Origin: Rhodocyclaceae bacterium | GTDB lineage: Bacteria > Pseudomonadota > Gammaproteobacteria > Burkholderiales > Rhodocyclaceae | NCBI GenBank assembly: GCA_028713915.1 | Contig: JAQTNK010000003.1 | Location: forward strand, 82,775-146,774 | Direction of reading: 5' to 3' | Length of the DNA: 64,000 nt | Part shown: in pieces, positions 1 to 64,000 of the stretch | How positions within the stretch are numbered: the stretch's first letter is position 1 | How the letters are laid out: each line of letters begins with the position of its first letter | The notes under the pieces: generated by a model | Told to the model about the DNA's origin: nothing | What the model saw: the letters and a program-made list of their open reading frames with translations, nothing else | Database searches by the model: none | Translations under genes and position numbers: made by a program

Positions 1-1687
1 CGACGCCGCAGTCGCGCTGGACGAGGTTCGCCAGCCTGGCCTTGTTGGCGCGCTTCACTTCGTGCCAGCGCTGGCGGAAAGCCGCGTCGTCGGCGTAGCG
101 GGCGAGCCCGCGCAGTTCGTCGAGCTTGGTGATCCAGGCGCTGCCGATGGTGGCGTCGAGCAATTGCGTCAGCCCGGGATTGGCGGCGGCCAGCCAGCGG
201 CGCTGCGTCACGCCGTTGGTCTTGTTGTTGAACTTCGCCGGCCACAGTGCGTGAAAATCGCGGAACAGCCCTTGCTGGAGAAGCTCGGAATGCAGCGCCG
301 CGACGCCATTCACCGAAAAGCTGCCGACGACGGCGAGGTAGGCCATGCGCACCTGCGGCTCGGGGCCTTCCTCGATCAGCGACATGCGCGCCAGGCGGAC
401 GTTGTCGCCGGGCCAGCGCCTGGCCACTTCGTTGAGGAAGCGGGCGTTGATCTCGTAGACGATGTCCATCAGGCGCGGCAGCAATTGGCCGAAGAGCCGC
501 ACCGACCACTTTTCCAGCGCCTCGGGCAGCAGCGTGTGATTGGTGTAGGCCATGGTGTTGCGGGTGATGTTCCAGGCCTCGTCCCAGCCCAGGCCGTACT
601 CGTCCATGAGCAGGCGCATGAGTTCGGGCACGGCGCAGCTCGGATGGGTGTCGTTGAGCTGGAAGCAGTTCTTCTGCGCGAACTGGCTGAAGTCGAGGCC
701 ATGGTGCAGTTCCCAGCGCTCGAGCACGTCCTGGAGGCTGGCCGAGGCGAGGAAATATTGCTGGCGCAACCGCAGTTCCTTGCCGTTCTCGCTGGAATCG
801 TTGGGGTAGAGAACCATGGTGATGTTCTCGGCGGCGTTCTTGGCCGACACCGATTCCGGATAGGAACCGGCGTTGAATTCGCCGAGGTCGAACTCGTCGG
901 TGGCCGCCGCGCTCCAGAGCCGCAGCACATTGACGGTGTCGTTGCGGTAACCCGGAATGGGCGTGTCGAAAGGCACCGCCAGCACGTCGTTGCTGTCGAC
1001 CCAGCGCGCGCGCGGCTGGCCGCGGGCATCCTTGTAGAACTCGGTGCGGCCGTAGTACTGGACACGGCGGGTATGTTCCGGCCGCTCCAGTTCCCATGGA
1101 TTGCCGTCGCGCAGCCAGTGATCGGGCTCCTCCACCTGACGGCCGTCGTCGATGTACTGGCGGAACATGCCGTACTCGTAGCGGATGCCGTAGCCCATCA
1201 CCGGCAATTGCAAAGTGGCACAGCTGTCGAGAAAACAGGCGGCCAGCCGGCCGAGGCCGCCGTTGCCGAGACCCGCGTCGTTCTCGTTGTCGAGGATTTC
1301 CTCGATGTCGAGACCCAGCCGGCGCAACACCGCTTCGGTGGTGCTGCCCAGGCCGAGGTTGAGCAGCGCGTTGTTGAGCGTGCGCCCCATCAGGAACTCG
1401 AGCGACAAATAATAGGCATGCTTGGCGCCCTGTTCCTCGTAAGCGTAGCGCGTGCGCTTCGAGCGCTCCATCAGCCGGTCGCGCAAGGCGAGCACCAGCG
1501 CCTGGTAAGGATAGTGGGTCGAGCGGCAGTACTTGTCGCGGCCGAGAAAGGTGCCGAAGTAGCGGCGGATGTCGAGGGCCAGCGATTCCTCGTCCATGCC
1601 GAGCGGCGGCAGTTCGAAGAGTTCGCCGGCGAGTTTCCCCGTATGCTGCGGCTTGAGGCGTAAAGCGTGGTTGTTGTTCTGATCCAT
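1..1687 (-). CDS. glgP: Glycogen/starch/maltodextrin phosphorylase, N-terminal part (runs off window)
   Basis: Releases glucose-1-phosphate from glycogen or maltodextrins in the cytoplasm. Reading down from the ATG at 1687 the frame stays open to the window edge (about 562 codons). It shows family features such as LSLEFLMGRTL near residue 70 and an AVPFDTP/NDTVNVLRLWSA stretch in mid-protein. The C-terminal part with the pyridoxal-phosphate lysine lies outside the window, so activity cannot be judged. The ORF track misses it because it has no stop inside the window; the plus-strand 533-codon ORF is its antisense shadow. It follows glgC in the same orientation after about 150 bp, consistent with a glycogen locus. 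Confidence 0.93.
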   Translation of the reverse strand, partial: MDQNNNHALRLKPQHTGKLAGELFELPPLGMDEESLALDIRRYFGTFLGRDKYCRSTHYPYQALVLALRDRLMERSKRTRYAYEEQGAKHAYYLSLEFLMGRTLNNALLNLGLGSTTEAVLRRLGLDIEEILDNENDAGLGNGGLGRLAACFLDSCATLQLPVMGYGIRYEYGMFRQYIDDGRQVEEPDHWLRDGNPWELERPEHTRRVQYYGRTEFYKDARGQPRARWVDSNDVLAVPFDTPIPGYRNDTVNVLRLWSAAATDEFDLGEFNAGSYPESVSAKNAAENITMVLYPNDSSENGKELRLRQQYFLASASLQDVLERWELHHGLDFSQFAQKNCFQLNDTHPSCAVPELMRLLMDEYGLGWDEAWNITRNTMAYTNHTLLPEALEKWSVRLFGQLLPRLMDIVYEINARFLNEVARRWPGDNVRLARMSLIEEGPEPQVRMAYLAVVGSFSVNGVAALHSELLQQGLFRDFHALWPAKFNNKTNGVTQRRWLAAANPGLTQLLDATIGSAWITKLDELRGLARYADDAAFRQRWHEVKRANKARLANLVQRDCGV

Positions 1688-1833
1688 GGCAGCGGGTGAC
1701 CGAAAGTTGGTGAGGCGGAACAAGCTAAGGGTAAACGAGCGCCGCCAACCGCGCCATGTTCACGTGACTTTCGCGGGCCGGCGCGGAAGCTCCGCGCCGA
1801 AGTGAAGCGTGCTCCCCGCCGCGCGGCCGCGCC

Positions 1834-3105
1834 TTACGCCGGCCGCACGCGCGCCAGCATCTCGCTGGTGATCAGGGTGATGCCGCTGCTGCTGCGGTGG
1901 AAGCGCCGCGCGTCGTCGGCGGCGTCCTCGCCGACCACCAGTCCTTCGGGGATCTTGCAGCCATGATCGACGACGACGCGCGTGAGGCGCGCGTGGCGGC
2001 CGACTTCGACGTCGGGCAGCAGCACGGACCAGCCGACCTTGGCGTAGGAATGCACGCGGCAATTCGAAAACATCAGCGTGCGATCGAGTTCGCCGGAAAT
2101 GATGCAGCCGCCCGACACCATCGACTCGATCGCGGCGCCGCGGCGGCCCGGCTCGTTGTGCACGAATTTCGCCGGCGGCAATTGCTGCTGGTAGGTCCAC
2201 ACCGGCCAGGTCGTGTCGTAGAGGTCGAGTTCGGGCGCCACGGCGGTGAGATCGATGTTGGCGGCCCAGTAGGCGTCGAGCGTGCCGACGTCGCGCCAGT
2301 AGGGTTCCTGGCCCGGGCCGGAGCCGACGCAGCTGTCGGCGAACGGCTGGGCGACCGCGCAGCCTTGCTGCACGGCCTTCGGGATGATGTCCTTGCCGAA
2401 ATCGTGGCTCGATTTCGGATCGGCGAGGTCCTGGCGCAACTGCTCGTAGAGATATGCCGCATTGAAGACGTAGATGCCCATGCTGGCGAGCGAGCGGTCG
2501 GGCCGGCCCGGCATGGTCGGCGGCACGGCCGGTTTCTCGACGAAATCGACGATGCGGCCGGCGCCATCGACGTCCATGATGCCGAAGGCGCTGGCTTCGG
2601 CGACCGGCACCTCGATGCAGGCCACGGTGCAGCTCGCCCCCGTCTCGACATGGTGGGCCAGCATGCGCGCGTAATCCATCTTGTACACGTGGTCGCCGGC
2701 GAGCACGACCACATATTCGGGGCCATGGCCCTGCAGGATGTGGATGTTCTGGAACACGGCGTCGGCCGTGCCGCGATACCACGATTCGCCGGCGATGCGC
2801 TGCTGCGCCGGCATCAGCTCGATGAACTCGTTCATCTCCGACTTGAGGAAGCTCCAGCCCCGCTGGATGTGCCGCAGCAGGCTGTGCGACTCGTACTGCG
2901 TGACGACGCCGATGCGACGGATGCCGGAATTGAGGCAATTCGACAGCGCGAAGTCGACGATGCGGAACTTGCCGCCGAAGTACACGGCGGGCTTCGAACG
3001 CTTGTCCGTCAGTTGCATGAGGCGGCTGCCGCGGCCGCCGGCGAGCACCAGCGCCATGGCTTGGTTGGGCAGATGAAGGCGCGCCCGGTCGTCCAGTGAT
3101 TTCAC
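1834..3105 (-). CDS. glgC: Glucose-1-phosphate adenylyltransferase (ADP-glucose pyrophosphorylase)
   Basis: Makes ADP-glucose, the donor for glycogen synthesis. The 423-aa product has the N-terminal nucleotide-binding loop LAGGRGSRL, followed by [19 protein letters not shown] and [12 protein letters not shown], and it matches the length of bacterial GlgC. The start is GTG at 3105, preceded by a GGGAG ribosome binding site; no ATG is better placed. It lies between the amidotransferase gene and glgP on the same strand, and the three are probably co-transcribed. Allosteric control by glycolytic intermediates is usual in the family but cannot be read from the sequence. Confidence 0.95.
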
Positions 3106-3219
3106 TTTGTCTCCCCTCGCTTCGTGACGGCTGCATTAATCGCCTGTGCTGAAAATGCTACCTCATTTCGGCCCTGCGGGCGGCGCGATTTTCGCCGCCG
3201 GCCAGGCGCTGCCGCCGCG

Positions 3220-5001
3220 TCAATGAGAGTCGACGTTGCGTTGCAGCCAGTATTCGAACAGCGCGAGATGCCAAAGCTTGCTGCCTTCGATGCGCGTGCG
3301 GTGCTTTTCCGGTTCCTTGAGCAGCCGCTCGACGTAGGCGCGGTCGAACACGCCGCGTTCGCGGCAGGCGCGGGAGTCGAGAATGCCGCGCATGAAGTCG
3401 AGAAACGCACCGCGCACGTACTTCAGCGCCGGCATGGGAAAGTAGCCCTTGGGGCGATCGATGACCGCATCGGGCAGCAGGCCGCGGGCGATGTGCTTGA
3501 GGACGTGCTTGCCGCCCGAGGCGAGCTTGAGCGCCGGCGGCATGGTCGCCGCCAGTTCGACCAGGTGATGGTCGAGGAACGGCACGCGCGCCTCCAGCCC
3601 CCATGCCATCGTCATGTTATCGACGCGCTTGACCGGATCGTCGGTGACCAGCAGCGTCGCTTCGGCGCGCAGCACCTGGTCGATGAACTCGTCGGCGAAC
3701 GGCGCCGCCAGCCGTTCGGCGAGCAGCGCGGAACTGGCGTCGCCGCCGCGGAAGCGCGGCTCGACCATCGCTTCGAACTCGTCGTGGTCGCGGTCGAAAT
3801 AGCGGCTGCGAAAACGCTCCAGCGGCGCTTCCCCGCCGGCGGCGTGCATACCCTGATGCCAGAAGTAGCCGCCGAAGACCTCGTCGGCGCCCTGCCCGCT
3901 CTGCACCACCTTGACGGTGTGCGACACCTGCTCGGACAACAGGTAGAAGGCGACGACGTCCTGGCTGGCCATGGGTTCGGCCATGCAGTCGACGGCTTCG
4001 GGCAGGCGCTGCAGCACCTGGTCGTTGGCAATGCGGTACTTGTGGTGGCGCGTGCCGAAGTAGCGGGCGACGGCATCGGAATATTCGAACTCGTTGCCGA
4101 TTTCCTCGGGCTGGTCCTCGAAGCCGATGGAAAAAGTCATCAGGTCGCTGACGCCCTGCTCGGCGAGCAGCGCCACGAGCAGCGACGAATCGAGTCCGCC
4201 CGACAGCAGCACGCCGACCTTGACGTCGGCGATCTCCAGGCGCTTCTTCACCGCGGCGCGCAGCGCTGCATGGATCTGCTCGGTCCATTGATGTTCGGTC
4301 GGCGGCAGCGGCGGGCGCTGCGCCCGCAGACTCCAATAGCGGCGCGTCTGCGTGACGCCGGCGGCATCGATGCGCTGGATGGTTCCCTGCTCGACCTTGC
4401 GGATGCCGCGCAGGATGGTATGCGGCGCCGGCACCACGGCGTGCAAGGTGAACTGGTAATGCAGGGCGACGGGGTCGATCGCCGTATCGACACCGCCGGC
4501 GGCAAGCAGCGCCTGGGTGTTCGACGCGAAGCGCAGGCAGCGTTCGTCGCGGCTGAAGTAGAGCGGCTTGATGCCGAGGCGGTCGCGCGCCAGGAACAGC
4601 GTGTTCGCCCGGCGATCCCATATGGCGAAAGCGAAGGCGCCGTGCAAGCGTTCGACGCATGATTCGCCCCACTCGGCATAAGCGCGCAGGATGACTTCGG
4701 TATCGCCGTCGGAAAAGAAGGCATGGCCGCGCCCCTGCAGCACCGCGCGCAATTCCGGGTAGTTGTAGATGGTGCCGTTGAACACCAGCGCCAGGCCGCG
4801 CGACTCATCCACCATCGGCTGCCGCGAACGGTCGGACAGGTCGATGATGGCGAGGCGGCGATGGCCGAAGGCCAGCGGCCCGTCGCTCCAGACGCCGGCC
4901 GCGTCCGGCCCGCGGCGCGCGAGGCGCGCGTTCATGCGCTCAATCGCGGACACGTCCGCCGATTGGCCGTCAAATCGAAATTCGCCTGCAATGCCGCACA
5001 T
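3220..5001 (-). CDS. Asparagine synthase-like N-acetylglutaminylglutamine amidotransferase
   Basis: A class II glutamine amidotransferase of 593 aa. Cys2 after the initiator Met (MCGIAGEF) is the nucleophile of the N-terminal glutaminase domain. The synthetase domain carries the ATP-binding SGGLDSS motif. Details such as RRGPDAAGVWSDGP, AVVPAPHTILRGIRK and the C-terminal EGSKLWHLALFEYWLQ fit the asparagine-synthase-like family that amidates N-acetylglutaminylglutamine to make the osmoprotectant NAGGN, rather than ordinary AsnB. The usual partner, a GNAT-type N-acetylglutaminylglutamine synthetase (Ngg), is not in the window. Here the neighbour is glgC. The family call rests on remembered sequence features; plain AsnB is the alternative. 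Confidence 0.85.
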   Translation of the reverse strand: MCGIAGEFRFDGQSADVSAIERMNARLARRGPDAAGVWSDGPLAFGHRRLAIIDLSDRSRQPMVDESRGLALVFNGTIYNYPELRAVLQGRGHAFFSDGDTEVILRAYAEWGESCVERLHGAFAFAIWDRRANTLFLARDRLGIKPLYFSRDERCLRFASNTQALLAAGGVDTAIDPVALHYQFTLHAVVPAPHTILRGIRKVEQGTIQRIDAAGVTQTRRYWSLRAQRPPLPPTEHQWTEQIHAALRAAVKKRLEIADVKVGVLLSGGLDSSLLVALLAEQGVSDLMTFSIGFEDQPEEIGNEFEYSDAVARYFGTRHHKYRIANDQVLQRLPEAVDCMAEPMASQDVVAFYLLSEQVSHTVKVVQSGQGADEVFGGYFWHQGMHAAGGEAPLERFRSRYFDRDHDEFEAMVEPRFRGGDASSALLAERLAAPFADEFIDQVLRAEATLLVTDDPVKRVDNMTMAWGLEARVPFLDHHLVELAATMPPALKLASGGKHVLKHIARGLLPDAVIDRPKGYFPMPALKYVRGAFLDFMRGILDSRACRERGVFDRAYVERLLKEPEKHRTRIEGSKLWHLALFEYWLQRNVDSH

Positions 5002-5086
5002 GCCGCGATGTTATCTCGGCTCGAAGTCGCGCCGTCGAGAAAATTGAAACCAAAATCCACAGCGGATCGCGTGTTAACATCGGCCG

Positions 5087-6085
5087 ATGCGCCTCACCCT
5101 CTGCCTGCCCGGCCTGCTGCTGCCCCGCCAGGCGCTGATCGACACCATTTCCGACCTCGAACTTCCCGCGCTGGCGCGCCTGCTCGGGAACGGCCGACTG
5201 CACCGCGACATTCCCACCGCGCATTATGTCCGGCTCATGCAGCGCTGGAATCTAGAAGGGCTGCCGGCGGCCGCGCTGCGCCTGCTCGGCGAAGGCGGCG
5301 CGCCCGGCGCGCACCACTGGCTCTGCCTCGACCCCGTGCATCTGAGCGTCGACCGCCGCGGCGTGAAGCTCGAAGACCCCGCGGCGCTGGCCCTGAGCGC
5401 GGCCGAGGACGAGGCGTTGCGCGCCGCCCTGGCGCCGCTCTTCGCCGCCAGCGGCGAGCTGTCCGCGACGGCGCCCGGCCACTGGCACCTGCGCCTCGCC
5501 GGCGCCTGCGAACTCGTCACGCGCCCGCTGCCGGAAGCCGTCGGCCAGCCGGTCGATCCCGCGCTGCCCGGCGGCGTCGACGGCGCGCGCTGGCGCCGCC
5601 TGCTCGCCGAGGCGCAGATGGTGCTGCACGACCATGCCGTGAACCGCGCCCGCGAAGCCGCCGGCCGGCCGCTGGTGAACCACCTGTGGCCGTGGGGCGA
5701 CGGCTGCATCGCCACGGCGCTGGCCGCGCCGTTCGACGCGCTGTGGACCCGGGACACCGTGCTGCTCGGCCTCGCGCGCGCTTCGGGCATCGCCGGCATT
5801 GAACCGCCGCGAAGCTTCGCGACCGCCGCCGGCCGCATCGCCGCCGTCCTCGACGACCTCGTCGCCCCGGCGCGCAGCCTCGACGCGCTGGCCTGGCGCG
5901 AAGCGCTCGCCGGCGTCGACCGCGACTGGCTCGCGCCGGCCATCGCCGCCATGCGGCGCGGCCGCTGCCAGTCGCTGCACGTCGCCGCCTTCGGCCCGGA
6001 CGCAAGCCTCGACATCGACATCTCGCGCCTCGATTTGCTGAAATTCTGGCGCCGCCCGCGCCCGCCGGCGAGCCTGGCGCCATGA
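5087..6085 (+). CDS. RpfE-like conserved protein upstream of recJ
   Basis: A 332-aa protein starting MRLTLCLPGLLLP. It resembles the RpfE-type (COG4255) proteins of beta- and gammaproteobacteria, which have distant similarity to cofactor-independent phosphoglycerate mutases, and a NHLWPWGDG stretch is seen mid-protein. Its biochemical role is not established. The stop overlaps the recJ start by four bases (ATGA), so the two are translationally coupled; the same pairing with recJ is common in betaproteobacteria. It diverges from the amidotransferase gene across an 85-bp AT-richer gap that probably holds both promoters. Confidence 0.75.
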   Translation: MRLTLCLPGLLLPRQALIDTISDLELPALARLLGNGRLHRDIPTAHYVRLMQRWNLEGLPAAALRLLGEGGAPGAHHWLCLDPVHLSVDRRGVKLEDPAALALSAAEDEALRAALAPLFAASGELSATAPGHWHLRLAGACELVTRPLPEAVGQPVDPALPGGVDGARWRRLLAEAQMVLHDHAVNRAREAAGRPLVNHLWPWGDGCIATALAAPFDALWTRDTVLLGLARASGIAGIEPPRSFATAAGRIAAVLDDLVAPARSLDALAWREALAGVDRDWLAPAIAAMRRGRCQSLHVAAFGPDASLDIDISRLDLLKFWRRPRPPASLAP

Positions 6086-7773
6086 CGCAGATCGTCGCGC
6101 GCGCCGTTCCCACCCGCGCCAGCCTGATCCTGGAGCAAGCCGGCGTGCATCCGCTGCTGGCCAGGCTTTACGCCGCCCGCGGCGTCACGGCCGCGGCGGA
6201 ACTCGACACCGGTCTCGCCGCGCTGCTGCCGCCCGACAGCCTCAAGGGCGCAGCGGCAGCGGCGACGCTGCTCGCCGATGCCATCGCCGCCAACAAGCGC
6301 CTGCTGATCGTCGCCGACTACGACTGCGACGGCGCCACCGCCTGCGCCGTCGGCCTGCGCGCGCTGCGGCTGTTCGGCGCCAGCGTCGATTACCTGGTGC
6401 CCAACCGCTTCGAGACCGGCTACGGCCTCTCCCCTGAAGTCGTCGACATCGCCGCCGCGATGCATCCCGATGTCATCGTCACGGTCGACAACGGCATCGC
6501 CAGCGTCGACGGCGTCGCCGCCGCCAAGCGCCGCGGCATCGCCACGCTGATCACCGACCACCACCTGCCGGGCGACGTCCTCCCTGATGCCGACGTCATC
6601 GTCAATCCGAACCAGCCCGGCTGCCGCTTCGCCAGCAAGGCGCTGGCCGGCGTCGGCGTGATGTTCTACGTGATGCTGGCCTTGCGCACCGAACTGCGCC
6701 GGCGCGGCGCCTTCGGCGACGGCAGCGGCCCGAACCTCGGCGCCCTGCTCGACCTCGTCGCGCTGGGCACCGTCGCCGATGTCGTCGCGCTCGACCGCAA
6801 CAACCGCATCCTCGTCGCCCAGGGCCTTGCGCGCATGCGCGACGGCCGCATGCAGGCCGGCATCCGCGCGCTCTTCCGCGTCCTCGGCCGCGAGCCGGCG
6901 CGCGCCTCGGCCTTCGATCTCGGCTTCATGCTCGGCCCGCGCATCAACGCCGCCGGACGGCTCGGCGACATGTCCGTCGGCATCGAGTGCCTGGCCACCG
7001 ACAATGAGGCGCGCGCCATGAACATCGCCCAGGAGCTCGACGGCATCAACCGCGAGCGGCGCGAAATCGAAGCGCGCATGCGCGACGACGCCGACTTGCT
7101 GCTGGTCGAAGCCGATGCCGAAAATCGCGCCAGCCTCACTCTCTTCGATCCCGAGTGGCACCAGGGCGTCATCGGCATTCTCGCCGGCCGCGTCAAGGAG
7201 CAGCTGCACCGGCCCACTTTCGCCTTCGCCCGCGGCAACGGCGGCGAACTGAAAGGCTCGGGCCGCTCGATTCCCGGCCTGCACCTGCGCGACGCGCTCG
7301 ACCTCGTCGCCAAGCATCGGCCGCGACTGCTCAGGCGCTTCGGCGGCCATGCCGCGGCCGCCGGCGTCACCATCGGGGAAGACGATCTCGCCGAATTCGA
7401 GACGGCCTTCGAGGCAGTGGCGCGCGCCCTGCTTTCGCCCGCCGAACTCACCCGCACCCTGGAGACCGACGGTGCGCTCGAATCCGGCTACTACTCGCTC
7501 GAAGCCGCGCGCCTGCTGCAGCAGACGATCTGGGGCCAGGGCTTTCCGCCGCCGCTGTTCGCCGATGTCTTCGACGTCGACAAGCAAAAGCTGCTCAAGG
7601 ACAAGCACCTCAAGCTCACGCTGAAGAAGGGCAAGACCCGCCTCGAAGCGATCCGCTTCAATTTCGCCGACTCCGCCCCGGCGCGCATCCGCGCCGCCTT
7701 CCGTCTCGACATCAACGAGTTCAACGGCCTCGCCAGCGTGCAGCTGATCGTCGAGCACTTCGAGCCGGCCTGA
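6082..7773 (+). CDS. recJ: Single-stranded-DNA-specific exonuclease RecJ
   Basis: A 5'-3' single-strand exonuclease used in recombinational and mismatch repair. The 563-aa product has the DHH-superfamily motifs in order: DYDCDG near residue 80, VTVDNG near 135, TDHH near 157, and the DHHA1 part with the GGHAAAAG motif in the C-terminal half. Length fits the family (about 560-580 aa). The ATG overlaps the stop of the RpfE-like gene, so the start is clear. Confidence 0.96.
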   Translation: MTQIVARAVPTRASLILEQAGVHPLLARLYAARGVTAAAELDTGLAALLPPDSLKGAAAAATLLADAIAANKRLLIVADYDCDGATACAVGLRALRLFGASVDYLVPNRFETGYGLSPEVVDIAAAMHPDVIVTVDNGIASVDGVAAAKRRGIATLITDHHLPGDVLPDADVIVNPNQPGCRFASKALAGVGVMFYVMLALRTELRRRGAFGDGSGPNLGALLDLVALGTVADVVALDRNNRILVAQGLARMRDGRMQAGIRALFRVLGREPARASAFDLGFMLGPRINAAGRLGDMSVGIECLATDNEARAMNIAQELDGINRERREIEARMRDDADLLLVEADAENRASLTLFDPEWHQGVIGILAGRVKEQLHRPTFAFARGNGGELKGSGRSIPGLHLRDALDLVAKHRPRLLRRFGGHAAAAGVTIGEDDLAEFETAFEAVARALLSPAELTRTLETDGALESGYYSLEAARLLQQTIWGQGFPPPLFADVFDVDKQKLLKDKHLKLTLKKGKTRLEAIRFNFADSAPARIRAAFRLDINEFNGLASVQLIVEHFEPA

Positions 7774-7873
7774 GCGCCGGCGTCCCGCGCCTGTCTCCGC
7801 GCGACGACACTGGTCGCCGCCGCGCGTTCGCGAGAACGTGTCGTCCATCGACACCACCTGGAACGACGCGAAC

Positions 7874-8338
7874 ATGGCCAACGCTGCCGCCCGCCGGACA
7901 CCGCCCCTCCCCCGCACCGGTATCGCAGCTGTCGTCGCCGCCGCGTGCGCCGTCGGCCTGACGGCCTGCGACCCGCTCTCGATCACCATGCTGAGCGTCG
8001 GCGCCGGCACCGGCATCAACCACCAGCTGGGCGGCATCGTCTACAAGACCTTCACCGAACCCGAAGCCAAGGTCAGGAAGGCGACGCTCGCCGCGCTCAA
8101 GCGCATGGCAATCAAGGTCGACGCCGTCGCCAAGATCGACAGCGGCGAAGCCATCAAGGCCAGGGCCGCCGACCGCAACATCGACATCGAGCTCGAATCC
8201 CTCACGCCGAACACGACGCGCATGCGCGCCGTCGCCCGCAAGGAGGGCGGCATCCTCGTCGACTCGGCAACCGCCATCGAAATCATCGGCCAGACGGAAC
8301 GCTTGCTCGGCGTCAATCTCGCCCGCAACGATTACTGA
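7874..8338 (+). CDS. Small lipoprotein, DUF3568-like
   Basis: The ORF opens at 7838, but the ATG at 7874 places a charged N-terminus directly before a hydrophobic segment ending in the lipobox GLTAC, so I use it. The mature part of about 120 aa matches the look of DUF3568 proteins (YKTFTEPEAKVRKATLAALKRM, then repeated beta-strand-like stretches). Cellular role is unknown. Membrane anchoring through the lipobox cysteine is inferred. It is followed 30 bp later by another exported protein gene. Confidence 0.65.
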   Translation: MANAAARRTPPLPRTGIAAVVAAACAVGLTACDPLSITMLSVGAGTGINHQLGGIVYKTFTEPEAKVRKATLAALKRMAIKVDAVAKIDSGEAIKARAADRNIDIELESLTPNTTRMRAVARKEGGILVDSATAIEIIGQTERLLGVNLARNDY

Positions 8339-8368
8339 CGCATTCTCCTCACGGAAAGGAAGAACCGC

Positions 8369-9289
8369 ATGAAGACCCATCGCACCCTGATCGCCATCGC
8401 CCTCGGCACCGCCTTTGGCGCCGCCGCCTTCGCCCAGACCGCCGCCACGACCGGGACCGACGGCACGGCCAGCACCGCCGGCGCGGCCGCCACCACGCCG
8501 GCGACGCCGACGGCCGCGAGTACGGCCACGACGTCCAGCGCCACGGCGGCCGCGACGACGACTACCGCGCCGACGACTACCGCGCCGCCGGCCTCCGCCA
8601 CCGCGGCTGGCGCCGCCGCTCGCAAGCTCATCGGCGGCTTCGCCAGCTTCGCCGGCTCGACGGCAAACGCCGCCGCGCTCATCAACGGCCTGCGCACCGG
8701 TACTCCCGTCACGCTCGCCGCGGCGGGTAGCGCCGGCGGCGACGTCACGTTCACGCCGCCGACCAAGCCCATGGGCTACGGCAACATCCGCATCGCCTTG
8801 TCGCTGGCGCAAGCGGAGCTGGCGCAGCAAGGCATCACCCAGCCGACGCCGCAGCAACTGCAGGCGGCCTTGACGGGCAGCAGTTCCGCCCCCGCTGCGG
8901 GAACCGCGGGCACATCGACATCGGCAGCGACGCCGACATCCGCGTCCGGCATCCTGCAAATGCGCGCCGCCGGCATGGGCTGGGGCCGGATTGCGCAGGC
9001 GGCGGGCGTCAAGCTCGGCTCCGCGATCAGCGGCCATGCCGGCGTGGCGACGACGGCGGGCGGCGCTTACGGCCATCAGGAAACCGCCGTGGCGGGATCA
9101 GCGCCAGGGCACGCCGCCTATGCGTCGCCGGGCGCCGGCATCGTCAGCGCGGCCGGTGGCAGCGCGCCGGTCGCCACCGGCTATGGCCACGGCTACGGCG
9201 GCGCCGGCGCGGCCGGCGTCACGACGGCCCCGGGCGCGAGCCATGGCGCCGAAGGCGCCGCGGCCAGCCACGGCCACGGCAAGTCTTGA
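8369..9289 (+). CDS. Secreted Ala/Thr/Gly-rich protein with duplicated short module
   Basis: 306 aa with a clear signal peptide (MKTHRTLIAIALGTAFGAAAFAQ). A low-complexity Thr/Ala/Pro linker follows to about residue 75, then an alpha-helical core with two related pieces, MGYGNIRIALSLAQ (about 130) and MGWGRIAQAAGVKLG (about 205), and a Gly/His/Ala-rich tail (GYGHGYGG). The AGGAAAG-type ribosome binding site before the ATG is good. I do not know a function; similar hypothetical proteins occur in betaproteobacteria. Confidence 0.65.
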   Translation: MKTHRTLIAIALGTAFGAAAFAQTAATTGTDGTASTAGAAATTPATPTAASTATTSSATAAATTTTAPTTTAPPASATAAGAAARKLIGGFASFAGSTANAAALINGLRTGTPVTLAAAGSAGGDVTFTPPTKPMGYGNIRIALSLAQAELAQQGITQPTPQQLQAALTGSSSAPAAGTAGTSTSAATPTSASGILQMRAAGMGWGRIAQAAGVKLGSAISGHAGVATTAGGAYGHQETAVAGSAPGHAAYASPGAGIVSAAGGSAPVATGYGHGYGGAGAAGVTTAPGASHGAEGAAASHGHGKS

Positions 9290-9370
9290 GTCGCAAGCAG
9301 CGGTACGGACCGGCCTGACGAGGCACGCGCCGGGGTCGGGCCAGCCGCAACACGAAAAGGAGTTGCGCCC

Positions 9371-9676
9371 ATGAAAACCCGTCGTCTCTTCCTCCTCGCC
9401 ATCCTGGCGAGCGCCATCTGCGGCGGCAACGCCGCGGCGCAAAAACCCGCCGCCACGGTGCACCAGAGCGCTCGCGGCTTCGTGCGCACGGCGGCCATCG
9501 CCACCGCGCTGCACGACGAGCCGGCCGGCCGCCCGGCCTACGCGCCGCCGTGCACGCGCTCCACGTTCACCGAACTCGGCCATGGCCACGGCGATGTCGC
9601 CGGCGCTGGCTACGCCACCGTGTATTGCCCGAGCTACGGCCAGACCGCGGACGCCGGCAGCAGCAACCAGTTCTAG
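9371..9676 (+). CDS. Small secreted protein, function unknown
   Basis: 101 aa with a signal peptide ([24 protein letters not shown]) and a short mature part containing [12 protein letters not shown] and two cysteines, which may form a disulfide. An AAGGAG ribosome binding site precedes the ATG. It resembles the preceding gene in its Gly/His/Tyr-rich style, so the two may be related or work together; this is inference. Confidence 0.55.
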
Positions 9677-9840
9677 CCGGCGGCGACGCTACGAACCCGG
9701 ACGCGGCGCCGGGGCGAACAGAAACGCCCCGAACGCCGCCGCCGGGGTTCCCGCCGCGACAGGCGTGCTCGCAGATGTGCTGGCAGCGCACATCCTCGGG
9801 CGGGCGGTCCGCGCCGGTGCCGGCCGGCCCCGGCCACCCG

Positions 9841-9846
9841 TATAAT
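9841..9846 (+). promoter_or_regulatory. Candidate -10 box (TATAAT) for prfC
   Basis: A perfect TATAAT lies 31 bases before the GTG start of prfC in otherwise very GC-rich DNA. The -35 region at 17-bp spacing (TGCCGG) is poor, so this is only a candidate sigma-70 promoter. Confidence 0.45.
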
Positions 9847-9876
9847 CCCGCTCCTTCGCCGAACCGGATTGCCCCA

Positions 9877-11463
9877 GTGTCCCCGCTCGAAACTGAAATC
9901 GCCCGCCGCCGCACTTTCGCCATCATCTCGCACCCCGATGCCGGCAAGACCACGCTGACCGAGAAGCTGCTGTATTTCGGCGGCGCCATTCAGGTCGCCG
10001 GCGAAGTGCGCGCGCGCAAGGCGAGCCGCCACGCCACTTCCGACTGGATGGAACTGGAAAAGCAGCGCGGCATCTCGGTGACCTCGTCGGTCATGCAGTT
10101 CCCCTATCGCGACAGCATCGTGAACCTGCTCGACACGCCGGGCCACGAGGACTTCTCGGAAGACACCTATCGCACGCTGACCGCCGTCGACTCGGCGGTG
10201 ATGGTGATCGACTCGGTCAACGGCGTCGAGGCGCAGACCATCAAGCTGCTCAACGTCTGCCGCCTGCGCGACACGCCGATCCTCACCTTCATCAACAAGC
10301 TCGACCGCGAGGGCCGCGCGCCGATCGAGCTGCTCGACGAGATCGAGGACGTGCTGAACATCCAGTGCGCGCCGATCACCTGGCCGATCGGCATGGGCAA
10401 GGGCTTTCGTGGCGTCTATCACCTCTACGACGACAGCATATCGTTCTTCAACCCGCAAGCCGAGAAGGGCACGTCGGAGATCATCAACGGGCTGGACAAC
10501 CCGCGCCTCGACGAGCTGATCGGCATGCAGGCGCAGGAGCTGCGCGACGAGATCGAGCTGGTACGCGGCGCCTCGCACGCCTTCGACCGCGACGAATATC
10601 TGGCCGGCAAGCAAACCCCCGTGTTCTTCGGCTCCGCCATCAACAACTTCGGCGTGCAGTCGCTGCTCGACGCCGTCGTCGACCTCTCGCCGGCGCCGCT
10701 GCACCGCGCCGCCCTCGTCGACAACCTCGCGCGCCAGGTCGAACCGAACGAACCGAAGTTCTCCGGCTTCGTGTTCAAGATCCAGGCCAACATGGACCCC
10801 AAGCACCGCGACCGCATCGCCTTCGTGCGCGTCTGCTCGGGCCGCTTCGAGCGCGGCATCAAGCTCAAGCAATTGTCGACCGGCAAGACGCTGGCAGTGA
10901 ACAACGCCATCACCTTCATGGCGCAGGACCGCAACACCACCGACGAAGCCTATCCCGGCGACATCATCGGCATTCCCAACCACGGCAGCGTGGTCCTCGG
11001 CGACGCCTTCTCCGAAGGCGAGGACCTGAAGTTCACCGGCATTCCCTGCTTCGCGCCCGAGCACTTTCGCCGCGCCCAGATCCGCAATCCGATGAAAATG
11101 AAGGCGCTGCAGAAAGGCTTGCAGCAGCTCGCCGAGGAAGGCGCGACGCAGCTCTTCAAGCCGCTCGCCTCCAACGACCTGATCCTCGGCGCCGTCGGCA
11201 CGCTGCAGTTCGACGTCGTCGCCCACCGCCTCGAATTCGAGTACGGCGTCGATGTCGTCTTCGAGCCCTACAACGTCGCCACCGCGCGCTGGCTGCGCGG
11301 CAGCGACGCCGACATCAAGGCGCTCGCCGACAAGGCCGGCGTGAACCTGGCGTTGGACGGCGCCGGCGACTACGTCTACCTGGCGCCAAACCGGGTGAAC
11401 CTGACGATGACGCAGGAGCGCCACCCGCACATCCGCTTCCTGGAGACGCGCGAGATTCACTGA
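9877..11463 (+). CDS. prfC: Peptide chain release factor 3 (RF3 GTPase)
   Basis: GTPase that recycles RF1/RF2 from the ribosome after termination. The track ORF starts at 9550, but homology begins at [13 protein letters not shown], so the GTG at 9877 is the start. This gives 528 aa, close to E. coli RF3 (529). GTPase motifs are all present: [10 protein letters not shown] (G1), DTPGHEDF (G3) and NKLD (G4). The upstream part of the ORF overlaps the preceding secreted-protein gene and looks non-native. Confidence 0.96.
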
Positions 11464-11554
11464 GCCGGCCGGCGCCGGGCGGCGCCTATGGAATCCTTCG
11501 CGGCGGCGCCGGTCTGAAACTTCAGATCGGATTTCGTGCACGGAGGTGAACCCG

Positions 11555-12739
11555 ATGTCGCCAACCACGTTCATTGCGGCCCACGCCAGCCATCCCGATT
11601 GGCGCATCGCGCTGGCCGACAGCCGCCGGCAATTGCAATCGGCCAGCGCGGCGCGCGCCGCGCGCTACGGCGCAGCCGCCCCGCTCACGCTCGGCTGGTG
11701 CTACCTGACCGATTACTACGCGGCGGCCGCCGAGGCGATCCTCGACGAGTTGCGCCAGGCCTTTCCGGGCGTCGCCTGGATCGGCACGAGCGGCATCGGC
11801 GTCGCCGCCAGCGGCATCGAATACTTCGACGAGCCGGCCATGGTGCTGATGGTGGCGCCCTTGCCGCGCGAGTGCTTCCGCCTGTTTTCCGGACGCCAGC
11901 CCTTGCCTGCCGCGGCGACCGGTTTCGCGCCGCATACCGCGCTGGTCCATGCCGACGGCAGCACGCCCGACTTGCAGGAGCTGCTGCAGGAACTGAGCGC
12001 GCGCACGGCGACCGGCTATCTGTTCGGCGGCCTGTCGTCGGCGCGCGGCCGGCCGCTGCACATGGCCGACGGCGTTTTCACCGGCGGCGTGTCCGGCGTC
12101 GCCTTCGATGCCGAAGTCGATCTGGTGTCGCGCGTAACCCAGGGCTGCCAGCCGATCGGCCCGTTGCGCGAAGTCACCGCCGCCGAGGGCAACCTGCTCA
12201 TCAGCCTGGACCGCCGGCCCGCCCTCGATTGCGCGATGAACGACCTGGGGCTCGACGACGACGCGGCCGACGAGGACTTGTTCGAAGCGCTGTCGGCAAC
12301 GCTGGTGGGCTTGAGCCGCGGCGCCGAAGACCTGCCTGCGCACCCCGGACAGTTCGGCGCCGAAACCGTCGTCCGCCACTTGGTCGGCGTCGATCTGGAA
12401 CGCAAGGTTCTGGGCATCGCCGACGCCGTCGAACCCGGCATGCTCACGGCATTTTGCATGCGCGACGCGCGCGCCGCCGGCTACGATCTGGTGCGCATCG
12501 CCGCCGAGATTCGCGACGACCTGGAAAGCGGCGCCGCGCGGCAGATGGCCGGCGCGCTCTACGTCAGCTGCTCGGGACGCGGCGGCCCGCATTTCGGCGC
12601 CCGCCATGCCGAGCTGCAGATGCTGCGCAATGCCCTCGGCGACGTGCCGCTGGCCGGCTTCTTCGCCGGCGGCGAAATCGCCCGCAATCATCTCTACGGC
12701 TACACCGGCGTATTGACGGTGTTCGCCACGCCCGGCTGA
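11555..12739 (+). CDS. FIST domain sensory protein
   Basis: 394 aa made only of FIST_N and FIST_C, a putative small-ligand sensory module often fused to signalling domains. Typical pieces are IGTSGIGVAASGIEYFDEPA in the N-terminal half and CSGRGGPHFG, LAGFFAGGEIA and GYTGVLTVF in FIST_C. The ATG at 11555 is chosen over the upstream GTG because it has GGAGG eight bases before it. No kinase, GGDEF or methyl-accepting domain is attached or adjacent, so its output partner is unknown. Confidence 0.85.
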   Translation: MSPTTFIAAHASHPDWRIALADSRRQLQSASAARAARYGAAAPLTLGWCYLTDYYAAAAEAILDELRQAFPGVAWIGTSGIGVAASGIEYFDEPAMVLMVAPLPRECFRLFSGRQPLPAAATGFAPHTALVHADGSTPDLQELLQELSARTATGYLFGGLSSARGRPLHMADGVFTGGVSGVAFDAEVDLVSRVTQGCQPIGPLREVTAAEGNLLISLDRRPALDCAMNDLGLDDDAADEDLFEALSATLVGLSRGAEDLPAHPGQFGAETVVRHLVGVDLERKVLGIADAVEPGMLTAFCMRDARAAGYDLVRIAAEIRDDLESGAARQMAGALYVSCSGRGGPHFGARHAELQMLRNALGDVPLAGFFAGGEIARNHLYGYTGVLTVFATPG

Positions 12740-12758
12740 ACGGCCGCCGCGGCGCGCG

Positions 12759-13097
12759 TCAGTCGTTGGCGGCGCCGTTTGGGCCAGTGCGTTCGAGGCG
12801 CCGGGCGAAGACCTTCATTTCCTTCGCCGCCTGGATGTCCCCGCGCGCTTCGGCGACGGCGATGCCTTGCCGATAGACGGCAAGCGCGTCGGCCGCCTCG
12901 CCCGCGTCGACCAGCGCCCTGCCCAGCCGCTTCCAGGCCGCCGAGAAATTCGGGTCCATGGTCACCGCCGCGCGCAAGTGCACGACGGCCTGCAAGGGAT
13001 CGCCGCTCTTGATGAACTCGTTGCCCAGCGAAAATCGCAGCAGCGCACCGTCGCGCGGCGTGCCGACGAGCTTGAGCAGGTTCTCGAGGGTGCTCAC
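12759..13097 (-). CDS. Small TPR protein
   Basis: 112 aa with at least two tetratricopeptide-like helix pairs (FSLGNEFIKSGDPLQAVVHL and AWKRLGRALVDAGEAADALAVY). No signal peptide, so probably a cytoplasmic protein-interaction module. Start is GTG; no strong ribosome binding site is seen. It is convergent with the FIST gene and lies about 45 bp after the DUF3501 gene on the same strand, and may be its operon partner. Confidence 0.75.
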   Translation of the reverse strand: MSTLENLLKLVGTPRDGALLRFSLGNEFIKSGDPLQAVVHLRAAVTMDPNFSAAWKRLGRALVDAGEAADALAVYRQGIAVAEARGDIQAAKEMKVFARRLERTGPNGAAND

Positions 13098-13142
13098 GAG
13101 CGGCGCGCGCGGTGCCGGGCCGGGCCGGGCCTGGCCTTGCCG

Positions 13143-13718
13143 TCAGGCCAGGTCCGCCGTCAGCGAAGCCCGCACTGCCGCGGGCAGCTGCGTCTTCGCC
13201 TGGTAGGCGCGATGGTCGATGCCGGCAAAGATCGCGGCGCCGGCCTTGACCGCGGCCACCATCGCCGGCGTCAGTTCGAAGCGCATGAAATGCACGGCCG
13301 ACGTCTTTTCAGGCGTCGTGCGCTCGAGGTCTTCGTCGGCGGCGCCAAGGACGAGCTCGCAACCGGCCACCTGCATCCACACGCAGCGCTCGATGCCGAC
13401 CAGTCGCGCCAGCGCCTCCCGCCGCTCGTCGGCGTCGGCATATTCGACCATGAAGGTCGCCTTCCAGTTGCTGCCGTCGGGCACCAGCGGGTTATAGACG
13501 TCGAGCTCGGCCTGGATGCCTTCGGGCTCGAAGATGCGCTCGATGCGCAGCATTTCCTGCACTTGGTATTGCATGGTCAGCGCGTCCTCGAAATAGAGCG
13601 CGGCATGTTCGCCCAGCGCCACGCGGCGCTGCTTCTTGTGCGCGATGACGCGGGCGCGGAAGTCCGGCCGGATGCGGGCGTAATGTTCGAGGCTGTGAAG
13701 GTCGGCGCGGGTCAGCAT
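13143..13718 (-). CDS. DUF3501 family protein
   Basis: 191 aa starting MLTRADLHSLEHYARIRPDFR, with VALGEHAALYFEDALTMQYQVQEMLRIERIFE, typical of DUF3501. The track start at 13787 is too early. The ATG at 13718 has GGAGG just upstream and fits the family. DUF3501 genes are commonly found with rubrerythrin and a GlpC/HdrD-like Fe-S oxidoreductase, exactly as here, suggesting a shared role in peroxide or redox stress. The molecular role is unknown. Confidence 0.85.
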   Translation of the reverse strand: MLTRADLHSLEHYARIRPDFRARVIAHKKQRRVALGEHAALYFEDALTMQYQVQEMLRIERIFEPEGIQAELDVYNPLVPDGSNWKATFMVEYADADERREALARLVGIERCVWMQVAGCELVLGAADEDLERTTPEKTSAVHFMRFELTPAMVAAVKAGAAIFAGIDHRAYQAKTQLPAAVRASLTADLA

Positions 13719-13798
13719 GGCCGGGCCTCCCGACGGCCCGGCCAGCCGGCGGCGGCGCCCGCCATGGCAACCGCGAACGCGATGCATGCGTACGTCAT
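13712..13798 (-). CDS. Possible 28-codon membrane peptide between Fe-S protein and DUF3501
   Basis: A short ORF too small for the ORF track. The ATG at 13798 has a strong AAAGGAG site just upstream. The peptide begins MTYACIAFAVAMAGAAAG, a single hydrophobic segment, then a basic tail. Its TGA lies within the first codons of the DUF3501 gene (ATGCTGA), an overlap typical of translational coupling. It may be a real small membrane protein or only a leader peptide. Confidence 0.4.
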   Translation of the reverse strand: MTYACIAFAVAMAGAAAGWPGRREARPC

Positions 13799-13835
13799 GC
13801 TCTTTCTCCTTTCATCCAAAGCGATCTCCTTTTCG

Positions 13836-15164
13836 TCAGATTCCATAGGCGAACCGCAACAGCGTGATCGGATGCTCGGGCCGCGAGCCGTCGGCCCGGG
13901 CGTGGGCGATGTGGTGGCCGGCCATGGCGCAGTCAGAACCGTAGTGGTCGGGCTCGGCCTGGTTCACGCGCGCCACCACGGGCTTGACGATTTTCATGGC
14001 GAACTCGTGGAATTCCCTCTTCACCGCATAAGTGCCGTCGTGGCCCGAGCAGCGCTCGATGATTTCGACTTCGGTGCCCGGCACCAGGGACAGCGCCTCG
14101 CGGGTCTTCGGGCCGATGTTCTGCACGCGCTGGTGGCAGGCGGCGTGATAGGCGACGCGGCCGAGCGGCTGCTTGAAGTCGGTGCGCAGCCTGCCCTCCT
14201 TGTGGCGCAGCATCAGGTATTCGAAGGGATCGAAGAAGGCCGCCTTGACCTTCTGCACGTCCGCATCGTCGGGGAACAGCAGCGGCAACTCCTGCTTGAA
14301 CATCAGCACGCAGGAAGGCACCAGCGCCATCAGGTCCCAGCCGGCATCGACCAATTTCGCCAGCACCGGGATGTTGGCTTCCTTGGCCGCCGCCACGCTG
14401 GCGAAGTCGCCGAGTTCGAGCTTGGGCATGCCGCAGCAGCGCTCCCTTTCGACCAGCCGCACGGGGATGCCGTTGTGCTCGAAGACGGCGACCAGATCAG
14501 CGCCGGGGCCGGGCTCGTTGCGGTTCATGTAGCAGGTGGCGAACAGCGCCACGCGCCCGCGCGTGCGGCCGGCGGCTTCGGCGCGGGCGGCGCTGACGTG
14601 CCCGGCCAGGCGCTTCCGCATCGAGTTGCTGTCGAACGCCGGCAGCCAGGCGCCGGCGTGGATGCCGGCGACCGCTTGCAGCGCCTGGCGCGCAACGCCG
14701 ATCTTGTTCACCGCATTCACCGTCTGCGCGACGATGGGAATGCCGGCGAAGCGGCCGACCGCGTCGGTGCTGGTGAGCACCTTGTCGCGCAGCCTGACGT
14801 CGCCCTGACTGAACTTCACGGCCTTGGCGCGCAGCATCAGGTGCGGGAAATCCACGGCCCACGGATGCGGCGGCACGTACGGGCATTTCGTCATGTAGCA
14901 CAGGTCGCACAGGTAGCAGTGATCGACGACCTTGCCGTAATCGGCCTTGGCGACGCCGGCGACCTCCAGCGATGCGGCGGCATCCACCAGGTCGAACAGG
15001 GTCGGAAACGCGTGGCACAGGCTGACGCAGCGGCGGCAGCCGTGGCAGATTTCGAAGACGCGCTCCATCTCCGCGTGCAAGGATGCCGCGCTGTAGAAGT
15101 CCGGGTTGCGCCAGTCCAGCGCATGCCGGGTGGGCGCATCGAGATTGCCTTCGCGGGCGGCCAT
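13836..15164 (-). CDS. GlpC/HdrD-like 4Fe-4S oxidoreductase (rubrerythrin-associated)
   Basis: 442 aa from the ATG at 15164 (MAAREGNLD). The track ORF runs further upstream through the rubrerythrin region, which is not native. The N-terminal half has two ferredoxin-type cysteine clusters (CHGCRRCVSLC and CYLCDLCYMTKCP). The C-terminal half has CCG-type motifs (ERCCGMPKLELGDF, then YHAACHQR and ERCSGHDG) that bind a further Fe-S cluster. It probably passes electrons in the rubrerythrin system. It sits between the rubrerythrin and DUF3501 genes on the same strand. Confidence 0.88.
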   Translation of the reverse strand: MAAREGNLDAPTRHALDWRNPDFYSAASLHAEMERVFEICHGCRRCVSLCHAFPTLFDLVDAAASLEVAGVAKADYGKVVDHCYLCDLCYMTKCPYVPPHPWAVDFPHLMLRAKAVKFSQGDVRLRDKVLTSTDAVGRFAGIPIVAQTVNAVNKIGVARQALQAVAGIHAGAWLPAFDSNSMRKRLAGHVSAARAEAAGRTRGRVALFATCYMNRNEPGPGADLVAVFEHNGIPVRLVERERCCGMPKLELGDFASVAAAKEANIPVLAKLVDAGWDLMALVPSCVLMFKQELPLLFPDDADVQKVKAAFFDPFEYLMLRHKEGRLRTDFKQPLGRVAYHAACHQRVQNIGPKTREALSLVPGTEVEIIERCSGHDGTYAVKREFHEFAMKIVKPVVARVNQAEPDHYGSDCAMAGHHIAHARADGSRPEHPITLLRFAYGI

Positions 15165-15243
15165 GGTGCGGTCCTCTGCGTCGTCGTCGAACGGATGGGA
15201 CGGATCGCGGCCGCCGCGCGACGGCCGCGATCGACGCCGCCGT

Positions 15244-15660
15244 TCAGTGCAGCTCGGCGAGAGCCTTCGTGTAGCGGTTGGCGTGCGAGCGCTCGGCCTT
15301 GGCCAGCGTCTCGAACCAGTCGGCGATTTCCTCGAAGCCCTCTTCGCGCGCCGTCCGCGCCATGCCCGGATACATGTCGGTGTATTCGTGCGTCTCGCCG
15401 GCGACGGCGGACTTGAGGTTGTCGGCAGTCGCGCCGAACGGCAGGCCGGTGACCGGGTCGCCGCAGGCTTCGAGGTGTTCGAGATGGCCATGGGCATGGC
15501 CGGTCTCGCCCTCGGCGGTGCTGCGGAACAGCGCGGCGACGTCCTGCTGGCCTTCGACGTCGGCCTTGTTGGCGAAGTACAAGTAGCGACGATTGGCCTG
15601 AGACTCACCGGCAAAGGCGGCCTTCAGGTTCTCTTCGGTTTTCGAGCCTTTCAGTTTCAT
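15244..15660 (-). CDS. Rubrerythrin (diiron domain only)
   Basis: 138-aa ferritin-like diiron protein that in this family reduces hydrogen peroxide. The two ExxH-type diiron motifs are visible: [10 protein letters not shown] with [10 protein letters not shown], and [11 protein letters not shown] with [10 protein letters not shown]. The C-terminal rubredoxin domain of classical rubrerythrins is absent, so electrons must come from a partner, plausibly the adjacent Fe-S oxidoreductase. AAGGAGG precedes the ATG. First gene of the minus-strand cluster. Confidence 0.92.
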
Positions 15661-15919
15661 GATGTCCTCCTTGGTCTGAGTGAGTCGGATCGCGGTGACC
15701 CGCCAGTCACGAATTCACGCTAGTCCTTCCGTACCGGCGACGCCATTTGTTTGCGTCAATCGCCCCAATAGCGCAGTCCTATCGGCGCGCCGCCGGCGCA
15801 ATTACACCGGCATGGCGTCGATCAAGAGCGGCCGATGCTAACCGGAGAAAGGCTGCCGACCTATACCGGAAAGTATGTATTTCGACTACCGACGAGCGCT
15901 TGCCGCCGGCCGTCGCCGC

Positions 15920-16941
15920 TCAGTCGGCAACGGCGCGCTCGCCGGGCGTGATGGCCAGCGTCAGGATGCTCGTCCCGCGCAGGACCGTGAGCGGGCAGGA
16001 GACGCCGATCGATTCGCCGGCGAGCAGACGCGCCAGGGCGGCGACGCTGGTCACCGCCTGTCCCTGCAGCGCCAGCAGCACGTCGCCGGCCATGACGCCG
16101 GCGCGGGCGGCCGGGCCGCCGCGCTCGACGCCGAGCACATGCACGGCGCGCTCCTCGCTCAGACCGAGCCGGCTGAGCGCCCGCCGCGGCAGCCGCAGGT
16201 CGGCGCCGGCGATGCCGAGGAAGCCGCGCCGCACGCGCCCGAAGCGGATCAGGTCGCCGATGACCACGCGCACCAGGTCGATGGCGACGGCGAAGCAGAT
16301 GCCCTGCGCGCCCGGAATGATGGCGGTATTCACGCCGATGACGGCGCCGCCCGAATCGAGCAGCGGACCGCCGGAGTTGCCCGGATTGAGCGCGGCATCG
16401 GTCTGGATGACGTCGTCGACCAGGCGTCCGCTGGCCGACGGCAAAGCGCGGCCGAGCGCGCTGACGACGCCGGCCGTGACCGTCGTCTGGAAGCCCAGCG
16501 GATTGCCGATGGCGATGGCGATCTGGCCGACGCGCAGCGCGCCGGACTGCCCCAGCCCCGCGCATAGGGAACATCGCCGGCCGCGACGCGCAGCAAGGCG
16601 ACATCGGTGGCCGGATCCGCGCCGATCCTGCGGCACGACAGCAGCCGCCCGTCGGGAAAACGCGCCGTCACTTTCGCGGCGCCATGCACGACGTGGCTGT
16701 TGGTGAGCACCAGGCCGTCGGGAGCGATGGCGAAGCCGGAGCCGTGGCCGGCGCGCCCGCCGCCGCGCACCTCGATCAGGCACACGGCCGGCCCGACACG
16801 GTCGGCCACGGCGGCGACCGCCTGGGAATAGGCATCCAGCGCCGCCGCGTCGGCGGCCGGCGACGCTTCGCGCCGCCCCGCCGGCACGGGGCTTTCCGCG
16901 TTCCCGAGGACCGGGGCGAGGAAGCCGGGAGTGGCACCCAT
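15920..16941 (-). pseudogene. HtrA/DegP-like S1C serine protease with PDZ domain, broken by a 1-base deletion
   Basis: Two overlapping frames together make one protease. The N-terminal frame (ATG at 16941, GGAG upstream) carries the catalytic His (LTNSHVVHG) and Asp (ATDVALLRV). The other frame carries the Ser (GNSGGPLL) and a PDZ domain (FLGIAGADLRL to the end). The switch falls between DVPYA and GLGQSGALRVGQ, at the CCCC run 16556-16559. One extra C would restore a single frame of about 340 residues. No signal peptide is seen, unusual for DegP. It could be a real pseudogene or an assembly error in a homopolymer. Confidence 0.8.
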
Positions 16942-17049
16942 GATCTGAACTCCGCTACGCAAGGAACGTTATGTCTGGGCGCAAGCGCGCGTTTCAAGCA
17001 GGCGGCAAGCGCGCCGGGAACTCGCGCAGCGCCGCATTGCCGAAGCGCC

Positions 17050-18639
17050 ATGTTCGCGACCCCGCCCTGCGACGATGCCGTCATCCGCACCGCGCGCGAC
17101 GCCGCCCCTTGCGCCGCGGCAGCGCGCAAGTGGGTGCTGGCGGCGACCATCCTGGCGTCGAGCATGGCGTTCATCGACGGCACCGTGGTGAACGTGGCGC
17201 TGCCGGCGCTGCAGCGCGACCTGCGCGCCGGCATCGCCGACGTGCAATGGGTGGTCGAAGCGTATGCGCTGCTGCTCGCGGCGCTGCTGCTGATGGGCGG
17301 CGCCGCCGGCGATCGCTTCGGCCGACGGCGCGTGTTCATGCTGGGCGTCGCCGTATTCGCCGCGGCCTCCGCCTGTTGCGGGCTTGCCGACGGCGTGCGC
17401 GCCTTGATCGTCGCACGCGCCGCGCAGGGCATCGGCGGCGCGCTGCTGGTGCCGGGCAGCCTGGCGATCATCAGCGCGTCGTTCGACGAGCGCGAGCGCG
17501 GCCGGGCGATCGGCACCTGGTCGGGGGCGACGGCGATCACGACGGCGCTCGGCCCCGTGCTCGGCGGCTGGATGACCGATCACCTGTCGTGGCGCGCGGT
17601 GTTTTTCATCAACCTGCCGCTGGCCGTGGCGGTGCTCGCGCTGGCGTCCTGGCGCGTGCCGGAGTCGAAGAATCCGCAGGCGCAGGGCGCGCTCGATTGG
17701 CCCGGCGCGCTGCTGGCCACCTGCGGCCTGGCCGGCATCGTCTATGCGTTGATCGAAGCGCCGGGAAAGGGCTGGCACAGCGCCACCATCGCGGGCAGCC
17801 TGACGCTCGGCGCCGCCGCGCTGGCGGCTTTCGTCGCGATCGAGGCGCGCTGCCCGGCGCCGATGATTCCGCTGTCCGTGTTCGCGTCGCGCAACTTCAG
17901 CGGCGCCAACCTGCTGACGCTGCTGCTCTACGCGGCGCTCGGCGGCGGGCTCTTCTTTCTGCCGCTGAACCTGATCCAGGTGCAGCGCTACTCGGCCACC
18001 GCGGCGGGCGCGGCGCTGCTGCCGCTGATCCTGCTCATGTTCACGCTGTCGCGCTGGTCGGGCGGCCTGTTCGACCGCTACGGCGCGCGGCGCCCGCTCA
18101 TGCTCGGCCCGCTGGTGGCGGCCGCCGGCTTCGCCCTTCTCGCCGTGCCGGCGACCGGCGCCAGCTATTGGACGGGGTTCTTCCCGGCAATCACGGTGCT
18201 CGGCTTCGGCTTGTCGCTCAGCGTCGCGCCGCTCACGGCCACCGTGATGAGCGCACTCGGCAGCGCGCGCGCCGGCATCGCCTCGGGCATCAACAACGCC
18301 GCCTCGCGCGTCGCCGGGTTGCTCGCCGTCGCCGCCTTCGGCGTCGTCCTGGCGCCGGTCTTCGAGCGCACGCTCGAACTGCGGCTGGCGCAGGACAATG
18401 GCCCGGCCGCCGTGCGCGCCGCGGTGCTCGCGCAGCGCGACCGGCTCGCCGCGATCGAACTGCCGGCCGGACTGCCCGAAGGCGAACGGACTGCCGCGCG
18501 CCGGGCGGTCGACGAATCCTTCGTCGCCGGCTTTCGCTGCGTCATGCTGATCGCCGCGCTGCTCGCCGCGGCCAGTTCGCTCAGCGCCTGGGCATTGCTG
18601 CGGGATGCCGCAGCGGCCGGGAGTGTAGGAAAGAGCTAG
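17050..18639 (+). CDS. MFS drug exporter, DHA2 (EmrB/QacA) family
   Basis: Proton-driven efflux permease of the inner membrane. 529 aa from the ATG at 17050 with about 14 hydrophobic segments, as expected for DHA2. Motifs: ASSMAFIDGTVVNVALPAL in TM1, GDRFGRRRVF (motif A) after TM2, and GPVLGGW (motif C) in TM5. The track ORF starts earlier, inside the protease gene on the other strand, which is not native. No outer-membrane or membrane-fusion partner lies next to it. Its 3' end overlaps the Yip1-like gene tail to tail. Confidence 0.9.
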   Translation: MFATPPCDDAVIRTARDAAPCAAAARKWVLAATILASSMAFIDGTVVNVALPALQRDLRAGIADVQWVVEAYALLLAALLLMGGAAGDRFGRRRVFMLGVAVFAAASACCGLADGVRALIVARAAQGIGGALLVPGSLAIISASFDERERGRAIGTWSGATAITTALGPVLGGWMTDHLSWRAVFFINLPLAVAVLALASWRVPESKNPQAQGALDWPGALLATCGLAGIVYALIEAPGKGWHSATIAGSLTLGAAALAAFVAIEARCPAPMIPLSVFASRNFSGANLLTLLLYAALGGGLFFLPLNLIQVQRYSATAAGAALLPLILLMFTLSRWSGGLFDRYGARRPLMLGPLVAAAGFALLAVPATGASYWTGFFPAITVLGFGLSLSVAPLTATVMSALGSARAGIASGINNAASRVAGLLAVAAFGVVLAPVFERTLELRLAQDNGPAAVRAAVLAQRDRLAAIELPAGLPEGERTAARRAVDESFVAGFRCVMLIAALLAAASSLSAWALLRDAAAAGSVGKS

Positions 18640-19232
18640 CGCCAGCCGAACAAGATTCCCAGCATCATCATGAACAGCAGCAGCATGCCGATCCACACCG
18701 CCACGCCGGCGGCGGTGATGGCGTTGGCAAGCTGCAGCGCCTTGTGCGCGTCGGCCACCTTGAACAAGGGCCGCACGCCGTTGCGGATCAGGGCGACGCT
18801 GCACGACCACGCCGCGATCACCACCAGCGCATCGAACCAGACGATGGGAACGAACAGGCACAGCGCGGAAAGCCACAGGGGCGTCGGCGCGATGGCCGCC
18901 AGGGTATAGGCTGCCGGGTAGTCGGGATGGACATCGGCGATGCCGCCCAGTTGCTGGATGTACGACGCCATCAGGGCGACGTTGGCGACTTCGATGGCGA
19001 AGAACGTGATGCCGACGACCGTCAGTTCCTGCCACCGCAGCGGCGGCTCGACCAGGGCGAAGACGACGCCGGGATGGACCAGCTGCGCGTAGGCATACAT
19101 CAAGGGCGGAATCAGCGACATCGGCGCGACGAGAAACGCGAAAAGCTGCGCCACCGTGGGATGGATGCGCAACACATCCGGCCAGCCGTCCGCTTCGGAC
19201 AGCACCATCTTCGGCAAGTTTGCCAGCGTCAT
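18636..19232 (-). CDS. YIP1-family inner membrane protein
   Basis: 198 aa with about five hydrophobic segments (LFAFLVAPMSLIPPLMYAYA, VVGITFFAIEVANVALMASYI, PLWLSALCLFVPIVW, VIAAWSCSVALI and the C-terminal VAVWIGMLLLFMMMLGILFGW), the layout of bacterial Yip1-domain proteins. Function unknown. It overlaps the end of the MFS gene by four bases in convergent arrangement. Confidence 0.7.
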   Translation of the reverse strand: MTLANLPKMVLSEADGWPDVLRIHPTVAQLFAFLVAPMSLIPPLMYAYAQLVHPGVVFALVEPPLRWQELTVVGITFFAIEVANVALMASYIQQLGGIADVHPDYPAAYTLAAIAPTPLWLSALCLFVPIVWFDALVVIAAWSCSVALIRNGVRPLFKVADAHKALQLANAITAAGVAVWIGMLLLFMMMLGILFGWR

Positions 19233-19349
19233 GATCCGCCTCCATCGCCACGGTTTTGCGTCAGCCGTTCTGGACCATCCGGCATCGACATAGCATTTAG
19301 ACTGCGCGCCGCACGATAGTTCAGCGCCTGCGGCGGGGCGGGCCGACGC

Positions 19350-19670
19350 TCAGCGACAGGCCGCGGCCGTCTGGCGCATGCGCTCGAGCTGGGCGAGCGC
19401 TTCTTCGGCGCTGGCAAAGGCGATGCGCACTTCATTCCCGGAGCCGAAGTTGCCGCCGCCGTAGACGATGCGCAACTCCTTGCCGCCGGTCTCCACGTAC
19501 TGGACGATGCCGAGGTTGATCCAGCGCTGCTTGCCCGGCTCCTCCGCCGGCACCTGGAAAAGGCAGAATGACGACGACCCGGTCAAGCCGCTCAGCGCCG
19601 TCTCGGCGCGAACCGACAGCGGCGCCGCCAGCGCGGCGCAAAGGACGACGACGAAACGAAGGGCGGCCAT
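19350..19670 (-). CDS. Small periplasmic protein, function unknown
   Basis: 106 aa with a signal peptide (MAALRFVVVLCAALAAPLSVRAE) and a compact mature domain containing WINLGIVQYVE and ELRIVYGGGNFGSGNEVRIAF; two cysteines may pair. No family recognised. It is transcribed away from prfB. Confidence 0.6.
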   Translation of the reverse strand: MAALRFVVVLCAALAAPLSVRAETALSGLTGSSSFCLFQVPAEEPGKQRWINLGIVQYVETGGKELRIVYGGGNFGSGNEVRIAFASAEEALAQLERMRQTAAACR

Positions 19671-19746
19671 GAAAAAAGTGTAGTCCGCGCCGATACCCTG
19701 TCAAAGTGCCGAAGCATCGGCCGGACGAGGCTGGGCGACGAACAGG

Positions 19747-19752
19747 TATAAT
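19747..19752 (+). promoter_or_regulatory. Candidate -10 box (TATAAT) for prfB-lysS
   Basis: TATAAT in the context GGTATAATCG, 30 bases before the prfB ATG. The -35 region is not convincing. Placement and sequence fit the promoter of a prfB-lysS transcript. Confidence 0.5.
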
Positions 19753-19781
19753 CGCCGGCTTACCGAATTCACGAGCCCATC

Positions 19782-20886
19782 ATGGAAGCAGAACGCTTAA
19801 ACGCCGTCGCCAACCGCATCGCCGACCTGAAGTCGCGCGGGCAGGAACTGCGGAGGTATCTTTGACTACGATGCCAAGGCATCGCGGCTCGAAGAAGTAG
19901 CCAAGCTGCTCGAAGATCCGGGCATCTGGAACGACGCCGAGCGCGCCCAGTCGCTCGGCAAGGAGAAGAAAGTCCTCGAAGGCGTCGTCCTGACGCTCGA
20001 CGGCGTCAGCCGTCAGCTCGGCGACGCCGGCGATCTCTTCGACATGGCGCGCGAAGAGGAGGACGAGGACACGCTCGTCGCCGTCGAGTCCGATCTCGCG
20101 GCCGTCGAAGCGAAGGTCGCCGACCTCGAGTTCCGCCGCATGTTCTCCAACCCGGCCGACCCCAACAACTGCTTCATCGACATCCAGGCCGGCGCCGGCG
20201 GCACCGAAGCCTGCGACTGGGCCTCGATGCTGCTGCGCCAGTACCTCAAGTACTGCGAGCGCAAGGGCTTCAAGACGGAAATCCTCGAGCAGACCGAAGG
20301 CGACGTCGCCGGCATCCGCAGCGCCTCGCTCAAGGTCGAGGGCGACTACGCCTATGGCTTCCTGCGCACCGAAACCGGCGTGCATCGTCTCGTGCGCAAG
20401 TCGCCCTTCGATTCCTCCGGCGGCCGCCACACCAGCTTCGCCAGCCTCTACGTCTATCCGGAAATCGACGACTCGATCGAGGTCGAGATCAACCCGGCCG
20501 ACCTGCGCGTCGACACCTTCCGCGCTTCCGGCGCCGGCGGCCAGCACATCAACAAGACCGACTCGGCGATCCGCATCACGCACAATCCGACCGGCATCGT
20601 CGTGCAATGCCAGAACGACCGCTCGCAGCACCGCAACCGCGCCGAGGCGATGGCCATGCTGAAGTCGCGCCTGTATGAGCTCGAACTGCGCAAGCGCCAG
20701 GTCGAGGCCGACAAGCTCGAGGCCGGCAAGACCGACGTCGGCTGGGGCCACCAGATCCGCAGCTACGTGCTCGACAACTCGCGCATCAAGGACTTGCGCA
20801 CCAACGTCGAAATCTCCAACACGCAGAAGGTGCTCGACGGCGATCTCGATCCCTTCATCGAAGCCAGCCTCAAGCAGGGCGTCTGA
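19782..20886 (+). CDS. prfB: Peptide chain release factor 2, expressed by programmed +1 frameshift
   Basis: Recognises UGA and UAA stop codons. Translation starts at the ATG 19782 ([20 protein letters not shown]) and meets an in-frame TGA at 19863-19865 within AGGTATCTTTGAC. Slippage at CTT skips one T and continues with GACTACGAT to the stop at 20886, giving 367 aa (E. coli RF2 has 365). The anticodon-like SPF tripeptide (RKSPFDS) and the catalytic GAGGQH are present. The ORF track shows only the part from an internal ATG at 20044. lysS follows after 20 bp. Confidence 0.97.
19855..19866 (+). promoter_or_regulatory. RF2 autoregulatory +1 frameshift site
   Basis: AGGTATCTTTGAC: an AGG acts as the internal Shine-Dalgarno-like element, followed by the slippery CTT and a TGA stop with C after it (a poor termination context). 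Low RF2 lets the ribosome slip +1, high RF2 terminates, so the protein controls its own synthesis. This is known biology of prfB and the site matches closely. Confidence 0.93.
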
Positions 20887-20906
20887 CCCTTACCCGGAAG
20901 AACACC

Positions 20907-22409
20907 ATGACCGAACCGACCCAAGCCCCGCAACAGGACGAGAACCAGCTCATCGCCGAGCGCCGCGAGAAGCTGAAGAAATGGCGCGAGTCCGGGCGCG
21001 CCTACCCGAACGACTTCCAGCGCGAGAACACCGCCGGCAAGCTCGACGAACACTACGGCGAGAAGACGCGCGAGGAACTCGAGGCGACGCCGATCGCGGT
21101 CAAGGTCGCCGGCCGCATCATGCTGCGGCGGATCATGGGCAAGGCCTGCTTCGCGACGATCCAGGATCTCTCCGGGCGCATCCAGGCCTATGTCACGCTC
21201 GACGGCGTCGGCGCCGAAACGCTGGCCGAATTCAAGCACTGGGACCTGGGCGACATCGTCGGGGCCGCCGGCACGCTGATGAAGACCAAGACCGGCGAAC
21301 TCACCGTCAACTGCTCCGAGATCCGCCTGCTGTCGAAGGCGCTGCGGCCGCTGCCGGAGAAATTCCACGGCCTCACCGACGTCGAGCAGAAGTACCGCCA
21401 GCGCTACCTCGACCTCATCACCAACGACCAGACGCGCTTCACCTTCGTCGCCCGCAGCCGCATGATCGCCTCGATCCGCCAATACATGACGGGCCACGGC
21501 TTCCTCGAAGTCGAGACGCCGATGATGCACCCGATCCCCGGCGGCGCCTCGGCCAAGCCTTTCACGACCCATCACAATGCGCTCGACATGAAGCTGTTCC
21601 TGCGCATCGCGCCGGAGCTCTACCTCAAGCGCCTGGTGGTCGGCGGCTTCGAGAAGGTGTTCGAGATCAACCGCAACTTCCGCAACGAAGGGTTATCCCC
21701 GCGGCATAATCCGGAATTCACCATGATGGAGTTCTACGAGGCCTACGCCGACTACAAGAGCCTGATGAACTTCACCGAAGGCGTCATCCGCCAGTGCGCG
21801 CGCGAAGCGCTCGGCACCGAATCCTTCGAGTACCAGGGCCGCACGCTCGACCTGTCCAAGCCGTTCCGCCGCCTGACCATGGTGCAGGCCATCCATGCCC
21901 ACCATCCCGGCTTCAGCGTCGAGCAATTGAACGACGCCGCCTGGCTGCGCGAGAAGCTCCACGACCTCAAGGCCGAGGTGCACGCGACCGCGGGCGTCGG
22001 CACGCTGCAGATGCAGCTGTTCGAGGAAACCACCGAAGCCGAATTGTGGGACCCGACCTACATCATCGACTACCCGACCGAAGTCTCGCCGCTGGCGCGC
22101 CGCTCGGACGCCAACCCGGACGTCACGGAGCGCTTCGAGCTCTTCATCGTCGGCCGCGAGATCGCCAACGGCTTTTCCGAACTGAACGACCCCGAGGACC
22201 AGGCCGCGCGCTTCCAGGAACAGATGAAGGCCAAGGACGCCGGCGACGAAGAGGCGATGTACTACGACGCCGACTTCATCCGCGCGCTCGAATACGGCCT
22301 GCCGCCGACCGGCGGCTGCGGCATCGGCATCGATCGCCTGGTGATGCTGCTGACCGATTCCCCGGCCATCCGCGACGTCATCCTCTTCCCGCAGATGCGC
22401 GCGGAATAG
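20907..22409 (+). CDS. lysS: Lysyl-tRNA synthetase, class II
   Basis: Charges tRNA-Lys in the cytoplasm. 500 aa with an N-terminal OB-fold ([21 protein letters not shown]), class II motif 1 ([21 protein letters not shown]), motif 2 ([11 protein letters not shown], with [15 protein letters not shown]) and motif 3 ([14 protein letters not shown]). Length fits LysS. It follows prfB by 20 bp, the usual prfB-lysS operon. Confidence 0.97.
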
Positions 22410-22425
22410 GCTGGCCGGGCCGCGC

Positions 22426-24291
22426 ATGGCCTACGCGCCGATCGTTCCGGCCGAGCGTGCCTTCGCCACCGACGGCACGCCGTATTCGCCGGCCTACGAC
22501 GACGTCTACCATTCCGCCAGCGGCGGCCTCGCACAAGCCCGCCACGTCTTCATCGCCGGCAACGGCCTGCGCGGCGACGATGCGCGCTGGCGCGGCCGCG
22601 AATCCTTCGTCATCCTCGAAACCGGCTTCGGCCTCGGCCTGAATTTCCTCGCCACCTGGCAGGCCTGGCGCGACGATCCGGCGCGGCCGCGGCGCCTGCA
22701 TTTCGTCTCCGTCGAGAAGCATCCGTTCCGCCGCGACGACCTCGCGCGCCTGCTGGCGCGCTGGCCGGAACTCGCCGACCTGGCGGCGCAACTGACCGCG
22801 GCCTGGCCGCTGCCGGTGCCCGGCCTGCATCGCCTGCACTTCGACGACGGCAAGGTCACGCTGACGCTCGCGTTCGGCGACGCCGGCGACCTGTTGCCGC
22901 AGTTGACGCTCGCCGCCGACGCGCTCTATCTCGACGGCTTCGCGCCGACGAAGAACCCGGAACTCTGGTCGGACGGCATTGCGCAGCATCTCGCCGCGCT
23001 GGCCGCGCCGGGCGCCACGCTCGCCACCTGGACCGTGCTGGAAGACGTCATGACGCGCCTCGCCGCCGCCGGCTTCGTGCTCGAAAAGCGCCCCGGCTTC
23101 GGCACCAAGCGCTACATGCTGGCCGGCTGCAAGCCGGGCACGGCAGGCCTTTCGACTTTCCATGACAATAGCATCGTCGTCATCGGCGCCGGCGCGGCCG
23201 GCAGTTCGGCGGCGCAGCGCCTCGCCGCGCGCGGCTTCGCGGTCACCGTGTTCGAGGCCGCGTCCGCACCGGCGCAAGGCGCGTCGGGCAATCTGGCCGG
23301 CGTCTTCCGCCCCTTGCCCTCCATCGACGACAGCCGCTTGGCGCGGCTGCTGCGCGCGGGCTTCCTCTACGGCCAGCGCCACATCGCGGCAGTGGGCGGC
23401 GTGCACCACGACGCCTGCGGCGTGCTGCACATCGCCCGCGACGCCAAGCACGAGGCGACGCAGCGCCGCATCGTCGCCGAACAGGCGCCGCCGCCCGAAC
23501 TCGTGCGCTTCGTCGAGCGCGACGAAGCCTCGAAGCTCGCCGGCTGGCCGGTGGCGATGGGCGGCTGGTGGTTCGCCGGCGGCGGCTGGATCAACCCGCC
23601 CTCGCTGTGCCGCGCCAATCTCGCCGGCCTCGGCGTGCGCTGCGATAGCGCGGTCGACCGTCTCGAGCGGTGCAACGCCGGCTGGCGGCTGCTCGCCGCC
23701 GACGGCGACGTCATCGCGGAGGCGACGCACGTCGTGCTGGCCAACGCCGTCGATGCCAGACGCATGATCGCGGATTTCCCCGTGCGCAGCGGCCGCGGCC
23801 AGGTTTCGCATTTGCCGGAGGTTGCCGTGCCGCCGTTCCACATCGTCGCCACGCGCATGGGCTACGTCACGCCGGCCGTCGACGGCATGCACTGCGCCGG
23901 GGCGACGCTGACGCCCGACGACAGCGACATGGCGCCACGCCTGGACGATCACGTCGAGAATCTCCTGCGCCTCGACATGACGCTTCCGGGCTACGGCCGC
24001 GGCCTCGATGCGGGGCAACTGCCGGGCCGCGTCGGCTTGCGGCCGATGTCGCCCGATCGCCTGCCGCTCGTCGGCACGCTGGAAGCCGAAGGCTTGTGGA
24101 CGCTGAACGGCTTCGGCGCCCGCGGCCTCGTCTGGGCGTCGCTGTGCGCCGAATTGCTGGCATCCCAGATGGCCGGCGAGCCGCTGCCGGCGGAAGCCGA
24201 ACTCGTCGCCGCGCTCGCTCCCGGCCGCTTCCGCGAACGGGCCAGGCAGCGCGGCAAGGCCGCCGACGCGGACAAGCGGATGGTCGAGTAG
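22426..24291 (+). CDS. mnmC: Bifunctional tRNA mnm5s2U biosynthesis protein MnmC
   Basis: Completes the wobble-uridine modification mnm5s2U. The 621-aa protein has an N-terminal SAM methyltransferase domain (about 1-240; ETGFGLGLNFL and LYLDGFAPTKNPELW). The C-terminal FAD oxidoreductase (about 245-610) has the dinucleotide-binding VIGAGAAGSSAAQRLAARG and RPMSPDRLPLVG. Both halves are complete. It lies 16 bp after lysS and is probably co-transcribed. Convergent with gltX. Confidence 0.94.
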   Translation: MAYAPIVPAERAFATDGTPYSPAYDDVYHSASGGLAQARHVFIAGNGLRGDDARWRGRESFVILETGFGLGLNFLATWQAWRDDPARPRRLHFVSVEKHPFRRDDLARLLARWPELADLAAQLTAAWPLPVPGLHRLHFDDGKVTLTLAFGDAGDLLPQLTLAADALYLDGFAPTKNPELWSDGIAQHLAALAAPGATLATWTVLEDVMTRLAAAGFVLEKRPGFGTKRYMLAGCKPGTAGLSTFHDNSIVVIGAGAAGSSAAQRLAARGFAVTVFEAASAPAQGASGNLAGVFRPLPSIDDSRLARLLRAGFLYGQRHIAAVGGVHHDACGVLHIARDAKHEATQRRIVAEQAPPPELVRFVERDEASKLAGWPVAMGGWWFAGGGWINPPSLCRANLAGLGVRCDSAVDRLERCNAGWRLLAADGDVIAEATHVVLANAVDARRMIADFPVRSGRGQVSHLPEVAVPPFHIVATRMGYVTPAVDGMHCAGATLTPDDSDMAPRLDDHVENLLRLDMTLPGYGRGLDAGQLPGRVGLRPMSPDRLPLVGTLEAEGLWTLNGFGARGLVWASLCAELLASQMAGEPLPAEAELVAALAPGRFRERARQRGKAADADKRMVE

Positions 24292-24298
24292 CGCGGCT

Positions 24299-25705
24299 TC
24301 AGAGCACGCGGTCGAGGCGTTCGAGCACGCGCTCGCGGCCGAGCACTTCGACGACGGCATCGATGGCCGGCGACTGCGGCTGGCCGAGCAGCGCCACGCG
24401 CAGCGGAATCGCCACCTGCGGCATCTTCAAACCGTGCGCCGTGCACGTTTCCTTGATGGCCGGGCCGAGCACGATCTTCTGCCAGTCGGCGGCGGCGGCG
24501 AAGCGTTCGCGCAAGGTCTTGAGCGCCGCGCGCGCCGCGTCGGTCAGATGCGTGGCGAGCAACTCGGGCGACGGATGGACGAAGACGATCAGCGGCTCGA
24601 TGGCGTCCGCGAGTTCGTTGAGATTGGTGGCGCGGTCCTTGTAGAGCGCGACGGCGCGCTCGAGCGGCGGCCCGGCTTCGGGATCGATGCCGCGCCGCGC
24701 CAGGCGGCTGGCCACTTCGCCGGCGAGACGGCCGTCGTCGGCGCTCTTGATGTAGTGGGCGTTGAGCCAGTCGAGCTTCTCGGTGTTGAACTGCGCGGCG
24801 GAAGCCGTGATGTGGTCGAGGTCGAACCACTGCACGAACTGCTCCAGCGAAAAGATTTCGTCGTCGCCGTGCGACCAGCCCAGGCGCGCGAGATAGTTGA
24901 GCATGGCTTCGGGCAGGTAGCCGCGCTCGTCGTAGTCGGTCACCGCCACCGAATTGCGGCGCTTGGAGAGCTTCTGGCCGTCGTCGCCGAGGATCATCGA
25001 CAGGTGCGCGTAAGCCGGCACGGCTGCGCCCAGGGCCGCCAGCACGTTGATCTGGCGCGGCGTGTTGTTCACGTGGTCGTCGCCGCGAATGACGTGGGTG
25101 ATGCCCATGTCCCAGTCGTCGACGACGACGCAAAAGTTGTAGGTCGGCGTGCCGTCGGCGCGCGCTATGACAAAGTCATCGAGCTCGGCGTTGCTGATCT
25201 CGATGCGGCCCTTGACCTGGTCGTCCCAGGCAACGACGCCCGCCGTCGGGTTCCTGAAGCGCACCACGGGCGCGACGCCGGCCGGCGGTGGCGGCAGCAC
25301 CTTGCCGGGCTCGGGGCGCCAGCGGCCGTCGTAGCGCGGCTTTTCCTTCCGCGCTTCCTGCTCGGCGCGCAGCGCGTCGAGTTCTTCCTTCGACGTGTAG
25401 CAATGGTAGGCGGTGCCGGCCGCCAGCATCTGGGCGATGACTTCCCGGTAGCGCGCCATGCGCTGCGTCTGGTAGAACGGACCTTCGTCGTGCGTCAGGC
25501 CGAGCCAGCGCATGCCGTCGAGAATGGCCTGCACCGCTTGCGGCGTCGAGCGCTCGATGTCGGTGTCCTCGATGCGCAGGATGAACTGGCCGCCATGGCG
25601 GCGCGCGTAAGCCCAGGCGAACAGCGCCGTGCGGGCGCCGCCGATGTGGAGATAGCCGGTGGGGCTGGGAGCGAAGCGGGTGCGGACGGAAGTGGATGCG
25701 GTCAT
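24299..25705 (-). CDS. gltX: Glutamyl-tRNA synthetase, class I
   Basis: Charges tRNA-Glu. 468 aa with the HIGH-type signature [15 protein letters not shown] at residues 12-26 and the KMSKS-type motif KLSKR near residue 245. The anticodon-binding helical domain fills the C-terminal third. Length fits discriminating or non-discriminating bacterial GltX; which one cannot be told here. Confidence 0.96.
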
Positions 25706-25785
25706 TGGGTCGTGGGCCTGGATAGGCCGCGAATTCTAGCAAATGCTCACCGGCGGCCCGCGACGTTTCGGCAGCCGTGCCAGCG

Positions 25786-26982
25786 CTACGGCCCCGCCCA
25801 GCGCGCCAGCCGCCGGCTGAAGTTCCAGCCGACCAGCGGCAGGATCAGCGCCGAGCAGGCGAACAGCCAGGGCGCGCCGACGCGCTCCACCACCAGCGCG
25901 CCGAGGCTGACGCCGACCGCCTGGGCGAGAAAAAAGCAGGAGGCGAAAATCGATACCGCCATGCCCCGCGCCGCCGGCGCCATCTGCGTGGCATGCGTCT
26001 GCAGCGTGTTGTGCATCTGGTAGAAGCCCAGGCCGGCCAGCAGCGCGGCCAGCACGCCCCAGCCCCAGGCGGGCGTGACGGCGAGGATCAGGTAGGCAAT
26101 CCCGAGCAAGCCGCCGCCCAGCAATGCCAGCCGCGCCTCGCCCAGCTTGCGCACCCAGCGTCGCGCCGCCAGGGTGTAGACGAGGCCGCCCAGGCCGAAC
26201 GCCGCCACCACCGCGCCGGCATGGAACAGCGAGATGCCGAAGCGCTCGTGCAGATAGGCGGGAATGAAAGCCATGACGCCGAAGGTCGCCATCGCCTCGA
26301 TGAAGACGGTGACGAGAATGGCGCGCGCCCGCGCGTTGCGCACGATCGCGCCGATGACGACGACCAGTTTGGCGGCGGCGTCCGCGCTGTGCACGGTCGT
26401 GCGCTGGGCCTGCTGGCGCTTGACGTCGCGCAGCAGCAGCAGGCCGACGACGCAATAGGCCGCCGCGAGGAAGACGAAGGCCCAGCGCCAGCCGACCGTA
26501 TCGGCGAACAGGCCGCCGATGGCCTGGCCGCTGACCAGGCCGACGATCTGGCCGGACATGAACTTCGCCAGCGTCGGCTGGCGCCGCTCGAAGGCGACGA
26601 CGTCGCCGATCCAGGCCATCGACAGCGGAATCAGCGCAGCCGTCGTCGCGCCGGTGAGCGCCCGCGCCAGGCTCAGCGCCGGCAGCGACGGACTGGCGGC
26701 GCAGGCCAGCGCCCCGAGCGTCGAGGCCAGGCAGGCCCAGGCGATGACGCGGAACTTGCCGAAGCGGTCGCCGAGCGGGCCGAACGCCAGTTGGCAGATG
26801 CCGTAGGCGACGCTGGTGGCGGTGACCACCACGGCCGCCCGCGCCGCCGTGGTGCCGAAGTCCAGCGCCAAGGCCGGCAGCATGGGATCGCACAGGCGCA
26901 GCGCCGCGGCGCTGGCGAACGCGCCCAGGCTCAGCAGCAGCACTTCGCGGCCGATGGCGGCGTCGTCGTGCTCAGGCGGCAC
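25786..26982 (-). CDS. MFS transporter, DHA1-like
   Basis: 398-aa inner-membrane permease with about 12 hydrophobic segments. Motif A appears as GPLGDRFGKFRVI after TM2. YGICQLAFGPLGDR and ALTGATTAALIPLSMAWIGD resemble arabinose/drug-efflux-type MFS proteins. Start is GTG at 26982, with GGAG upstream. Substrate unknown; no adjacent regulator. Confidence 0.85.
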   Translation of the reverse strand: MPPEHDDAAIGREVLLLSLGAFASAAALRLCDPMLPALALDFGTTAARAAVVVTATSVAYGICQLAFGPLGDRFGKFRVIAWACLASTLGALACAASPSLPALSLARALTGATTAALIPLSMAWIGDVVAFERRQPTLAKFMSGQIVGLVSGQAIGGLFADTVGWRWAFVFLAAAYCVVGLLLLRDVKRQQAQRTTVHSADAAAKLVVVIGAIVRNARARAILVTVFIEAMATFGVMAFIPAYLHERFGISLFHAGAVVAAFGLGGLVYTLAARRWVRKLGEARLALLGGGLLGIAYLILAVTPAWGWGVLAALLAGLGFYQMHNTLQTHATQMAPAARGMAVSIFASCFFLAQAVGVSLGALVVERVGAPWLFACSALILPLVGWNFSRRLARWAGP

Positions 26983-27043
26983 GGCCGCTCCGTAGCGGCC
27001 GCCGCGCTGCGCGGGTGAAGCTTATCTCGTCAGGACGATGCAC

Positions 27044-27607
27044 TTATTCTTTGATGGCTTCGATGGCAAGGCTGATAGTAACCTCGTCGCCGACGTAAGG
27101 CGCATATTTGCCGGCATTGAAATCGGTGCGCTTGACGACGGTCGTGGCGTTGGCGCCGATGGCGTCGCGCTTCAGCATCGGATGCGGCATGGCCTGGAAG
27201 CTGGTCACCGTCAGCGTCACCGGCCGGGTGACGCCCTTGATGGTGAGGTTGCCGTCGACGGCCACGGGCTTGTCGCCGTCGAAGCGCACGGCGGTGGACT
27301 TGAACGTGGCCGTCGGATATTTGGCGGTGTCGAAATAGTCCGCGCCCTGGATATGCTCATTGAATAGCGCGGAGCCGGTATCGACGGACTTCATGTCGAT
27401 CACCACGTCCACCGCGCCGGTGTGGGCGGCCTGGTCGAGCACCACCTTGCCCGTCGTCCGGTCGAAGCGGCTCAGTTGGGTCGAATAGCCGAGGTGGCTG
27501 TAGGAGAAGCGCGGGAAAGTATGGGCGTTGTCGATGACGAAGGTCTCGGGGGCGGCGAAAGCCGGGGCGGCGAGTGCGGCGAGGGACAGCAGGGCGAGGC
27601 GTTTCAT
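27044..27607 (-). CDS. YceI family periplasmic lipid-binding protein
   Basis: 187 aa from MKRLALLSLAALAAPAFAAPET, a signal peptide. The mature lipocalin-like YceI domain contains IDNAHTFPRFSYSHLG, DVVIDMKSVDTG, YPTATFKSTAV and GNLTIKGVTRPVTL. YceI proteins bind isoprenoid-type lipids in the periplasm. The track start (27718) lies inside the upstream gene; the ATG at 27607 with GGAGC upstream is right. Last gene of a ygiD-b561-yceI-yceI series. Confidence 0.92.
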   Translation of the reverse strand: MKRLALLSLAALAAPAFAAPETFVIDNAHTFPRFSYSHLGYSTQLSRFDRTTGKVVLDQAAHTGAVDVVIDMKSVDTGSALFNEHIQGADYFDTAKYPTATFKSTAVRFDGDKPVAVDGNLTIKGVTRPVTLTVTSFQAMPHPMLKRDAIGANATTVVKRTDFNAGKYAPYVGDEVTISLAIEAIKE

Positions 27608-27645
27608 GGTCGGGCTCCTTGGGGGTGGGGGAACAGCGTGGCAGG

Positions 27646-28206
27646 TCATTTCCCGGCGCCGGCCAGGAAATGGAACTTGATCTGGATCTCGTTGGCGACC
27701 GTGCCGAAGTCGGCCCATTCGCCTTCGCCGATGGCATAGTCGGCGCGCTTCAGCACGAACGCGCCGTCGAACACGCCGACGTTGCCCTGCTGGCTGAAAC
27801 TGAAGGGCGCCGTCACGTCCCGCGTGCGGCCCTTGATGCTCATCTTGCCGCTCACTTCGTAGCGGTTGCCGCCCAGCGCCTTGACGCCGCCGGCAACGAA
27901 TTTCGCCTGCGGGAAGTGCTGGGTGTCGAACCAGCCCTTGCCGGCGACTTCGTCGTCGCCTTCCGACGAGCCGGTGTCGATGCTGGCGAGATCCACGTCG
28001 AGCTCCGCCTTGGCCGCTGCCGGCCTGGCCGGATCAAAGCTGATGCGCGCGGCGAACTTCTTGAAGCGGCCTTCCACCGGCACGCCCATCTGCTTGTAGA
28101 CGAATGCCAGGGTGCTCTTGTCGGCCTGGAGCGAGTTGAATTCGGCGGCCTCGGCCAGCGGCGCGACGGCCAGGCCGACCAGGGCGATGAGGGCGAAGCT
28201 TTTCAT
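27646..28206 (-). CDS. Second YceI family periplasmic protein
   Basis: 186 aa with signal peptide MKSFALIALVGLAVAPLAEAA. The domain shows FNSLQADKSTLAFVYKQMGVPVEGRFKKF, ELDVDLASIDTGSSEGDDEV, FPQAKFVAGGV and GKMSIKGRTRDVTAPF. Only moderately similar to its neighbour, so an old duplication. It lies 22 bp after the cytochrome b561 gene and probably works with it. Confidence 0.92.
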   Translation of the reverse strand: MKSFALIALVGLAVAPLAEAAEFNSLQADKSTLAFVYKQMGVPVEGRFKKFAARISFDPARPAAAKAELDVDLASIDTGSSEGDDEVAGKGWFDTQHFPQAKFVAGGVKALGGNRYEVSGKMSIKGRTRDVTAPFSFSQQGNVGVFDGAFVLKRADYAIGEGEWADFGTVANEIQIKFHFLAGAGK

Positions 28207-28227
28207 GACGATTCTCCGTGGCGAGGA

Positions 28228-28767
28228 CTAGCGGGAGCGGCTCGGCAGCATGCGCAGCAGCACGCCGTCCTTGTCGACTAGGTGGTGCTTGGCCGCGGCG
28301 CCGACATGAGCGGCGACGACGGCGGCGAGGAGGAAATTGAGCAGCTGGTGCACCTGCTGCAGCAGCTCGCCCAGTCCCTTGTTCTTGTCCACCAGATCGG
28401 GCAGCGGCAGCACGCCGAAATAGACGGTCGGAAAGCCCTTGGCGGAACTCATCAGCCAGCCCGTCAGCGGAATGGCGATCATCAGCAAATAGAGCAGGCC
28501 GTGGCCGGCGTGGGCCGCCAGCCTTAATGCGTTCGTCATATTCCGGGGAAGTGCCGGCGGCCGGTGGGCGCGGCGCCAGGCCATGCGCGCCAGCACCAGC
28601 AGGAAGGCGCTGACGCCCGCCCATTTGTGCCAGGAATAGATCTTCAGCTTCCACGGCGAAACGGGCAGGTCGTGCATGTACAGGCCGACGCCGAACAGCG
28701 CCGTCAGCAGCAGGGCCATGAGCCAATGGAGGGCGATGGCGGTCGTCGTGTAGCGCGGCGCGTTCAA
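28228..28767 (-). CDS. Cytochrome b561
   Basis: 179-aa inner-membrane di-haem b cytochrome with four hydrophobic segments. Candidate haem-ligand histidines are in ALHWLMALLL, SWHKWAGV, AAHAGHGLLYLLMIAIPLTGW and AAVVAAHVGAAAKHH. The start is TTG at 28767, four bases from the ygiD stop; no ATG fits the family start. Bacterial b561 genes are often found with yceI, as here, suggesting a quinone- or lipid-linked redox role. Confidence 0.88.
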   Translation of the reverse strand: MNAPRYTTTAIALHWLMALLLTALFGVGLYMHDLPVSPWKLKIYSWHKWAGVSAFLLVLARMAWRRAHRPPALPRNMTNALRLAAHAGHGLLYLLMIAIPLTGWLMSSAKGFPTVYFGVLPLPDLVDKNKGLGELLQQVHQLLNFLLAAVVAAHVGAAAKHHLVDKDGVLLRMLPSRSR

Positions 28768-28770
28768 GGC

Positions 28771-29586
28771 TCAGTCCTTCGCAGCACGGGGATGGAAAGC
28801 GAAGGCATCCATGGCCATGACATAGTCATCGACGCCGGCATGGAAGCGCTCGGTACGGGCGCCCTCGCCCGCCGCGCCCAGCGCCACGAAGAGCGGCAGC
28901 AGGTGCTCGTCGCTCGGATGGGCGCGCACGGCGGCCGGCGCCTGGCGCCGATAGTCCAGCAGGGCCGGCAGGTCGGCGGCCTGGAGGCGCTGCCAGATCC
29001 AGTCGGGGAATTCGCGCACGTAGGCGGGCGGCGCGGCGGCGCCCGCCGCGGCCGCCTGGAAGTCGCGCAGGTTGTGCGTCAGGTTGCCCGACGCGACGAG
29101 CAGGAAACCGCGTGCCGCCAGGGGCGCGAGGGCAGCGCCGACGGCGAGGTGATGCGCCGCCCCCAGCGCGGCCTGGATGGACAGCGGGATCACCGGCACG
29201 TCGGCTTCGGGAAACATCAGCCGCAAAGGAATCCAGGCGCCGTGATCGAGGCCGCGGCCGCCGTCGCCGGCGGCGGCGAAGCCGGCCTGGCGCAGCCGCG
29301 CCAGCACGTCGGCGCCGGCCTCCTTGCAGCCCGTGGCCGGGTAACGGATCGCATACAGCTCGCGCGGGAAACCCCAGTAGTCGTGGATCGTTTCCGGACG
29401 ATCGGCAAGGCCCACGGTGGGCGCCTCGGTATCCCAGTGGGCGCTGACGACGATCACCGCCCGCGGCCGCGGCAGGGCCGCCGCAACGCGGCTCAGGGCG
29501 GCGCCGGCGGCCCCGGGACGCAGGGCGAAAGTCGGCGCGCCGTGCGGCACGAACAAGGGACTCGAGAGGATGGCTGCGGAGGACAT
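28771..29586 (-). CDS. LigB/DODA-type extradiol dioxygenase (YgiD-like)
   Basis: 271 aa from the ATG at 29586. The family is the class III (LigB) ring-opening dioxygenases with one non-haem metal. Candidate metal ligands are in FVPHGAPTF, VSAHWDTEAP and the GLDHGAWIPLRLMFP stretch, followed by ASGNLTHNLRDF. The track start at 29661 enters the divergent LysR gene. It opens the minus-strand series leading into b561, and faces a divergent LysR gene that probably controls it. Confidence 0.87.
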   Translation of the reverse strand: MSSAAILSSPLFVPHGAPTFALRPGAAGAALSRVAAALPRPRAVIVVSAHWDTEAPTVGLADRPETIHDYWGFPRELYAIRYPATGCKEAGADVLARLRQAGFAAAGDGGRGLDHGAWIPLRLMFPEADVPVIPLSIQAALGAAHHLAVGAALAPLAARGFLLVASGNLTHNLRDFQAAAAGAAAPPAYVREFPDWIWQRLQAADLPALLDYRRQAPAAVRAHPSDEHLLPLFVALGAAGEGARTERFHAGVDDYVMAMDAFAFHPRAAKD

Positions 29587-29625
29587 GGGCGCACTGTAGC
29601 TGAAGGATGCGCTTCGAAATAGGAG

Positions 29626-29640
29626 ACAATCTGGAATTGT
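29626..29640. promoter_or_regulatory. Candidate LysR-type operator in the ygiD/lysR gap
   Basis: ACAAT-CTGGA-ATTGT is a perfect 5-bp inverted repeat with a 5-bp centre, flanked by near-symmetric bases (AGACAAT/ATTGTTT), in the 74-bp divergent promoter gap. Placement and size fit a LysR-family binding site controlling both genes. No other obvious palindrome lies in the gap. Confidence 0.5.
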
Positions 29641-29660
29641 TTGTTGCCAGGACAGAGACA

Positions 29661-30578
29661 ATGGATCGATTCGATGCGATGCGCCTGTTCGTGCGGGTCG
29701 CCGAAAGCGGCAGCTTTTCCGCGATCGCCCGCCAGTCGAACCTCGCCCGTTCGGTGGTGACGCGCCAGGTGGCCGCCCTGGAGGCGCTGCTGGGCGCGAA
29801 GCTGCTGGCGCGCACGACGCGCCGATTGACGCTGACCGCGGCCGGCGCCGCCTACCTGGAAAAATGCCGGGTCATCCTCAACCTCGTCGAAGCCGCCGAG
29901 ACCGACCTCGCCGAAGACCGGCAGGTTCCGCGCGGCCCCATCCGCCTGAGCGTGCCGCTGAGCTTCGGCATCCGCCACTTGAGCCCGCTGCTGCTGGAAT
30001 TCGCCGCCCTTTACCCGGAAGTCGCGCTGGACACCGAATACAGCGACCAGCGCAGCAACCTGTTCGAGGCCGGCCTCGATTTGACGATACGCATCACGCG
30101 CCGCCTCGAACCCGGCGACGTCGCCCGGCGCATCAGTGCCGGCCACATGATGGTGGTGGCCGCGCCCGACTACCTGGCGCGCCACGGCGAGCCGCGGCAT
30201 CCGGCGGAGCTGATCCATCACGAATGCCTGGGCTACACCGCCGCCGCCAACGGCCAGAAATGGGACTTCCTCATCGACGGACAGGCGCAGAACTTTCCCG
30301 TGCGCGGCCGGCTGCAGGCCAACAACGGCGACGTGCTGCTCGCCGCGGCGGTGAGCGGCTTCGGCATCGCCTACGAGCCGAGCTTCATCTGCGCCGCGGC
30401 GCTAGCCGCCGGCCAGGTGCGGCAGATCCTCGCCGATTTCCCGATTCCCGAACTCGGCATCTACGCCGTGCTGCCCGGCAACCGGCTGGTGCCGCACCGC
30501 GTGCGGGTGCTCGTGGATTTTCTCGCGGCGCGCCTGGAACGCCATCCGCCGTGGGCAGCCGCCGCGCCCACTTCATGA
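29661..30578 (+). CDS. LysR family transcriptional regulator
   Basis: 305 aa from MDRFDAMRLFVRVAESGSFS, with the LysR helix-turn-helix (FSAIARQSNLARSVVTRQVAALEALLG) at residues 18-44 and a periplasmic-binding-like effector domain (from about 90). It is of the CrgA-like group that often sits divergent to oxidoreductases. The upstream ATG at 29607 in the track lies in the operator region; the one at 29661 fits. Likely regulates the divergent ygiD operon and itself. Confidence 0.93.
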   Translation: MDRFDAMRLFVRVAESGSFSAIARQSNLARSVVTRQVAALEALLGAKLLARTTRRLTLTAAGAAYLEKCRVILNLVEAAETDLAEDRQVPRGPIRLSVPLSFGIRHLSPLLLEFAALYPEVALDTEYSDQRSNLFEAGLDLTIRITRRLEPGDVARRISAGHMMVVAAPDYLARHGEPRHPAELIHHECLGYTAAANGQKWDFLIDGQAQNFPVRGRLQANNGDVLLAAAVSGFGIAYEPSFICAAALAAGQVRQILADFPIPELGIYAVLPGNRLVPHRVRVLVDFLAARLERHPPWAAAAPTS

Positions 30579-30799
30579 CATTGCCATCTCCCGCGAGGGC
30601 GCCGGCGGCGCTTCGAGGCGTTCGGTGTCGTCGTGCGCGCAGGCCGGGCTGCAGCAGCAAAGAAGTGCGCGGATTTCCGCCTCGTCCTGCGTCACAGAGG
30701 CCAAGACATCGGCGTAGCGCGCCGGCATTCGGTATCCTTTCGTCCTCGAATATAGCGGCTCGGGCCTTCGCCCGCGCCGGCCAACGCCACAGGAGCCCC

Positions 30800-31837
30800 A
30801 TGGAAACCCGCAGCCTCGGCAGCAGCAAGCTCGCCATCACGCCCGTCTGCCTGGGCACGATGACCTTCGGCGAACAGACGTCGGCAGCGGATGCCCACGC
30901 CCAGCTCGACCTCGCCTTCGAACGCGGCATCAACTTCATCGACACCGCCGAAATGTACCCCGTGCCGCCGCGCGCCGAAACCTGCGGCGCGACGGAAGCC
31001 ATCGTCGGCAAGTGGCTGGTGCGCCAGCCGCGCGAGCGCATCGTCCTCGCCACCAAGGTCGCCGGGCCGGGACGCAACATGCCGTGGATACGCGGCGGCC
31101 CGCCGGCGCTCGATGGCGCCAACATCCGCGCCGCCCTGGAAGCGTCGCTGCGCCGGCTGCGCACCGACTACGTCGACCTCTACCAGCTGCACTGGCCCGC
31201 CCGCAACCAGCCGATGTTCGGCCAGTGGCAGTACGATCCCGCCAAGGAGCGCGAGTGCACGCCGATCCGCGCGCAGCTCGAAGCGCTGGCCGAACTCGTC
31301 GCGCAAGGCAAGGTCCGCGCGGTCGGACTCTCCAACGAGCATCCCTGGGGCGTCATGCAGTTCGTGCGCCATGCCGAGGAATTCGGCCTGCCGCGCGTCG
31401 CCTCGATCCAGAATGCCTACAGCCTGCTCAACCGCAATTTCGAAGGCGGGCTGGCGGAAGTCTGCCACCGCGAGAACATCGGCCTGCTCGCCTATTCGCC
31501 GCTCGCCTTCGGCCATCTGACCGGCAAGTATCTCGATGATCCCGCCGCCGACGGCCGCCTCACGCGCTTCAAGAACTTCGGCCAGCGCTACGAGAAGCCC
31601 GGCGTCGTGCCGGCGGCGGCCGCCTACTGCGCCCTGGCGCGCGCCCACGGCCTGACGCCGACGCAGCTTGCCCTCGCCTTCGTGCGCTCGCGCTGGTTCG
31701 CCGCCAGCACCATCGTCGGCGCCTCGTCGCTCGCGCAGCTGCGCGAGAACCTCGACGCCTGCGAGATCGAATTGGGCGCCGACCTGCTCGCCGAAATCGA
31801 CCGCTTGCATCTCGTCCATACCAACCCGGCGCCTTGA
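30800..31837 (+). CDS. tas: Tas-like aldo/keto reductase
   Basis: NADPH-dependent oxidoreductase. 345 aa (E. coli Tas 346) from the ATG at 30800 with AGGAG upstream. Aldo/keto reductase features: GTMTFGEQTSAADAHAQLDLA, FIDTAEMYPVPP (catalytic Asp/Tyr region), ATKVAGPGRN (Lys), YQLHWPARNQPMFGQ and VGLSNEHPWGVMQF. The insertions MYPVPPRAETCG and WIRGG are typical of Tas. The track ORF begins far upstream inside lysR and is not native. Convergent with the VIT-family gene. Confidence 0.93.
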   Translation: METRSLGSSKLAITPVCLGTMTFGEQTSAADAHAQLDLAFERGINFIDTAEMYPVPPRAETCGATEAIVGKWLVRQPRERIVLATKVAGPGRNMPWIRGGPPALDGANIRAALEASLRRLRTDYVDLYQLHWPARNQPMFGQWQYDPAKERECTPIRAQLEALAELVAQGKVRAVGLSNEHPWGVMQFVRHAEEFGLPRVASIQNAYSLLNRNFEGGLAEVCHRENIGLLAYSPLAFGHLTGKYLDDPAADGRLTRFKNFGQRYEKPGVVPAAAAYCALARAHGLTPTQLALAFVRSRWFAASTIVGASSLAQLRENLDACEIELGADLLAEIDRLHLVHTNPAP

Positions 31838-31857
31838 GGCGGGCGCCTCGCCGCGCC

Positions 31858-32556
31858 TCAAGCGGCGGCGCCGAACAAGGCCCCGACCGCTGCGGTGATC
31901 GCCATGGCAAGCGCGCCCCAGGCGGTGACCCGCAAGGCGCCCGCCCGCATGTCGGCGCCGCCGGCGCGCGCCGCCAGCGCGCCCAGCACGGCGAGGCAGA
32001 CGAGGGCGGTGCCGAAGACCCAGGCGATCACGCCTGGCAGCGGTGCCAGGGCCGCCACGGCCAGCGGCAGCAGCGCGCCGACGGCGAAGCTCGCGGCCGA
32101 CGCCCCCGCCGCCTGAAGCGGCCGCGCGCTGTGACTGGCGAAAATGCCGAGCTCGTCGCGGGCATGGGCGCCGAGCGCATCGTGCGCCATCAGCTGCTCG
32201 GCGACCTGCTGCGCCAGGCCGCGGGCGAGTCCGCGGCCGACGTAGATCGCCGTCAGCTCGCGGCGTTCGGCGACCGGGTCGCGCTCGAGTTCGGCGCGCT
32301 CGCGCGTCAAGTCGGCGGTCTCGGTATCGGCCTGCGAATGGACGGAGACATATTCGCCGGCGGCCATCGACATCGCTCCGGCCACCAGCCCGGCGATGCC
32401 GGCCAGCAGGATGCTGCCGCGGCTCGAAGCGGCAGCGGCGACGCCGACCACCAGACTCGCAGTCGAGACGATGCCGTCATTGGCGCCGAGCACGGCGGCG
32501 CGCAACCAGCCGATGCGGTCGCTGCGGTGACGTTCGGTGTGGCGGCGCGATTTCAT
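31858..32556 (-). CDS. VIT1/CCC1-family transporter
   Basis: 232-aa membrane protein of the family of yeast CCC1 and plant VIT1, iron/manganese transporters. Typical N-terminus: DRIGWLRAAVLGANDGIVSTASLVVGVA, then LLAGIAGLVAGAMSMAAGEYVSVHSQADTE with acidic and Met residues, and three hydrophobic segments at the C-terminal end. Bacterial substrates are mostly unproven; metal transport is inference from the family. Confidence 0.9.
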   Translation of the reverse strand: MKSRRHTERHRSDRIGWLRAAVLGANDGIVSTASLVVGVAAAASSRGSILLAGIAGLVAGAMSMAAGEYVSVHSQADTETADLTRERAELERDPVAERRELTAIYVGRGLARGLAQQVAEQLMAHDALGAHARDELGIFASHSARPLQAAGASAASFAVGALLPLAVAALAPLPGVIAWVFGTALVCLAVLGALAARAGGADMRAGALRVTAWGALAMAITAAVGALFGAAA

Positions 32557-32647
32557 GGGCGGCGGTGTCGTCGGCGGCGCGGTGCTGCGCTGCCGCCAAG
32601 CCTACCATCTTCGCTCCGCGCAGGCGCGCCACGCGGCCGAGCCAGGG

Positions 32648-32854
32648 CTAGGCGACGAGCCGGAGCGTGCTTTTGGCGGCCGTCGCATGCGCGCCGCCGC
32701 GGCCGGCTTGCGCATCTTCGCCAGCGACGCCGCGGGCGTGGACTTCAGCGCCGCCGATCATCCGACCCAGCATGAAACTGGCGCCGACGCCGAGCAAACC
32801 GTTCAGGCCGAGGAGCTGACGCTGCCTGTCGAGGAGGTTGTCATGCCGGTTCAT
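32648..32854 (-). CDS. Possible small protein, unrecognised
   Basis: 68-codon ORF (MNRHDNLLDRQRQLLGLNGLLGVGASFMLGRMIGG...) in a gap of about 510 bp between the VIT-family gene and the dehydrogenase. One weakly hydrophobic segment. No strong ribosome binding site, and an overlapping plus-strand ORF of similar quality exists. I see nothing else in this gap apart from an AT-richer stretch at 32930-33000. Confidence 0.3.
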   Translation of the reverse strand: MNRHDNLLDRQRQLLGLNGLLGVGASFMLGRMIGGAEVHARGVAGEDAQAGRGGAHATAAKSTLRLVA

Positions 32855-33069
32855 GAGGGAAGTCCTTGGGGTGATTGGATGCGGAAAGCGCGCGCCCTGC
32901 GCCGCTTGACCCTGTCATTGCCGTAGCGATTATGCCGATGACAACTCGATGGAAAAATACAGGCATCCGTCTATTTGCCGTACTGGAATACCGGTAACCG
33001 GCGCGCAGCGATGGAACGGACAGCGTGCCGCCGCGGTCCGACCGCTGGAAGCCTGATCAGGAGAATCCC

Positions 33070-33969
33070 ATGAACGCGAGTCCCATCGCCTTCATCGGCT
33101 TAGGTCACATGGGCGCGCCGATGGCCCGCAATCTTCTCGGCGGCGGTTTCGCCGTGACGGTCTTCAACCGCTCGCGCTCGCGCGCCGAGGCCCTGGCGGC
33201 CGAGGGCGCCATCGTCGCGGATTCGCCTTTCGCCGCCGTCACGCCGGGCGGCGTGGTGGTGACCATGCTGGCCAACGACGCCGCGCTCGAGGCCGTCGCG
33301 CTCGGCAAGCTGGGCTTCGTCGAGCGCCTCGGCGACGGCGGACTGCACATCTCGATGAGCACCGTGGCGGCCGAGACATCCCGCCGGCTCGCCCACGAAC
33401 ATGCGGCGCGCGGCAGCCAGTTCCTGGCGGCGCCGGTGTTCGGGCGTCCCGAGGCGGCGGCGGAGAAAAAGCTGTGGATTTGCCAGTCCGGCGCAGCGGC
33501 GGCCAAGGCGCGGGCGCGGCCGGTACTCGAGGCGCTGGGGCAAGGAATTCACGACTTCGGCGACGACCCGGGCGCCGCGAGCGTGGTCAAGCTCACCGGC
33601 AACTTCCTGATTCTTTCGGCGATCGAGGCGCTGGCCGAAGCGCTGGCGCTGGCCGAGAAGAACGGCCTCGACCGCCACGCGGTGGCAAGCTTCCTGGCAC
33701 AGACGATCTTCGCCTGCCCGCTTTATCAGAATTACGGCCGCACGCTCGCCGCGCGCGCCTTCGCGCCGGCCGGCTTCACGCTCGAGTTGGGCATGAAGGA
33801 CGTCCGGCTGGTGCGCGCTGCCGCGGAAGCGGCGACGCTGCCCATGCCGATCGCTGACTTGCTGCACGCCCGCTTGCTAAGCGGGCTGGCCAAAGGGCGC
33901 TCGCAGCTCGACTGGACGGCCATCGAACTGTCGACCGCCGACGACGCGGGGATTGCGCCGCCGGCTTAG
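33070..33969 (+). CDS. NAD(P)-dependent beta-hydroxyacid dehydrogenase
   Basis: 299 aa of the 3-hydroxyisobutyrate/tartronate-semialdehyde/glyoxylate reductase family. The Rossmann motif is FIGLGHMGAPMARNLL at the N-terminus. A serine-rich substrate loop follows (ISMSTVAAETSRRLA), and the catalytic lysine lies in ASVVKLTGNFLI. The ATG at 33070 has AGGAG upstream; the track start at 33025 is too early. Substrate not predictable. It ends in a tandem duplication shared with the next gene's end. Confidence 0.88.
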   Translation: MNASPIAFIGLGHMGAPMARNLLGGGFAVTVFNRSRSRAEALAAEGAIVADSPFAAVTPGGVVVTMLANDAALEAVALGKLGFVERLGDGGLHISMSTVAAETSRRLAHEHAARGSQFLAAPVFGRPEAAAEKKLWICQSGAAAAKARARPVLEALGQGIHDFGDDPGAASVVKLTGNFLILSAIEALAEALALAEKNGLDRHAVASFLAQTIFACPLYQNYGRTLAARAFAPAGFTLELGMKDVRLVRAAAEAATLPMPIADLLHARLLSGLAKGRSQLDWTAIELSTADDAGIAPPA

Positions 33970-33990
33970 CTCCACGCCGGCTTAGCTCCA
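33959..33990. repeat. Perfect 16-bp tandem duplication spanning two convergent stop codons
   Basis: CGCCGGCTTAGCTCCA occurs twice head to tail (33959-33974 and 33975-33990). The first copy holds the TAG stop of the dehydrogenase. The second holds the TAA stop of the convergent TPR gene. Each copy therefore contains a usable stop on both strands. Confidence 0.9.
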
Positions 33991-34848
33991 GTCGTCTCCG
34001 CCGCCGCCGCTCGCGCCGCCGTCATCCCAGGAGCCGCCATCGGCAACGCCGAAATCGGCGCCGCCCATGTCGTCGTTCGCCAGGCTCGCCGGCGCGTCGA
34101 AGGACTGGAACGGCTGCTGCTGCATGTCCTGCTGCTGATGCCCGCCGCCGTCGAAGACGCGGTGCATCAGGGCTTCGCCCGCCACCATGCCGGCGCCCAC
34201 GGCCGCGCCGGTGGCAAGGCCGCCGAGAATGCCCGAACCCATGCCGCCGCCCGGCGCGCCCATCGGGCTCATCGGGCCCATGGGGCCGACACCCATGGGG
34301 GCGACGCCGCCGCCGGCGCCGAACGTCTGGGCGCCGCCAGGACCATAGGCGGCCGGAACGCCGTAGCCAGACGCCGGGACCAGGCGCGGCCGCATCAGCG
34401 AACGCAGGAAGAAGACGAAGGCGGCAACGACGAAGCCGCCGAGCAGCAAGAAGCCCCACGGAAAATCATTGGCGGGCCGCGGCGCCTGGCTGCGCGCCGC
34501 CGGCGCGGCAGCGGCCGCAGGCGCCAGGCGGGCCTGCAATGCGCGCACGGCTTCCGGCTTGGCGAAGGCCAGCCCGGGCGAGAGCCGCTCCGCCGTCGCC
34601 AACTCGGCCTTGGCCATGTCGGCGCGACCCTCCTTGGCCAGCAATTCGGCTTCGACGAAGTGCGCCTTGGCGCTGTTGGGGTGGTCCTTCAGCACCTGGT
34701 CCATCATCGCGTCGGCCTGCTTGAAGTGGCCGGCTTCGGCCGCCTGATAGACCTCGTGCAGCGTCGGGTCCGCAGCCGCGGCGGCGCTGCCGGCCATCGC
34801 GACGGAGGCCAGCACCAATAGGGCAGCAAGTATCGTTCGTTCCATCAC
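33982..34848 (-). CDS. Exported TPR protein with one membrane anchor and Gly/Met-rich tail
   Basis: 288 aa. A signal peptide (MMERTILAALLVLASVAMAGSAAAAA) is followed by a TPR-like domain (about 30-105) and a low-complexity Ala/Pro linker. A membrane segment WGFLLLGGFVVAAFVFFLRSL lies near 130-150. The tail is Gly/Pro/Met-rich (GPMGPMSPMG), then acidic and Gly-rich to the end (GGASGGGGDDWS). The arrangement recalls a small family of hypothetical betaproteobacterial proteins. No enzymatic motif is seen. Confidence 0.7.
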   Translation of the reverse strand: MMERTILAALLVLASVAMAGSAAAAADPTLHEVYQAAEAGHFKQADAMMDQVLKDHPNSAKAHFVEAELLAKEGRADMAKAELATAERLSPGLAFAKPEAVRALQARLAPAAAAAPAARSQAPRPANDFPWGFLLLGGFVVAAFVFFLRSLMRPRLVPASGYGVPAAYGPGGAQTFGAGGGVAPMGVGPMGPMSPMGAPGGGMGSGILGGLATGAAVGAGMVAGEALMHRVFDGGGHQQQDMQQQPFQSFDAPASLANDDMGGADFGVADGGSWDDGGASGGGGDDWS

Positions 34849-35040
34849 CGTTCAGTTCCTTCCAAGAATGGGAATCCACCATATGGGTGCGACGCAGCCG
34901 ATTTCCAGAGGGCGCCATCGCGTCGAGGCGCTGCCAAGCGCTTCCCGCTGCGTTCGCCGCGATGAGACCGCGGCCCGGCATGAAGGTTCAATATGACATG
35001 CCATTGTGACACGCCATTGACGGCGCGGCGGCGACGGCGC

Positions 35041-35253
35041 TCACCGCGGGAAATCATGCTCCTTCTTGTGCCCCGGCCGGTGCGGCAGGGCCCCGCTCTC
35101 GAAGACTTCGCGTTCGCCGTCCTCGTAGCGCACGACGCGCACGCCGGCCGGCAACGGCTTGTCGGAACGCATCAACTCCTGCAGCCACTTGTTTCCCGGC
35201 GGCTCCAGAATGTCGAGCAGCGAGCTTCCGATAGGCGCCATCATGATATTCAC
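35041..35253 (-). CDS. Small hypothetical protein (70 aa)
   Basis: Starts with GTG at 35253 overlapping the upstream stop (GTGA), giving MNIMMAPIGSSLLDILEPPGNKWLQELMRSDK. An internal ATG at 35244 is possible. The compact hydrophilic sequence without low complexity and the four-base overlap suggest a real co-translated gene. Function unknown. Confidence 0.45.
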   Translation of the reverse strand: MNIMMAPIGSSLLDILEPPGNKWLQELMRSDKPLPAGVRVVRYEDGEREVFESGALPHRPGHKKEHDFPR

Positions 35254-35462
35254 TTGGCATTTTCCGGCGCGCGCCGGCGGTCGGGGAAATTGCCCAGCCG
35301 GGCGCGGCCCTGGCGGCGGCGATCGCCGACGAAGGCGCCAAGCCGCGCTTTGGCGCGCGCCTTGCGGTCGTTCGCGGCGGCGCCGGCGCCGCCCTCCGTC
35401 ATGTCGCGCCTGAAATGTCGTCGCGTGTCGGCCAGGAACTTTTCGATGTGGTTCGCGTGCAT
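35250..35462 (-). CDS. Small basic hypothetical protein (70 aa)
   Basis: MHANHIEKFLADTRRHFRRDMTEGG..., highly basic (many Arg/Lys). The ATG at 35462 has GAGAGG upstream; the track start at 35537 is probably too early. Stop overlaps the next small gene. Could bind nucleic acid, but there is no motif to say so. Confidence 0.45.
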   Translation of the reverse strand: MHANHIEKFLADTRRHFRRDMTEGGAGAAANDRKARAKARLGAFVGDRRRQGRARLGNFPDRRRAPENAK

Positions 35463-35633
35463 GTCGTCCTCTCTCGAATCAAGTTCAAACATGGAATCCG
35501 ATAGAGGCGAATACCGGCGCGAGAGTTCAATCGGCAATTGCGACGAAATGCGACGAAACGTTGCGCCGGCCAGGCGGTGCCGCGCGGATCGCCGCGCGAC
35601 CGGGCTTCGCCGCGCCCGCCGAGACGCCGGCTC

Positions 35634-36536
35634 TCAATACGCCGCGGCTGAGCGCGCAGCCCATAGATGGGCGGCGACCAGCGCGCGCCAGGGAGAAAAT
35701 TCCTCCAGCCATTCCCCGGCCTGTTGCTCGCTGATTTTCTCCGCCGAACGCAGCAAGGCCTGCAGGCTGCGCCGCACGGCGACGTCGCCGTGCAGCGAGC
35801 CGTCGAGCCAGCCGAAGCCGCGCAGCAGCGTGTAATTCACGGTCCAGGGGCCGATGCCGCGCACGGCCAGCAGACGGGCACGGATGTCGTCCGCTCGAAC
35901 CTCGGCGGCCCAGGCGTCCAGCGGCAGCGAACCGTCGCTCACCGCTTGCGCGAGGGCGCGCAGCGTTCGCGCCTTGGTCGTCGAGAAGCCGAGCTGGCGC
36001 AACTCCTCTTCGGCGAGCGGCGCCAGCCCGCCGGCATCGGGGTGGCACAGCAATCCGCTCGAATGCCGCAGCCTGGTCGCCATGATGAGCTTGCGCCGCA
36101 GCGCCACGGCCGCGCCGACGCTGATCTGCTGGCCGGTGACCGCCCACGTCAAGGCCTCAAAAGGCGTGGCGGCGACAGGCACGCGCAAGCCCGGCTGCCG
36201 GGCGATCAGCGCGCCGAGCTGCGGGTGGCCGCGATGGCAATTCTCGAAAGCTTCGATGTTCTGCTCGAGGCCGAGCATGCGGCGCACCATCGTTGCGAAG
36301 GCGACTTCGCCCGCAGCGGGCACGTCGCCATCGACGGCCAGTTCCGCTTCCGCCACCGCGGCATGGAAGCGCACGGCGAGGCGCGCCGGCGCACCGGCCC
36401 AGGCGATGCCCTTGTGCAAGGCGCTGGCGCTCACCCGTTCGGCAATCTCTTGCGCATCGCGCCGGTGGAAAGCAAGGATATCGTCGGCGCGAAAAGCCGC
36501 CGGCAAGGGGATGACGCATGACAGCCGCGCGCTCAT
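35634..36536 (-). CDS. AlkA-like DNA-3-methyladenine glycosylase II
   Basis: Base-excision repair glycosylase removing alkylated bases. 300 aa with an N-terminal AlkA_N-like part and a helix-hairpin-helix GPD domain. The hairpin is LLAVRGIGPWTVNYTLLRGFG, and the catalytic Asp follows in SLHGDVAVRRSLQ. FEALTWAVTGQQISVGAAVALRRKL is typical. No Ada methyltransferase domain is fused. It stands alone on the minus strand, divergent from ycaO. Confidence 0.9.
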   Translation of the reverse strand: MSARLSCVIPLPAAFRADDILAFHRRDAQEIAERVSASALHKGIAWAGAPARLAVRFHAAVAEAELAVDGDVPAAGEVAFATMVRRMLGLEQNIEAFENCHRGHPQLGALIARQPGLRVPVAATPFEALTWAVTGQQISVGAAVALRRKLIMATRLRHSSGLLCHPDAGGLAPLAEEELRQLGFSTTKARTLRALAQAVSDGSLPLDAWAAEVRADDIRARLLAVRGIGPWTVNYTLLRGFGWLDGSLHGDVAVRRSLQALLRSAEKISEQQAGEWLEEFSPWRALVAAHLWAARSAAAY

Positions 36537-36625
36537 GGCGCCGCGCCGTGGCGGCGCATCGCGACCGGTACTGCCGTCGTATTGGACATGGTGAGGGTTC
36601 TTTTGACAGGACTCGCGTTATACGT

Positions 36626-36638
36626 TCAAGAAACTTGA
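36626..36638. promoter_or_regulatory. Short palindrome in the alkA-like/ycaO gap
   Basis: TCAAG-AAA-CTTGA in the 219-bp divergent gap, in a locally AT-rich stretch (GTTATACGTTCAAGAAACTTG). It could be an operator for either gene; there is no further support. Confidence 0.25.
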
Positions 36639-36755
36639 CCCACGCCGCGTTGAACATCCGCAGCGGTCGTCGCGGCTGTCGGCCACGGCCGTGACGATGG
36701 ACAGTTTGCCTGCCGGGTTCTATCCTGCGCCTCCCGTCGTCGGACTTCACCGCCC

Positions 36756-38483
36756 ATGCAAACCCAAAGCTTCATCGCCGGCAAGGATGCCTCGCTGGAA
36801 TCGTCGATCGCCGCCATGGAGACCCGGCTCGCGAGCCTGGGCTTCGCCGTCGAGGAGCGCTCCTGGCTCAACCCGGTCGACGGCATCTGGTCCGTCCATG
36901 TGCGCGACCGCGACTGCCCGCTGCTGTTCACCAACGGCAAGGGCGCATCGCAGCTGGCGGCGCGGGCCAGCGCGCTGGGCGAATTTTTCGAGCGCCTGTC
37001 CTGCAACTATTTCTGGAGCCACTACTACCTCGGCGCGCAGGTCGCGCAGCGCGATTTCGTGCACTACCCGCAGGAACGCTGGTTCCAGCCCGGCGCGCGC
37101 GACGCCTGGCCGGACGAACTGCTGACGCCCGAGCTGCAGCGGCTCTACAACCCGGAAGGCAGCATCGCCGCCGCCACGCTGGTGGACCTCAATTCGGGCA
37201 ACGCCGCGCGCGGCATCTGCGCGCTGCCCTACGTGCGCAGCCGCGACCGCGCCCGCGTCTGGTTTCCGGTCAACGTGATCGGCAATCTCTACGTCAGCAA
37301 CGGCATGTCGGCCGGCAACACGCCGCAGGAGGCGCGCACGCAGGCCTTGTCCGAGATCTTCGAACGCCACATCAAGTTCCGCATCATCAGCGAGGGGCTG
37401 TGCCTGCCCGACGTGCCCGAGGCGGTCATCGCCCGCTATCCGCGCATCGCGGCCGGCATTGCCGGCCTGCGCGCCGCCGGCTTCGGCATCCTCGTCAAGG
37501 ACGCCTCGCTCGGCGGCGAATACCCGCTGATGAACGTGACCCTGCTGCATCCGCACGACCAGGGCTGCTTCGCCAGCTTCGGCGCCCATCCGCGCTTCGA
37601 GATCGCCCTCGAACGCGCACTCACCGAACTGCTGCAGGGCCGCGCGCTCGACGCCCTGGCCGGCTTTCCCGCACCGGGTTTCGATCTCGACGAAATCGCC
37701 AGTGCGCCCAACCTCGAGATCCACTTCGTCGACTCCAGCGGCATCATCGCCTGGAACTTCCTCGGCGACCAGCCGGACTTCGCATTCGCGGACTGGAATT
37801 TCAGCGCCAGCACCGCCGCGGACTACGCCTGGCTGGAGGACCGCATCCACGCCATGGGCCACGACATCTACATCGCCGACTTCGACCATCTCGGCGTCTA
37901 TGCTTGCCGCATAATCGTGCCGGGCATGTCGGAAATCTATCCGCTCGACGAACTGGAATGGGAGAACAACAGCGTCGGCAACGACGTTCGCGCCGCCATC
38001 CTCAGCCTGCCGGACCTGGACGACGACGCCTGCGCCGAACTGCTGGCGACGCTCAACGCCCGCGACATCGCCGACCAGCGCCCGGTGGCCGGCCTGATCG
38101 GCCTCGCCGCCGATGCCGGATCGCTCTGGGAAGACCTGCGCGTCGGCGAACTCAAGACCTTGCTGGCGCTCGCCATCGGCGACGCCGAGGCGATCCGCGA
38201 AGGCTGCTCCTGGATCAGGCATTTCGAGCAGATTGACGACGCGCGCCGCCGCATCTACCGCTGCATCGAGACCCTGCTCGACCTCGGCGACGCCGGCCCG
38301 TTCCGCGGCGCCGTCGCGCAGCTGTTCGGCGCCGGCACCCTGCAGCAAGCCGAAGCGCTGCTGAACGGCCAGTCGCGCTTCTTCGGCATCGCCGCGCCGG
38401 GCCTCGACCTGGACGGCTGCGACATGCACCGGCGCCTGCTCGCGGCCTACGACAGACTGCATTCGCAGCCGGCGACCGTCTAG
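36756..38483 (+). CDS. ycaO: YcaO-family ATP-dependent cyclodehydratase-like protein
   Basis: 575 aa, collinear with E. coli YcaO (586 aa), the member implicated in RimO-dependent methylthiolation of ribosomal protein S12. The YcaO ATP-binding region is seen in ASALGEFFERLSCNYFW, ARTQALSEIFERHIKFRI and FEIALERALTELLQGR. A TPR-like C-terminal part (LGDAGPFRGAVAQLFGAGTLQQAEALL) follows, as in the E. coli protein. No precursor peptide or RiPP genes lie nearby, so a natural-product role is unlikely. Confidence 0.92.
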   Translation: MQTQSFIAGKDASLESSIAAMETRLASLGFAVEERSWLNPVDGIWSVHVRDRDCPLLFTNGKGASQLAARASALGEFFERLSCNYFWSHYYLGAQVAQRDFVHYPQERWFQPGARDAWPDELLTPELQRLYNPEGSIAAATLVDLNSGNAARGICALPYVRSRDRARVWFPVNVIGNLYVSNGMSAGNTPQEARTQALSEIFERHIKFRIISEGLCLPDVPEAVIARYPRIAAGIAGLRAAGFGILVKDASLGGEYPLMNVTLLHPHDQGCFASFGAHPRFEIALERALTELLQGRALDALAGFPAPGFDLDEIASAPNLEIHFVDSSGIIAWNFLGDQPDFAFADWNFSASTAADYAWLEDRIHAMGHDIYIADFDHLGVYACRIIVPGMSEIYPLDELEWENNSVGNDVRAAILSLPDLDDDACAELLATLNARDIADQRPVAGLIGLAADAGSLWEDLRVGELKTLLALAIGDAEAIREGCSWIRHFEQIDDARRRIYRCIETLLDLGDAGPFRGAVAQLFGAGTLQQAEALLNGQSRFFGIAAPGLDLDGCDMHRRLLAAYDRLHSQPATV

Positions 38484-38566
38484 CCCGGCGCGCGGCGGCC
38501 AGGGCGGCGTGCCGCGTCACGCCGCCGCCGGTGTATGCTGATGTCCTTTATGACAAGGAGGACAGC

Positions 38567-39748
38567 ATGCAGATCGATGGCCATCACACCGGAACCTACG
38601 TCGCCGCGCGCATTGCCGGGTTCGACCACGCCGCCGCGGAAATCGTCGGCTATGCCGCGCAATACGTCGACGACGCCACCAACGAGGGCGTCATCCAGTT
38701 CTCGGACAGCGCCTACCTGTATGCGCGCATCGCCTCCGCCCACAGCATGATCGACTACAACAACCTGGTCGACGTCAAGAATCACCTCGCCTGGATTCCG
38801 TTCCATTTCCTGCCCGGCAACGGCCTGCTGCCGGCGGGCCTCCAGCCGCCCGGCGGCGAGGCGGCGAAGCTCGCCTGCCGCCCCGACAGCCCGGTGGCCA
38901 GGGACATGCTGCGCCTGGCCCTGCGCGACAAGGACAAGCGCCGCGGGCTGCACCGGCTCGGCATCGCCATGCACGTCTATGCCGACACCTTTGCCCATCA
39001 AGGCTTCATCGGCGCGCTCAGCGCGGCAAACCGCGCTGACGCGGTGACCAGCGGCGATGCCGAACTCGACCAACGCATCCGCGACGCCACCCGGACGGAG
39101 CTGCTTGCCGGCCTGTGGCAAGGCGCCAAGGCAGGCCTCCAGCTCGCCGCGACCTCCCTCGCCATGGCGTGGCGGGAACGCAAGTCGCCGCTCGCGTATT
39201 GGCGCGACTTCGTCTCGGACGACCCTTTGGGCCACGCCGCGGTGGACACGTTTCCCGACCAGCCTTTCCTTGCCTGGCGGTACGTCGACGCGAACGGCAT
39301 GCTGGTCAGGCGCGACAACCCGGCGGTCTTCATGCATGCCTTCGACATGATGACGAAGGCCATGCGCGCCTGGCGCGCCGGCGACGCATCGATGGACCTC
39401 GACCGCTACCCGGGCTTGAATTCCGCCGATCGCGCCGCCATGGCGAAACTGGTGCGGAACCTGACGGACCCGCGCGGCGAAGTCCGCCACGCGCAATGGT
39501 GCCAGGCCATTGCGGCGGGGGTCTTTTCGTTCGGCCCGACGCCGCTCGGCTACCGCCCCAAGGGCATGGGCAGCTGGAAGGAAGCGGCGCTGGGCACGAC
39601 CCGAGCCGAGGACACGGGCTTCGAAGCCTATGCCTACTCGCCGGATTTCCTCGGCAGCCACTGGAAGCAATTCCACGACGCGCTGCAGGCGCATCGCGGC
39701 GACATCGTGCACGAGGTGCTGCCGCGCTATGGAATTTGCGCCGCGTAA
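38567..39748 (+). CDS. DUF6765 family protein
   Basis: 393 aa from MQIDGHHTGTYVAARIAGFDHAAAEIVGYAAQYVDDATN, the characteristic start of DUF6765. Further family pieces include IDYNNLVDVKNHLAWIPFHFLP and HRLGIAMHVYADTFAHQGFIG. The His/Asp-rich motifs recall metal-binding helical hydrolases of the phospholipase C/S1-P1 type, but that is inference. An AAGGAGG ribosome binding site lies seven bases before the ATG at 38567. No operon partners; convergent with pgl. Confidence 0.8.
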   Translation: MQIDGHHTGTYVAARIAGFDHAAAEIVGYAAQYVDDATNEGVIQFSDSAYLYARIASAHSMIDYNNLVDVKNHLAWIPFHFLPGNGLLPAGLQPPGGEAAKLACRPDSPVARDMLRLALRDKDKRRGLHRLGIAMHVYADTFAHQGFIGALSAANRADAVTSGDAELDQRIRDATRTELLAGLWQGAKAGLQLAATSLAMAWRERKSPLAYWRDFVSDDPLGHAAVDTFPDQPFLAWRYVDANGMLVRRDNPAVFMHAFDMMTKAMRAWRAGDASMDLDRYPGLNSADRAAMAKLVRNLTDPRGEVRHAQWCQAIAAGVFSFGPTPLGYRPKGMGSWKEAALGTTRAEDTGFEAYAYSPDFLGSHWKQFHDALQAHRGDIVHEVLPRYGICAA

Positions 39749-39827
39749 GCGGTCGGCGCATTCGGCAGCATGGCTGCGTCCTGGCCTGCGGCTTTGGTCG
39801 TGCCCATCATGGCGCCGGCAGTCGGGC

Positions 39828-40544
39828 TCAACGGTTTCCAGGCGCTGCCAGGTGCGCGGCCGCGGCGCGATCGACCAGCAACAGCGCCGATTCGCGGTTG
39901 ATGCGGCTCGCCGGCAGCGCAGGATCTGCGGCGACGAAACGCGCTAGCACCTCCGCCTTGTTCGCGCCCGTCACCAGCCAAACAATGCGGCGCGCCCGGT
40001 TGATGACCGGGAAAGTGAGCGTCATTCGGCGCCAGCCGTTGTAGGGAGCGGTGACGGCGACGTCGGCGCCGCTGACTTCGAGCGCGGCATCGCCCGGCAC
40101 CAGGGAAGCCGTGTGGCCATCCGCGCCGAGCCCGAGCTGGACGAGGTCGAGCCGCGCCGGCGAACCCGCCAGCCGCACCAGCAGGCGGCCGTAACCTTCT
40201 GCTGCCGCAGCGAGATCGGCGGCGTCCACCGGCATCGGCGCGACCTGCTCCAGCGCGCGCGGCGCATGCAGCCGCAGGGCGTCGCGCAGCTGCGTCAGAT
40301 TGCGCTCGGCGCTGCCCGCGGGAGCGGCGCGCTCATCGACCTGGAGCAGATGCACTTGGCGCCAATCGATCGTCTCGGCTGCCAGCAAGCCGAGCATTTG
40401 CCGCGGCGTGGTCCCGCCGCTCAGCGCCAGCACGAATCGCTGGCGTTGCTCGATGGCCTGCCTGGCGCAGTCGGCAATATAGGCCGCCGCGCGGCGCGAA
40501 GCCGCGGCGGCATCGGCATGCACTTCGATGGCTAACGCCGTCAT
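39828..40544 (-). CDS. pgl: 6-phosphogluconolactonase
   Basis: Hydrolyses 6-phosphogluconolactone to 6-phosphogluconate, second step of the oxidative pentose phosphate pathway. 238 aa of the DevB/SOL type: LALSGGTTPRQML near residue 45, HLLQVDERAAP, and the signature LGLGADGHTASLVPG near 140. GGAGG before the ATG. It follows zwf by 52 bp on the same strand and is probably the last gene of the block. Confidence 0.94.
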   Translation of the reverse strand: MTALAIEVHADAAAASRRAAAYIADCARQAIEQRQRFVLALSGGTTPRQMLGLLAAETIDWRQVHLLQVDERAAPAGSAERNLTQLRDALRLHAPRALEQVAPMPVDAADLAAAAEGYGRLLVRLAGSPARLDLVQLGLGADGHTASLVPGDAALEVSGADVAVTAPYNGWRRMTLTFPVINRARRIVWLVTGANKAEVLARFVAADPALPASRINRESALLLVDRAAAAHLAAPGNR

Positions 40545-40596
40545 CGTTTCCTCCAGGCGAGGTCGCGCCGCCGGCCGCCGGCATCGCCGCCATCGA

Positions 40597-41979
40597 TCAG
40601 CCGGCGGCCGCGGGATTGCGCCAGCCGCCGAGCTCGCTCATCATGCCGTCGGCCGCGGCCGGGCCCCAGGTGCCCGGCTCGTAGTCGTGCAGCGACGTGT
40701 GCTTGTCCAGAATCGGATCGACGATGCGCCAGGCCGCCTCGACGCCGTCCTCGCGTGCGAACAGCGTCGCGTCGCCTTTCAGGGCGTCGCCGATCAGCCG
40801 CTCATAGGCTTCCATTTCATCGTCTTGCGTGTTGCAGACGTAGAGTTCGATTTCGTCGCCGACGTTTTCGGTGCCGTGCCGTTTCACCCGCGCACCGATG
40901 GCGATGGCAACCTGGCGCGGGCCGAGGCGGAAGCGCACATAGTTGGATTGCGGCGGAATCGTGTCGGGAAACACCTGCTGCGGCGGGCGCCGCAGCGCGA
41001 CGACGACTTCGGTGGCGGTGACCGGCAGCTGCTTGCCGGCGCGGATGAAGAAAGGCACGCCCTGCCAGCGCCAGGAATCCAGGTGAATCTGCATCGCCGC
41101 GAAGGTCTCGACGCGCGAATCCGCGGCGACGCCGGCGTCGCTGCGGTAGCCGCGATATTGCCCCCGCACCAGGCTGCGTCCGGTCAGCGGGCGGATGGCG
41201 CGGAAGACTTTGACCTTCTCGTCGCGCAGCGGCTCGCTGCCGTCGCCGACCGGAGGTTCCATCGCCAGGTTGGCGGCCACCTGCAGCAAGTGGTTCTGGA
41301 CGACGTCGCGAACGGCTCCGACCTCCTCGTAGAAGCCGCCCCTTCCTTCCACGCCGAACGCTTCGGCCATGGTGATCTGGACGCTTTCGACATAATTGCG
41401 GTTCCAGATCGGTTCCAGGAACGAGTTGGCGAAGCGAAAGAAGAGCAGGTTCTGCACCGGCTCCTTGCCCAGGAAATGGTCGATGCGAAAGATCGCGGCT
41501 TCGGTGAATATCCGGTGCAGGGTTCGATTCAGGTGTTGTGCCGAAGCGAGGCTGCGGCCGAACGGCTTTTCCACCACGACGCGGCTCGCCGCAGCGCAGG
41601 GCAGCCTGCCCAAGCCGTCCACCACGGTGGCGAACATGCTCGGCGGAATGGCGAGGTAGAACAGCGGCCGCCGCGCCGTGCCCAGCGCAGCGCCCAGCCG
41701 GTCGAAGGTGGCGGCATCGTTGTAGTCGCCGTCAACAAAGCGCAGCAGGCCGGCAAGCTTGGCGAACGCCGCCGCATCGAAGCCGCCATGCTGTTCCAGG
41801 CTGGCGCGCACGTACGCACGAAGGCGCTCGATATCCCAGCCGCCGCGCGCGATGGCGATGACGGGAACATCGAGATGGCCGCGCCGGATCATCTGCCGCA
41901 GCGCCGGATAAATCTTCTTGGCGGCGAGGTCCCCGGTCGCCCCGAACAGCACCAGCGCATCGGAAGCCGGCGCGCTCAT
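40597..41979 (-). CDS. zwf: Glucose-6-phosphate 1-dehydrogenase
   Basis: Oxidises glucose-6-phosphate with NADP+ (or NAD+). 460 aa from the ATG at 41979. Nucleotide-binding [16 protein letters not shown] at the N-terminus, and the active-site signature [13 protein letters not shown] near residue 165. The track ORF extends upstream through the hairpin repeats and is not native there. Order is gnd, hairpins, zwf, pgl. Confidence 0.95.
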
Positions 41980-42048
41980 GTCATTTGCTCCACCGCGCTG
42001 CGCGCGTCCCGCGACGCACGAAACATTCTGTGTTGGCCAGCGGCGCGC

Positions 42049-42150
42049 GCCCAGGGCAGCGGATGGCCGACTCCGTCCGTGTCCCCTGGGCCGGGCTGCG
42101 CCCGACCCTCCTCCTTTACCTCCCGGAGTCGGCCACCCGCCGCCCTGGGC
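42049..42150 (-). repeat. Hairpin element 1 between gnd and zwf (27-bp stem)
   Basis: Arms 42049-42075 and 42124-42150 are inverted repeats of 27 bp with two mismatches. Both become G-U wobble pairs in minus-strand RNA but A-C mismatches in plus-strand RNA, so the stem is fully paired only in the direction gnd-zwf is transcribed. The 48-nt loop holds TGTCCCC, a small CGGGC-TGC-GCCCG hairpin and CCTCCTCCTTTAC (plus strand). It lies 70 bp before the zwf start. Confidence 0.8.
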
Positions 42151-42198
42151 GACATAGGCCGTCGCTCTTGCGTCCAGCCAAAACCCACACCCGATGCG

Positions 42199-42304
42199 AT
42201 CGGGCGGGCGGGGTGCCCTGCTCCGCGCAAGTAAAGGAGGAGGAGGCGGCCGCCGGCCGCCGACGGGGGACATGGAGCGAAGCAGGGCACCCCGCCGGCC
42301 CGAT
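42199..42304 (+). repeat. Hairpin element 2, related to element 1 in opposite orientation
   Basis: Arms 42199-42222 and 42281-42304 pair over 24 bp with one mismatch. The loop contains GTAAAGGAGGAGG and GGGGACAT, the reverse complements of the loop motifs of element 1 (CCTCCTCCTTTAC and GTGTCCCC), in the mirrored order, while the arm sequences differ. The two elements thus look like inverted copies of one family with conserved loops and diverged but still paired stems. It lies just downstream of the gnd stop. No gene is seen in the rest of the 355-bp gap. Confidence 0.75.
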
Positions 42305-42334
42305 TCCGCACCGCTGCACATCTGCACGGATATT

Positions 42335-43363
42335 TCATTTCAGCACCTTGGACGACGCCTGCTCGGCATGCCCGCCGAACTCGCCGCGCATGGCCGACAG
42401 CAGTTTGTCGCCGAAGCTCCCTTCGCCGCGCGAACGGAACCGGTCGAACAGCGCGGCGCTGAGTACGGGAGCCGGCACCGCCGTATCGATGGCCGCCTTG
42501 AGCGTCCAGCGGCCTTCGCCCGAATCCGCAACGCGGCCCTGAAACGCCGACAGCTCGGCGTCGCGCAGCAGCGCCTGCGCCGTCAGATCCAGCAGCCACG
42601 AGCGGATCACGCTGCCGCGCCGCCAGACTTCCGCGATCTCGCCGAGGTTCAGGTCGTAGCGATAGGCGTCCGCGTCCTCCAGCGGCGCCGTTTCCGCATC
42701 CGCGCTCCAGGCCGCGCTGCCGCTGTTGGCATGGCGCAGGATATTGAAGCCCTCGGCGTACGCCGCCATGATGCCGTACTCGATGCCGTTATGGACCATC
42801 TTGACGAAGTGCCCGGCGCCGTTCCCGCCGCAGTGCAGATAGCCGCGCTCGGCCGCGCTGCCGGCATCATCCCGCCCCGGCGTTCGCGGCGCCGCGGCGA
42901 TGCCGGGCGCGAGCGCGCTGAAGATCGGGTCGAGGCGCTGCACCACCGCTTGCTCGCCGCCGATCATCAGGCAGAAGCCCTGCGCCAAGCCCCAGATGCC
43001 GCCGCTGGTGCCGACGTCGAGGTAATGGATGCCCGCGGACGCCAGCTGCCTGGCGCGCCGCATGTCGTCGCGATAATGGGAATTGCCGCCGTCGATCAGC
43101 ACGTCGTCGCGCTCCAGATGCGGCGCGACAGCGGCGAGAGTCTGCTCCACGGCTGCCGCCGGAACCATCATCCAGACGCTGCGCGGCCGCGCCAGCCTGG
43201 CGACGAAATCCGCCATCGACGCCGAAGCGACCGCGCCCTCGCCGGCAAGCCGCGCCACGGCATCGGCATCGAGATCATGCACGACGCACTGGTGTCCGGC
43301 CTGCATCAAGCGGCGGCACATATTGGCGCCCATTCGTCCCAAGCCGATCATGCCCAGCTGCAT
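42335..43363 (-). CDS. gnd: 6-phosphogluconate dehydrogenase, short decarboxylating type
   Basis: Converts 6-phosphogluconate to ribulose-5-phosphate. 342 aa from the ATG at 43363 (AAAGGAG upstream), the shorter GntZ/YqeC-like class (E. coli Gnd has 468). N-terminal [33 protein letters not shown], and the catalytic [20 protein letters not shown] near residue 175. Members of the short class often prefer NAD+. It follows the fusion gene by 53 bp. Confidence 0.93.
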
Positions 43364-43416
43364 GGCTCGCTCCTTTCTACGCGCCCGCCACGGCATGCGC
43401 GCGGTCGCCGGCACCG

Positions 43417-46353
43417 TTACTCGTCATGGGCAATCTCCATGACTTTGCGTTCGATCGCATGGCGCGAAATTCCGTAGCGTTCGAGCAATTCTTCTTGCGT
43501 GCCGGAACGCGGCTCGTCGGCGATGCCGAGTCGATGGACGGGCGCCACCGCACCGAGCGACGCCACGGCGGCAGCCACCGCGTCGCCCAGGCCGGCGTCG
43601 ATCCAATGGTCCTCGACCACGAACAGCGCCCGCGTTTCCCGCGCCGCCCGTGCCAGCGTGTCGGCGTCGATCGGCTTGACCGAATAGGCGTCGATGACGC
43701 GGGTGACGATGCCTTTGCGCTTCAGGCTGTCGTGGGCGGCCAAGGCCTCGTGCACCGTGATGCCGGCGGCGACGATGGTGAACGCATCCCGCGCCGAGGC
43801 ACGCAAGGTCTTGCTGCCGCCGACCGCGAAGGTTTCGCCATTGTCATAAATCATCGCCATCTTGGGGCGGCTGGTGCGCAGGTACACGATGCCGGAAGTG
43901 CGGGCGGCCACCTCGGTGAGGCGCTCGGCGCTGACCGCGTCGCACGGATAGAGGATGGTGCTGCCGTGCACGGCACGGAACAGCGCCAGGTCTTCCAGGC
44001 CCATTTGCGAAGGGCCGTCCGCGCCGATGGAGACGCCGGCGTGGCTGCCGCAAAACACCAGTTGCGGCGGCCGGCTGTGGCCCGCCATGCGGATGAAATC
44101 GGCGGCGCGGGTGAGGAAGCAGGCGAACGTCGAAACGAACGGCAGCTTGCCGCTTGCCGCCAGCCCGAGCCCGGTGCCGACCATGTTCTGCTCGGCGATG
44201 GCACACTCGAAGAAGCGCTCCGGGTAGGCTTCGGCAAACGCCTGGGCGTGGGTCGATTCCTTGACGTCGCCGTCGAGCGCGACCAATTCGGGAACCAGGC
44301 CGCCCAGCTTCTTCAGGGCGCTGCCGTAGGCTTCGCGCGTGGCGACGGACTGATCCGCCCGGTAGGCCAGCGTCAGGCGCGGGAAGTCCCGCGTGCGCGT
44401 GGCCGCCGCGACCGCACCGACGCGGCGTGGCGCGACGCGGAGCGCGATGTCGGCCGCGCCCAGCTCGGCGTAGGCCTGTTCCATCTGGCTGCGGTCGAGG
44501 GGCTTGCCGTGCCAGCCCAGCGCGCCTTCCAGGAACGACACGCCCTTGCCCTTTTCGGTGCGGGCGATGATCGCGGCCGGGCCGGCCTCGCGGGCCCGCT
44601 GCAGCGCATACAGGATGTCCGCCAGGTCGTGGCCATCGATCTCGAAGGTCTTCCAGCCAAACGACTGGAAGCGGCGCGCGAACACCGCGCCATCATGGGC
44701 GTAGGGCGCGGGGCCGCTCTGCGCGAGGCCGTTCACGTCGACGATGGCGACCAGTCCTGACAGGCGCTGCAGCGATGCGAACTGGGCCGCTTCCCAGACC
44801 GAGCCTTCCGAGCACTCGCCGTCGCCCAGCAGGCAGTACACGCGGGCATCGATGCCGTCCAGGCGGTTGGCCAGGGCGATGCCGTTGGCGGCGGCCAAGC
44901 CTTGCCCGAGGGAGCCGGTGGCGACCCGGACCCAGGGATTGTTGGGCGTCGGATGCCCCTCCAGCGGACTGTCGAGGCGACGCAGCGAGAGCAGGTCGTC
45001 GTCGCCGGCGCCGGCCTCGTGGAGGGCGGCCCACCAGATCGGCGCGGCATGGCCTTTGGAGAGGATGAAGCTATCCACGTTGCGCGCCTTGGGGTCGCCG
45101 GGATCCCAGCGCATTTCCCGGAAGAACAGCGCGGCGACGATGTCTGCGCACGACATGCAGGAGGTGGGATGGCCCGATCCCGCCGCCGTGGTCATGGCGA
45201 TCACCTCGCGGCGCAGCTTGCGCGCCATGAGTTCGAGCGGCTGCGTGTCCCCCGCCGCGCGGTAGCGGTCGCGCTTCCTGTCGATGAGTGCGAGCAGGGC
45301 ATCGTAGGCGTCGATGAACTTCTGGACGCCCTCGTTTTCCAGCTGCGCGGCGACGACGCGCAGATCGATGCCGATCCCTTCCAGTTCCTGCATCACGCGG
45401 CGCGCCGCATCGACGCCCTCGGCCACGGTGTCCGCCACCTCGCCGTGATCGGCGAACGCGGCGATGGTCTCTTCCGGCAGGGTGTTGACCGTGTCGGGCC
45501 CGATCAGCGGCTCGACGTACATGACGTCGCGATAGGTGGGATTCTTCGTGCTGGTGCTCGCCCACAGCACGCGCTGCGGCCGGGCGCCGCGTCGCGCCAG
45601 CGCCTGCCAGCGCTCGCCTGCAAGCAGTTCGCGGAAGCTGCGGTAGGTCAGCTTGGCGTTGGCGATGCCCGCCTTGCCGAGCAACGGCGCGGCCTGCGCC
45701 GTCGGGTAATGGCCGAGCAACTGATCGACCAGCACGTCGATGCGGCTGAGGAAGAAGCTCGCCACCGAGGCGACGTTGTCGATCGCCAGACCGGCTTCCA
45801 GGCGCCGCTCCAGCGCTCGCAGGTAAGCCTGTGCCACCGCCAGGTAGCTGTCGATCGCGAAGAGCAGCGTGATGTTGACATTGATGCCGGCGAACAGCAA
45901 CTCCTCCACGGCTCGCACGCCGGCCGCCGTGCCGGGAATCTTGATGAACAGGTTGGGCCGGTCGACCACCGCGCGCAGGCGGCGCGCTTCAGCGATGGAG
46001 CCTTCCGTGTCGTGGGCGAGATGCGGAGAAACCTCGATGCTGACGAAGCCGTCGCGCCCGCCGGAGCGGTCGAACAGCGGCCGCAGGATGTCGCAGGCCG
46101 CGCGCACGTCGGCAGTGGTCAGCGCCTCGTAGATTTCCGCGGCCGTCCGACCGCCGATCGCGGCGCTGCGGACTTGGTCATCGTAGTCGCGGCTGGTGGA
46201 AATCGCCTTGTGGAAGATCGACGGATTCGACGTGACGCCGCCCAGCCCCTCCTCGCCGACCCGCCGCGCCAGCGCGCCGTCGTTGATCATGCGCCGGGTG
46301 AGGTTGTCGATCCAGTAGCTCTGGCCATGCTCGATGAGATGCGAGGGATTCAT
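43417..46353 (-). CDS. Transaldolase-transketolase fusion protein
   Basis: 978 aa from the ATG at 46353 (MNPSHLIEHGQSYWIDNL). Residues 1 to about 375 are transaldolase, with the Schiff-base lysine at 138 in NLFIKIPGTAAG. Residues about 390-978 are a full transketolase: GSGHPTSCMS, the thiamine diphosphate motif GDGECSEGSVWEAAQF, and catalytic Glu in CAIAEQNMVGTGLGL. Both halves look intact, so one polypeptide can run the whole non-oxidative pentose phosphate branch. The 1087-codon track ORF includes non-native sequence upstream. Confidence 0.94.
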   Translation of the reverse strand: MNPSHLIEHGQSYWIDNLTRRMINDGALARRVGEEGLGGVTSNPSIFHKAISTSRDYDDQVRSAAIGGRTAAEIYEALTTADVRAACDILRPLFDRSGGRDGFVSIEVSPHLAHDTEGSIAEARRLRAVVDRPNLFIKIPGTAAGVRAVEELLFAGINVNITLLFAIDSYLAVAQAYLRALERRLEAGLAIDNVASVASFFLSRIDVLVDQLLGHYPTAQAAPLLGKAGIANAKLTYRSFRELLAGERWQALARRGARPQRVLWASTSTKNPTYRDVMYVEPLIGPDTVNTLPEETIAAFADHGEVADTVAEGVDAARRVMQELEGIGIDLRVVAAQLENEGVQKFIDAYDALLALIDRKRDRYRAAGDTQPLELMARKLRREVIAMTTAAGSGHPTSCMSCADIVAALFFREMRWDPGDPKARNVDSFILSKGHAAPIWWAALHEAGAGDDDLLSLRRLDSPLEGHPTPNNPWVRVATGSLGQGLAAANGIALANRLDGIDARVYCLLGDGECSEGSVWEAAQFASLQRLSGLVAIVDVNGLAQSGPAPYAHDGAVFARRFQSFGWKTFEIDGHDLADILYALQRAREAGPAAIIARTEKGKGVSFLEGALGWHGKPLDRSQMEQAYAELGAADIALRVAPRRVGAVAAATRTRDFPRLTLAYRADQSVATREAYGSALKKLGGLVPELVALDGDVKESTHAQAFAEAYPERFFECAIAEQNMVGTGLGLAASGKLPFVSTFACFLTRAADFIRMAGHSRPPQLVFCGSHAGVSIGADGPSQMGLEDLALFRAVHGSTILYPCDAVSAERLTEVAARTSGIVYLRTSRPKMAMIYDNGETFAVGGSKTLRASARDAFTIVAAGITVHEALAAHDSLKRKGIVTRVIDAYSVKPIDADTLARAARETRALFVVEDHWIDAGLGDAVAAAVASLGAVAPVHRLGIADEPRSGTQEELLERYGISRHAIERKVMEIAHDE

Positions 46354-46785
46354 GGAACGGGTCCTTTGACTGCAAATGCATACGTCATGAACGGGCGCAC
46401 CAGCCACCAACCGCAAGTCACGCCCATCTTTTTGGTGCGCGTTTTCATCGCTTGCCTGGCGTTGTGGACACGAATCCTTGCCGGCGCGTTCCACCGGGTC
46501 GCCCGGTCGACGCTGGGAGGGTCCGTTTGGCCTAAATAGCCGCCGCTGACACGGTGTGGATACCAATCTGCAATGGACGAAGCCGCGACGAGCCGCGCGC
46601 TCGTCGTCTCGGCCATGGCAATCACACGAGAATCCGCCGGCTCTCGACAGCCATGGCGCCCGCCTGCAGCATCGCGGCAATGGCGCGCGCGCCGGGGTTG
46701 CAGCGCCGGCCGCGGCCGCTCGCAGCGGAATCCTGGCGAGCCGTTGGGCAGTCTCGGCCGATATCTTGACGCAGCCGTCCGGCGT
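46354..46785. other. 432-bp gap between ROK kinase and fusion gene, no gene seen
   Basis: Short ORFs on both strands here have no recognisable domain or ribosome binding site. I see no tRNA, strong terminator or long repeat. It probably holds a promoter for the transaldolase-transketolase/gnd/zwf/pgl block. Confidence 0.4.
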
Positions 46786-47532
46786 TCACGTCGTCGCCGG
46801 TTCCTCCTCATCGGCAAGCGTCCAGCCGCTTCCGGCGGCGCCTGCGGCGTTGGCGCTTTGCGGTTGCCACAAGCGAAAGCCGCCGAGAAACGCATCGGCA
46901 TTGTCGCCGCGACGGCTATGCGGCGGCAGGCGCTTCATGCGGGCGACATTGCCGCCGCCCAGCAAGATGTAGTCGGGCAGGAACGCCCGGCGAAAGTCCG
47001 CCACGACATCCTTGACCCGTTTGCGCCACTTGCGGTTTCCCACCCGCTTGCGACCCTGTTCGCCGAGATGGTCCTCGTAGGTGCCTCCCGCGGCGTGGGG
47101 CAAATGTCCCAGTTCCAGCGCCGCGACCACGCCATCGACGATGAGCGCCGAGCCCAGTCCCGTTCCCAGCCCCAGAAAGAGCATCCTGCCGCCGACGTAA
47201 CCGCCGAGTGCCTGCATCGCCGCATCGTTGATCGCCTTGACCGGGCGCCCGAACGCCGCCGGAAAATCGAAGCCGACCCAGCCCGAACCGAGGTTGTGCG
47301 GTTCGCGCGCGATGCTGCCGCCGCGGACCACGCCGGGATAGCCGATCGAGACGGCGTCGAAGTGCCAGTCCTGGGTGAGTTTCAGAATCTTCTGCACCAT
47401 TTGGTCCGGGGTAAGCAGCGGCCCGGACGCGAATCGGACCGGACTCATGTGATCGGTCGCCACGCACTTGACGTGAGAGCCGCCGACGTCGACCACGAGC
47501 ACCTTCACGTCATTCCCCGATCGCCGGCTCAT
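46786..47532 (-). CDS. ROK-family kinase, probable polyphosphate glucokinase
   Basis: 248 aa from the ATG at 47532, which overlaps the GH15 stop (ATGA). Phosphate-binding VLVVDVGGSHVKCVAT at the N-terminus, SIGYPGVVRGG and EPHNLGSGWVGFDF in the middle, INDAAMQALGGYVGG and FLGLGTGLGSALIVDG for ATP/polyphosphate binding. The sequence fits the polyphosphate-glucokinase-like branch of ROK, and the zinc CxCGxxGC motif of other ROK kinases is absent. It would phosphorylate the glucose released by the coupled GH15 enzyme. Use of polyphosphate versus ATP is unproven. Confidence 0.8.
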   Translation of the reverse strand: MSRRSGNDVKVLVVDVGGSHVKCVATDHMSPVRFASGPLLTPDQMVQKILKLTQDWHFDAVSIGYPGVVRGGSIAREPHNLGSGWVGFDFPAAFGRPVKAINDAAMQALGGYVGGRMLFLGLGTGLGSALIVDGVVAALELGHLPHAAGGTYEDHLGEQGRKRVGNRKWRKRVKDVVADFRRAFLPDYILLGGGNVARMKRLPPHSRRGDNADAFLGGFRLWQPQSANAAGAAGSGWTLADEEEPATT

Positions 47533-49358
47533 GATGTCCGCGTCACGGCGGCAGGCCGCTCGCCTTGCGCGCTGGCGCGTCTTGCCTGATGGACGGGAAC
47601 GGACAGCAGGCGGGCGGAATTGATCAGCGCCATGTGCGTCAGCGCTTGCGGAAAGTTGCCGAGCATGTGCCGCCCGCGCGTGTCGTATTCCTCTGCCAGC
47701 AGTCCGACGTCGTTCCTCAAGGCCAGCAGCCGCTCGAACAAGGCCTCGCCTTCTTCGCGGCGTCCGCTCAGCACGAGGCTGTCGGCAAGCCAGAACGAAC
47801 AAGGCAGAAACGTGCCTTCGCCCGGCGGCAGCGAATCCACATCGGTTGAGCTCGAATAGCGCAGCACCAGTCCATCGACGACCAGGTTGCGCTCGATGGC
47901 CGCGATGGTGCCGCGCACGCGCGGATCGTCGGCCGGCAGGAAGCCGACCTGGGGAATCAGCAGCAGGCTCGCATCCAGATGCGGCGCGCCATAGGACTGC
48001 ACGAACGTGTTGCGGCGCGCATCGTAGCCTGCGCTGCAGACCTGGGCGTGGATGGCATCGCGCACCTGCCGCCAGCGCTCGACCGGACCATCGAGCCCGA
48101 AGGCCTCGACGTCCTTGACGGCCCGATCGAAGGCCACCCATGCCATCACCTTGGAATGGGTGAAATGGCGGCGCGGACCACGCACTTCCCAGATGCCGTC
48201 GTCGGGCTGCTGCCAGTTCGCTTCCAGGAACGTGAGCAAGGCGACCTGGATGCGCCAGGCCGCCGGCTCCGGTTCCAGGCCGGCGGTCCGCGCCAGGTGC
48301 AAGGTGTCCATCACTTCGCCGTAGACGTCGAGTTGGAATTGCTTCGAGGCGGCATTGCCGATGCGCACCGGCGCCGCGCCGCCATAGCCCGGCAGCCAGC
48401 CCACTTCATATTCGTCGAGGCGCCGCTCGCCCGTGACGCTGTACAGGATCTGCAGATCTTCGGGACAACCGGCCGCCGCGCGCAGCAGCCACTCGCGCCA
48501 GGCCGCGGCTTCCTCGTGGTAGCCGGCGAGCAGCAGCGCGTTCAAGGCGAACGTGGCATCGCGCAGCCAGCAGTAGCGGTAATCCCAGTTGCGCACGCCG
48601 CCCTGCCCCTGCCGCTCGGGCAGCGAAGTCGTCGGCGCCGCGACCATTCCGCCGGTGGGCGCAAAGGTCAGCGCCTTCAGCGTGATCAGCGAGCGCACCA
48701 CGGCATCGCGCCGGCGGCCCTGATAGGTGCAACGCGCCGACCATGCCCGCCACTCGCTTTCCGTTGCCGCCAGCGCCGGCTCCGGGTCGATGGCTGGCTG
48801 GGGCGCCTCGTGAGACGGGCGATAGTTGAGCGAGAACGGGATTCGCTCGCCCTGACTGACGCAAAATTCGGCGACGGTCTTCATGTCTTCGCCGCGCAGG
48901 GCAACGGTCGTGCACAGTTCCAGCATGTCCGGCCCGGCGATCGCCAGCAGCGTGTCGCCCGCGCGCCGCACCCACGGCACCACGGCGCCATAGTCGAAGC
49001 GAATGACGAGTTCCATGCGCATGGCCACGCGCCCGCTCACGCCTTCGACGATGCGCAGCACATCCCGGCGCTCGCTCGACAGCGGCATGCAGTCGATCAG
49101 GCGCACGCTGCCTTCGCTCGTCGCGAACTCGGTTTCCAGAATCAGCGTGTCGTCGCGGTACCTGCGCCGGATGCCGCGCACCGCCGCGACGGGGGCGATC
49201 TGCCAGCGTCCGTGCCGGGGCTCGCCCAGCAACGCCGCGAAGCACGCGCCCGAATCGATGCGCGGAAAGCACAGCCAGTCGATGGAGCCGTCGCGACCGA
49301 CCAACGCCGCGCTGTGGCAATCGGCGATGAGCGCGTAATCTTCAATCGGAAGCGCCAT
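47529..49358 (-). CDS. Glycoside hydrolase family 15 (glucoamylase or trehalase)
   Basis: 609 aa from the ATG at 49358 (MALPIEDYALIADCHSAALVGRDGSIDWLCFPR), the usual start of bacterial GH15 proteins. An N-terminal beta-sandwich is followed by an alpha/alpha barrel with RNWDYRYCWLRDATFAL, a general-acid candidate Glu in DDGIWEVRG, and a general-base candidate Glu in LLAEEYDTRGRHMLGNFPQALTH. No signal peptide, so cytoplasmic. Proteins of this length and type include mycobacterial-type trehalases; a glucoamylase role is the alternative. Translationally coupled to the ROK kinase. Confidence 0.88.
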   Translation of the reverse strand: MALPIEDYALIADCHSAALVGRDGSIDWLCFPRIDSGACFAALLGEPRHGRWQIAPVAAVRGIRRRYRDDTLILETEFATSEGSVRLIDCMPLSSERRDVLRIVEGVSGRVAMRMELVIRFDYGAVVPWVRRAGDTLLAIAGPDMLELCTTVALRGEDMKTVAEFCVSQGERIPFSLNYRPSHEAPQPAIDPEPALAATESEWRAWSARCTYQGRRRDAVVRSLITLKALTFAPTGGMVAAPTTSLPERQGQGGVRNWDYRYCWLRDATFALNALLLAGYHEEAAAWREWLLRAAAGCPEDLQILYSVTGERRLDEYEVGWLPGYGGAAPVRIGNAASKQFQLDVYGEVMDTLHLARTAGLEPEPAAWRIQVALLTFLEANWQQPDDGIWEVRGPRRHFTHSKVMAWVAFDRAVKDVEAFGLDGPVERWRQVRDAIHAQVCSAGYDARRNTFVQSYGAPHLDASLLLIPQVGFLPADDPRVRGTIAAIERNLVVDGLVLRYSSSTDVDSLPPGEGTFLPCSFWLADSLVLSGRREEGEALFERLLALRNDVGLLAEEYDTRGRHMLGNFPQALTHMALINSARLLSVPVHQARRASAQGERPAAVTRTS

Positions 49359-49738
49359 GGGCAAACCCGGAGTCAAACCCGGAGTGGCGCCAGCGGCCGT
49401 CTCGTCCCGCCGGCCGACACGCCTGAACCCGCTTGTGTTTTTCGTCGTGCACAGCCCCATCTCCTCCATCGACTGGCGGGCCTATCGCAAGCCACACAAT
49501 CCTCCGCACCCATGGTTCGGGATCACAGCAACCGGCAGTCGCATCAAGGCCGCGGCGCAAATCTCCGTGCCGCATCCTCGGCCAGCGTACATTGGACGCT
49601 CGCCGGGCAATTGCGGTTCCAGGACGATTCGCGGCAGGAATCGGCGAAACGGAATGCGAGGCGATTCATCGGCGCCACCATTGCCCGGATGCGATCGATG
49701 CGAAGGATCGGAACGGCGGCGCCGCAGGCTTGGCGCAG
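49359..49738. other. Gap between the GH15 gene and the prophage attachment site
   Basis: About 380 bp without a convincing gene; the ORFs listed here are short, overlapping in several frames and have no domains. Near its left end is a short direct repeat (AAACCCGGAGT twice, about 49364-49385). It presumably carries the GH15 promoter. Confidence 0.4.
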
Positions 49739-49767
49739 AAAAGAAAAAGGCCGCCACGAGGCAGCCT
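49739..49767 (-). terminator. Rho-independent terminator of the split tRNA-Val gene
   Basis: Minus-strand stem AGGCTGCC-TCGT-GGCGGCCT (8 bp with one G-U) followed by TTTTTCTTTT. It lies 16 bases after the CCA end of the tRNA fragment, where a tRNA terminator is expected. Confidence 0.75.
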
Positions 49768-49782
49768 GATTCTTCGATTCTT

Positions 49783-49828
49783 TGGTGGGCGGTACTGGTT
49801 TCGAACCAGTGACCCCTGCCGTGTGAAG
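49783..49828 (-). tRNA. 3' half of a tRNA-Val(CAC) gene; prophage attachment site
   Basis: Read on the minus strand, it runs from an anticodon loop TTCACAC (anticodon CAC) through 3' stem GGCAG, variable GGGTC, T-arm ACTGG-TTCGAAA-CCAGT, acceptor ACCGCCC and ACCA. The matching 5' half (GGGCGGT..., D-arm) is absent: the sequence on its 5' side is phage. Integrases commonly use a tRNA 3' half as att site and leave such a fragment at one end, with the repaired tRNA at the other. The intact copy should lie past the right edge. Confidence 0.8.
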
Positions 49829-49993
49829 GCGTCTGCGCGCTCCTGCACGGCATCGTAACCCGCCTGGTTGGCGGCTATGGCGATCACGGCACACTGCTGA
49901 TTTTCACCGTATTACACCGATTTTGCACCGGCCCTGGAGACGGCATCGCGCGCAGCCGCAGCGTAGCGCAGTAGGTCCGAAGAATCCCCGACC

Positions 49994-50509
49994 TCATTTC
50001 ACTGCCCTGGCGTAGTCGTAGGCTTTACGGTAATCGTCGTTGAGCTCGTCGCAGTCTGCAGCGAGTCGTCGAAGATTTGCTGCAAGCGCGTCTGGAAGCT
50101 GTACGGTCGCGGCGGTGCCATCGCCGGCGGCGTCGGTGCCGGCGCCTGTGGTGCAGCCACCACCAAGCCCACTTCTTCCACTTTGCTCGGGCTTGAACCG
50201 CAGGCCGACGCCAGCATACTTGCGGCGCAGATCATCAGTAGCCTTCCGATTGTCTTCACGCTGTTTCTCCAGGTTGGTCTTGAGTTGATCGCGCTCGGCC
50301 ATCAGCGCGAGGTTATCGGCGTTGTCCTTGGCCAGGATCTCCGCGGCGTCGACCTTTTGCTTTTCGAGCGCGCGGTTGATGGTGTCGAACTGCGCCTGGT
50401 CGGCGACGGCTTGTTCGGCGACGCCGTTCTTGTGCCCGAACATCTCGCCGCCGATGAGGCAGCCGGCGAGCGCCAAGACGACGGCGAGAATGATCCAGGG
50501 GTTCGGCAT
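49994..50509 (-). CDS. Rz-like spanin, inner-membrane subunit
   Basis: 171 aa from the ATG at 50509 (MPNPWIILAVVLALAGCLIGGEMFG), an N-terminal membrane anchor then a charged coiled-coil stretch (about 35-95) rich in Gln/Lys/Asp. In the family the i-spanin pairs with the Rz1 lipoprotein to fuse the inner and outer membranes at lysis. Its gene contains the whole Rz1 gene in another frame. It starts 2 bases after the stop of the small membrane protein gene. Confidence 0.85.
   Translation of the reverse strand: MPNPWIILAVVLALAGCLIGGEMFGHKNGVAEQAVADQAQFDTINRALEKQKVDAAEILAKDNADNLALMAERDQLKTNLEKQREDNRKATDDLRRKYAGVGLRFKPEQSGRSGLGGGCTTGAGTDAAGDGTAATVQLPDALAANLRRLAADCDELNDDYRKAYDYARAVK
49999..50259 (-). 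CDS. Rz1-like outer-membrane lipoprotein spanin, nested in Rz
   Basis: 86 aa, entirely inside the Rz gene in a different frame. Signal peptide with lipobox LASAC (MKTIGRLLMICAASMLASACG), then a proline-rich mature part (APAPTPPAMAPPRP) typical of Rz1. The nested arrangement is the same as in lambda. Confidence 0.85.
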   Translation of the reverse strand: MKTIGRLLMICAASMLASACGSSPSKVEEVGLVVAAPQAPAPTPPAMAPPRPYSFQTRLQQIFDDSLQTATSSTTITVKPTTTPGQ

Positions 50510-50510
50510 G

Positions 50511-50738
50511 TCAACTCCAGGCCCCAAAGACCGCGCCCAGGCGATATAGGCAATAGCCGGCACCGCAGAGAAACACGATGCCGCCCACCGGGATTAGCGG
50601 CAGATAGGAACCGCCGCGCCCCTCGGGATCTGCCGCCGCCACCAACCCGGCGCCGGCGACGACGAATCCCACCACCATGGCAACCAGGGCCAGGACGATG
50701 AACCAGTTGATCGTCAGGCTGAATGCAAACGTGCTCAT
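50511..50738 (-). CDS. Small phage membrane protein with two hydrophobic segments
   Basis: 75 aa: MSTFAFSLTINWFIVLALVAMVVGFVVAGAG, a polar loop with EGRGG, then IPVGGIVFLCGAGYCLYRL. In the lysis cassette between endolysin and Rz, so it may be a holin or anti-holin; not provable from sequence. Overlaps the endolysin stop by four bases. Confidence 0.6.
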   Translation of the reverse strand: MSTFAFSLTINWFIVLALVAMVVGFVVAGAGLVAAADPEGRGGSYLPLIPVGGIVFLCGAGYCLYRLGAVFGAWS

Positions 50739-51262
50739 GCCAGTACCTCCATCGCTTGGTCATAAAAGGCGAGACGCTCGGCCTCGCCGTTGAGTCCGCC
50801 GTTGATGCGGCGGGTGATGTGCTCGAAGTCGCCGCGATCGGCGAGGTCGTTGAGCCCGTGCGTCGACCAGAACCAGGCGGCTGACAGCGCGGCGTATTGC
50901 GGCTCCTCGAGGCGCTCCGGCTCCTCGAGGAGCAGGCCGCGATCGCGGAACAGCGACTCGCTGCAATCGGCGTAGTTTTTCCGGCCGGTGATCTGGATCA
51001 GGCCGCGGCCCTTGTAGCGCTGGCCGTCGCCCGGCTGGGTGTTGCCGAGATCCGCGCGCCCTTCGTAGGCGGCGCCGCTGGCCAGCTCGCGGACGTAGCG
51101 CAGGCTGCCCGACTCGTGGGCGATCTGCGCCAGGAACGCGGCCTGACGCGCCGGCGTGGTGATGCCGTAGGCGGTCATGGCCTGGTTGATCGGATCGAGG
51201 AAGAGCGCGCCGCGGGCCTGGCCAGCGGCGGGGATGATCTGCAGCAGTTGATCGAGCGTCAT
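50735..51262 (-). CDS. GH19 chitinase-like endolysin
   Basis: 175 aa from MTLDQLLQIIPAAGQARGALFL. The GH19 peptidoglycan-hydrolase domain shows AFLAQIAHESGSLRYVREL (catalytic Glu), YKGRGLIQITGRKNY and FEHITRRINGGLNG. Breaks peptidoglycan during lysis. No signal peptide, so it needs a holin for export. The track start at 51337 lies in the upstream gene. Confidence 0.93.
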   Translation of the reverse strand: MTLDQLLQIIPAAGQARGALFLDPINQAMTAYGITTPARQAAFLAQIAHESGSLRYVRELASGAAYEGRADLGNTQPGDGQRYKGRGLIQITGRKNYADCSESLFRDRGLLLEEPERLEEPQYAALSAAWFWSTHGLNDLADRGDFEHITRRINGGLNGEAERLAFYDQAMEVLA

Positions 51263-51507
51263 GAGTAAAGCCTCCGCCTGTCGAATGAAATGAGACCGGC
51301 GATGCCGGCCAGGAGCAGCAGCGGGCCGTGCGGCCACGCCGCGGCGACGCCGAGCGAGCCGCCACCGATCGCGGCGACGGACAGCGTCAGGGCGACGAAG
51401 CGCCAGCGCGCGCCTTGCCAGCGATGCACGTTGAGGCGTGCAGCCAGGCAGATGCAGTGCACGAGTATCACCAGCGAGAGCAGCGCAGACAGGATGGCGG
51501 CGATCAT
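51259..51507 (-). CDS. Small phage membrane protein, holin-type candidate
   Basis: 82 aa from MIAAILSALLSLVILVHCICLA with AGGAGG before the ATG at 51507. Three hydrophobic stretches (N-terminal, FVALTLSVAAIGGGSLGVAAAW, GPLLLLAGIAGLISF). Position immediately before the endolysin fits a holin or accessory holin. Confidence 0.6.
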   Translation of the reverse strand: MIAAILSALLSLVILVHCICLAARLNVHRWQGARWRFVALTLSVAAIGGGSLGVAAAWPHGPLLLLAGIAGLISFDRRRLYS

Positions 51508-51881
51508 TGCGCGCCTCCTGCCCTTCCGGCGAACTGCTGCAGCCACTTGACGCCGAACGGGATCATCGACGGGCATAGCGCGCCGATCAGCACTGCCGCC
51601 AGAAGCCGCATGTGATCGGCCGCCGGCGCCGCAGCCGGGACGGTCGACATGATCAGCGGCACCGCCACGGGCGAGCCGTAGCCGGCCAGCAGGCTCGACA
51701 TGGCGACCGAGGCAAACGCCTTGAGCTTGTCGTCGACCTGCGGCAGCCAGATCGACATGCTGATCGCCGCGACCAGGCCGACGATGACGGCATCGACTTG
51801 AGCGCCGAGGATGGTTCCGGTAAGGCCCATGGCGGCGCCGGCGTAGATCCCGGCGGCGGTGGAGGAATGAGGTTCCGGCAT
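51504..51881 (-). CDS. Putative phage holin
   Basis: 125 aa from the ATG at 51881 (AAAGGA upstream). Hydrophobic segments GIYAGAAMGLTGTILGAQVDAVIVGLVAAISMSIWLP, FASVAMSSLLAGYGSP and LLAAVLIGALCPSMIPFGVKWL, with a charged tail. Size, topology and position just ahead of a GH19 endolysin suggest the holin; family not identified. Confidence 0.6.
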   Translation of the reverse strand: MPEPHSSTAAGIYAGAAMGLTGTILGAQVDAVIVGLVAAISMSIWLPQVDDKLKAFASVAMSSLLAGYGSPVAVPLIMSTVPAAAPAADHMRLLAAVLIGALCPSMIPFGVKWLQQFAGRAGGAQ

Positions 51882-51925
51882 GCTGCTGTCCTTTCGGAAA
51901 ATGGTGGCGGCGGCGTGGCGCCGGG

Positions 51926-52108
51926 CTATTTCTTGGCGACTTCTTTTTCGAGCTCGATGCCGTTCACGACCGCCGACTCGGTGCCGCTCACCGCCGCCGC
52001 CGTGGCGCCGACGACGGCGATCGTCGTGGCGTGTGCCTGGAGGTAAGCAGTGGCGCCGGCGCAGCCGGAGAGGGCGAGGCAGAGGCAAAGCAGGATGATT
52101 GCTTTCAT
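51926..52108 (-). CDS. Small phage lipoprotein
   Basis: 60 aa: MKAIILLCLCLALSGCAGATAYLQ, a signal peptide ending in the lipobox ALSGC, then a second hydrophobic stretch and a charged end (ELEKEVAKK). Good GGGAG site. Might be a superinfection-exclusion or lysis-related lipoprotein; unknown. Confidence 0.65.
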   Translation of the reverse strand: MKAIILLCLCLALSGCAGATAYLQAHATTIAVVGATAAAVSGTESAVVNGIELEKEVAKK

Positions 52109-52147
52109 GGTGATTCTCCCTTTGTGATTTACGAATATGCCTTTTGG

Positions 52148-52564
52148 TTAAAGCCCCAGCGCCGCCTTCTGTGCGCGACCCCACGCGCGGCAGGATTCGG
52201 CGTGGTCGTTGTAGGCGGAGTGCTCGGCGCTCGGCGCTGTGCGCAGCAGCTTGATTTCGTCGCTGATGCTGTATTGCTCGCCGATCATGTCCTGCACCTG
52301 CTGACGGATCAGCCGGACGTGCGGGCTGGCGGCGGAGATGGCGGCGCCCAGGGTCGGCGTCAGCGTCACGGTCTGGATGCTCGCGGCGATCTCCGCCGGT
52401 TGATCGTCCGGCAGCGTGGCGCCGTCAGGCAGGCTGACATAGGTAGTCCCATCGACTGTAGCCAGCTCGGTGCCGAGGCGCTGATGGCTCTCGTTTTCCG
52501 GCAGGTTGAGTTCCCGCGTGATCAGCGCGTCGATATGTTTTTGGTAACTGACGATAGTAGGCAC
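52148..52564 (-). CDS. Phage protein of unknown function overlapping the RT end
   Basis: 138 aa starting with GTG at 52564 (AAGGAG seven bases before), VPTIVSYQKHIDALITRELNLPENES... No signal or membrane segment. It overlaps the last 140 bases of the reverse transcriptase gene in another frame. Position after the DGR and before the lysis genes could suggest a tail assembly factor, but nothing in the sequence shows it. Confidence 0.55.
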   Translation of the reverse strand: MPTIVSYQKHIDALITRELNLPENESHQRLGTELATVDGTTYVSLPDGATLPDDQPAEIAASIQTVTLTPTLGAAISAASPHVRLIRQQVQDMIGEQYSISDEIKLLRTAPSAEHSAYNDHAESCRAWGRAQKAALGL

Positions 52565-53513
52565 GGTGCTTCTCCTTGAGAGTGCGCAGCATGTGCTGCA
52601 ATGAATGGGTGCGCCGGGCATGACCCAGGCACGAGGCGAGACATCCCGCATCGCCATGTTTCACGGCGCGACGGAAGGTAAAGAGGCTGTGGCGCCGCAC
52701 GAAGCGCTTGCTGGCCCAGGTGCGATAGCCGACGAAGTTGAGGCCGCGCGTCACGCGCGCCAAGGTGAATTTCGAGAGTTCCAGACCCAGGCCGGCAATG
52801 AATTCGACGATCCGCGCCTGGTGCGCAAGCAACTCATCGCGCGACAGGCCAAAGAGGACGAAGTCATCCACATAGCGGCAGTAGCGCTCGATCTTCAATT
52901 CGCGCTTGATGAAGTGGTCGAGCGGGTTGAGGTAGATCAGCGCGTAGAGTTGCGACAGCAGGTTACCGATCGGGATGCCCACCGGCTCGCCGTGATCGGC
53001 GAAGGCCATCATCAGATCGACGAACCGCCGATCCTTGATGCGGCGCTCGATCAGGCCGCGCAGGATTCCGCGGTCGATGCGATAGAAGAACTTGCGAATA
53101 TCGAGCTTCAGCGTGTAGCTGTCCGGCGCACACGCATGCAACGCGGCCTGCGCGTAGTCCGCCGCCTTGTGCGTGCCATAGCCGATCCGGCAGGCGAAGC
53201 TCTGGTCGATGAACGTCCGGTCGAAAATCGGCCCAACCACGGCGTAGATGGCGTGCTGCACCACTAGGTCGCGGAAGGCCGGCGCGAAGATGCGGCGGGG
53301 CTTCGGTTCGTACACCATGAAGCTGTAATAGGGGCGCGGCCGATACCTGCCGTCCATCAATTCTCGATGTAGCGCATCGAGATTGCTGGCCAGGTGCGTT
53401 TCGAAATTGAAGCAGGCGCGCTTGCCGTGCTTGTGCCGGGCCGAGGCGTGGAACGCAGCCAACAGCGCTTCCGGCGTGAAGGCGCGTTCGTAGAGGTGGC
53501 CGATGCGCTTCAT
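52425..53513 (-). CDS. Diversity-generating retroelement reverse transcriptase
   Basis: 362 aa. It copies the TR RNA into error-prone cDNA that replaces the VR. RT motifs in order: LKLDIRKFFYRID (catalytic Asp about 138), the DGR-type motif GIPIGNLLSQLYALIYLNPLD (about 179-199), with SQ where group II introns have SP, and CRYVDDFVLFG (catalytic YVDD at 214-217). A thumb-like GLNFVGYRTW follows. No maturase, endonuclease or retron features. Its ATG overlaps the stop of the open frame that runs through the TR (ATGA). Confidence 0.95.
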   Translation of the reverse strand: MKRIGHLYERAFTPEALLAAFHASARHKHGKRACFNFETHLASNLDALHRELMDGRYRPRPYYSFMVYEPKPRRIFAPAFRDLVVQHAIYAVVGPIFDRTFIDQSFACRIGYGTHKAADYAQAALHACAPDSYTLKLDIRKFFYRIDRGILRGLIERRIKDRRFVDLMMAFADHGEPVGIPIGNLLSQLYALIYLNPLDHFIKRELKIERYCRYVDDFVLFGLSRDELLAHQARIVEFIAGLGLELSKFTLARVTRGLNFVGYRTWASKRFVRRHSLFTFRRAVKHGDAGCLASCLGHARRTHSLQHMLRTLKEKHRAYYRQLPKTYRRADHAGTQPAGKREPSAPRHRAGYSRWDYLCQPA

Positions 53514-53587
53514 GTCGCCTGGCCTTCGAGACGCGCATTGACGAAACTGAGCGCCCTACCAGAAAGGCGGAAGCCCACCGATTTCGC

Positions 53588-53603
53588 CGCACGTTGCCGT
53601 GCG
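53588..53603 (-). ncRNA. GNRA-loop hairpin in the TR-RT spacer
   Basis: Minus-strand CGCACG-GCAA-CGTGCG: a perfect 6-bp stem with a GCAA tetraloop, within the 154-nt spacer between TR and the RT start. In the Bordetella phage DGR a spacer of similar length 3' of TR is needed for priming with RT-Avd, so this may be part of the functional RNA. Confidence 0.4.
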
Positions 53604-53667
53604 CGCCGGAAAACATCTCCCTTGGTTCCACTTCGATCAAACCGCGATCCGTGAGGTGAAGCCGAGT

Positions 53668-53779
53668 CCGCGCGGAAGCCAACGTTGTTGTTGGAGTTGC
53701 CACGCACATTGTTGAGATTGAGGTACCAAACGCCAGCGCTGGATGAGTTGTTCCAGTTGCCGCCAGAGATCGGGCACAT
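53668..53779 (-). repeat. DGR template repeat (TR), 112 bp
   Basis: Coding strand starts ATGTGCCCGATC one base after the avd stop and ends in GC-rich CTTCCGCGCGG, the likely initiation-of-mutagenic-homology end. It holds 25 adenines, mostly in AAC/AAT codons (reads as NNVRGNSNNNVGFRA). 101 of 112 positions equal the VR; 10 of the 11 differences are at TR adenines. Confidence 0.95.
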
Positions 53780-53780
53780 G

Positions 53781-54191
53781 TTAAGACGCCTCCCGTTTAT
53801 CGAGCTGGCGATCGGCGACGATCCAGCCGCCGACCATCCTGCCCAATTCGTCAATCAGCCGCGACAACGCAAGGTAGCGATGCTCACCCGTCGCGACGGG
53901 CGTCTTCTCGGCCCGCTTGCCTTCCTTGAACTCGAAGTAGCCCAGCGTGTGGGCCAGCCGCACCAGCATGCGCAATTGCTCGTGGCGCACGTCGAGATTG
54001 GTGAGCGCGGTCTTCTTGTGATAGCGCTTCTGCGCTTCCACGATGAAGCTGTAGACGTCATACGCCGCCCGCCGGATTTCCAGCGCGAGACCGTACTTTT
54101 CATGCTTCGGGAAGTGATTCAGATAGATCGTCATCAGCTTCGCGAATTCCATGAATTTCTGATCCAGCTTCGCTTCATCGTGCAGCCCCAT
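53781..54191 (-). CDS. avd: DGR accessory variability determinant (Avd)
   Basis: 136 aa from the ATG at 54191 (MGLHDEAKLDQKFMEF). Entirely helical and basic, the four-helix-bundle type of Avd that binds RT and template RNA as a pentamer. Characteristic pieces are GLALEIRRAAYDVYSFIVEAQKRYHKKTALTNLD and LRMLVRLAHTLGYF. The track ORF starts earlier, inside the VR. It lies 17 bp after the target gene's stop and ends one base before the TR. Confidence 0.9.
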   Translation of the reverse strand: MGLHDEAKLDQKFMEFAKLMTIYLNHFPKHEKYGLALEIRRAAYDVYSFIVEAQKRYHKKTALTNLDVRHEQLRMLVRLAHTLGYFEFKEGKRAEKTPVATGEHRYLALSRLIDELGRMVGGWIVADRQLDKREAS

Positions 54192-54208
54192 CGCTATCGC
54201 TCGGGGAC

Positions 54209-55558
54209 TCAGAGATACAAGGCCGCGCGGAAGCCAACGTGGTAGTAGGAGTCGCCACGCACATTGGCGAGATCGAGGGACCAAACGCCAGCGCTGGAGG
54301 GGTTGTTCCAGTAGCCGCCAGAGATCGGGCACATTTCGTTCGGCTTGTAGTCGTAGAGTGTGTCGTTACCGAAGGCGTTGGTACCACCCACCCCGCCGGA
54401 CAACGGAGCGCCGAGCCCGGTGAAATTCCAGGCGTTTCCACTGGTGGCTTCGCCGAAGACTTGCGCAGCGTTGCCGAAGGCCACGGATCGATTGGCGCCC
54501 GTCGCCCACAATGCGCCGTAGGTCGTGCCGAGGGTCGTGTACATTGCCGCGTAGCCGGTGGCGCCCCACAGGTCCGTGGCCAGCGTGTTGCCGCCGGTCA
54601 CCGATTTCATGGCGACTGCGGAATTGAGGATGTAGAGGTTGGTTCCGTCCGAAGCCAGGCCGGGTTCGATGGTGTAGAAGCCGCCATTCAAGTCGGCCAC
54701 GCCACAGTTCTGGCCGTTGTGCGTGGTGCGCGCGAACAGATTGGCGCTGCCGGTCTTCGGCGCGTTGTAGGTGCCGTTGCCATCGCCGACGTAGAGGATT
54801 GAGGCGTCCTGCGCGTCGCCCAGCGCGTTGTTGTTGCATCCCTTGGGGAAGTTGTAGGTCGCGTTGTACCAGGCGCAGTAGGTGGTGGCACTACTGGCCT
54901 GCGCATGCGCCAGGGCCAGCATGGCGAGCGCAGCGCGCTGAAAGCGCGACGAGCAGAAGAAGTTACTGCCGCGCGTCTTGGCGGCGGCGATGGCGCCATA
55001 GTAGGCATTGGCCGGCGCGCCGGTCAGGCTGGCGAAGGTGGCCGTCGACAAGCTGCCGCGCGCCGCACTGGTGATGACGTTAGCGTTCTTGATACTCGAC
55101 GCGATGCCGCCGTTGTTGCTCGTCATGTACTTGTCGTAGAAAAAGCCCTGCTGCACGGCGCCGCCGTCGTAGAAGGCGCGATGCAGGGCATAGCCGGAAG
55201 CGTTGGCGGTGGCGATGTCGGCGAAGTAGGAGAAGGGCTTGATGTCGACGATGTTGACCGCGAAGCCGTTGGCGCCCGTGCCGTACTTGTAGAAGAAGGC
55301 GGGTACCCAGACCATGACGGAACCATCGCTGTACTGGTAGTTGCCGTAGTTGTCCGAACTGGGCGACGAGTAGCCGAACATCGCACCCATGCCGGCCGGC
55401 AGCGGGCCGGGGCAGATGCCGACACCGAAGCCCTGCTGGCCGGGCGTGCCGATGGCATTGACGGCGCCAGGCGCGCCGGCGCCGATGGCGATGCCGGTGG
55501 GGAAGGAAACCGGCTGCCCATCCTTGCCGGTGATCGTGCGAACGTTGAGGTTGCTCAT
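54209..55558 (-). CDS. DGR target protein: phage tail receptor-binding protein with variable C-terminus
   Basis: 449 aa from the ATG at 55558 (MSNLNVRTITGKDGQPVSFPTG). The N-terminal part is Gly-rich and fibre-like. The C-terminal half (from about 130) looks like a C-type-lectin/formylglycine-type fold, as in other DGR targets, ending in the VR (409-446) with CPISGGYWNN and FRAALYL. Residues changed relative to TR are 416, 420, 427, 429, 431, 436 and 438-440, presumably the ligand-binding face. Its start overlaps the stop of the upstream tail-fibre gene. Confidence 0.9.
   Translation of the reverse strand: MSNLNVRTITGKDGQPVSFPTGIAIGAGAPGAVNAIGTPGQQGFGVGICPGPLPAGMGAMFGYSSPSSDNYGNYQYSDGSVMVWVPAFFYKYGTGANGFAVNIVDIKPFSYFADIATANASGYALHRAFYDGGAVQQGFFYDKYMTSNNGGIASSIKNANVITSAARGSLSTATFASLTGAPANAYYGAIAAAKTRGSNFFCSSRFQRAALAMLALAHAQASSATTYCAWYNATYNFPKGCNNNALGDAQDASILYVGDGNGTYNAPKTGSANLFARTTHNGQNCGVADLNGGFYTIEPGLASDGTNLYILNSAVAMKSVTGGNTLATDLWGATGYAAMYTTLGTTYGALWATGANRSVAFGNAAQVFGEATSGNAWNFTGLGAPLSGGVGGTNAFGNDTLYDYKPNEMCPISGGYWNNPSSAGVWSLDLANVRGDSYYHVGFRAALYL
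54223..54334 (-). repeat. DGR variable repeat (VR), 112 bp
   Basis: The last part of the target gene, aligned without gaps to the TR. Compared with TR, codons AAC became TAC (three times), GAC, GCC and CAC, AAT became GAT, TAC became TCC, and TCA became CCC. The last includes the only non-adenine change (T to C). Homology begins exactly at the ATG shared by both copies. Confidence 0.95.
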
Positions 55559-56568
55559 ATGATGCTCCATTCAGAAGAGTCGTTGAGGGTGACATTCACG
55601 CCCGTGCCGATGGTCAGCGGACCACCGGAATAGGCGCTGTAGCCGCTGGGAATCGTGACGTCGGAGGCGATGGTGGACGGGTTCATGCGGACGGCAGGGT
55701 TGAGGCTGTTGTCGGCGGCAAGGGCGGCGGTCCAGGCGGCGGCGGCAGCGGCGGCGTTTGTGGCGGCGACGTTGCTCGCTGCGATTGCCGCATCACGCAC
55801 CACTTGCGCCGCGACCAACAGGGTAGTCATGTCGCTCGTCACGACCGCCTCCGCGGTGATGACGTTGACCACGTTCGTCCCATCGCACTGCAGCACCATG
55901 CGCAGACCCTGCGGCACCGGGATGCCGTCGCCGGCTGGCGTCTTGACGGTGAGCACATAAGGCGCGCCCGTCGCCGGGTTCGTTCCCGTCGTGTTGTTGA
56001 AGACGAAGTACTGGCGCGGCGAGGCCGGCACTACGACATTGCCATCCGCCGTGCGCGTGCCGTTGTAGCTGTGGAACAGGTTGCTGGCCTCCGATGTCGT
56101 CAGAACGACATCGCTGCCGCCGGCCACGGATTTCGCCAGGGCGCCGGTCAGCACCGCCTGCATCCCTGCAGGCGTCTGCACGCTGTAGGCGTTGCCGACG
56201 GCGTCATGCACGGTGACGGTGCCGGTTCCGGAAAGCCACGCGGTCATCTCGTCGAGCGTGACGTGGTAGCTGGTCATCAGCGCGGCCAGCTGGCTCGCGA
56301 GCTGCGCCGGCAGCGTGCTGGTGAAGTTGCGCACGATGGCGTAGTCCTGGGCGCTGGCGTTGGCGCCGGCGTAGGCGTCCGTGCCGCCGAGTTCGCGCAC
56401 GGCCAGGTGCGTGTCGTCGGTGATGGCGCTGACTTCGTAAAACGCCAGATCGGGACCGACGAAGAGATCGCCGACCGAGGCCTGGGTGTTCCAGAGTGTG
56501 CCCACGCCGACGACGTTGGGGCTGCCATTGACGACGGTGACGGTGCCGGTGCGATACCAGTTGCTCAT
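55555..56568 (-). CDS. Phage tail fibre protein
   Basis: 337 aa: MSNWYRTGTVTVVNGSPNVVGVGTLW, a beta-rich start frequent in tail fibre/baseplate adaptor proteins. An Ala-rich helical stretch (VVRDAAIAASNVAATNAAAAAAAW, about 255-280) follows, then a beta-rich end. It probably links the tail tip to the DGR target. Stop and start overlap both neighbours (ATGA). Confidence 0.75.
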   Translation of the reverse strand: MSNWYRTGTVTVVNGSPNVVGVGTLWNTQASVGDLFVGPDLAFYEVSAITDDTHLAVRELGGTDAYAGANASAQDYAIVRNFTSTLPAQLASQLAALMTSYHVTLDEMTAWLSGTGTVTVHDAVGNAYSVQTPAGMQAVLTGALAKSVAGGSDVVLTTSEASNLFHSYNGTRTADGNVVVPASPRQYFVFNNTTGTNPATGAPYVLTVKTPAGDGIPVPQGLRMVLQCDGTNVVNVITAEAVVTSDMTTLLVAAQVVRDAAIAASNVAATNAAAAAAAWTAALAADNSLNPAVRMNPSTIASDVTIPSGYSAYSGGPLTIGTGVNVTLNDSSEWSII

Positions 56569-56738
56569 GCTTCTTCTCCTTCGGCGATCTTCGGAAGACC
56601 GCCGGCCATCTCGACTAGGGCGGTGTAGTCAGGGTGATCGGACGGAATAACGACGACTTCGACGCCCGCGCCATCGGCGATGATCCGATGTGCGATGAGG
56701 TCGCCGTTGATCCAGTAGGCAGAGGTGTAGTTGCTCAT
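56565..56738 (-). CDS. Small phage tail-region protein (57 aa)
   Basis: MSNYTSAYWINGDLIAHRIIADGAGVEVVVIPSDHPDY..., below the ORF-track threshold on its own. Start overlaps the stop of the tail-tip gene (ATGA) and its stop overlaps the tail-fibre start, so it is very likely translated. No family recognised. Confidence 0.65.
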   Translation of the reverse strand: MSNYTSAYWINGDLIAHRIIADGAGVEVVVIPSDHPDYTALVEMAGGLPKIAEGEEA

Positions 56739-59700
56739 GTGACCTTGTAGAGGCTCCAGTTGATGACGCAATTCGAGACCGAAACGACGTGCTTTCCCCA
56801 CAGCGACAGGCGCAGTCGAATGACCTGCGCGCCGCTCCAGACGGTGAGCGGAAGCACCGTGCAGACGATGCCCCAGTAGACGTCCGGCTGCGTGCCGGTA
56901 TTGGTGTAGACGGTGCCGCTCATGCCGGCATTGGCGAGGTAGGTGGCGTTGGCGCCCGCCCAGGCCGACAGCGGTTCCGCCGTATCGATGTCCCAGTGCG
57001 CGAGTTCGGTGTACTCGCTCGTGAAGGTGGTGTTGAAGCTTCCGGCGTTGTAGCTGCCGCTGCCCACCGCGAGCTGCCGCGACAGCACCACGCCGGTGAG
57101 CGTGGCGCTGCCGTCGGCGTTGATCGTGACGTTGCTGCCGACCTTGAGAAACGGCGCCGCCCCGGTGGCGTTGAAATCGATGTAATTGGTATTCGCCGCG
57201 TTCTGCGCGCGGCCGGCGGTGACGGTGCCGAGGTCGGCCTTGATCGCCGAGAGGTTGGTGACGGACAAGGCCTTGGCTGTGACCGATCCATCGACAATCA
57301 GATTGCCATCGAGCCCCAGCGCCGCGGCGCCGTTGATGGTGCCGAGCGTCACGATCTGCTTCGGCACGCCGGTGCCATCCGGCTGGTAGATGACAAGCTT
57401 GTCGGCGACGACGGCGAACACAGACTCGCCATCGGTGCCGGCGAGCAGCGTCAGGCCGGCGACGGCGCGCGTGCCGTCGGCCATGGTTTGCACCTGCACG
57501 CCCCACTCCGCCGAGACGCCGCCCAGCGCGTCGGCGGTGGCGATGGCTTGCGTTTTGACGGCGGCATAGTCGCCGGTATTCAGGCGCGCCGTCAGGGTGT
57601 CGATCATCGATGCTTGGGCGCCGTCGGCGGTCGCGCGGGCGGCGCTCTCCGCATCCAGCGCGGCGGCGGTCTGGCCCACTTGCGCGGCCAGGATCAGCCG
57701 TTCCGTCGCCTCGGCCGTGACGGCATCGGTGGTGGTCTTGATCGTCAGCTCGGCGCTGGCCACGCGCGCGACGGCACCCAGCGCCTGCAGGCGCCCGGCG
57801 TTGGCATCGAGCAGGGCCTGCAGCAGCCCCTCGGCGCCGGCCTGGCTGGCGGCGGACACCGCGGCCGGGTCGAGCACACCCAGGGCGCCGGCGACGGCGC
57901 TATCGACGTAGCTGCTGTCGGCCTTGAGCGAGATCTCGCCTTGCAGCTGGCTGATGTCCGTTTCGTCGGCAGTCAGGCGATCGCCGTAGGCCGTCAGCGT
58001 CTCGGTGTGGCTGACGATGCTGCCGTCCATGGCGCCGAGCTGGATCTGCACGCTGTTGAGTTGCGCTTCGACGTCGGTGGTGATGGCGGCCGTCGCCAGC
58101 AGCGTGACTTTGCCGGTGGCCGGATCGATGGTGGTGGTCGCGTCGGTAACCCACTTCTCGGTGATGGCGCGCTTCTTCAGCTCGTCGGCCTTGAGCAGCA
58201 GGTTCAATGCCGCTTCGGTGGCGGACTGCACCGCGGCGGCGGCATCAGGGATCTGCAGGATCGGCGCGGCCAGGTCGGCGGCGAGCTGCGGCACGCCGAT
58301 GCTGGCTTCCAGTTGCGCCAGGAGCGCGGAAGGATTGGCCGACGGCGCGCAGGCCACGCCGGCGGTGGCGCCGGCGGGATAGTAGTCGCTGGTGTTCTTG
58401 CTGGTGTCGGCGACGCGGCCCCAGTAGTACCAGGTCTGCGCCGGCTGCAGGCCGGTATGCTTCCACTTGGCGACGGGATCGAGCGCCGTGGTCAGCTGCG
58501 TCGCGGTGCTGCGGTTGTCGGTGGTGCTGCCCCAGATCTCGGTGTAGAAGCGGTCGGCCTGGTTCGGCGAGAAGGTCCAGGCCAGATCGTTTTCGAACAT
58601 GCCGCCCGTCGCGGTCAGCGACGCCAGGGACGCCGGCTTGTTGGCGGCGAGGGTGTAGGCGTAGGCCTCGACTTCGGCCAGCGATTCGAGGCCGTTGCCG
58701 AAGACGTTGAAGCTCGGCAGCTTGATGTAGATCGGCTTGCCCAGCCATTCGGCCGGCACGGCATAGCGGAAGATGGCGCCGTCGAGGCGCACGAACTGCG
58801 CGCCGGCGTTGTGCGCGGTGTTCGCCGTGCCCTTGACGCCGCGGCGCAGGTAGCTGCCGAGCGTGTATTTGTACTGCGCCGTCAGCGTGGCGGTCTGGTA
58901 CGACATCAGCTCGCCGTCGACCCAGCAGAGCGTCGTCAGGTTGTCGGCATCGGCCTGGCTGCCGCTGGTGAGCTGGCCGCGGCTTTGCGTGAGATCGACG
59001 GCGAGCGCGTGCGTGGTGTCGGGATCGGCGCCGGCGGCGATGCTGGCGGCGAGCACGCCCATGCGCGCCGGGTTGCTGACGACGCCGAGCTTGCGATAGG
59101 TGGCGTTGTCCTGGCTGGCCCAGACCTCGCAGCCGCCCCAATATTGGCCGCCGCACGCGGCGATCCAGACTTCGGTGTTGGGTGCCGTCAGCGAGTTCGG
59201 CGGGGTGAAGATGGCCGGCGCGCTGACCGAGCCGGGCGCGATGTTTTGCGACAGGGCGTACCCGCTGACGATCTGCGTCGTGTAGAGCGTCGCCGTCGCC
59301 GCGCCGACCGGGAATTCCTCGGCGGTGATCGCCAGGCCGCCGGTTTCGTCTTCCTCGATCTGCGTGATGCGGACGGGAAACTTGTTGAGGCCGAGATAGA
59401 CGTCGGTGATGGTGACGATGTCGCCGGGCTCAAGGCGCGCGTACTTCCAGCCGGCCGCGAATTCGTAGGTGTTGCGGATCGTCAGGTAGCGCTGCAGGAT
59501 GGTCTGCGCGACGAAGCTGGCGACGGCCGGATCGACGATCTCGTGGAACTGCACGACGTCGGCCGGGCGCAGGCCGAAGAGCTCGACGCTGGCCTGGTCC
59601 TGCACCTGGGCGATCTCGACGTTGTACTGGTTGCCGCGATTGCAGAACTCGACTTGCGCCTGGTTGAAGGCGTCCACCAGCGGCGAGCGCGTGATGACGA

Positions 59701-60589
59701 CGGGATCGCTATTGCCGGGCAGGAAGTCGTCGTCGGTGAGGTCGTAGATCGGCGTGGTGTTCGGCGTGTAGGTGGCGCCGTTGCCGGTGGCCGCCTGGTC
59801 GCCGTAGGGAATGAGCTTGAACTTGCCTTCCGACCAGACGATCTGGCTGTTGGTGAGTTGCGCCCACTCGGTGAGAATGTCCTGCGCGCCGCGCTGCTGC
59901 ACCAGCGCCGGGCTGATGAAAATGCCATTGGCGACGCAGTAGGCCGAGAACTGCGTCAGGTCGCCGATGGCCGCCGTCGGGAAGCCGACGCCGTAGGTGA
60001 TGTTGGCCAGGTAGTCGGCGATGACGTCGCGCGGGTTGGCGTCGGGAATGCCGCCCGAGAACGGCAACGGGCCTGAGGCCTCGAAGCTGTGGTTCGGCAG
60101 CCCAGCGCTGCTGTCGAGCTGATAGCTGGCGCCGGCGACGTAACCGGTCTGCGGATAGGCGACGGCCTCGTCGGGGTGGTTGGCGGACAGGTAGCCCCAG
60201 GGCGCCTGGCCGTTGCCGCCGCTGAAAAGCGACAGGCCGAGCGTGGCGAGGTCGGTCTGGTCCTTGCCCGCCCACACGGAGCCGATGGCCGAGACCGGGC
60301 CTTCGCACAGCCCCATGGCCACCGCTGCCTGGTAGGTGTAGGTGGTGTTGGTCGAGGTGACTTGGCCGCCGCCGCCGCCCTTGCCGCCGCCACCGCCGCT
60401 GCTGGTGGTCGTGGTGTGCGGCACGGCCTGGAAGTCGCCGTACCAGATGAGGTTGGCGGCGATCCGGTTCTTGCCCCACAGCAGCGGCACCGGCTGGCCA
60501 TATGCAGACGTCTGTATACGGATCGCGCCGATCATCGCGTCCGAAGTGTTGATGGCGGTGCCGCCACCGCCGCCGAACAGGCCGCCCAT
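56735..60589 (-). CDS. Phage tail tip/host-specificity protein (lambda gpJ/GTA gp15-like)
   Basis: 1284 aa from the ATG at 60589 (MGGLFGGGGGTAINTSDAMIGAIRIQTSAYGQPVPLLWGKNRI). A Gly/Lys run GGGGGKGGGGG sits near residue 75. The central tail-hub-like part (LRPADVVQFHEIVDP, ARLEPGDIVTITDVYLGLNKFPVRITQIEED) is followed by fibronectin-III-like segments (from about 790) and a long helical, coiled C-terminal stretch with beta-rich end. Forms the tail tip and contacts the cell surface. The 1395-codon track ORF starts too early. A 1095-codon antisense ORF is a shadow. Confidence 0.88.
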   Translation of the reverse strand: MGGLFGGGGGTAINTSDAMIGAIRIQTSAYGQPVPLLWGKNRIAANLIWYGDFQAVPHTTTTSSGGGGGKGGGGGQVTSTNTTYTYQAAVAMGLCEGPVSAIGSVWAGKDQTDLATLGLSLFSGGNGQAPWGYLSANHPDEAVAYPQTGYVAGASYQLDSSAGLPNHSFEASGPLPFSGGIPDANPRDVIADYLANITYGVGFPTAAIGDLTQFSAYCVANGIFISPALVQQRGAQDILTEWAQLTNSQIVWSEGKFKLIPYGDQAATGNGATYTPNTTPIYDLTDDDFLPGNSDPVVITRSPLVDAFNQAQVEFCNRGNQYNVEIAQVQDQASVELFGLRPADVVQFHEIVDPAVASFVAQTILQRYLTIRNTYEFAAGWKYARLEPGDIVTITDVYLGLNKFPVRITQIEEDETGGLAITAEEFPVGAATATLYTTQIVSGYALSQNIAPGSVSAPAIFTPPNSLTAPNTEVWIAACGGQYWGGCEVWASQDNATYRKLGVVSNPARMGVLAASIAAGADPDTTHALAVDLTQSRGQLTSGSQADADNLTTLCWVDGELMSYQTATLTAQYKYTLGSYLRRGVKGTANTAHNAGAQFVRLDGAIFRYAVPAEWLGKPIYIKLPSFNVFGNGLESLAEVEAYAYTLAANKPASLASLTATGGMFENDLAWTFSPNQADRFYTEIWGSTTDNRSTATQLTTALDPVAKWKHTGLQPAQTWYYWGRVADTSKNTSDYYPAGATAGVACAPSANPSALLAQLEASIGVPQLAADLAAPILQIPDAAAAVQSATEAALNLLLKADELKKRAITEKWVTDATTTIDPATGKVTLLATAAITTDVEAQLNSVQIQLGAMDGSIVSHTETLTAYGDRLTADETDISQLQGEISLKADSSYVDSAVAGALGVLDPAAVSAASQAGAEGLLQALLDANAGRLQALGAVARVASAELTIKTTTDAVTAEATERLILAAQVGQTAAALDAESAARATADGAQASMIDTLTARLNTGDYAAVKTQAIATADALGGVSAEWGVQVQTMADGTRAVAGLTLLAGTDGESVFAVVADKLVIYQPDGTGVPKQIVTLGTINGAAALGLDGNLIVDGSVTAKALSVTNLSAIKADLGTVTAGRAQNAANTNYIDFNATGAAPFLKVGSNVTINADGSATLTGVVLSRQLAVGSGSYNAGSFNTTFTSEYTELAHWDIDTAEPLSAWAGANATYLANAGMSGTVYTNTGTQPDVYWGIVCTVLPLTVWSGAQVIRLRLSLWGKHVVSVSNCVINWSLYKVT

Positions 60590-61017
60590 TACTCGACCCC
60601 TCGCACGCGCCAGAACTGCATGTCGCGCCCGGCCAGGCGGCCGGCGTCGAAACGGCTGCGCACGACGCCGCGTTCGGCGCGGAAGGCGTGCACGATCTCG
60701 GGCCAGGCGACGACGATGCCGGCGTGCGAGTAGCAGCGGCCGACCTTGTAGAGCACCAGGTCGCCGGGCAGCGGCGCGGCGACCGGATCGCCGTACTGCG
60801 CCACCCAGCCGAGGTAGCGCTCTTCGCTCTGGTGCAGCATCCAGTCGGCCGGATAGGGCCGCGGATCGATGGCCGGGATGAGGCCGGCGGCGTGATAGAC
60901 GCGCACCAGCAGCATGGCGCAATCGACGCCGGCGCCCTGGATGTCGGCCTCGTGGTGATAGGGCGTGCCGAGCCAGGCCAGGGCTTCGGTGACGATGCGC
61001 GCGCGGATCGTGTCCAT
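60589..61017 (-). CDS. NlpC/P60-family tail peptidase
   Basis: 142 aa with the papain-like triad: Cys in GAGVDCAMLL, His in YSHAGIVVAW, and a second His or polar residue in EIVHAF. Equivalent to GTA gp14/lambda gpK, a cell-wall-degrading tail-tip enzyme. Its stop shares a base with the tail-tip start (TAATG). Confidence 0.92.
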   Translation of the reverse strand: MDTIRARIVTEALAWLGTPYHHEADIQGAGVDCAMLLVRVYHAAGLIPAIDPRPYPADWMLHQSEERYLGWVAQYGDPVAAPLPGDLVLYKVGRCYSHAGIVVAWPEIVHAFRAERGVVRSRFDAGRLAGRDMQFWRVRGVE

Positions 61018-61018
61018 G

Positions 61019-61861
61019 TCAGTAGGCCGTTTCCGGCGCCGGCACGAACGGGTAGCCGCGGAATTTTCCGAGGTTGCCGAACTTGGCGCTGCAGGTGGCC
61101 AGCCGCTTGTCGCAGCCGGGATAGACGACGACGGTATCGCCCGCCGCCGGCGCGACGACGATCGGCCGGCTTGGGGTCAGCACGCCGCCGGCGTGCGTCT
61201 TGACGGTGTAGCTGGCGCCGACATTCTGGCCGCTGGTGAAGAGCACGGTGCCGAGCGCGAAATAGCCGTCCGCTTGCGCCAGGCCGGTATGCAGCGCGGT
61301 GGCCGTCGAGCCGCTCTGCAGCGTGGCGGCGACGCCGAGCGCCGCCTTGTTGAGGCCGCAGCCGGCGTCGTAGAGCGTGTGCAGGCAGCCAGGCTGGTAG
61401 AGGTTGCGCGGCATCTGGATGTTGAGCCGGTTGAGCAGGCTCTTGACCTTGATCTGCGCTTCGCTGCGGCCGAACTTGATGTCGGCGACATCGCCGTAGA
61501 ACTGGATCAGCGTGCCGGTGACAGGCGATTGCCAATCGGGCAGGAAGGCGCGCTCAAGCTGCAGCACGGCGCCATCGAGCGAGCCGACGCCGATGCCGCC
61601 GACGAAGGTGAGGCCCTGCGCGTCGGTGGCATTGCCGTAGATCGAGACGTCGAGCTCGTCGACCTCGACGCCAACGATGGTCTTGGTCTTGCCGCGCTTG
61701 ATGCGCGTCGCCGGAAACGCGTGGCCCGACCAGGTCAGGTCGATGTCGGCGCTGCCGACGCGGAAGACGGCGCCGCTCGATAGCGTGAAGGTGTAGAGGT
61801 CGGCCATGACGAAGAGGCCGCTGTTGAGCAAGGCGTCGAGCTGGGGCGTGGCGGATTTCAT
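61019..61861 (-). CDS. DUF2163/BR0599-family tail protein (GTA gp13/lambda gpL-like)
   Basis: 280 aa. The N-terminal DUF2163 part (TFTLSSGAVFRVGSADIDLTWSG) and the cysteine-bearing C-terminal BR0599 part (QPGCLHTLYDAGCGLNK, PGCDKRLATCSAKFGNLGKFRGYPFVP) are both clear. In lambda gpL and GTA gp13 these cysteines bind an Fe-S cluster. Distal tail hub component. Confidence 0.9.
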   Translation of the reverse strand: MKSATPQLDALLNSGLFVMADLYTFTLSSGAVFRVGSADIDLTWSGHAFPATRIKRGKTKTIVGVEVDELDVSIYGNATDAQGLTFVGGIGVGSLDGAVLQLERAFLPDWQSPVTGTLIQFYGDVADIKFGRSEAQIKVKSLLNRLNIQMPRNLYQPGCLHTLYDAGCGLNKAALGVAATLQSGSTATALHTGLAQADGYFALGTVLFTSGQNVGASYTVKTHAGGVLTPSRPIVVAPAAGDTVVVYPGCDKRLATCSAKFGNLGKFRGYPFVPAPETAY

Positions 61862-62445
61862 TTAACGCTCGCGATTTCCAGCTTCTTCAGCGCCCACAAC
61901 TGGTAGAGGAAGTTCTCGAACTCGGCGAGATCCTTCTCGAAGTGCACGCGGAAGTAGAAGTTGCCCGACCAGGTCAGCGCTGCGCCATTGGCTGGCGCCG
62001 TGTTGAAGGTGACGACGCCGCCGGTGCCGAGCGAAAAGGCGCTGGTCGCGACGCCGTTGACGAAGAGCTGGGGCGCGCCGTTGAGCTCTTTGACGGGCTC
62101 GACGAAGCCGGCCATCTGGCGCACCAGCTGGAAGCTCTTGGTGGCGCCGTCGCCGGTGCCGAGGGGCTGAGCGGTGACGGCGTTGTCGGTCGGATCGTTG
62201 AACAGGAAGGTGTCGAACGAGCCCTGGCGCGCGCAGAAGAAACCCATCAGGGTCTGCAGCTCGGTATTGACGGCGTCGGCCCGCAGGACTTCGTAGGTCA
62301 GCGCGAAATGCCAAATGGGATAGCTCCAGTTGGGCAGTCGCAATTCCTTGCCCGACACGGAACGCTGCGCGGAGGTGCTCCATTCGGGCGTCTTGAGGAC
62401 GCTCCAGGCGAGGCCAGGCAGCGAGGGGAGCAAGAGGTCGCTCAT
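61858..62445 (-). CDS. DUF2460 family tail protein (GTA gp12-like)
   Basis: 195 aa with the family marks LPGLAWSVLKTPEWSTSAQRSVSGKELRLPNWSYPIWHFALTYEVLR, GFFCARQGSFDTFLFNDPTDN and the C-terminal NFYFRVHFEKDLAEFENFLYQLWALKKLE. Distal tail protein at the tube end. Its ATG shares a base with the tape-measure stop. Confidence 0.9.
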   Translation of the reverse strand: MSDLLLPSLPGLAWSVLKTPEWSTSAQRSVSGKELRLPNWSYPIWHFALTYEVLRADAVNTELQTLMGFFCARQGSFDTFLFNDPTDNAVTAQPLGTGDGATKSFQLVRQMAGFVEPVKELNGAPQLFVNGVATSAFSLGTGGVVTFNTAPANGAALTWSGNFYFRVHFEKDLAEFENFLYQLWALKKLEIASVK

Positions 62446-64000
62446 TAGTGCTTCACGTCGATGAAATTGCGGTTCATCTGCTTCAGCAGCTTCTTCATGT
62501 CGCCGACGCGCACGACGTCGGAATCGCTGCGGGAGTGGATGTGGATGTCGCCGCCGCCGTTGCTGCCGCCGGCGCCGGCCATGCCGCGGATGACCTCGGC
62601 GTATTGCGCAGGCAGCACCATTTCCTGTTCATGCAACTGGGTGAGCGGATTGACGCCGGCGGGAATGTCGAAGCCGCCTTCGGCCGACATCAGGCGCGAG
62701 CCTGCGGCCAGCACTAGCCCATCGATGCCGATCGCGGCGGGTACCGCCATCGGGCCCAGATAGGGCGCCAGGAATGCCACTTCGCCCGCAAATGCTTGCG
62801 CGGCCGAATTGCCGATCGCCTTCAGCGCATTGGCCGCTTGCATCGCCAGCGATTCCGTCGAAGCGGCCGTCTCGGTGGCGGTGCGCGCCGCCGCTCCGGC
62901 TTCGGTCGCTGTCGTCATGCTGAGCTGGCTGGCGATGTAGGCCGCCACCTTCTTAGCCTCCATGCTGACGAACTCGCCGACGATGGCTTGCCCGATGCCG
63001 GACAATGCCTTCTTGAGCGTCGTCGTGCCCATGATCATGCCGGTGATCGACTTCTCGATCGCGCTGGTGATCGGCTGGAACAGCTTTGCCCATTCCTCCT
63101 TGCTGTTGTTCGCCATGTCGGTCTGGATCTTGGCGACCTCCAGCGCGTGCTTGCGCTCGACGTCGAGCAGCTTGTCCTTTTCCTTCTGAAGCTCGACATC
63201 GCTATGATTCGGATCATGCTCGGTCGCCGCGACGCGCGCCTGCTGCGCCTGCTGCTGGATGTCGAAGCGCTGGTCCTCGAACTGCTGTTCCAGCGCGAGC
63301 AGCTTGCCTTTGCTGATTTGGCCAAGGTCGTATTGACGCTTGGCCATTTCCTCATCCATCGTGACGCCATCGAGTGCGGACTTTTCGGCCGCATCGACGG
63401 CTTCGCGGTTCATGGCAATCTTTTGCGCGTTCGCCTTCTTGAGAATGTCCAGGTCGTTCTGCGCGATCTTGCGGCGAATGGCGATGCGCTCTTCCGAGGA
63501 GACGTTCTCGTCGCGCAGGATCGCCTGCCAGTACTGGTTCTCCTGCTGCTTGTCGAACTCGCGCAGATCGGCCGCCTTCTGGTAGTAGACCTTGAGGTCG
63601 GCGAGGTCGGCCTCCCAGCCGCTCATGCGCGACTTGTCCTTGGCGCCGGCCTTCGGATCGACGAAGTGTTTCTTGCCGTGCTCCTCGTTTCCGTCGCCCT
63701 CGTGCTTGGGCTTCTCGCCGTAGGCCGCCGCCACGGCCGCTTTCATCTTCTCGGCGGCGTCCTGTTCCATCTTCAGCCGCTTGGCGGTGGACTTGGCCAC
63801 GATCTCGTCGACCTGATCGAGGCCGACCTGCCAGGCCCGCGCGACTTCGCCGGTGGCCCAGGGCGTGGTGAACGCTTTCCATGCCGCCGTGGCAAATGCG
63901 GTGATATAAGTCACGCCGACAGCCAGGATGCCGCGGATCGCCTCGAACACTTCCTCGAAGACCAACTTCAGCGCAGTGATGGCGATCTGCACGACGGCGA
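62445..64000 (-). CDS. Tail tape measure protein, C-terminal part (runs off window)
   Basis: At least 518 codons; the track's start at 63992 is only an internal GTG and the frame stays open to the edge. A long Lys/Glu/Gln-rich coiled coil (about 60-270) is followed by an Ala/Gly-rich hydrophobic domain (IGQAIVGEFVSMEAKKVAAYIASQLS and AFLAPYLGPMAVPAAIGIDG). It ends with the FDIPAGVNPLTQLHEQEMVLPA motif seen at the end of many tape-measure proteins. Sets tail length and is ejected during infection. Confidence 0.88.
   Translation of the reverse strand, partial: AVVQIAITALKLVFEEVFEAIRGILAVGVTYITAFATAAWKAFTTPWATGEVARAWQVGLDQVDEIVAKSTAKRLKMEQDAAEKMKAAVAAAYGEKPKHEGDGNEEHGKKHFVDPKAGAKDKSRMSGWEADLADLKVYYQKAADLREFDKQQENQYWQAILRDENVSSEERIAIRRKIAQNDLDILKKANAQKIAMNREAVDAAEKSALDGVTMDEEMAKRQYDLGQISKGKLLALEQQFEDQRFDIQQQAQQARVAATEHDPNHSDVELQKEKDKLLDVERKHALEVAKIQTDMANNSKEEWAKLFQPITSAIEKSITGMIMGTTTLKKALSGIGQAIVGEFVSMEAKKVAAYIASQLSMTTATEAGAAARTATETAASTESLAMQAANALKAIGNSAAQAFAGEVAFLAPYLGPMAVPAAIGIDGLVLAAGSRLMSAEGGFDIPAGVNPLTQLHEQEMVLPAQYAEVIRGMAGAGGSNGGGDIHIHSRSDSDVVRVGDMKKLLKQMNRNFIDVKH

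Follow-up and report, generated by a model that had tools for sequence, protein, structure and literature searches.

The gnd–zwf junction

The window, that is, the whole stretch analysed, comprises 64,000 nucleotides of contig JAQTNK010000003.1 (assembly GCA_028713915.1) from Rhodocyclaceae bacterium. An intergenic region of 355 bp lies between the stop of gnd and the start of zwf and carries two hairpins of approximately 104–106 nt each in inverted orientation, hereafter A and B (elements 1 and 2 of the initial annotation). Coordinates are given in Table 1. The surrounding operon is tal/tkt-gnd-zwf-pgl; a 978-residue open frame upstream of gnd (43417–46353, minus strand) contains transaldolase and transketolase domains and corresponds to a tal-tkt fusion.

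Table 1. Features at the gnd–zwf junction, in window coordinates
Feature	Position	Strand	Remarks
zwf, glucose-6-phosphate dehydrogenase	40597–41979	-	Flanking gene; Pfam
Whole inserted segment	41980–42334		About 355 bp, by comparison with G280, in which the gnd–zwf junction is empty
TCATTT (AAATGA)	41981–41986 and 42335–42340		At the stop/start junction; only suggestive of a short target duplication
Hairpin A (element 1)	42048–42151	-	Outer arms 42048–42075/42124–42151, 28 nt each, 93% complementary
Hairpin A, opposite loop strand	42080–42088	-	CAGGGGACA here; family consensus CGGGGGACA
Hairpin A, variable inner stem-loop	42089–42107	-	
Hairpin A, conserved loop strand	42108–42119	-	GTAAAGGAGGAG, read on the minus strand
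Inter-hairpin spacer	42152–42198		Sequence and length differ from copy to copy
Hairpin B (element 2)	42199–42304	+	Outer arms 42199–42226/42277–42304, 28 nt each, 93% complementary
Hairpin B, conserved loop strand	42231–42242	+	GTAAAGGAGGAG
Hairpin B, variable inner stem-loop	42243–42263	+	
Hairpin B, opposite loop strand	42264–42272	+	CGGGGGACA
gnd, 6-phosphogluconate dehydrogenase	42335–43414	-	Flanking gene; Pfam

Both hairpins had been described in the initial annotation and were recovered here, with arms that are unrelated between A and B, as had been claimed. The extent given for the segment was too short: the insert also includes sequence outside the hairpins, the ends of which are common to some other copies. 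Read along its G-rich strand, each unit consists of an outer arm, GUAAAGGAGGAG, an inner stem-loop, CGGGGGACA and the second outer arm. The G-rich strand is the minus strand (the gnd-to-zwf sense) in A and the plus strand in B, so that the two point outward from the element.

Fold energies were 6.7–10 standard deviations below those of dinucleotide shuffles on both strands. Hairpin A gave −86.9 kcal/mol in the gnd-to-zwf direction and −74.6 kcal/mol in reverse, in agreement with the earlier claim that it gains energy in the former direction only. The motif CTCCTCCTTTAC, allowing at most one mismatch, was found twice in the window (0.10 expected; none of 100 shuffles contained it as often). At E < 0.01 the only covariance-model matches in the window were A (42147–42052, 81.1 bits, E = 1e-16) and B (42203–42300, 68.0 bits, E = 1.3e-13). 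The loop segments 42107–42119 and 42231–42243 are perfectly complementary, as had been noted. Kissing between them, which had been proposed on this ground, was dropped as an explanation, because complementarity follows automatically when the halves are inverted copies.

Copies, insertion sites and spread

A search of the 3.84 Mb genome returned 37 exact loop motifs and a single match for a backwards control; most of the 37 form inverted pairs, with about 125 bp between the members. A covariance model derived from 34 diverse hairpins retrieved 40 hairpins from the same genome. Stem kinds A and B both recur among the copies; the two hairpins, though 'unrelated' to each other, therefore belong together as halves of a single repeated element. 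The gnd–zwf gap holds one copy of this element, a dispersed paired-hairpin repeat that occupies dozens of sites per genome. Almost no weak, decayed matches were present among the model scores, which is unusual for a neutral parasite.

Clusters were oriented '−+' in 90 cases and '+−' in one. Single hairpins showed no preference (13 versus 10). According to gene calls by a simple self-trained caller rather than a curated annotation, 54 of 79 pairs lie between tandem genes, 22 between convergent and three between divergent genes. All 11 tandem copies with clear halves in the genome of the window run from B to A along transcription; in species G274 the order is mixed.

An empty site was identified in G280, in which Zwf is 90% identical, the motif is missing and gnd runs directly into zwf. 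A second was found by comparing L153 with L033. BLAST alignments among copies end at the borders of a core of approximately 265–280 bp, and cores of up to 97.8% identity lie in flanks that are nevertheless unrelated. As far as sequence comparison goes, the element inserts: the empty gnd–zwf junction and the near-identical cores in unrelated flanks show it. In L033 the letters CTGA stand at both sides of the element, a short direct repeat that is only suggestive of target duplication. Some copies in the genome of the window have about 350 bp in common, extending past the hairpins.

Several copies depart from this arrangement. In L154:9606-9660 an A half has lost its entire loop and inner stem and the outer stem is fused, which marks internal deletion as a route of decay. 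L219:1156-1410 (G277 C51) consists of two A hairpins in direct repeat with a period of about 162 bp; its orthologous site in L010 carries a B–A pair at the same gene junction, so the arrangement differs. Copies L197, L198, L207, L208 and L228 of G274 have A and B halves with a common inner stem, GGCGGACAAGAGCGATAAGGCGTCCGCC or close variants, and different outer stems, which suggests that the loop domain was exchanged between halves.

The repeat was present in all five sampled genomes of the same genus, in none of the 44 further genera of the family that were sampled and in 141 of 301 genomes of a related family (0 to 92 matches per genome). A phylum-wide sample gave 11 positive genomes among 399. 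Scanning one genome per species yielded at least 119 stretches, mostly from betaproteobacteria and Xanthomonadaceae; Xanthomonadaceae-like genomes also carry the repeat. The plasmids and phages searched contained no copy, and one of 2.9 million viral contigs was positive. Copy number, patchy distribution and empty sites together back the earlier suggestion of a mobile intergenic repeat family. Four contigs titled Bacillus subtilis SK7B5 (L046, L064, L077 and L105) contain a GC-rich, Xanthomonadaceae-like form of the repeat, and this record is probably mislabelled or contaminated.

Pairing, strand bias and the internal loop

Across 225 hairpins, 85% of positions match when the two arms come from one unit and 41% when they come from different units. 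For the 34 diverse hairpins, picked from those with well-paired arms (240/253), 93.8% of cells were paired (52.1% after shuffling), 388 cells had changed on both sides (117 after shuffling) and covariation was very strong, with a score of 1.008, compared with 0.224 after shuffling and 0.14–0.20 after sliding. The claim that pairing is kept rather than stem sequence is strongly supported by these values.

Exceptions to Watson–Crick pairing are asymmetric. On the G-rich strand, G·U exceeded A·C by 255:31 and 164:7 in the outer stems and by 30:5 and 37:1 in the inner stems, these being counts of hairpins and not of independent events. As A and B are inverted, the bias belongs to the hairpin and not to the locus. 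By the same gene calls, the ratio was 139:6 where the G-rich strand is sense to both neighbours and 124:7 where it is antisense (p = 0.78), and 115:11 between convergent genes. Folding of the G-rich strand is strongly selected, regardless of the direction of the neighbouring genes. The fold is therefore not kept for the host mRNA. Both a zwf switch and cis-acting mRNA elements in general are disfavoured by the equal bias, which points instead to a folded DNA, or an RNA whose synthesis does not depend on the host genes, as what is recognised.

The outer and inner stems are variable and the purine loop between them, GUAAAGGAGGAG/CGGGGGACA, is conserved. Its strands covary in antiparallel register, with A·G/G·A exchanges in eight hairpins, G·G/A–U in five and G–C/A–U in three (again hairpins, not independent events). 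This covariation suggests that the loop, too, has a defined structure, namely that of an internal loop with mostly purine–purine contacts. The motif likened to a ribosome-binding site is present as described and is one strand of this internal loop, covarying with the other. A two-quartet G-quadruplex (GGNGG on both strands) was also considered, and is weakened by the replacement of G·G by A–U in five hairpins, because this breaks the G tracts.

Relation to known repeats and possible mode of spread

In REP families, palindromic units form inverted dimers, and the stem and loop of one half need not match those of the other (PMC3733652). Such dimers between genes, a REP/REPIN trait, occur here (the '−+' clusters above), and like REP, BIME and REPIN sequences the repeat is intergenic, chromosomal, present in many copies and located near gene 3' ends. 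However, REP units measure 20–40 bp, whereas those described here measure about 100 nt with 28 bp outer arms. The conserved part of a REP is its GTAG/CGTC foot tag; here it is the internal loop, with no conserved foot letters. REPs and REPINs go with a RAYT, but no RAYT was found in this genome or adjoining the copies. The defining features of a REP fail, and the repeat is not a REP.

MITEs and NEMIS/Correia-type elements share with it a non-autonomous, dispersed nature, an inverted structure and empty sites in relatives. Unlike them, it is devoid of a conserved terminal inverted repeat, its terminal arms being the most variable part; no parental transposon was found and target duplication is suggestive only. 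RIME1 of Rhizobium, known from rhizobia, is likewise an intergenic element of two large palindromes.

The Beta-proteobacterial repeat element (BRE) is an intergenic, chromosomal sequence of about 90 bp, scattered in betaproteobacteria and suspected to be mobile; it was found by sequence identity and reported as co-oriented tandem VNTR copies (PMC3110155). Judged by that description, the present repeat appears to differ in its inverted pairs and hypervariable arms. The nearest kind is paired palindromic intergenic repeats, with REP (PMC3733652) and BRE (PMC3110155) as the nearest descriptions.

Searches of Rfam above curated thresholds, covering the window region and 144 kb of carriers, returned only an unrelated glycine riboswitch. 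In open-licence papers the motif string occurred only in unrelated texts, with no bacterial repeat context. The repeat looks undescribed in the open literature searched. It is a large structured family of well-studied bacteria that is missing from Rfam; annotation pipelines would take such gaps for empty sequence or spurious ORFs. If only structure and about 20 loop letters define the repeat, the greater part of its distribution would escape a conventional sequence search. Because its halves are inverted and so present both strands, the repeat also contains its own control for distinguishing selection on host mRNA from selection on folded DNA; it further poses a testable question, namely which protein recognises the G-rich hairpin.

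On balance, we regard the repeat as a non-autonomous REPIN/MITE-like element, each half of which would be recognised as a folded single strand by a putative trans-acting factor. When the halves become single-stranded, the G-rich strand of each would fold. This strand with its purine internal loop would form the putative recognition site for a DNA-processing factor acting in trans, and recognition would lead to copying or insertion of the element at gene ends and stop/start junctions. Movement would be analogous to that of REPINs by RAYT transposases, but by another enzyme. The gnd–zwf copy would be a passenger of the operon, any effect on expression perhaps being secondary.

A functional structured RNA is less probable, and we consider it unlikely. 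The G-rich hairpin would act in transcripts as a 3'-end stabiliser, an RNase III site or a protein-binding hairpin, and the inverted pair would allow a transcript from either side to end with it. The strand-specific wobble pairs and loop covariation are indeed RNA-like, copies adjoin gene 3' ends and avoid divergent promoters (3/79 pairs), the G-rich hairpin comes last for transcripts from either side in every '−+' pair, and decayed copies are few. However, the asymmetry is equally strong in hairpins with a G-rich strand running antisense to the genes on either side, single hairpins are without orientation preference and no sigma-70-type promoter match was found in the element.

Still less likely, the repeat is left over from the end or the interior of a larger autonomous transposon. 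Paired inverted ends, decay by internal deletion and the extensions past the hairpins (about 350 bp in common) in some copies of this genome would fit such an origin, but a long version with a transposase between the halves was not found: within 3 kb of the copies examined there is no autonomous relative sharing these ends, and two wider pairs contain no transposase. In the first (C21, 24.8/31.7 kb) the interval is occupied by an operon of the phenylacetate type and the partners are decayed; in the second (G948 C46) it holds a cluster of Sel1-repeat genes. Both were rejected as autonomous versions.

We give little credence to an origin without selection on structure, in which quasi-palindrome template switching uses one arm to correct its partner. 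Template switching of this kind acts on long arms that pair almost perfectly, and it would keep the pairing while the sequence drifts. It predicts equal numbers of G·T and A·C, against the observed ratios of about 8:1 to 23:1; moreover, the biases of A and B sit on opposite strands of one locus, and the conserved loop and its covariation are left unexplained. A switch or attenuator RNA dedicated to pentose-phosphate genes or, as the initial annotation had envisaged, to zwf has the position between gnd and zwf, the proximity of hairpin A to the zwf start, the SD-like loop and the very stable gnd-to-zwf fold in its favour, but is highly improbable, since the same element adjoins many unrelated gene pairs, a relative with 90% identical Zwf is without it, no Rfam family matches and the structure is independent of gene direction, the strand-specific fold being equal when antisense.

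For the mobile-repeat reading that we prefer, a mobilising enzyme was sought. The RAYT domain Y1_Tnp (PF01797) had no match in the genome of the window, and elsewhere its occurrence was inconsistent, the domain being missing in several searched carriers and present in some genomes without elements. The loci of the best Y1 genes did not contain this loop motif. An association with RAYT was rejected on these three results. No recurrent transposase was found within 3 kb of the copies examined. Some ssDNA transposons show replication-strand bias; for single hairpins in the closed genome G950, counted over all matches with GC skew, the ratios were 3:7 and 5:6 (p = 0.66), which shows no such bias. 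Tentatively, and with considerable doubt, the repeat could represent a new class of mobile repeat that a non-RAYT enzyme moves and whose ends are recognised, in folded single-stranded form, by way of a purine–purine internal loop between freely variable helices.

Two further observations were made at these loci. In L300:1783-6584 (G948 C46), two hairpins that face outward enclose a gene cluster of about 4.8 kb with low GC3, one gene of which has Sel1 repeats; two copies may have carried it between them as an island, or the arrangement is due to chance. On either side of Y1-transposase genes in relatives (L182:1108 and 1918; L183:1127 and 1923) stands an inverted motif of a different kind, GTGGTCTGTCCCC, which looks like a separate RAYT-type repeat.

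Follow-up and report, generated by a model that had tools for sequence, protein, structure and literature searches.

An ordinary prophage DGR with one non-adenine difference between its repeats, and a T>G excess in related TR/VR pairs

The adenine specificity of DGRs is usually described as nearly exclusive. A 64,000-nucleotide stretch of a Rhodocyclaceae genome (contig JAQTNK010000003.1, positions 82,775 to 146,774; here called the window) contains a template repeat (TR) and a variable repeat (VR) that differ at adenines of the TR and at one thymine. Does that thymine mean that the pair is not purely DGR-derived, and what could have changed it?

Read on the minus strand, the TR (window positions 53779 to 53668) and the VR (54334 to 54223) were compared over 112 positions. 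The TR contained 25 adenines in this stretch and 11 positions differed, 10 of which (91%) were template adenines; the chance of at least 10 of 11 differences landing on adenine is 5.5e-7 (hypergeometric). For comparison, the published threshold for a DGR is at least 75% of TR/VR mismatches at template adenines (PMC8144416). Outcomes at adenine were mixed: four A>C, three A>T, and three A>G. No difference was found at any adenine of the VR, so the TR-to-VR polarity is unambiguous. The only non-adenine difference in the 112 nt was T>C, with T at 53746 in the TR and C at 54301 in the VR. In the VR the codon TCA became CCC, exchanging Ser for Pro, and its third position accounted for one of the A>C changes. 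The sequence-only reading had reported exactly these counts, as well as the occurrence of T, C, and G at changed adenines. Its numbering of the variable residues (416, 420, 427, 429, 431, 436, and 438-440) is right when counted from the methionine of MSNLNV (ATG at 55558), the likelier target start and the one backed by 40 homologues. Counted from the longer open reading frame start, the same residues are 420, 424, 431, 433, 435, 440, and 442-444.

The pattern was not particular to this pair. The comparison set for the window family consisted of 118 distinct TR/VR pairs from relatives, with the ends trimmed. Across these pairs 56% of adenine sites were changed and approximately 1% of non-adenine sites, so the alignment of related pairs proposed from the sequence alone gave the same adenine-directed picture. 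Together with the RT and Avd, these pairs identify the repeats as those of a DGR, as had been claimed.

The repeat extended 3 nt past the end first reported, to 115 nt, adding a twelfth difference (A>C at 53667 in the TR and 54222 in the VR; 11 of 12 differences at template adenines over 115 nt). Here the TR has GACT where the VR has GCCT, a contrast shared by 155 of 160 related pairs at their 3′ boundary. Since this difference is fixed in relatives, it looks like a boundary of the IMH/IMH* kind and was not counted as mutagenesis. GACT/GCCT is a candidate IMH discriminator for the window family. The hairpin sequence, GCGATAGC, was present in 73 of 118 relatives, and the published consensus for the hairpin loop is GRNA (PMC3240598). 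Judged by sequence, the functions of the IMH-like boundary and of the hairpin in this cassette are putative.

The anatomy of the cassette was directly observed in the window (Table 1). In minus-strand order, the tail genes are followed by the target with its VR, the hairpin, avd, the TR, the spacer, and the RT. The upstream phage tail genes place the cassette in a prophage. No second copy of the TR or VR was found elsewhere in the genome, a draft of 74 contigs, leaving a single VR, and an Rfam search gave no match.

Table 1. Features of the DGR cassette and its surroundings, in window positions.
Feature	Position	Strand	Remarks
Phage tail genes upstream of cassette	55555..63992	-	Tail fibre, tail tip, tail assembly, and tape measure matches
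Target (variable) protein gene	54209..55570	-	453 codons; C-type-lectin-like domain at C-terminus
VR (variable repeat)	54220..54334	-	115 nt; 11 nt short of target ORF end
Hairpin/cruciform-forming inverted repeat, GATA (GRNA-type) loop	54184..54209	-	Immediately past VR
avd, Avd accessory protein gene	53781..54191	-	PF22296 bAvd E 1e-17; phrog_3206 E 4e-24
TR (template repeat)	53665..53779	-	115 nt, 26 A; noncoding, between avd and RT
TR-RT spacer	53514..53664	-	151 nt; positional equivalent of BPP-1 spacer
DGR reverse transcriptase (RT)	52425..53513	-	RVT_1; phrog_1423; IGNLLSQ + YVDD

The two RT motifs (protein P0002) form the DGR-clade signature, the first being an instance of the published DGR motif (I/V/L)GxxxSQ (PMC3521204) and the second of YxDD. 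The best solved relative of the RT was the 8ub7 RT (E 6e-54), and identity to BPP-1 Brt was 39%. RT identity in the nearest contigs found was 79-81%, and searches for relatives returned no sister phage closer than approximately 81%. Among these DGRs, that of the Rhodocyclales MAG contig JACPUD010000126 (RT 81% identical) had the same layout; unlike the window pair, all 18 of its 18 TR/VR differences were at adenine, with no non-adenine outlier. The DGR of Bordetella phage BPP-1 (mtd-avd-TR-brt) shares the gene order of the window cassette and likewise has adenine-directed TR/VR change, an Avd, and a hairpin after the VR. It differs in its longer TR (134 nt) and hairpin loop, and the window target is not Mtd by sequence. 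The nearest annotated phage RT, at 59% identity, was that of Pseudomonas phage Bise (OR683401), in which a four-helix-bundle gene occupies the place of Avd beside the RT. The Bise locus is not annotated as a DGR, and its DNA was 73% identical to the cassette over 21%. The Bise RT and adjoining four-helix-bundle gene resemble an unannotated DGR of the window family.

The target protein matched phrog families of tail or unknown function. Its structural model (pLDDT 85.8, pTM 0.87) was best matched among solved structures by TaqVP of Thermus aquaticus (5vf4, E 7e-16; 18% identity), followed by Mtd (1yu0, E 2e-3). A profile built from the 40 target homologues also retrieved the TaqVP entry by sequence. 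TaqVP is a DGR variable protein with an FGE-type C-type lectin fold; its source is a thermophilic bacterium, unlike that of the window target. The earlier suggestion of a lectin-like target is thus borne out by fold, and from the fold match the nine variable residues are predicted to be surface-exposed. Ligand binding by this variable site would be in keeping with the model.

Found together at this locus were the RT motifs, the adenine-directed mismatches, a VR at the 3′ end of the target, Avd, an IMH-like boundary with a hairpin, and a lectin-fold target. The locus is almost certainly a complete, canonical prophage DGR that randomises the tip, and with it the predicted ligand site, of a tail protein resembling C-type lectins. 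In such a cassette the RT and Avd would copy TR RNA into cDNA, placing wrong bases opposite adenine. Upstream of the hairpin and the fixed, IMH-like boundary, this cDNA would then take the place of the VR, and each replacement would vary the ligand site of the tail protein. The cassette may be active at present.

Against this background the T>C difference was polarised by comparison with relatives. All six of the six nearest distinct TRs have T at the position corresponding to 53746, so T is ancestral, C is derived, and the change is on the VR side. Such outliers are common: 41 of the 118 window-family pairs (35%) had at least one non-adenine difference, and a published survey of 1,874 TR/VR pairs found non-adenine differences in 46.3% (PMC6642488). 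With outliers this frequent, the T>C gives no date for the pair and is no argument against its DGR origin, and the statement in the sequence-only reading that it marks the pair as not purely DGR-derived is not supported. The cassette is one more DGR, ordinary and complete, and its single outlier is ordinary too.

The sequence-only reading had proposed a later mutation in the TR or VR, or an RT error at U, as sources of the outlier. A change in the TR is very unlikely and was rejected by the polarisation, with no support found for it; both VR-side sources are compatible with the data. An assembly error or strain chimera is scarcely credible: the genome is a 74-contig draft, but the differences track adenine almost exclusively and relatives keep the layout and spacing. 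The change on the VR side probably came either from the RT, erring at a low rate at template U, or from a point mutation after the last homing.

An RT error, with dG placed opposite U in the same cDNA as the adenine changes, has close to an even chance of being the source. The T>C is flanked by changed adenine sites, and non-adenine changes in the window family clustered at template T, with 38 of 1742 T sites differing (2.2%) against 27 of 4866 C and G sites (0.55%; p = 4e-8, optimistic because pairs are related). Most of this excess, however, was T>G, and a single case is not assignable. Taken alone, T>C was mildly in excess of other transitions when the window family and a BPP-1-like set were pooled (13 of 2457 against 16 of 7376, 2.4-fold; p = 0.018, made optimistic by kinship). 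This 2.4-fold excess also tells against an ordinary point mutation of the VR after the last homing event, a source that is somewhat short of an even prospect; yet the frequencies of other TR/VR transitions were comparable in magnitude (approximately 0.2% of sites for both C>T and G>A), and the alignment column of position 424 is tolerant, containing S, G, and A. The T>C excess is so weak that RT error and later mutation are not separable.

The T>G changes were more pronounced. Loci were grouped into clades by the query that found them, not by a tree, and the p-values in these comparisons are optimistic because the pairs are related. The differing T sites of the window family comprised 27 changes to G, 10 to C, and one to A. 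In the BPP-1-like set 3.2% of T sites differed (19 to G, three to C, and one to A, of 715) against 0.24% of C and G sites (p = 8e-11). Pooling the two gave 46 T>G at 2457 sites and three G>T at 3778 sites (p = 8e-16). The gut-phage set differed at only one of 637 T sites; approximately 12 T>G would be expected there at the pooled rate and one was observed (p = 9e-5). Polarisable T>G cases fell on the VR side 31 times and on the TR side twice. Across DGRs at large T is most often replaced by C (PMC6642488), unlike in these two clades.

Three sources of the T>G excess were rejected. Sequencing error would strike TR and VR alike and make G>T equal to T>G, whereas the counts were three and 46. Ordinary drift does not fit, as differences between TRs were led by C/T (140 of 441, with 65 G/T) and had no T>G bias, unlike TR-VR differences. 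A repeat-boundary artefact is contradicted by the persistence of the excess when the count is confined to the stretch from the first changed adenine to the last. Selection may be behind part of the excess, as several BPP-1-like pairs have TCC>GCC at one and the same site.

The pattern suggests that some DGR reverse transcriptases may, to a minor extent, err at template U. It fits an occasional C opposite U, since C is also favoured opposite A (A>G was the commonest change at template adenines in the pairs). No link was found between T>G and the number of changed adenines in these pairs, so one line of evidence that could have favoured an RT origin is lacking. On the sequence comparisons, the chances are balanced that the RTs of the proteobacterial-phage DGR clades (the window family and the BPP-1-like one) make a second, weaker directed error, C opposite U, giving T>G at approximately 2% of T sites or about 1/30 of the adenine rate. 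As the gut-phage set would lack such an error, the specificity for adenine would come in degrees and depend on the clade. If a directional T>G minority proves reproducible in the two related clades, it would be a clue to nucleotide selection by the RT, and thymines of the TR could be treated as minor variable sites. The T>G excess deserves to be followed up.

TCC>GCC (Ser>Ala) occurred at apparently one site in the VRs of several TRs (BPP-1-like loci L253, L257, L260, L270, L279, L280, L288, and L291), as would be expected of a hot spot or of selection.
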